Assembly: GCA_030950865.1 (NCBI GenBank)
Contig: JAUZQR010000128.1
Location: forward strand, 1-11,314
Length of the DNA stretch: 11,314 nt
Origin: Mariprofundaceae bacterium
GTDB taxonomy: Bacteria; Pseudomonadota; Zetaproteobacteria; Mariprofundales; Mariprofundaceae
Direction of reading: 5' to 3'
Each line of letters starts with the position of its first letter. Position 1 is the stretch's first letter. The notes below the pieces were generated by a model. The model worked only from the letters and a program-made list of their open reading frames with translations, made no database searches and was not told the DNA's origin. Shown here one piece after another: positions 1 through 11,314 of this stretch. Position numbers and translations under genes: made by a program.

Positions 1-52
1 CAAATGGGAATGTGTGATGTTTAAAGGCAAGCGCCTCTGGAAACTCCTCTAA
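1..52 (+). pseudogene. Inverted duplicate fragment of the 3' end of cheR
   Basis: Positions 2-52 on the plus strand encode the same last 16 residues and TAA stop as the minus-strand cheR (ending GKRLWKLL), with identical bases. Nothing upstream is in the window, so this is either the end of a second complete cheR copy or, more likely, the product of a fold-back artefact. It should not be counted as an independent gene without read support. Confidence 0.8.
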
Positions 53-80
53 CTATTCATATCACCACTGACTTGTTCGA

Positions 81-165
81 GAGCGAGGCAGAAAAGTGGA
101 GTTTGCTCCTGCAAATGAGCATTTTCTAACACTGCTATCGAACAAGTCAGTGGTGATATGAATAG
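81..165. other. Spacer downstream of cheR, no gene recognised
   Basis: This short region follows the cheR stop in the direction of transcription. It holds the unique 57-base spacer of the inverted repeat (81-137) and 28 non-coding bases of the right arm. I see only a tiny 4-base-pair stem (ggag/ctcc near 98-109) and no U-tract terminator. The true sequence downstream of the operon is probably lost at the repeat junction. Confidence 0.6.
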
Positions 166-996
166 TTAGAGGAGTTTCCAGAGGCGCTTGCCTTTAAACA
201 TCACACATTCCCATTTGGAATGATTCCCATTGGGAATTTCTGTCGCACCCGTAAATAAATAGCCACCTTTTTTCATCGTTCTTGCCAAACGATCAATCAC
301 ATTCTTTCGCTCTTCAGGTGAAAAATAAATCAATACATTACGACAAAACACAATATCAAAAGGCCCAAATCGGCGTACTTGGCTGACCAATGCATCATTA
401 ACCAAATTTGCTGTTTGAAACGTCAGCATTTCTTTTAACTCATCACATACAAACCAATCAAGACCTTCTTGCGTAAAAAAGCGCACCAATTGTTTGACTG
501 GCATACCCCGCTGCACTTCCATCTGAGAATATTTTGCCTCACGTGCATAAGAAATCGCACTTTCTGACAAGTCTGTACCTAAAATCGAAACACGTTTATC
601 TGCCATTGCCACAGTCTCGGAAGCTGTCATCGCAATCGAATATGGTTCCTGTCCTTTGGATGAGGCCGCCGACCATATTTTTATATTTCCATGGCAATTC
701 CCAGCATGTGTTAGCTCTGGAAACACCAATGTTCTCAAAGCTTCAAAAGGATAAGTATCTCGAAAAAACAACGTTTCATTGGTTGTCATCGCATCCAAGA
801 AATGATGCGCAAGCTTGCCATTTTCATCACGTTTAATTTGTTGAGCCAAGGTATCCATGTCAGAAATTTCAAAGTTGCGTAATAGGGTCTGCACACGCGA
901 ACGAATCAAATATAATTTACTATCATCCAGCACCAAACCACTTTTACGCAGTAAAAATTCCCGCAAATAACAAAATAGCTCTGGTCGTAGACTCAT
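166..996 (-). CDS. cheR: CheR chemoreceptor glutamate methyltransferase
   Basis: CheR transfers methyl groups from S-adenosylmethionine to glutamates on the receptor signalling helices, which drives adaptation. From the ATG at 996 the protein has 276 residues, the usual family length. The N-terminal helical domain ends with TTNETLFFRD (71-80), the typical CheR segment before the methyltransferase domain. SAM-binding signatures follow: WSAASSKGQEPYSIAM (108-123), GTDLSESA (140-147) and FDIVFCRNVLIYF (213-225). Near the C-terminus the common GHSES-type motif is replaced by GATEIP (250-255). There is no pentapeptide-binding insertion that I can recognise. I chose the ATG at 996 over an in-frame GTG at 1017 because it forms a 4-base ATGA overlap with the cheB stop. 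It is the last gene of the operon in the window, and its 3' end is duplicated in the left-edge inverted repeat. Confidence 0.96.
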   Translation of the reverse strand: MSLRPELFCYLREFLLRKSGLVLDDSKLYLIRSRVQTLLRNFEISDMDTLAQQIKRDENGKLAHHFLDAMTTNETLFFRDTYPFEALRTLVFPELTHAGNCHGNIKIWSAASSKGQEPYSIAMTASETVAMADKRVSILGTDLSESAISYAREAKYSQMEVQRGMPVKQLVRFFTQEGLDWFVCDELKEMLTFQTANLVNDALVSQVRRFGPFDIVFCRNVLIYFSPEERKNVIDRLARTMKKGGYLFTGATEIPNGNHSKWECVMFKGKRLWKLL

Positions 997-2060
997 AACC
1001 CACCCATTCCACAACACTTCATGATAGCGGCTGCAATATCATTAAGTGCTATAACCTCACTAGCAGCCCCTGCCTTTACAGTTTCTCCAGGCATCCCCCA
1101 AACCACACTACTGGCTTTATCTTGCGCAATAACATGCATTTTCTTATCGGCTAAAGCCTTTGCACCAGCAGCACCATCATTGCCCATGCCTGTTAAAACA
1201 ACAGCCATCGTACGAATACGCGGTGCCAATGCTGCTAGCGAATGAAATGTTACATCCACAGCAGGCTTGCAATGATTGACCCGCTCTCCATCCACCAAAT
1301 GTGCGCGTAATTGGGTTCCAATACGTTCAATTTCCATATGAATATCACCAGGCGCAACGTAAATACATCCCGCTTGCAATACCATGCCATCTTCTGCCAG
1401 TTTACATGTTAGAGTAGTATTTTTTTCCAACCGTTCAACCAATGAAATAAGAAACAATTTCGGCATATGCTGCGTGACCACAATTGGCACAGGAAAGGAT
1501 ACTGGTAACATGCTCAAAACCGTATGCAGCGCGACAGGACCACCTGTACTCGAACCAATCGCAATAATATCAGGGCAACTTCTACGGTTCCCTGTAGTGT
1601 TTTTCACCATCCTTGTCGGTTTATTCTTACCCACCCTACGTTGCGTAACAGTGGTAATACTTCGTGCCAATGGAATTTTTTCTTTTAATACTTTCTGCAA
1701 AACCTCCCTTGGTTTCTTTTCCAAACAAGTCGATTTCAAAATAAAATCATAAGCCCCAGATTCAAGCGCTTGAACAGTTTTTTCTGCACTGGTTTCTGAT
1801 TCATTGCTAATCACCAATACGCGCACCTCTGGCGCTTCTTCTTGCAAACATTGCAACACTTCAATACCCGTTAAAAATGGCATTTCCATATCCAGCGTCA
1901 CCAAATCAGGTTTGAGTGTTTTAATTTTCTGTAGCGCATCCCGTCCATCACGCGCTACGCCCAACACCTCGATATGCTCCAGCTCACTCATGCAGCCACG
2001 CAAAAAGGTGCGGAAAACCACATCATCATCAACAATCAATACACGTGTAGATTTATTCAT
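993..2060 (-). CDS. cheB: CheB protein-glutamate methylesterase/deamidase with receiver domain
   Basis: CheB removes methyl groups from receptor glutamates and is activated by phosphotransfer from CheA. It has 355 residues, the normal length. The receiver domain (about 1-125) has the acidic pair D11/D12, phospho-acceptor D57 in TLDMEMP and the conserved K109. A basic linker (about 126-160) leads to the esterase domain, where the catalytic triad is visible: S171 in IGSSTGGP, H198 in VTQHMP and D295 in TGMGNDG. Spacing between these residues matches E. coli CheB (S164, H190, D286) within one or two positions. The start ATG at 2060 overlaps the upstream cheY stop (ATGA), and its stop overlaps the cheR start, so the three genes are probably translationally coupled. 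With CheR it gives a complete adaptation system; no CheD is present. Confidence 0.97.
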   Translation of the reverse strand: MNKSTRVLIVDDDVVFRTFLRGCMSELEHIEVLGVARDGRDALQKIKTLKPDLVTLDMEMPFLTGIEVLQCLQEEAPEVRVLVISNESETSAEKTVQALESGAYDFILKSTCLEKKPREVLQKVLKEKIPLARSITTVTQRRVGKNKPTRMVKNTTGNRRSCPDIIAIGSSTGGPVALHTVLSMLPVSFPVPIVVTQHMPKLFLISLVERLEKNTTLTCKLAEDGMVLQAGCIYVAPGDIHMEIERIGTQLRAHLVDGERVNHCKPAVDVTFHSLAALAPRIRTMAVVLTGMGNDGAAGAKALADKKMHVIAQDKASSVVWGMPGETVKAGAASEVIALNDIAAAIMKCCGMGGL

Positions 2061-2440
2061 TTTTCGTACGCAATGCCAACAATATCTAGCTTATCCATTA
2101 CCATTTCTTTATCAAATGGCTTCATAATGTATTCATCCGCACCTGCTGCAAGCGCTTTCAACATGGATGGCATGCCCGTTTCTGTGGTGACCATAATCAC
2201 CGAAGGCTCTGTAATATGTTTGGCATCCGAGCGCAGTGCCACCAAAAAATCATAACCATTCATCACAGGCATATTCCAATCCAAAAGAACCACAGATATA
2301 TCATCATGCGCTTGCATTTGTTCTTGAGCCAACGCGCCATTGGCAGCTTCAAGCACTTCAAAACCAAGCGCCTGCATAATACGCCCCAATGAAATACGTA
2401 CGACCTTGGCATCATCCACAATTAATGCTTTTTTTGTCAT
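2057..2440 (-). CDS. cheY: CheY-type single-domain response regulator (second copy)
   Basis: A stand-alone receiver of 127 residues that would accept phosphate from CheA. It has the D9/D10 acidic pair, phospho-acceptor D54 in LLDWNMP, T85/T86 in MVTTETG and K107 in IMKPF, so all catalytic positions are intact. The start is supported by a GGGAGA ribosome binding site (about 2446-2451) just upstream of the ATG at 2440. It lies 25 bases after cheW and overlaps cheB by four bases. It differs clearly from the other CheY of this operon (5968-6345), so the two are not a recent duplication. Which one binds the motor switch cannot be read from sequence; the other could act as a phosphate sink or serve another output. 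Confidence 0.95.
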   Translation of the reverse strand: MTKKALIVDDAKVVRISLGRIMQALGFEVLEAANGALAQEQMQAHDDISVVLLDWNMPVMNGYDFLVALRSDAKHITEPSVIMVTTETGMPSMLKALAAGADEYIMKPFDKEMVMDKLDIVGIAYEK

Positions 2441-2465
2441 CGAAATCTCCCTATTTCATTATAAC

Positions 2466-2966
2466 TCAATGTAATACTGCTTTATCAGGTGCGCCCTGCT
2501 CCGCACTGGGTATCGTCAAAGCAATAAACCTATCCACATTCACCAATACCAAAACACCTTGCTCTAATTTTAAAACGCCTTCACTTACTTGTCGCCAAAT
2601 AGCATCCAGTGAGCGCGGTGTTGGTTCATAATTATCGGGATCCAAAAGCATCACTTCACCTACATCATCCACAGTTAAACCAAAATCTTCACCCGAACTG
2701 GTTTCAATAATCGCCACATGACAAGATTCATCCTCAGCTCTCTCTGGCAAACCCACGACTTTGCGCACATCCAGTTCAGTCATCACCCGACCACGCAAAT
2801 TAATCAATCCAAGCACAGCATCGGGGCTCAAAGGCATTTGGGTTCGCTCCTGATTGGTTACCACTTCACGCACTTGCTGAACATGAAAACCAATCCATTG
2901 TTCCCCCACACGGCAGGTTAACAGTTCAGTATGCGCATGCTCTTTTACCGCTACCAATGCATTCAT
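2466..2966 (-). CDS. cheW: CheW coupling protein
   Basis: CheW links receptors to the CheA kinase in the chemosensory array. The 166-residue protein is one SH3-like CheW domain. It carries the family's central motif GLINLRGRVMTELDVRK (53-69), an N-terminal strand of the usual type (GEQWIGFHVQQVREVV, 21-36) and the GLTVDDVGEVM segment (96-106). A ribosome binding site GGGAG (2973-2977) sits six bases before the ATG at 2966. The gene begins 31 bases after the cheA stop and ends 25 bases before cheY. The stretch after residue 105 (LLDPDNYEPTPRSLDAIW) is typical of CheW proteins and shows no extra domain. Confidence 0.96.
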   Translation of the reverse strand: MNALVAVKEHAHTELLTCRVGEQWIGFHVQQVREVVTNQERTQMPLSPDAVLGLINLRGRVMTELDVRKVVGLPERAEDESCHVAIIETSSGEDFGLTVDDVGEVMLLDPDNYEPTPRSLDAIWRQVSEGVLKLEQGVLVLVNVDRFIALTIPSAEQGAPDKAVLH

Positions 2967-2997
2967 ATATCACTCCCTTCTTCAACTAGCGCCCGCA

Positions 2998-5922
2998 TCA
3001 AATACTGCTATCCACAACCACTGAACCTTCAACACTCAAAGGTCTTTTTTTCTTTATATTTGCCATCACTTCACCCAAGCCTTCGGTTAAACTCTGGCGA
3101 TCCAGCTTCAACATTACTTCCACAAACTTATCCCTATGAGTCATATCAATTTCATCCACAGGTGTTGCAGTGAGTGCAACAATCGGAATATCATCAAATT
3201 CTTCACGCTCTCTCACCCAATCAGTCAATTCATAACCATTCATATTGGGCATTTCTAAGTCTGTTAGAATTAAATCAGGTCGTCTTTCTTCCAAGATTTT
3301 ACATGCCTCAAGCCCATCTTTTGCCACCCATGCTTCATAACCCAAAACATCAAAAATTGGCATCACTAAATTCCTAAAAAATGCCGCATCTTCGACAAAC
3401 AATATTTTTTGTCGCAAGCTTGTATCGTCTGAATTGGGTGAACTTGATGCTGTACGTGTAAACCAATTTATATCTGCTTTTTTCACCACTTCAAACACAT
3501 CAATCACTTCCGTTGCCGTGCCATCAATCACTGATGTGCCTAAAAACAACGGATTTTCAGATTGTTTTTTAATTTCTAACGGTGTTTCAAGAATATCTTC
3601 CACCTGTTCAACCTGTAAACACATACGTTTATGCCCATCTGATAAGATTAAACCATACACCTCACCACTACATATTCGCTCTCCAACTTCAATCAACTCG
3701 CCCCAACGAATCACCGAGATGACATCATCACGGTATTGTAAGACCTCTGAGGTTCCAGAGTGTTCAATACGCTCAGCAGGAAAAAGTTCCAAGCGTTCAA
3801 TCAATACCATTGGAATGGCAAAGCGCTGCTTACCTTGAGAAAAAACTAAGGTATGTTGCAATTCATCCTTAGAAAAGTCATTTTCATCATCATTTTCAGC
3901 TTGGCGTATCGCCTCCACTTCTGGAGATAGTTGCATCAAGTTAGCCAGCTCATTGCAATCAAAAATTGGAATCACAATACCATCACCCAAAATACTGCAA
4001 CCACCATAAAACCCTAAATGTTGAAAGTGCACACCCAGCGGCTTAACAACAATTTCCTCAGCACCACAAATCTGATCTACCAGCACGCCAAAGTTTCGAT
4101 CTCCCAAATCAATCACCACAATCGAGCCTTCATCTTCAACTGTATCACTCAATTGCAATTTCTCTTTTAGTCGCATGATTGGCAATAGCTTTCCACGCAA
4201 ACGGTAAAATGTTTGCCCACCAATCACCCGCCATTCTTGCGAATCCTTGGGCGCACTCAATAGCTCTTGAATACTCATTTGCGGAATAGCAAAACGTTGA
4301 TTCTGACAACTCACAATCATCGCCGAGATGATTGCCAAGGTTAACGGAATGCGAATCCGCAGGGTTGTCCCTTTACCTGGCTCACTGCTGATATCGACAT
4401 TACCACCAACTTTCTCAATTTCGGTACGCACCACATCCATGCCAACACCACGACCAGATAAATTACTAACCTGCTCAGCCGTTGATAAACCCGCGTGAAA
4501 AATAAGTTGGAGTGCTGCTTTGGCACTAATCTTTTCACCTTGCTCTTCGGTCAAAACACCCATGGTGACAGCTTTCTTTTTCACCCGTTCTGCATCAATA
4601 CCAGCACCATCATCTTCAATAAGAATCACAATAAAGCCAGATTCTTGTGAAGCTGATAAACGCAACGTACCTTCAGCAGGTTTACCTGCTTTACGACGTT
4701 CATTGGGCATTTCAATACCATGATCGCAACTATTGCGAATAATGTGTGTTAAAGGATCTTTTAATGCATTTAGAATCGTACGATCCAGCTCTGTTTCTTC
4801 GCCATGCATCACAACAGATATTTTCTTTTCCAACTGTTTGCCCATATCACGAACAATACGAGGCACACTATTCCAAACACTTTGAATCGGTTGCATACGT
4901 GTGCGTAATAGCTTCGATTGTAGTTGTTCTGTAATATGATCGACATCACGGCTTACACGCACAAACTCCATATTTCCCGAAGCTTGAACCATTTGAACCA
5001 AACGATTACGGGTCAATACCAACTCACCGACTTGATTCATTAAAGAGTCCAATAAATCTACATCCACACGAATGCTACCAGAACTTTTTGGCTTCACAGA
5101 CCCTACATTTTTCACAACCGTTTTCTTAACAGGCACTGGGCTACTTTTTTGTGGCTCTGCCACAACTTTCTTCACTACTTCAGCTTTACTTTCAACACTA
5201 ACTTCAAGCTTAGAATCATCATCAGGAAGCTCAACATTAACTACTTCGGGAGCTGCTGGTTTCGCATTTTGAGCACCTTTTTTCACCACTACTTTCGCAA
5301 CACCCAACAGCTTCAAGGCATCGCCTGCTGTAAAACCATCCAATTCTTTCAACTTCGCAAAACCTACATCCATCACTGCTTGGGCAGAAACCAAGCCATT
5401 TTCTGCCAATGCAGCCGCAGCTTTTTCAGAGATATCCGATGCCCATGTTTGGAGCGTTTCCAGTCCTCCAGAAACACTTTCATTGCCTGTATCTTCTTGC
5501 TCAGCTTCAACAACTGAATTTTCACCGTCTGCCATCGTCGCCACCAAACGCTCAGCAGCATGCAAACGCTTAATCAAGCCACTATGATCTATATCTGGTT
5601 CTGCGCCTTCCGCTTCAAGCCCCTCCAACAAGCTTGTAATGGCATCCGCACACTCCAACAATAATGATACAAGATCTGCATTCATCGCAAATTTTAACGA
5701 ACGTATTTTACTTAAAAGGTTCTCACCCGCATGCGCCACTTTTTCCAACCCAACCAAACCAAGGAAACCACAACTGCCTTTCACAGTATGAATAGCACGG
5801 AAAATAGCTCCCAAAATCTCTTCATCTTGAGGATTGGCTTCTAAATCCATCAATTGTTGCTCGATGGCAGATAGGTTCTCGTTACTTTCCGTTAAAAATT
5901 CCGCTAATAGCTCTTCATCCAT
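2998..5922 (-). CDS. cheA: Hybrid CheA histidine kinase with HhH-like segment, two CheW-like domains and C-terminal receiver
   Basis: This is the central chemotaxis kinase, about 974 residues from the ATG at 5922. Order (numbered from that ATG): P1/HPt domain 1-105 with phosphorylatable H45 (RAIHTVKGS); a helix-hairpin-helix-like segment about 163-212 in place of a recognisable P2; a Pro/Val/Lys-rich linker to about 280; P3 dimerisation helices 283-345; P4 ATPase with N-box (HIIRNSCDHG, 393-402), G1 (EDDGAGID, 436-443) and G2 (GRGVGMD, 490-496); P5 CheW-like about 535-665; a second CheW-like domain about 690-820; and a receiver about 838-955 with D888 (LILTDLEMP) and a conserved Lys at 939. 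The ATG at 5922 is preferred over a GTG at 5949 and an ATG at 5940 because it has a well-spaced GGAG and gives the typical CheA N-terminus MDEELLAEFLTES. The receiver suggests autoregulation or a phosphate sink. Confidence 0.96.
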   Translation of the reverse strand: MDEELLAEFLTESNENLSAIEQQLMDLEANPQDEEILGAIFRAIHTVKGSCGFLGLVGLEKVAHAGENLLSKIRSLKFAMNADLVSLLLECADAITSLLEGLEAEGAEPDIDHSGLIKRLHAAERLVATMADGENSVVEAEQEDTGNESVSGGLETLQTWASDISEKAAAALAENGLVSAQAVMDVGFAKLKELDGFTAGDALKLLGVAKVVVKKGAQNAKPAAPEVVNVELPDDDSKLEVSVESKAEVVKKVVAEPQKSSPVPVKKTVVKNVGSVKPKSSGSIRVDVDLLDSLMNQVGELVLTRNRLVQMVQASGNMEFVRVSRDVDHITEQLQSKLLRTRMQPIQSVWNSVPRIVRDMGKQLEKKISVVMHGEETELDRTILNALKDPLTHIIRNSCDHGIEMPNERRKAGKPAEGTLRLSASQESGFIVILIEDDGAGIDAERVKKKAVTMGVLTEEQGEKISAKAALQLIFHAGLSTAEQVSNLSGRGVGMDVVRTEIEKVGGNVDISSEPGKGTTLRIRIPLTLAIISAMIVSCQNQRFAIPQMSIQELLSAPKDSQEWRVIGGQTFYRLRGKLLPIMRLKEKLQLSDTVEDEGSIVVIDLGDRNFGVLVDQICGAEEIVVKPLGVHFQHLGFYGGCSILGDGIVIPIFDCNELANLMQLSPEVEAIRQAENDDENDFSKDELQHTLVFSQGKQRFAIPMVLIERLELFPAERIEHSGTSEVLQYRDDVISVIRWGELIEVGERICSGEVYGLILSDGHKRMCLQVEQVEDILETPLEIKKQSENPLFLGTSVIDGTATEVIDVFEVVKKADINWFTRTASSSPNSDDTSLRQKILFVEDAAFFRNLVMPIFDVLGYEAWVAKDGLEACKILEERRPDLILTDLEMPNMNGYELTDWVREREEFDDIPIVALTATPVDEIDMTHRDKFVEVMLKLDRQSLTEGLGEVMANIKKKRPLSVEGSVVVDSSI

Positions 5923-5928
5923 ACCTTG

Positions 5929-5932
5929 CTCC
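5929..5932 (-). promoter_or_regulatory. Ribosome binding site that decides the cheA start
   Basis: GGAG on the minus strand lies six bases upstream of the ATG at 5922. The upstream alternatives, GTG at 5949 and ATG at 5940, have no comparable Shine-Dalgarno sequence. This supports the shorter CheA. Confidence 0.65.
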
Positions 5933-5967
5933 GAAGTCATACATTTCACTTAGAGTATCTATTCACA

Positions 5968-6345
5968 TTAAAACAGCATGCCGCCAACCACCTCAATCAA
6001 AGCATCAGGTTCAAATGGTTTCACCAGCCATGCTGATACACCCGACTCATGTCCAATAGACTTCTTACCCTCACCAGACTCTGTCGTTAACATCACAATC
6101 GGCGTTTCTGCATAGGCAGGTATGGCTCGAATATTTTGAATCATCGTGAGTCCATCCATATTCGGCATATTCAAATCGGTTAAAATTAAATCATAAGGGT
6201 TATCTGCCGATGCTGTTGCCATATCCAAACCACAAGCACCGTCTTTGGCTTCATCCACCTGAAAATCAACCTTTAGCAAGGTACGTTTCACAGTAATCCG
6301 CACCATGGTTGAATCTTCAACAATCAATATTCTTGGACCACTCAT
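5968..6345 (-). CDS. cheY: CheY-type single-domain response regulator (next to the channel gene)
   Basis: A 125-residue receiver with acidic residues E10/D11, phospho-acceptor D57 in LILTDLNMP, T87/T88 in MLTTESG and K109 in LVKPF. All catalytic residues for phosphotransfer are present. The start is the ATG at 6345: it has a strong AAGGAGGA ribosome binding site and forms an ATGA overlap with the stop of the upstream channel gene. An in-frame extension to 6411 would add 22 residues that are not receiver-like and would overlap the upstream coding sequence. It lies directly before cheA, with about 45 bases between stop and ATG. Its coupling to a gene whose product ends in a CheZ-like helical tail suggests that this CheY is the partner of that tail; this is inference from position. 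Confidence 0.95.
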   Translation of the reverse strand: MSGPRILIVEDSTMVRITVKRTLLKVDFQVDEAKDGACGLDMATASADNPYDLILTDLNMPNMDGLTMIQNIRAIPAYAETPIVMLTTESGEGKKSIGHESGVSAWLVKPFEPDALIEVVGGMLF

Positions 6346-6686
6346 AATTCCTCCTTCAAAACCATACGCTCTTCTTCCATCACATAACGCTGACTCACTT
6401 CCTCTTGCCATAATGCAGTCTGACCACTTTCAGGAACATGATTCGACCAATCCTTCAAACAACTTTTTACATTATTCAAACGCTGTGATACGCGATCAAT
6501 ATTTTGCAGGTCAGTCAAAGCCGCCATAATCAATTCTTCGACTTCTTCTGATACGCCCATATCAAGGATTTCAGTCAATTTGACCAAACCCTCTTCACAG
6601 CTCTCATTCAATAGTTCTAAGGAACCACCAACCTGCTTTTTAAGCACTCTTAACAATCGTTTATCCGCTTGCTGCGGCCACACTGA
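6342..6686 (-). other. CheZ-like helical tail domain of the channel protein
   Basis: Residues about 1070-1183 are predicted all-helical and follow an acidic, low-complexity linker. The segment ALTDLQNIDRVSQRLNNV (1125-1142) carries D1133 and Q1137 in DxxxQ spacing. In E. coli CheZ, D143 and Q147 in QDLTGQ have the same spacing and catalyse CheY-P hydrolysis. The match is short, so the assignment as a phosphatase is tentative. Direct adjacency to cheY and absence of another CheY phosphatase gene in the window support it. Confidence 0.5.
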
Positions 6687-9600
6687 ATCATTCATCACTT
6701 CACCTTCCAATACAGCCTTTTCCAACCCTGTTTCGGCTTGTTTTATGATACCCACACCTTTATTATCAATCTTGGATTCAACTTGCTTTGAAATTTCTTT
6801 TTCAACCACTTCTTCTACGTTTTCTTCTATAATGTCCTGCTGTATACTTTCAGGCGTTGCTTCAGAAGCCTCTTCACCCACGCCCTTAACATCTGCAACA
6901 ACCTTTTCTACCACGACTTCTTGTACAGGTATTTCAATGGCTACCTCTACGTCACCCTCTTCTGTTTCATTTGCACTCAACACGCCACGTCGACAAAATA
7001 ACAAGGTCACCGTTTGAGCAGGCACATCCATTTCCATGACAGGTGAACCAGCCAATAAATGCATGCGACTGCCCGTGTCATCCTGTGGCTGCGGAAACAG
7101 CTTGTTCAGAACAGTAAATGCCGTTTGTCCATCATGCTCAATTTCTGGCATCACATATGCCATAAGCATCCACCCACGGCGCAAGGCTTCTCGATATACA
7201 GGCACCCAATCCATGCCCGATTCAATTTCCACCAAACGCGTGGTTGCCACATCTTCAACAAGCACCGCATCACCCAACATGGCATCCATAAAAGCATAGC
7301 TTTTTTCATCTTGTTGGCTTTCCTCCTGATTCAAGTGCTTTCTAGCATGTGTAAGCAACTGCCTTGCCATAAACACGTCGTGAAAGGCATCTGGAGAACC
7401 AACATCCACTGCCAAATCAGGGTAATTCAATCCTGCTATTTCAAAAGATGAAACATGCTCACCACTGCGCGGCAATATCATCAACTTGGGTGGAGTCCAC
7501 CATTTCACCTTGGCTTTGCGCTCTGAGAGCACATGCGCCACTTCATGGAACCACAATTCAAGTAGTGAATCTTCACTACCATTGGACTGTTCTTCAGGAT
7601 AAAACATCATCACCTTGCAACCACGCAGCAATGATTCCCACACTTCTGTATCCAACCCATCCCAAGCATGTAGCGATACTTTCAACTCACATTGGCAATG
7701 TGCCGAAGCGCGTTCACACGCATCTTTTATACTACGATTTTGTAAGGTAAGTTTATCCTCATGCATCGTACTCAACACATGCACCGTAAGCTTATGATGC
7801 TTGAGAGCCATTTCTTCAATCATGGCAGGAAGACCTGCATGCCAACCTAAGAATATCATGGATAAATCCCAAGTTTCAGGCCATGTAAATTGTTTTAATA
7901 AATTCTGATGTGGTTGATTAGCATCCATCGACAAAGCACTTTCCATGATGCCCGACCAAAGCAATGTCGAGCCGCCCAAGCCCACGACATCAGTGAATAT
8001 CTCATTTTTCTTAGCACGCATCAAATCACTAAATAAAACGAACGAACCATCCTCACGCCGTGCTGCCAAAAGGTTTACACCTGATACAAAACAATCCGTT
8101 AACCAAGCATCCAACACTTGCTTTTCCTGACCCGCAGACACCATGACCATACCACTGCTAGCTTGCACTTCAAATTCCCAAGCCATGGTATTCAAGCCTA
8201 TTTCACCAGCTACCGCATCAAGCATACGAATACCCAACTCTGGCATCCAAGCGCAATGATGCATTTGATAAAGCATGCGGGCAGTCACAGATGCCGAGTT
8301 TAATACCGACATCGACATTGAATCGCTATATATCGATTGCAATCGTGTCGATAATTCTGCCTCTGAAATCATCATGCCATCGACTTTTAAGTCACGTACC
8401 AAATGATGGGTATCCACCAAGTTTTCTGTATCTAAAGTCTCGCTACCCTTGCGAAACAACACCAATTGACGAATGCCCTTCAAATGAAAGCGCGCCATTA
8501 AATCACGACTACCTGATGCTACTTCACGCACCGATAACCAACTACCAACACTGCTTGCTCCAGAAAGTGCCTGCCCATGAAAAATCCACACCGAAGACAT
8601 GCTTTGCCGCATGCGTGCAAACAACTTATCCAACCTTTTTAAAATCGCCAACGATTGATCGTTCCAGCCCGCCAAAACCATCTGCTCACGTGCTGATAAA
8701 GGGCTATTGCTCAATTCACGCAACATATATTGCATGACATTTGAACCAAGGCTAACCATTAATGCGAAGAAAAATACGCCCGAAAGCACCAGCACCGATG
8801 TTAATCCCACTAACCATGGTGAGAATGCTTCTGGTGTCGCAGCACCAGGGTCGGTTAGCACCCGAAAAACATACAACATCACCTGAAACGGTAAATAATC
8901 TGCCGATGTAATATTACCATCATCATTGATGTCCATTTCAGGATAAAGGTAGAGCACTGCCAATGAGCCCATAATCATCATCGCTACCAGCATGCCTGCC
9001 AACATACTGCTTTCATTGCGAACTTCTTGTATAGCAAGCACCCGCTTGGCTGCTTTGGCAATATTACCAACAGGGTTCAGCATCACTAAAAAACGAATAG
9101 CGCGTAAACCAACCCAAGCCACTGCCACACCAGGAATAAGACCCAACACAGCGATACTGGCAAGCATATCCAACGATACAAAAGCCAATTCTGCCTTTTT
9201 ACGTCCACCATTGGGCAAAACTTTAAGAATAGATACCGTACGACACACACCTTCAATCAATAAAAACACACCGATATACATCGCTACCGATGGCACGGCG
9301 ATGGCAACACATGCCAAAGCAACCACAACCAAGGCAAAAGGCAGGGAGTAAACAAAGGTATCGTGGGTAAGAAAACGAAAAATCCGTAACATACGCAGCA
9401 TATACATACCACGAAAAAGCCTAGCAACACGTAAATAAACAGCCTGCTGTAATGGATTCACTGGCATAAATAGGGCTGAAATAAGGCTAATCGTTGCCAA
9501 GCCATCCAATATCAAAAATACCAATTCTCCACGATTGCGAAAGTGATTCTCTTTTTGCAGCCAAAAGCGCAAACACCATTCAACCACAAAAAATACGCCC

Positions 9601-9893
9601 AATGTCGCCAATACAAAGCTATAGCGCTCAAACATGCATAACACGAGCGCAACAACGATTAAAATAGCATAACGAGGGTGTGAAAAAACACGCTCGCCCA
9701 GCAGCAGCCACTCACGGCGTGAATGCTCACCTGAAATCCAGCGTTTAACCCAAGCAGGCTGTGAACGCGGTGTTTTTTTCACATCAGCATCCGCCATCTC
9801 ATCTAAAACCTCATGCGAGACTTTATCTGATACACTCAACACATCGTTTGCATCGTTTTGTGCCACCTTCACCACCTTACTTACTTCCGCCAC
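6342..9893 (-). CDS. Large CASTOR/POLLUX-like ion channel with tandem voltage-sensor-like domains, EF-hand loop and CheZ-like C-terminal tail
   Basis: An 1183-residue inner-membrane protein. Hydrophobic segments span about 71-385. The first four-helix unit (71-175) has an S2-like E105/R109 pair, D130 in S3, and an S4 with R155, R158, R161, R167, R170 and R173. The second unit (183-288) repeats the plan with fewer charges (R264, R267). S5 is about 296-317 and S6 about 358-385, with a 12-residue EF-hand loop (321-332) and the filter-like TDPG (347-350) between them. Two Rossmann/RCK-like regions begin at MVLAGWN (405-411) and MIFLGWH (679-685), as in the plant CASTOR/POLLUX (DUF1012) family. 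An acidic linker (976-1070) leads to a helical tail with DRVSQ (1133-1137). The start is uncertain: GTG at 9893 lacks a clear Shine-Dalgarno, and GTGs at residues 7-9 or ATG at residue 33 are possible. Ion, ligand and output are unknown. Confidence 0.9.
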   Translation of the reverse strand: MAEVSKVVKVAQNDANDVLSVSDKVSHEVLDEMADADVKKTPRSQPAWVKRWISGEHSRREWLLLGERVFSHPRYAILIVVALVLCMFERYSFVLATLGVFFVVEWCLRFWLQKENHFRNRGELVFLILDGLATISLISALFMPVNPLQQAVYLRVARLFRGMYMLRMLRIFRFLTHDTFVYSLPFALVVVALACVAIAVPSVAMYIGVFLLIEGVCRTVSILKVLPNGGRKKAELAFVSLDMLASIAVLGLIPGVAVAWVGLRAIRFLVMLNPVGNIAKAAKRVLAIQEVRNESSMLAGMLVAMMIMGSLAVLYLYPEMDINDDGNITSADYLPFQVMLYVFRVLTDPGAATPEAFSPWLVGLTSVLVLSGVFFFALMVSLGSNVMQYMLRELSNSPLSAREQMVLAGWNDQSLAILKRLDKLFARMRQSMSSVWIFHGQALSGASSVGSWLSVREVASGSRDLMARFHLKGIRQLVLFRKGSETLDTENLVDTHHLVRDLKVDGMMISEAELSTRLQSIYSDSMSMSVLNSASVTARMLYQMHHCAWMPELGIRMLDAVAGEIGLNTMAWEFEVQASSGMVMVSAGQEKQVLDAWLTDCFVSGVNLLAARREDGSFVLFSDLMRAKKNEIFTDVVGLGGSTLLWSGIMESALSMDANQPHQNLLKQFTWPETWDLSMIFLGWHAGLPAMIEEMALKHHKLTVHVLSTMHEDKLTLQNRSIKDACERASAHCQCELKVSLHAWDGLDTEVWESLLRGCKVMMFYPEEQSNGSEDSLLELWFHEVAHVLSERKAKVKWWTPPKLMILPRSGEHVSSFEIAGLNYPDLAVDVGSPDAFHDVFMARQLLTHARKHLNQEESQQDEKSYAFMDAMLGDAVLVEDVATTRLVEIESGMDWVPVYREALRRGWMLMAYVMPEIEHDGQTAFTVLNKLFPQPQDDTGSRMHLLAGSPVMEMDVPAQTVTLLFCRRGVLSANETEEGDVEVAIEIPVQEVVVEKVVADVKGVGEEASEATPESIQQDIIEENVEEVVEKEISKQVESKIDNKGVGIIKQAETGLEKAVLEGEVMNDSVWPQQADKRLLRVLKKQVGGSLELLNESCEEGLVKLTEILDMGVSEEVEELIMAALTDLQNIDRVSQRLNNVKSCLKDWSNHVPESGQTALWQEEVSQRYVMEEERMVLKEEL
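6349..6356 (-). promoter_or_regulatory. Strong Shine-Dalgarno for the cheY at 6345, inside the channel gene
   Basis: AAGGAGGA on the minus strand lies three bases upstream of the ATG at 6345, within the last codons of the channel gene. With the ATGA overlap it makes coupled translation of the two genes likely and fixes the cheY start. Confidence 0.8.
8898..8933 (-). other. EF-hand-type calcium-binding loop in the S5-S6 connector of the channel
   Basis: Residues 321-332 read DINDDGNITSAD. This has oxygen ligands at loop positions 1 (D), 3 (N), 5 (D), 9 (T) and 12 (D), Gly at 6 and Ile at 8, matching the canonical 12-residue EF-hand/dockerin pattern. It directly follows S5 (about 296-317) and precedes the TDPG filter-like motif. 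If the pore has the usual topology, the loop faces the periplasm. Confidence 0.75.
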
Positions 9894-9949
9894 AGCACAT
9901 GCTACTGGTTGCTCTGGGAGAGCTTCCTGACCACCATTTGCGCCACCAA

Positions 9950-11314
9950 CTAACGGCGACGCAATTCGGCTAAAAAATCACGTACCCGCTGTGACAAACC
10001 CTCGCCTTTTTGGCGAATATCTGTCGATGAAGTCAGCACATCTCCTGCCGCTTTACCTGTTTCAATCGATGCTTCTGTCACCGAAGCAATCGCTTCAGTC
10101 ACACGCTGTGTTGCATCTGAGGCATATTGCACACTTTGAGCGATTTCACGGGTTGCTTCATTTTGCTCTTCTGTAGCAGCAGAAATCGCTTGGTTAATAT
10201 CATTCATCTTTTGAATAGTTTCACCAATATGTCCAATCGCTTTGGCAGCACCATCACTTTCTTTTTGAATGGATGAAATTTGACCCGCAATCGTTTCAGT
10301 CGCTTGAGCAGTTTGATTGGCAAGCTCTTTGACTTCTCCAGCAACCACTGCAAAACCACGTCCAGCCTCACCCGCTCGTGCCGCTTCAATACTCGCATTG
10401 AGTGCCAATAAATTGGTTTGTTCCGCAATATCCGTAATCACCCGAATAACCTGACCAATTTCTTCGGATACCTTGGCTAATTTTGTAACATTTTGATTGG
10501 TCGTTTTAGCTTCTTCCACTGCTTGGCCTGACATATCCACAGCATTGCGTACTTGACGTGTTATTTCTGCGATTGAGGCTGTCAATTCTTCTGCCGCAGA
10601 TGCCACAGTCATCACATTTTCATTCGCTTCTGCTGAACTATGGGCAACGCTTTCTGCTTGTGTTGTGGATTGTTCGGCAGTGCTAGAAAGGGTTTCACTG
10701 GAAGCCTGCATACCCACCGATGCTTCAATCAAATCATTGACCATGGTTGCAACATTGCTTTCAAAGTCTTCCGCTAACTTATGGCCTTCAGACGCATCAT
10801 TCCACGACACCATAACAGAGTCCCATTCACCCTCATGATTATCAATAGCATGCGCAGAAAATTCGATTTGATGACCATCTGCCACAAAACTCGCCGTCAT
10901 TGGAAAGCCTGCTCTATTGGAAAGAACTTTGCGCTGGTGCGCAGGGTCTTTATGAAAAATATCAATGCATTGCCCAATCATATTATCTACAGGACAAGGT
11001 AAGAAATTTTGAAGTTTCTTAAATAACTCAGTTGCGGCTGGATTCATATAGCTAATTTTCAAATCTTTGGCACCTGCAATCATGGTTGCCTGTGGAGATG
11101 CCTCTACCACACGTCGCAAGAGTGTAGCTTCAGATGATTGCTTTTGAAAAATAGCCAACGACTCCAACATTTCACCAATCTCGCCTCCTTCATTGGCAGT
11201 CACAGGAATCACATCACCTCTTTCCAAGGCATCCATTGATATTGCCACCTCTGAAATCGGACGGCTAACCGAGCGAGCAATATACCAAACACTGAAACCC
11301 ACCAGTAAAAATAC
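9950..11314 (-). CDS. Methyl-accepting chemotaxis protein, 5' end cut by the window
   Basis: This chemoreceptor controls CheA through CheW. About 454 C-terminal residues are present; the frame stays open to the right edge, and the first visible residues ([13 protein letters not shown]) are the end of a transmembrane helix, so the GTG at 11302 is not the real start. Order: TM2, HAMP (about 11-55 counted from 11302), a PAS-like domain (about 62-170), a helical link, then the cytoplasmic signalling hairpin. The highly conserved tip is [19 protein letters not shown] and [15 protein letters not shown] (encoded about 10320-10424). The protein ends in LAELRRR with no NWETF-type CheR/CheB tether. The sensory domain before TM2 is outside the window. 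The TAG stop at 9950 is 56 bases before the GTG of the channel gene. Confidence 0.95.

Follow-up and report, generated by a model that had tools for sequence, protein, structure and literature searches.

A predicted CASTOR-like channel with a candidate CheY-P phosphatase tail in a zetaproteobacterial chemotaxis operon

The route by which membrane potential or ion influx enters chemotaxis is, to our knowledge, largely open. The question is raised by a locus in which a predicted ion channel and a candidate CheY-P phosphatase are encoded in one gene beside cheY, while a sister channel is found among flagellar genes. The stretch of DNA analysed (11,314 nucleotides, hereafter the window) is a single contig from the genome of a Mariprofundaceae bacterium, assembled at 79.6 % completeness as 1.7 Mb in 438 contigs, and the relatives with named records in the protein search were Zetaproteobacteria (Mariprofundaceae, Mariprofundus and Ghiorsea). 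If the reading given below is correct, a CASTOR-type channel fold would have a signalling role in bacteria, a channel would carry two voltage-sensor-like bundles per subunit, and cells of these marine iron oxidisers may steer by direct sensing of ions or membrane voltage.

On the minus strand of the window, the gene order is an MCP (9950–11314, cut by the window end; MCPsignal match, with HAMP and PAS also matched but more weakly, under the cut-off), the channel-tail fusion gene (6342–9893), cheY (5968–6345), cheA with a C-terminal receiver domain (2998–5949), cheW (2466–2966), a second cheY (2057–2440), cheB (993–2060) and cheR (166–1017). FliM is also encoded in the window's genome. The first-pass annotation had described a single frame of 1183 residues between a receptor gene and cheY-cheA, and this description held, with 1183 codons running without interruption from a GTG, whose standing as the true start is uncertain, to a TGA. 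The span assigned to the feature (5968–9893) had taken in cheY, whereas the channel gene itself ends at 6342. The four-base overlap reported between its stop (TGA, 6342–6344) and the cheY start (ATG, 6343–6345) is present as ATGA and was kept in 23 of 24 loci checked. At the exception (L030), a GTGA is present at this place but is not the start of cheY.

A protein search, in which only the 7992 candidates with most words in common were scored, gave 76 homologous proteins including the window's own (42–100 % identity), of which 58 covered at least 95 % of the query. The existence of these homologues rules out a chance occurrence of the fusion frame. An assembly artefact was also considered and was rejected, as many separate genomes carry the fusion. 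The proposed place of the gene within che operons is conserved. Among the 21 tailed-channel loci L001–L021 (L001 being the window), every one with the upstream flank present has an MCP there (19 of 19), and every one with the downstream flank present has cheY there (15 of 15), the remaining loci stopping at a contig or locus edge on that side. One of these loci is cut by its own end (L015), and in the longer stretch (L163) the fusion is followed by a free tail gene and then by cheY.

The AlphaFold model of the fusion protein (built on 44 sequences, mean pLDDT 73.7) was read as ten membrane helices followed by a pair of RCK-like domains, after which come a linker predicted to be disordered and a tail of helices. 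Voltage-sensor-like and pore helices, as claimed at first pass, are present in the model, but helices 1–4 and 5–8 form two tandem four-helix voltage-sensor-like bundles ahead of the pore, rather than one. Conservation was counted in an alignment of 66 rows, comprising homologues of at least 1100 residues with the window protein counted twice (P0001 and P0002). Bundle 1 (residues 59–174, 9372–9719, minus strand; AlphaFold helices) has the pattern of a voltage sensor, with an S4-like helix (9375–9431, minus strand) bearing Arg at every third position (R155, R158, R161, R167, R170 and R173) and acidic partners in S2 (E105, at least 90 %) and S3 (D130, invariant). R155, R158, R161 and R170 were found in 65 of 65 ungapped rows, R167 in 64 of 64 and R173 in 57 of 65; the confidence of the model is low at residues 168–179. 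When a bundle 1 profile of both channel families was compared with PDB sequences, KCNQ voltage sensors made up 18 of 19 matches (E 0.34–2.3), none being significant alone.

Bundle 2 (residues 184–287, 9033–9344, minus strand; model and alignment) retains only two Arg in its S4 in the tailed family (R264 and R267). In profile-profile comparisons (hhalign, for which all E-values and probabilities given here are those of single comparisons), bundle 1 aligned with bundle 2 at 96.9 % over 92 columns in the sister family and at 87 % over 43 columns in the tailed family, whereas five bundle-versus-pore controls reached at most 0.5 %. Helices 1–4 and 5–8 are therefore read as a tandem repeat. Between the tailed and sister families, bundle 1 matched at 98.4 % and bundle 2 at only 34 %. 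The Pfam scan of the window protein at E 1 did not list Ion_trans (PF00520), bundle 2 of the sister family had no match to PDB sequences at E 5, and the whole-family profiles matched PDB sequences weakly (best E 0.27 and 0.021).

The pore (S5-P-S6, residues 289–395, 8709–9029, minus strand) was delimited from the model and by structure comparison. Its filter in the alignment is Asp-Pro-Gly (residues 348–350, 8844–8852, minus strand), found in 66 of 66 rows in place of the potassium TVGYG. The segment that links S5 to the pore helix contains an EF-hand-like loop, DINDDGNITSAD (residues 321–332, 8898–8933, minus strand), whose first and last Asp occur in all 66 rows of the tailed family and all 32 of the sister family; judged by the topology of the model, this loop would be periplasmic. 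Three bacterial CASTOR-like channels (L141–L143) share the DPG (FLRLTDPG) and a fourth (L140) has DAG, so that at least four of the 20 PF06241 loci collected have Asp-x-Gly. TVGYG was found in five of the seven PF06241 loci inspected, hence in at least five of the 20, and Asp-x-Gly is therefore not a rule among PF06241 proteins.

The RCK1-RCK2 gating-ring part (residues 402–970, 6984–8690, minus strand) was structurally closest to LjCASTOR when ranked by Z (20.9 over 478 residues, with an rmsd of 5.1), Slo1 coming next (18.2), while the Foldseek E-value places a BK channel slightly ahead of CASTOR. The double RCK of CASTOR/POLLUX type named at first pass thus stands by structure but not by family match, as no PF06241 (Castor_Poll_mid) match was listed at E 1. 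Neither Pfam nor NCBIfam gave a significant family for the fusion protein, so the likeness to CASTOR rests on structure and the sister family. In profile comparison with bacterial CASTOR-like channels, the tailed family scored no higher than 57 % (102 columns), with 0.6 % for the pore taken separately. The modelled channel looks CASTOR-type and probably functions as such; membership of the family is not claimed.

CASTOR is described in PMC6697748 as a Ca2+ channel that is itself regulated by Ca2+; it has a double RCK ring, and four membrane segments are predicted. According to the same source, the plant nuclear channels CASTOR, POLLUX and DMI1 have, like the fusion, a double RCK fold, a filter other than TVGYG and a pore formed from the last two membrane helices. 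The fusion differs from CASTOR in its ten membrane helices in the model versus the four predicted, and from CASTOR/POLLUX in its attached tail, its che operon and the lack of a PF06241 match. Slo/BK and single-voltage-sensor RCK potassium channels share with it a voltage-sensor-like bundle, a pore and RCK1-RCK2, but the fusion has two bundles, and Asp-Pro-Gly rather than TVGYG.

A second channel family, of about 950 residues and without the tail, has about 21–30 % identity to the tailed family over long stretches. In all three genomes examined, it was located among flagellar genes, whose names are a reading of Pfam matches. The order was fliG-fliH-fliI-fliJ, an MgtE_N protein, a 155 aa protein, the channel and fliK-flgD-flgE-motA in G022; fliG, fliI, an MgtE_N protein, the channel, fliK, flgD and flgE in G128, where the places of fliH and fliJ fall outside the scan; and channel-fliK-flgD-flgE in G017, where the scanned upstream frame is a polysaccharide-export gene on the opposite strand. 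This sister family aligned with four bacterial CASTOR-like channels at 96.45 % over 510 columns and with single-voltage-sensor TVGYG RCK channels at 96.4 %. Slo-like_RCK matched seven of 16 sister proteins (best E 1.8e-4), and PF06241 was absent from the 16 at E 0.1. Only a C-terminal piece of a sister channel was found in the window's genome (G000:C264).

A helical tail with a DxxxQ motif, fused through an acidic linker, had been noted at first pass and was confirmed. The acidic linker (residues 973–1069, 6687–6977, minus strand) is predicted to be disordered (pLDDT <50), and the tail (residues 1061–1183, 6345–6713, minus strand; model and alignment) folds in the monomer model (pLDDT 69) as a hairpin of helices 18–51 and 56–92 of the tail, with two short helices. 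DxxxQ (D1133 to Q1137, 6483–6497, minus strand) lies in the second hairpin helix, and both residues occur in 31 of 31 aligned tail rows, in which G034 counts twice (L020 and L029). The alignment also has a C-terminal RYVMEEER motif (residues 1169–1176, 6366–6389, minus strand), and the pattern YxMxxER is common to this tail and gammaproteobacterial MCP tails. Extra tails in series occur in some homologues.

DxxxQ is the active motif of CheZ, with AxxFQ beside it, in the excerpted text of PMC7750401. The tail is like CheZ (PF04344) in its DxxxQ pair on a modelled hairpin, its short C-terminal helix and its partner gene cheY, and unlike it in having no detectable homology and no FQ preceding the Asp, in being shorter and in being fused to a channel. 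Taken as homology, the CheZ likeness proposed by the first-pass annotation was not supported: PF04344 was absent from the Pfam matches of the window protein at E 1, and profile-profile comparison of the tail with CheZ gave 0.2–3.1 %, versus 99.7 % for CheZ sets near to and far from the Pfam model that served as a positive control. A fold search with the tail returned generic helical hairpins, none at E 0.001, with no CheZ chain among the matches listed, a result that speaks neither for nor against CheZ. The tail matched the C-terminus of a gammaproteobacterial MCP-like protein at 95.9 % over 65 columns covering DxxxQ and YxMxxER. MCP-like proteins with this module were found in one genome (G145), where the module also ends directly before cheY, and in 13 database relatives, one named Rheinheimera. 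This type of MCP (L075, P0078–P0090) is like the fusion in carrying a related DxxxQ/YxMxxER tail on a signalling protein, immediately before cheY in L075, but its carrier is MCP-like and its genome also encodes a canonical CheZ.

The tail search found the tail in 44 of 299 genomes of the phylum, namely 43 of the window's order and G145, and, among the genomes of the order listed, at least 20 were without it. CheZ was found in none of 41 genomes of the order, and a PF04344 search of the window's own genome gave no matches. A partial CheZ match was obtained in one more genome of the family (G139; 20.6 bits against a family cut-off of 30.7). Tail or channel was present in 23 of the 41 genomes. 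A co-occurrence table of these genomes, compiled by hand and including many incomplete ones, gave tail or channel together with cheA in 22, tail or channel alone in one, cheA alone in two and neither in 16. In G016, where no channel was found, the tail is a gene of its own between an MCP and cheA. Two genomes have cheA and no tail: in G018, a CheX sits between cheR and a receiver gene, and in G022, there was no CheZ, CheC or CheX match. Of the 23 genomes with tail or channel, nine also gave CheC- or CheX-type matches, some of them weak; the other 14, including the window's, had no CheC or CheX match.

Inside the fusion gene, a Shine-Dalgarno-like stretch with an ATG (M1067; 6693–6707, minus strand) is proposed as the start of a free tail of 117 aa. 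This ATG is the strongest of 59 internal ATGs (-11.4 kcal/mol, versus -11.7 for cheY) and lies at the linker end, EGEVM, five residues ahead of a conserved Trp-Pro. Among 17 complete channel-tail frames chosen by hand, the equivalent ATG had the top Shine-Dalgarno in 12 and ranked fourth or better in all. Of 57 single-tail proteins, 56 have the Met and 48 have EGxxM. In proteins with two or three tails, Met occurred in 10 of 14 last modules versus six of 15 earlier ones, and EGxxM in 10 of 14 versus one of 15, counts that are not independent because duplicated modules share descent. The last tail is a separate gene in G038, G039 and G040; each of these genes has the corresponding Met, and their Shine-Dalgarno scores range from -8.4 to -10.4. 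In G039, this Met is the only in-frame start before Trp-Pro and the three fused tails are without it; the preceding tail of G040, cut by the contig start, also has no Met, and in G038 the comparison with the preceding tail falls outside the available stretch. Weaker GTG codons also lie upstream in frame in G038 and G040. A synonymous-codon test for the internal Shine-Dalgarno, which took only frames fitting a motif pattern, gave a weak trend that was not significant (mean percentile 0.40, 16 of 24 below 0.5), so the conservation of EGEVM may reflect constraints on the protein. Production of a free tail is nevertheless judged quite probable.

The explanation preferred here, tentatively and at somewhat below an even chance, is that the one gene gives two products, a channel with tethered helical tails and the tail alone. 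The first would be a cation-conducting channel, tetrameric by analogy with CASTOR, with a CASTOR-like RCK1-RCK2 ring; the second would be the 117-residue tail, presumably started at ATG 1067. The tail would dephosphorylate CheY-P in the manner of CheZ, using D1133 and Q1137 for catalysis and, probably, its C-terminal helix to dock CheY, and would substitute for the missing CheZ. CheZ acts as a dimer, and mixed dimers of free and tethered tails could therefore bring free tail to the channel, probably placing part of the phosphatase there. Voltage, divalent cations such as Ca2+, or a ligand of the gating ring could then change CheY-P lifetime locally. This last step, in which gating would alter phosphatase activity, is conceivable but on balance doubtful.

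Counted for this two-product explanation are the CASTOR match of the ring, the DPG in 66 of 66 rows, the alignment of the sister family, the DxxxQ in 31 of 31 rows, the MCP-like tail module before cheY and the constant context of MCP (19 of 19) and cheY (15 of 15). To these are added the absence of CheZ from 41 genomes, the co-occurrence of tail or channel with cheA, the tail gene of G016, the CheX of G018, the separate last tail genes of G038–G040 and the ranking of the internal Shine-Dalgarno. Counted against it are the lack of sequence homology between tail and CheZ, the pLDDT of 69 and generic fold matches of the tail, the low profile scores of the tailed family (57 % over 102 columns, pore 0.6 %, bundle 2 at 34 % between families), the TVGYG of at least five PF06241 proteins and the two Arg of the bundle 2 S4. 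The CheC/CheX-type matches in nine of 23 genomes, G022 with none, the 20 or more tail-less genomes, the codon test and, with respect to direct conformational coupling, the long linker also weigh against it.

A disordered linker of about 90 residues makes tethering or clustering likelier than rigid coupling. The tail may be a CheY phosphatase made mostly in free form, with a channel that only holds part of it at the membrane or at the receptor array, has ion homeostasis for motility as its own job and leaves phosphatase activity unchanged on gating. Besides the linker, the serial extra tails of some homologues, the free tail genes and the lack of a tail on the sister channel of the flagellar operon agree with such an arrangement, but an anchor leaves unexplained why the same kind of channel is found at the same place in the tailed loci examined, and this alternative is considered unlikely, though the strongest of the three. 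Less likely still is the opposite direction of signalling, in which CheY-P would dock on the tail and gate the channel, so that ion flux or membrane potential would come under the control of chemotaxis, with DxxxQ resetting the signal. The overlap of the fusion with cheY, the position of the tail on the gating-ring side and the sister channel adjoining flagellar genes are compatible with this direction, but the G016 tail gene, with no channel found in that genome, suggests that the tail works apart from a channel. Least probable is an adaptor that binds CheY or CheA without phosphatase activity and has DxxxQ by coincidence, since despite the motif-level likeness to CheZ without homology, and although nine of 23 genomes have other proteins of CheC or CheX type, the Asp and Gln are kept in every tail row, CheZ is missing from 41 genomes and a CheX is found in a che operon without the tail.

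The two-product explanation can be extended to an electrical chemotaxis circuit of Zetaproteobacteria, in which a che channel that senses voltage and cations would directly set CheY-P lifetime through tethered and free tails, the sister channel would act at the motor, and the membrane energy state would steer swimming in opposing gradients of oxygen and iron. This extension is speculative and, as a whole, improbable.

The first-pass annotation knew of no described chemotaxis system with this layout, and none was found by narrow literature searches (few subscription journals, titles and abstract starts), which returned no fusion of a channel with a CheY phosphatase and no such operon. The terms 'ion channel' and 'CheZ' do not occur in the main text of two Zetaproteobacterial genome papers (PMC3179512, PMC8250860). 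Two other links between ion channels and chemotaxis are described in the excerpts consulted. NaVBP of alkaliphilic Bacillus is, like the predicted channel here, a bacterial ion channel, and it takes part in both motility and chemotaxis (Ito 2004, as cited in PMC549065 and PMC4225499); unlike the fusion, it is a sodium channel, and no fusion to a Che protein is mentioned in these excerpts. Cys-loop channels of prokaryotes, for which a role as chemotaxis receptors has been proposed (PMC549065), differ in being ligand-gated, in their MCP-N or Cache sensor domains and in having no CheY-phosphatase part mentioned in the excerpt, but resemble the fusion in that their context links an ion channel to chemotaxis.

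An EF-hand-like loop (window 8898-8933) lies between S5 and the pore helix of the fusion. Both channel families, the tailed and the tail-less sister, keep this loop, and it may form a periplasmic Ca2+ site. The sister channel, a CASTOR-like protein of ~950 aa with tandem voltage sensors, is encoded in a flagellar gene setting, adjoined by fliK, flgD and flgE, at three loci (L160, G022:C64; L161, G128:C4; and L162, G017:C9). In L023, a 155-aa protein is encoded on the minus strand (4286-4753) between the sister channel gene and an MgtE_N (MotE-like) gene; a Pfam search with the 155-aa protein gave no match at E 0.001.

One 1715-aa frame of the relative G039 comprises the channel and three serial tails (L163:1799-7370, G039:C24), and is followed by a separate gene for a fourth tail, placed ahead of cheY. 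Channel and tail occupy separate, overlapping frames in G026 (L078, G026:C9), either because the gene is naturally split or because sequencing introduced a frameshift. In G145, a related tail (DxxxQ and YTMQDER motifs) is carried by an MCP-like protein (L075:4376-5584, minus strand) with cheY directly downstream; this genome also encodes CheZ elsewhere.

The window's CheA (2998-5949) carries a receiver domain at its C-terminus, and two CheY genes are present in its operon, so CheY-P could possibly be drained via a second receiver. A che operon in G018, a genome from the window's taxonomic order (L167, G018:C1:2058000-2077000), has neither channel nor tail, and includes CheX, flanked by cheR and a receiver gene.
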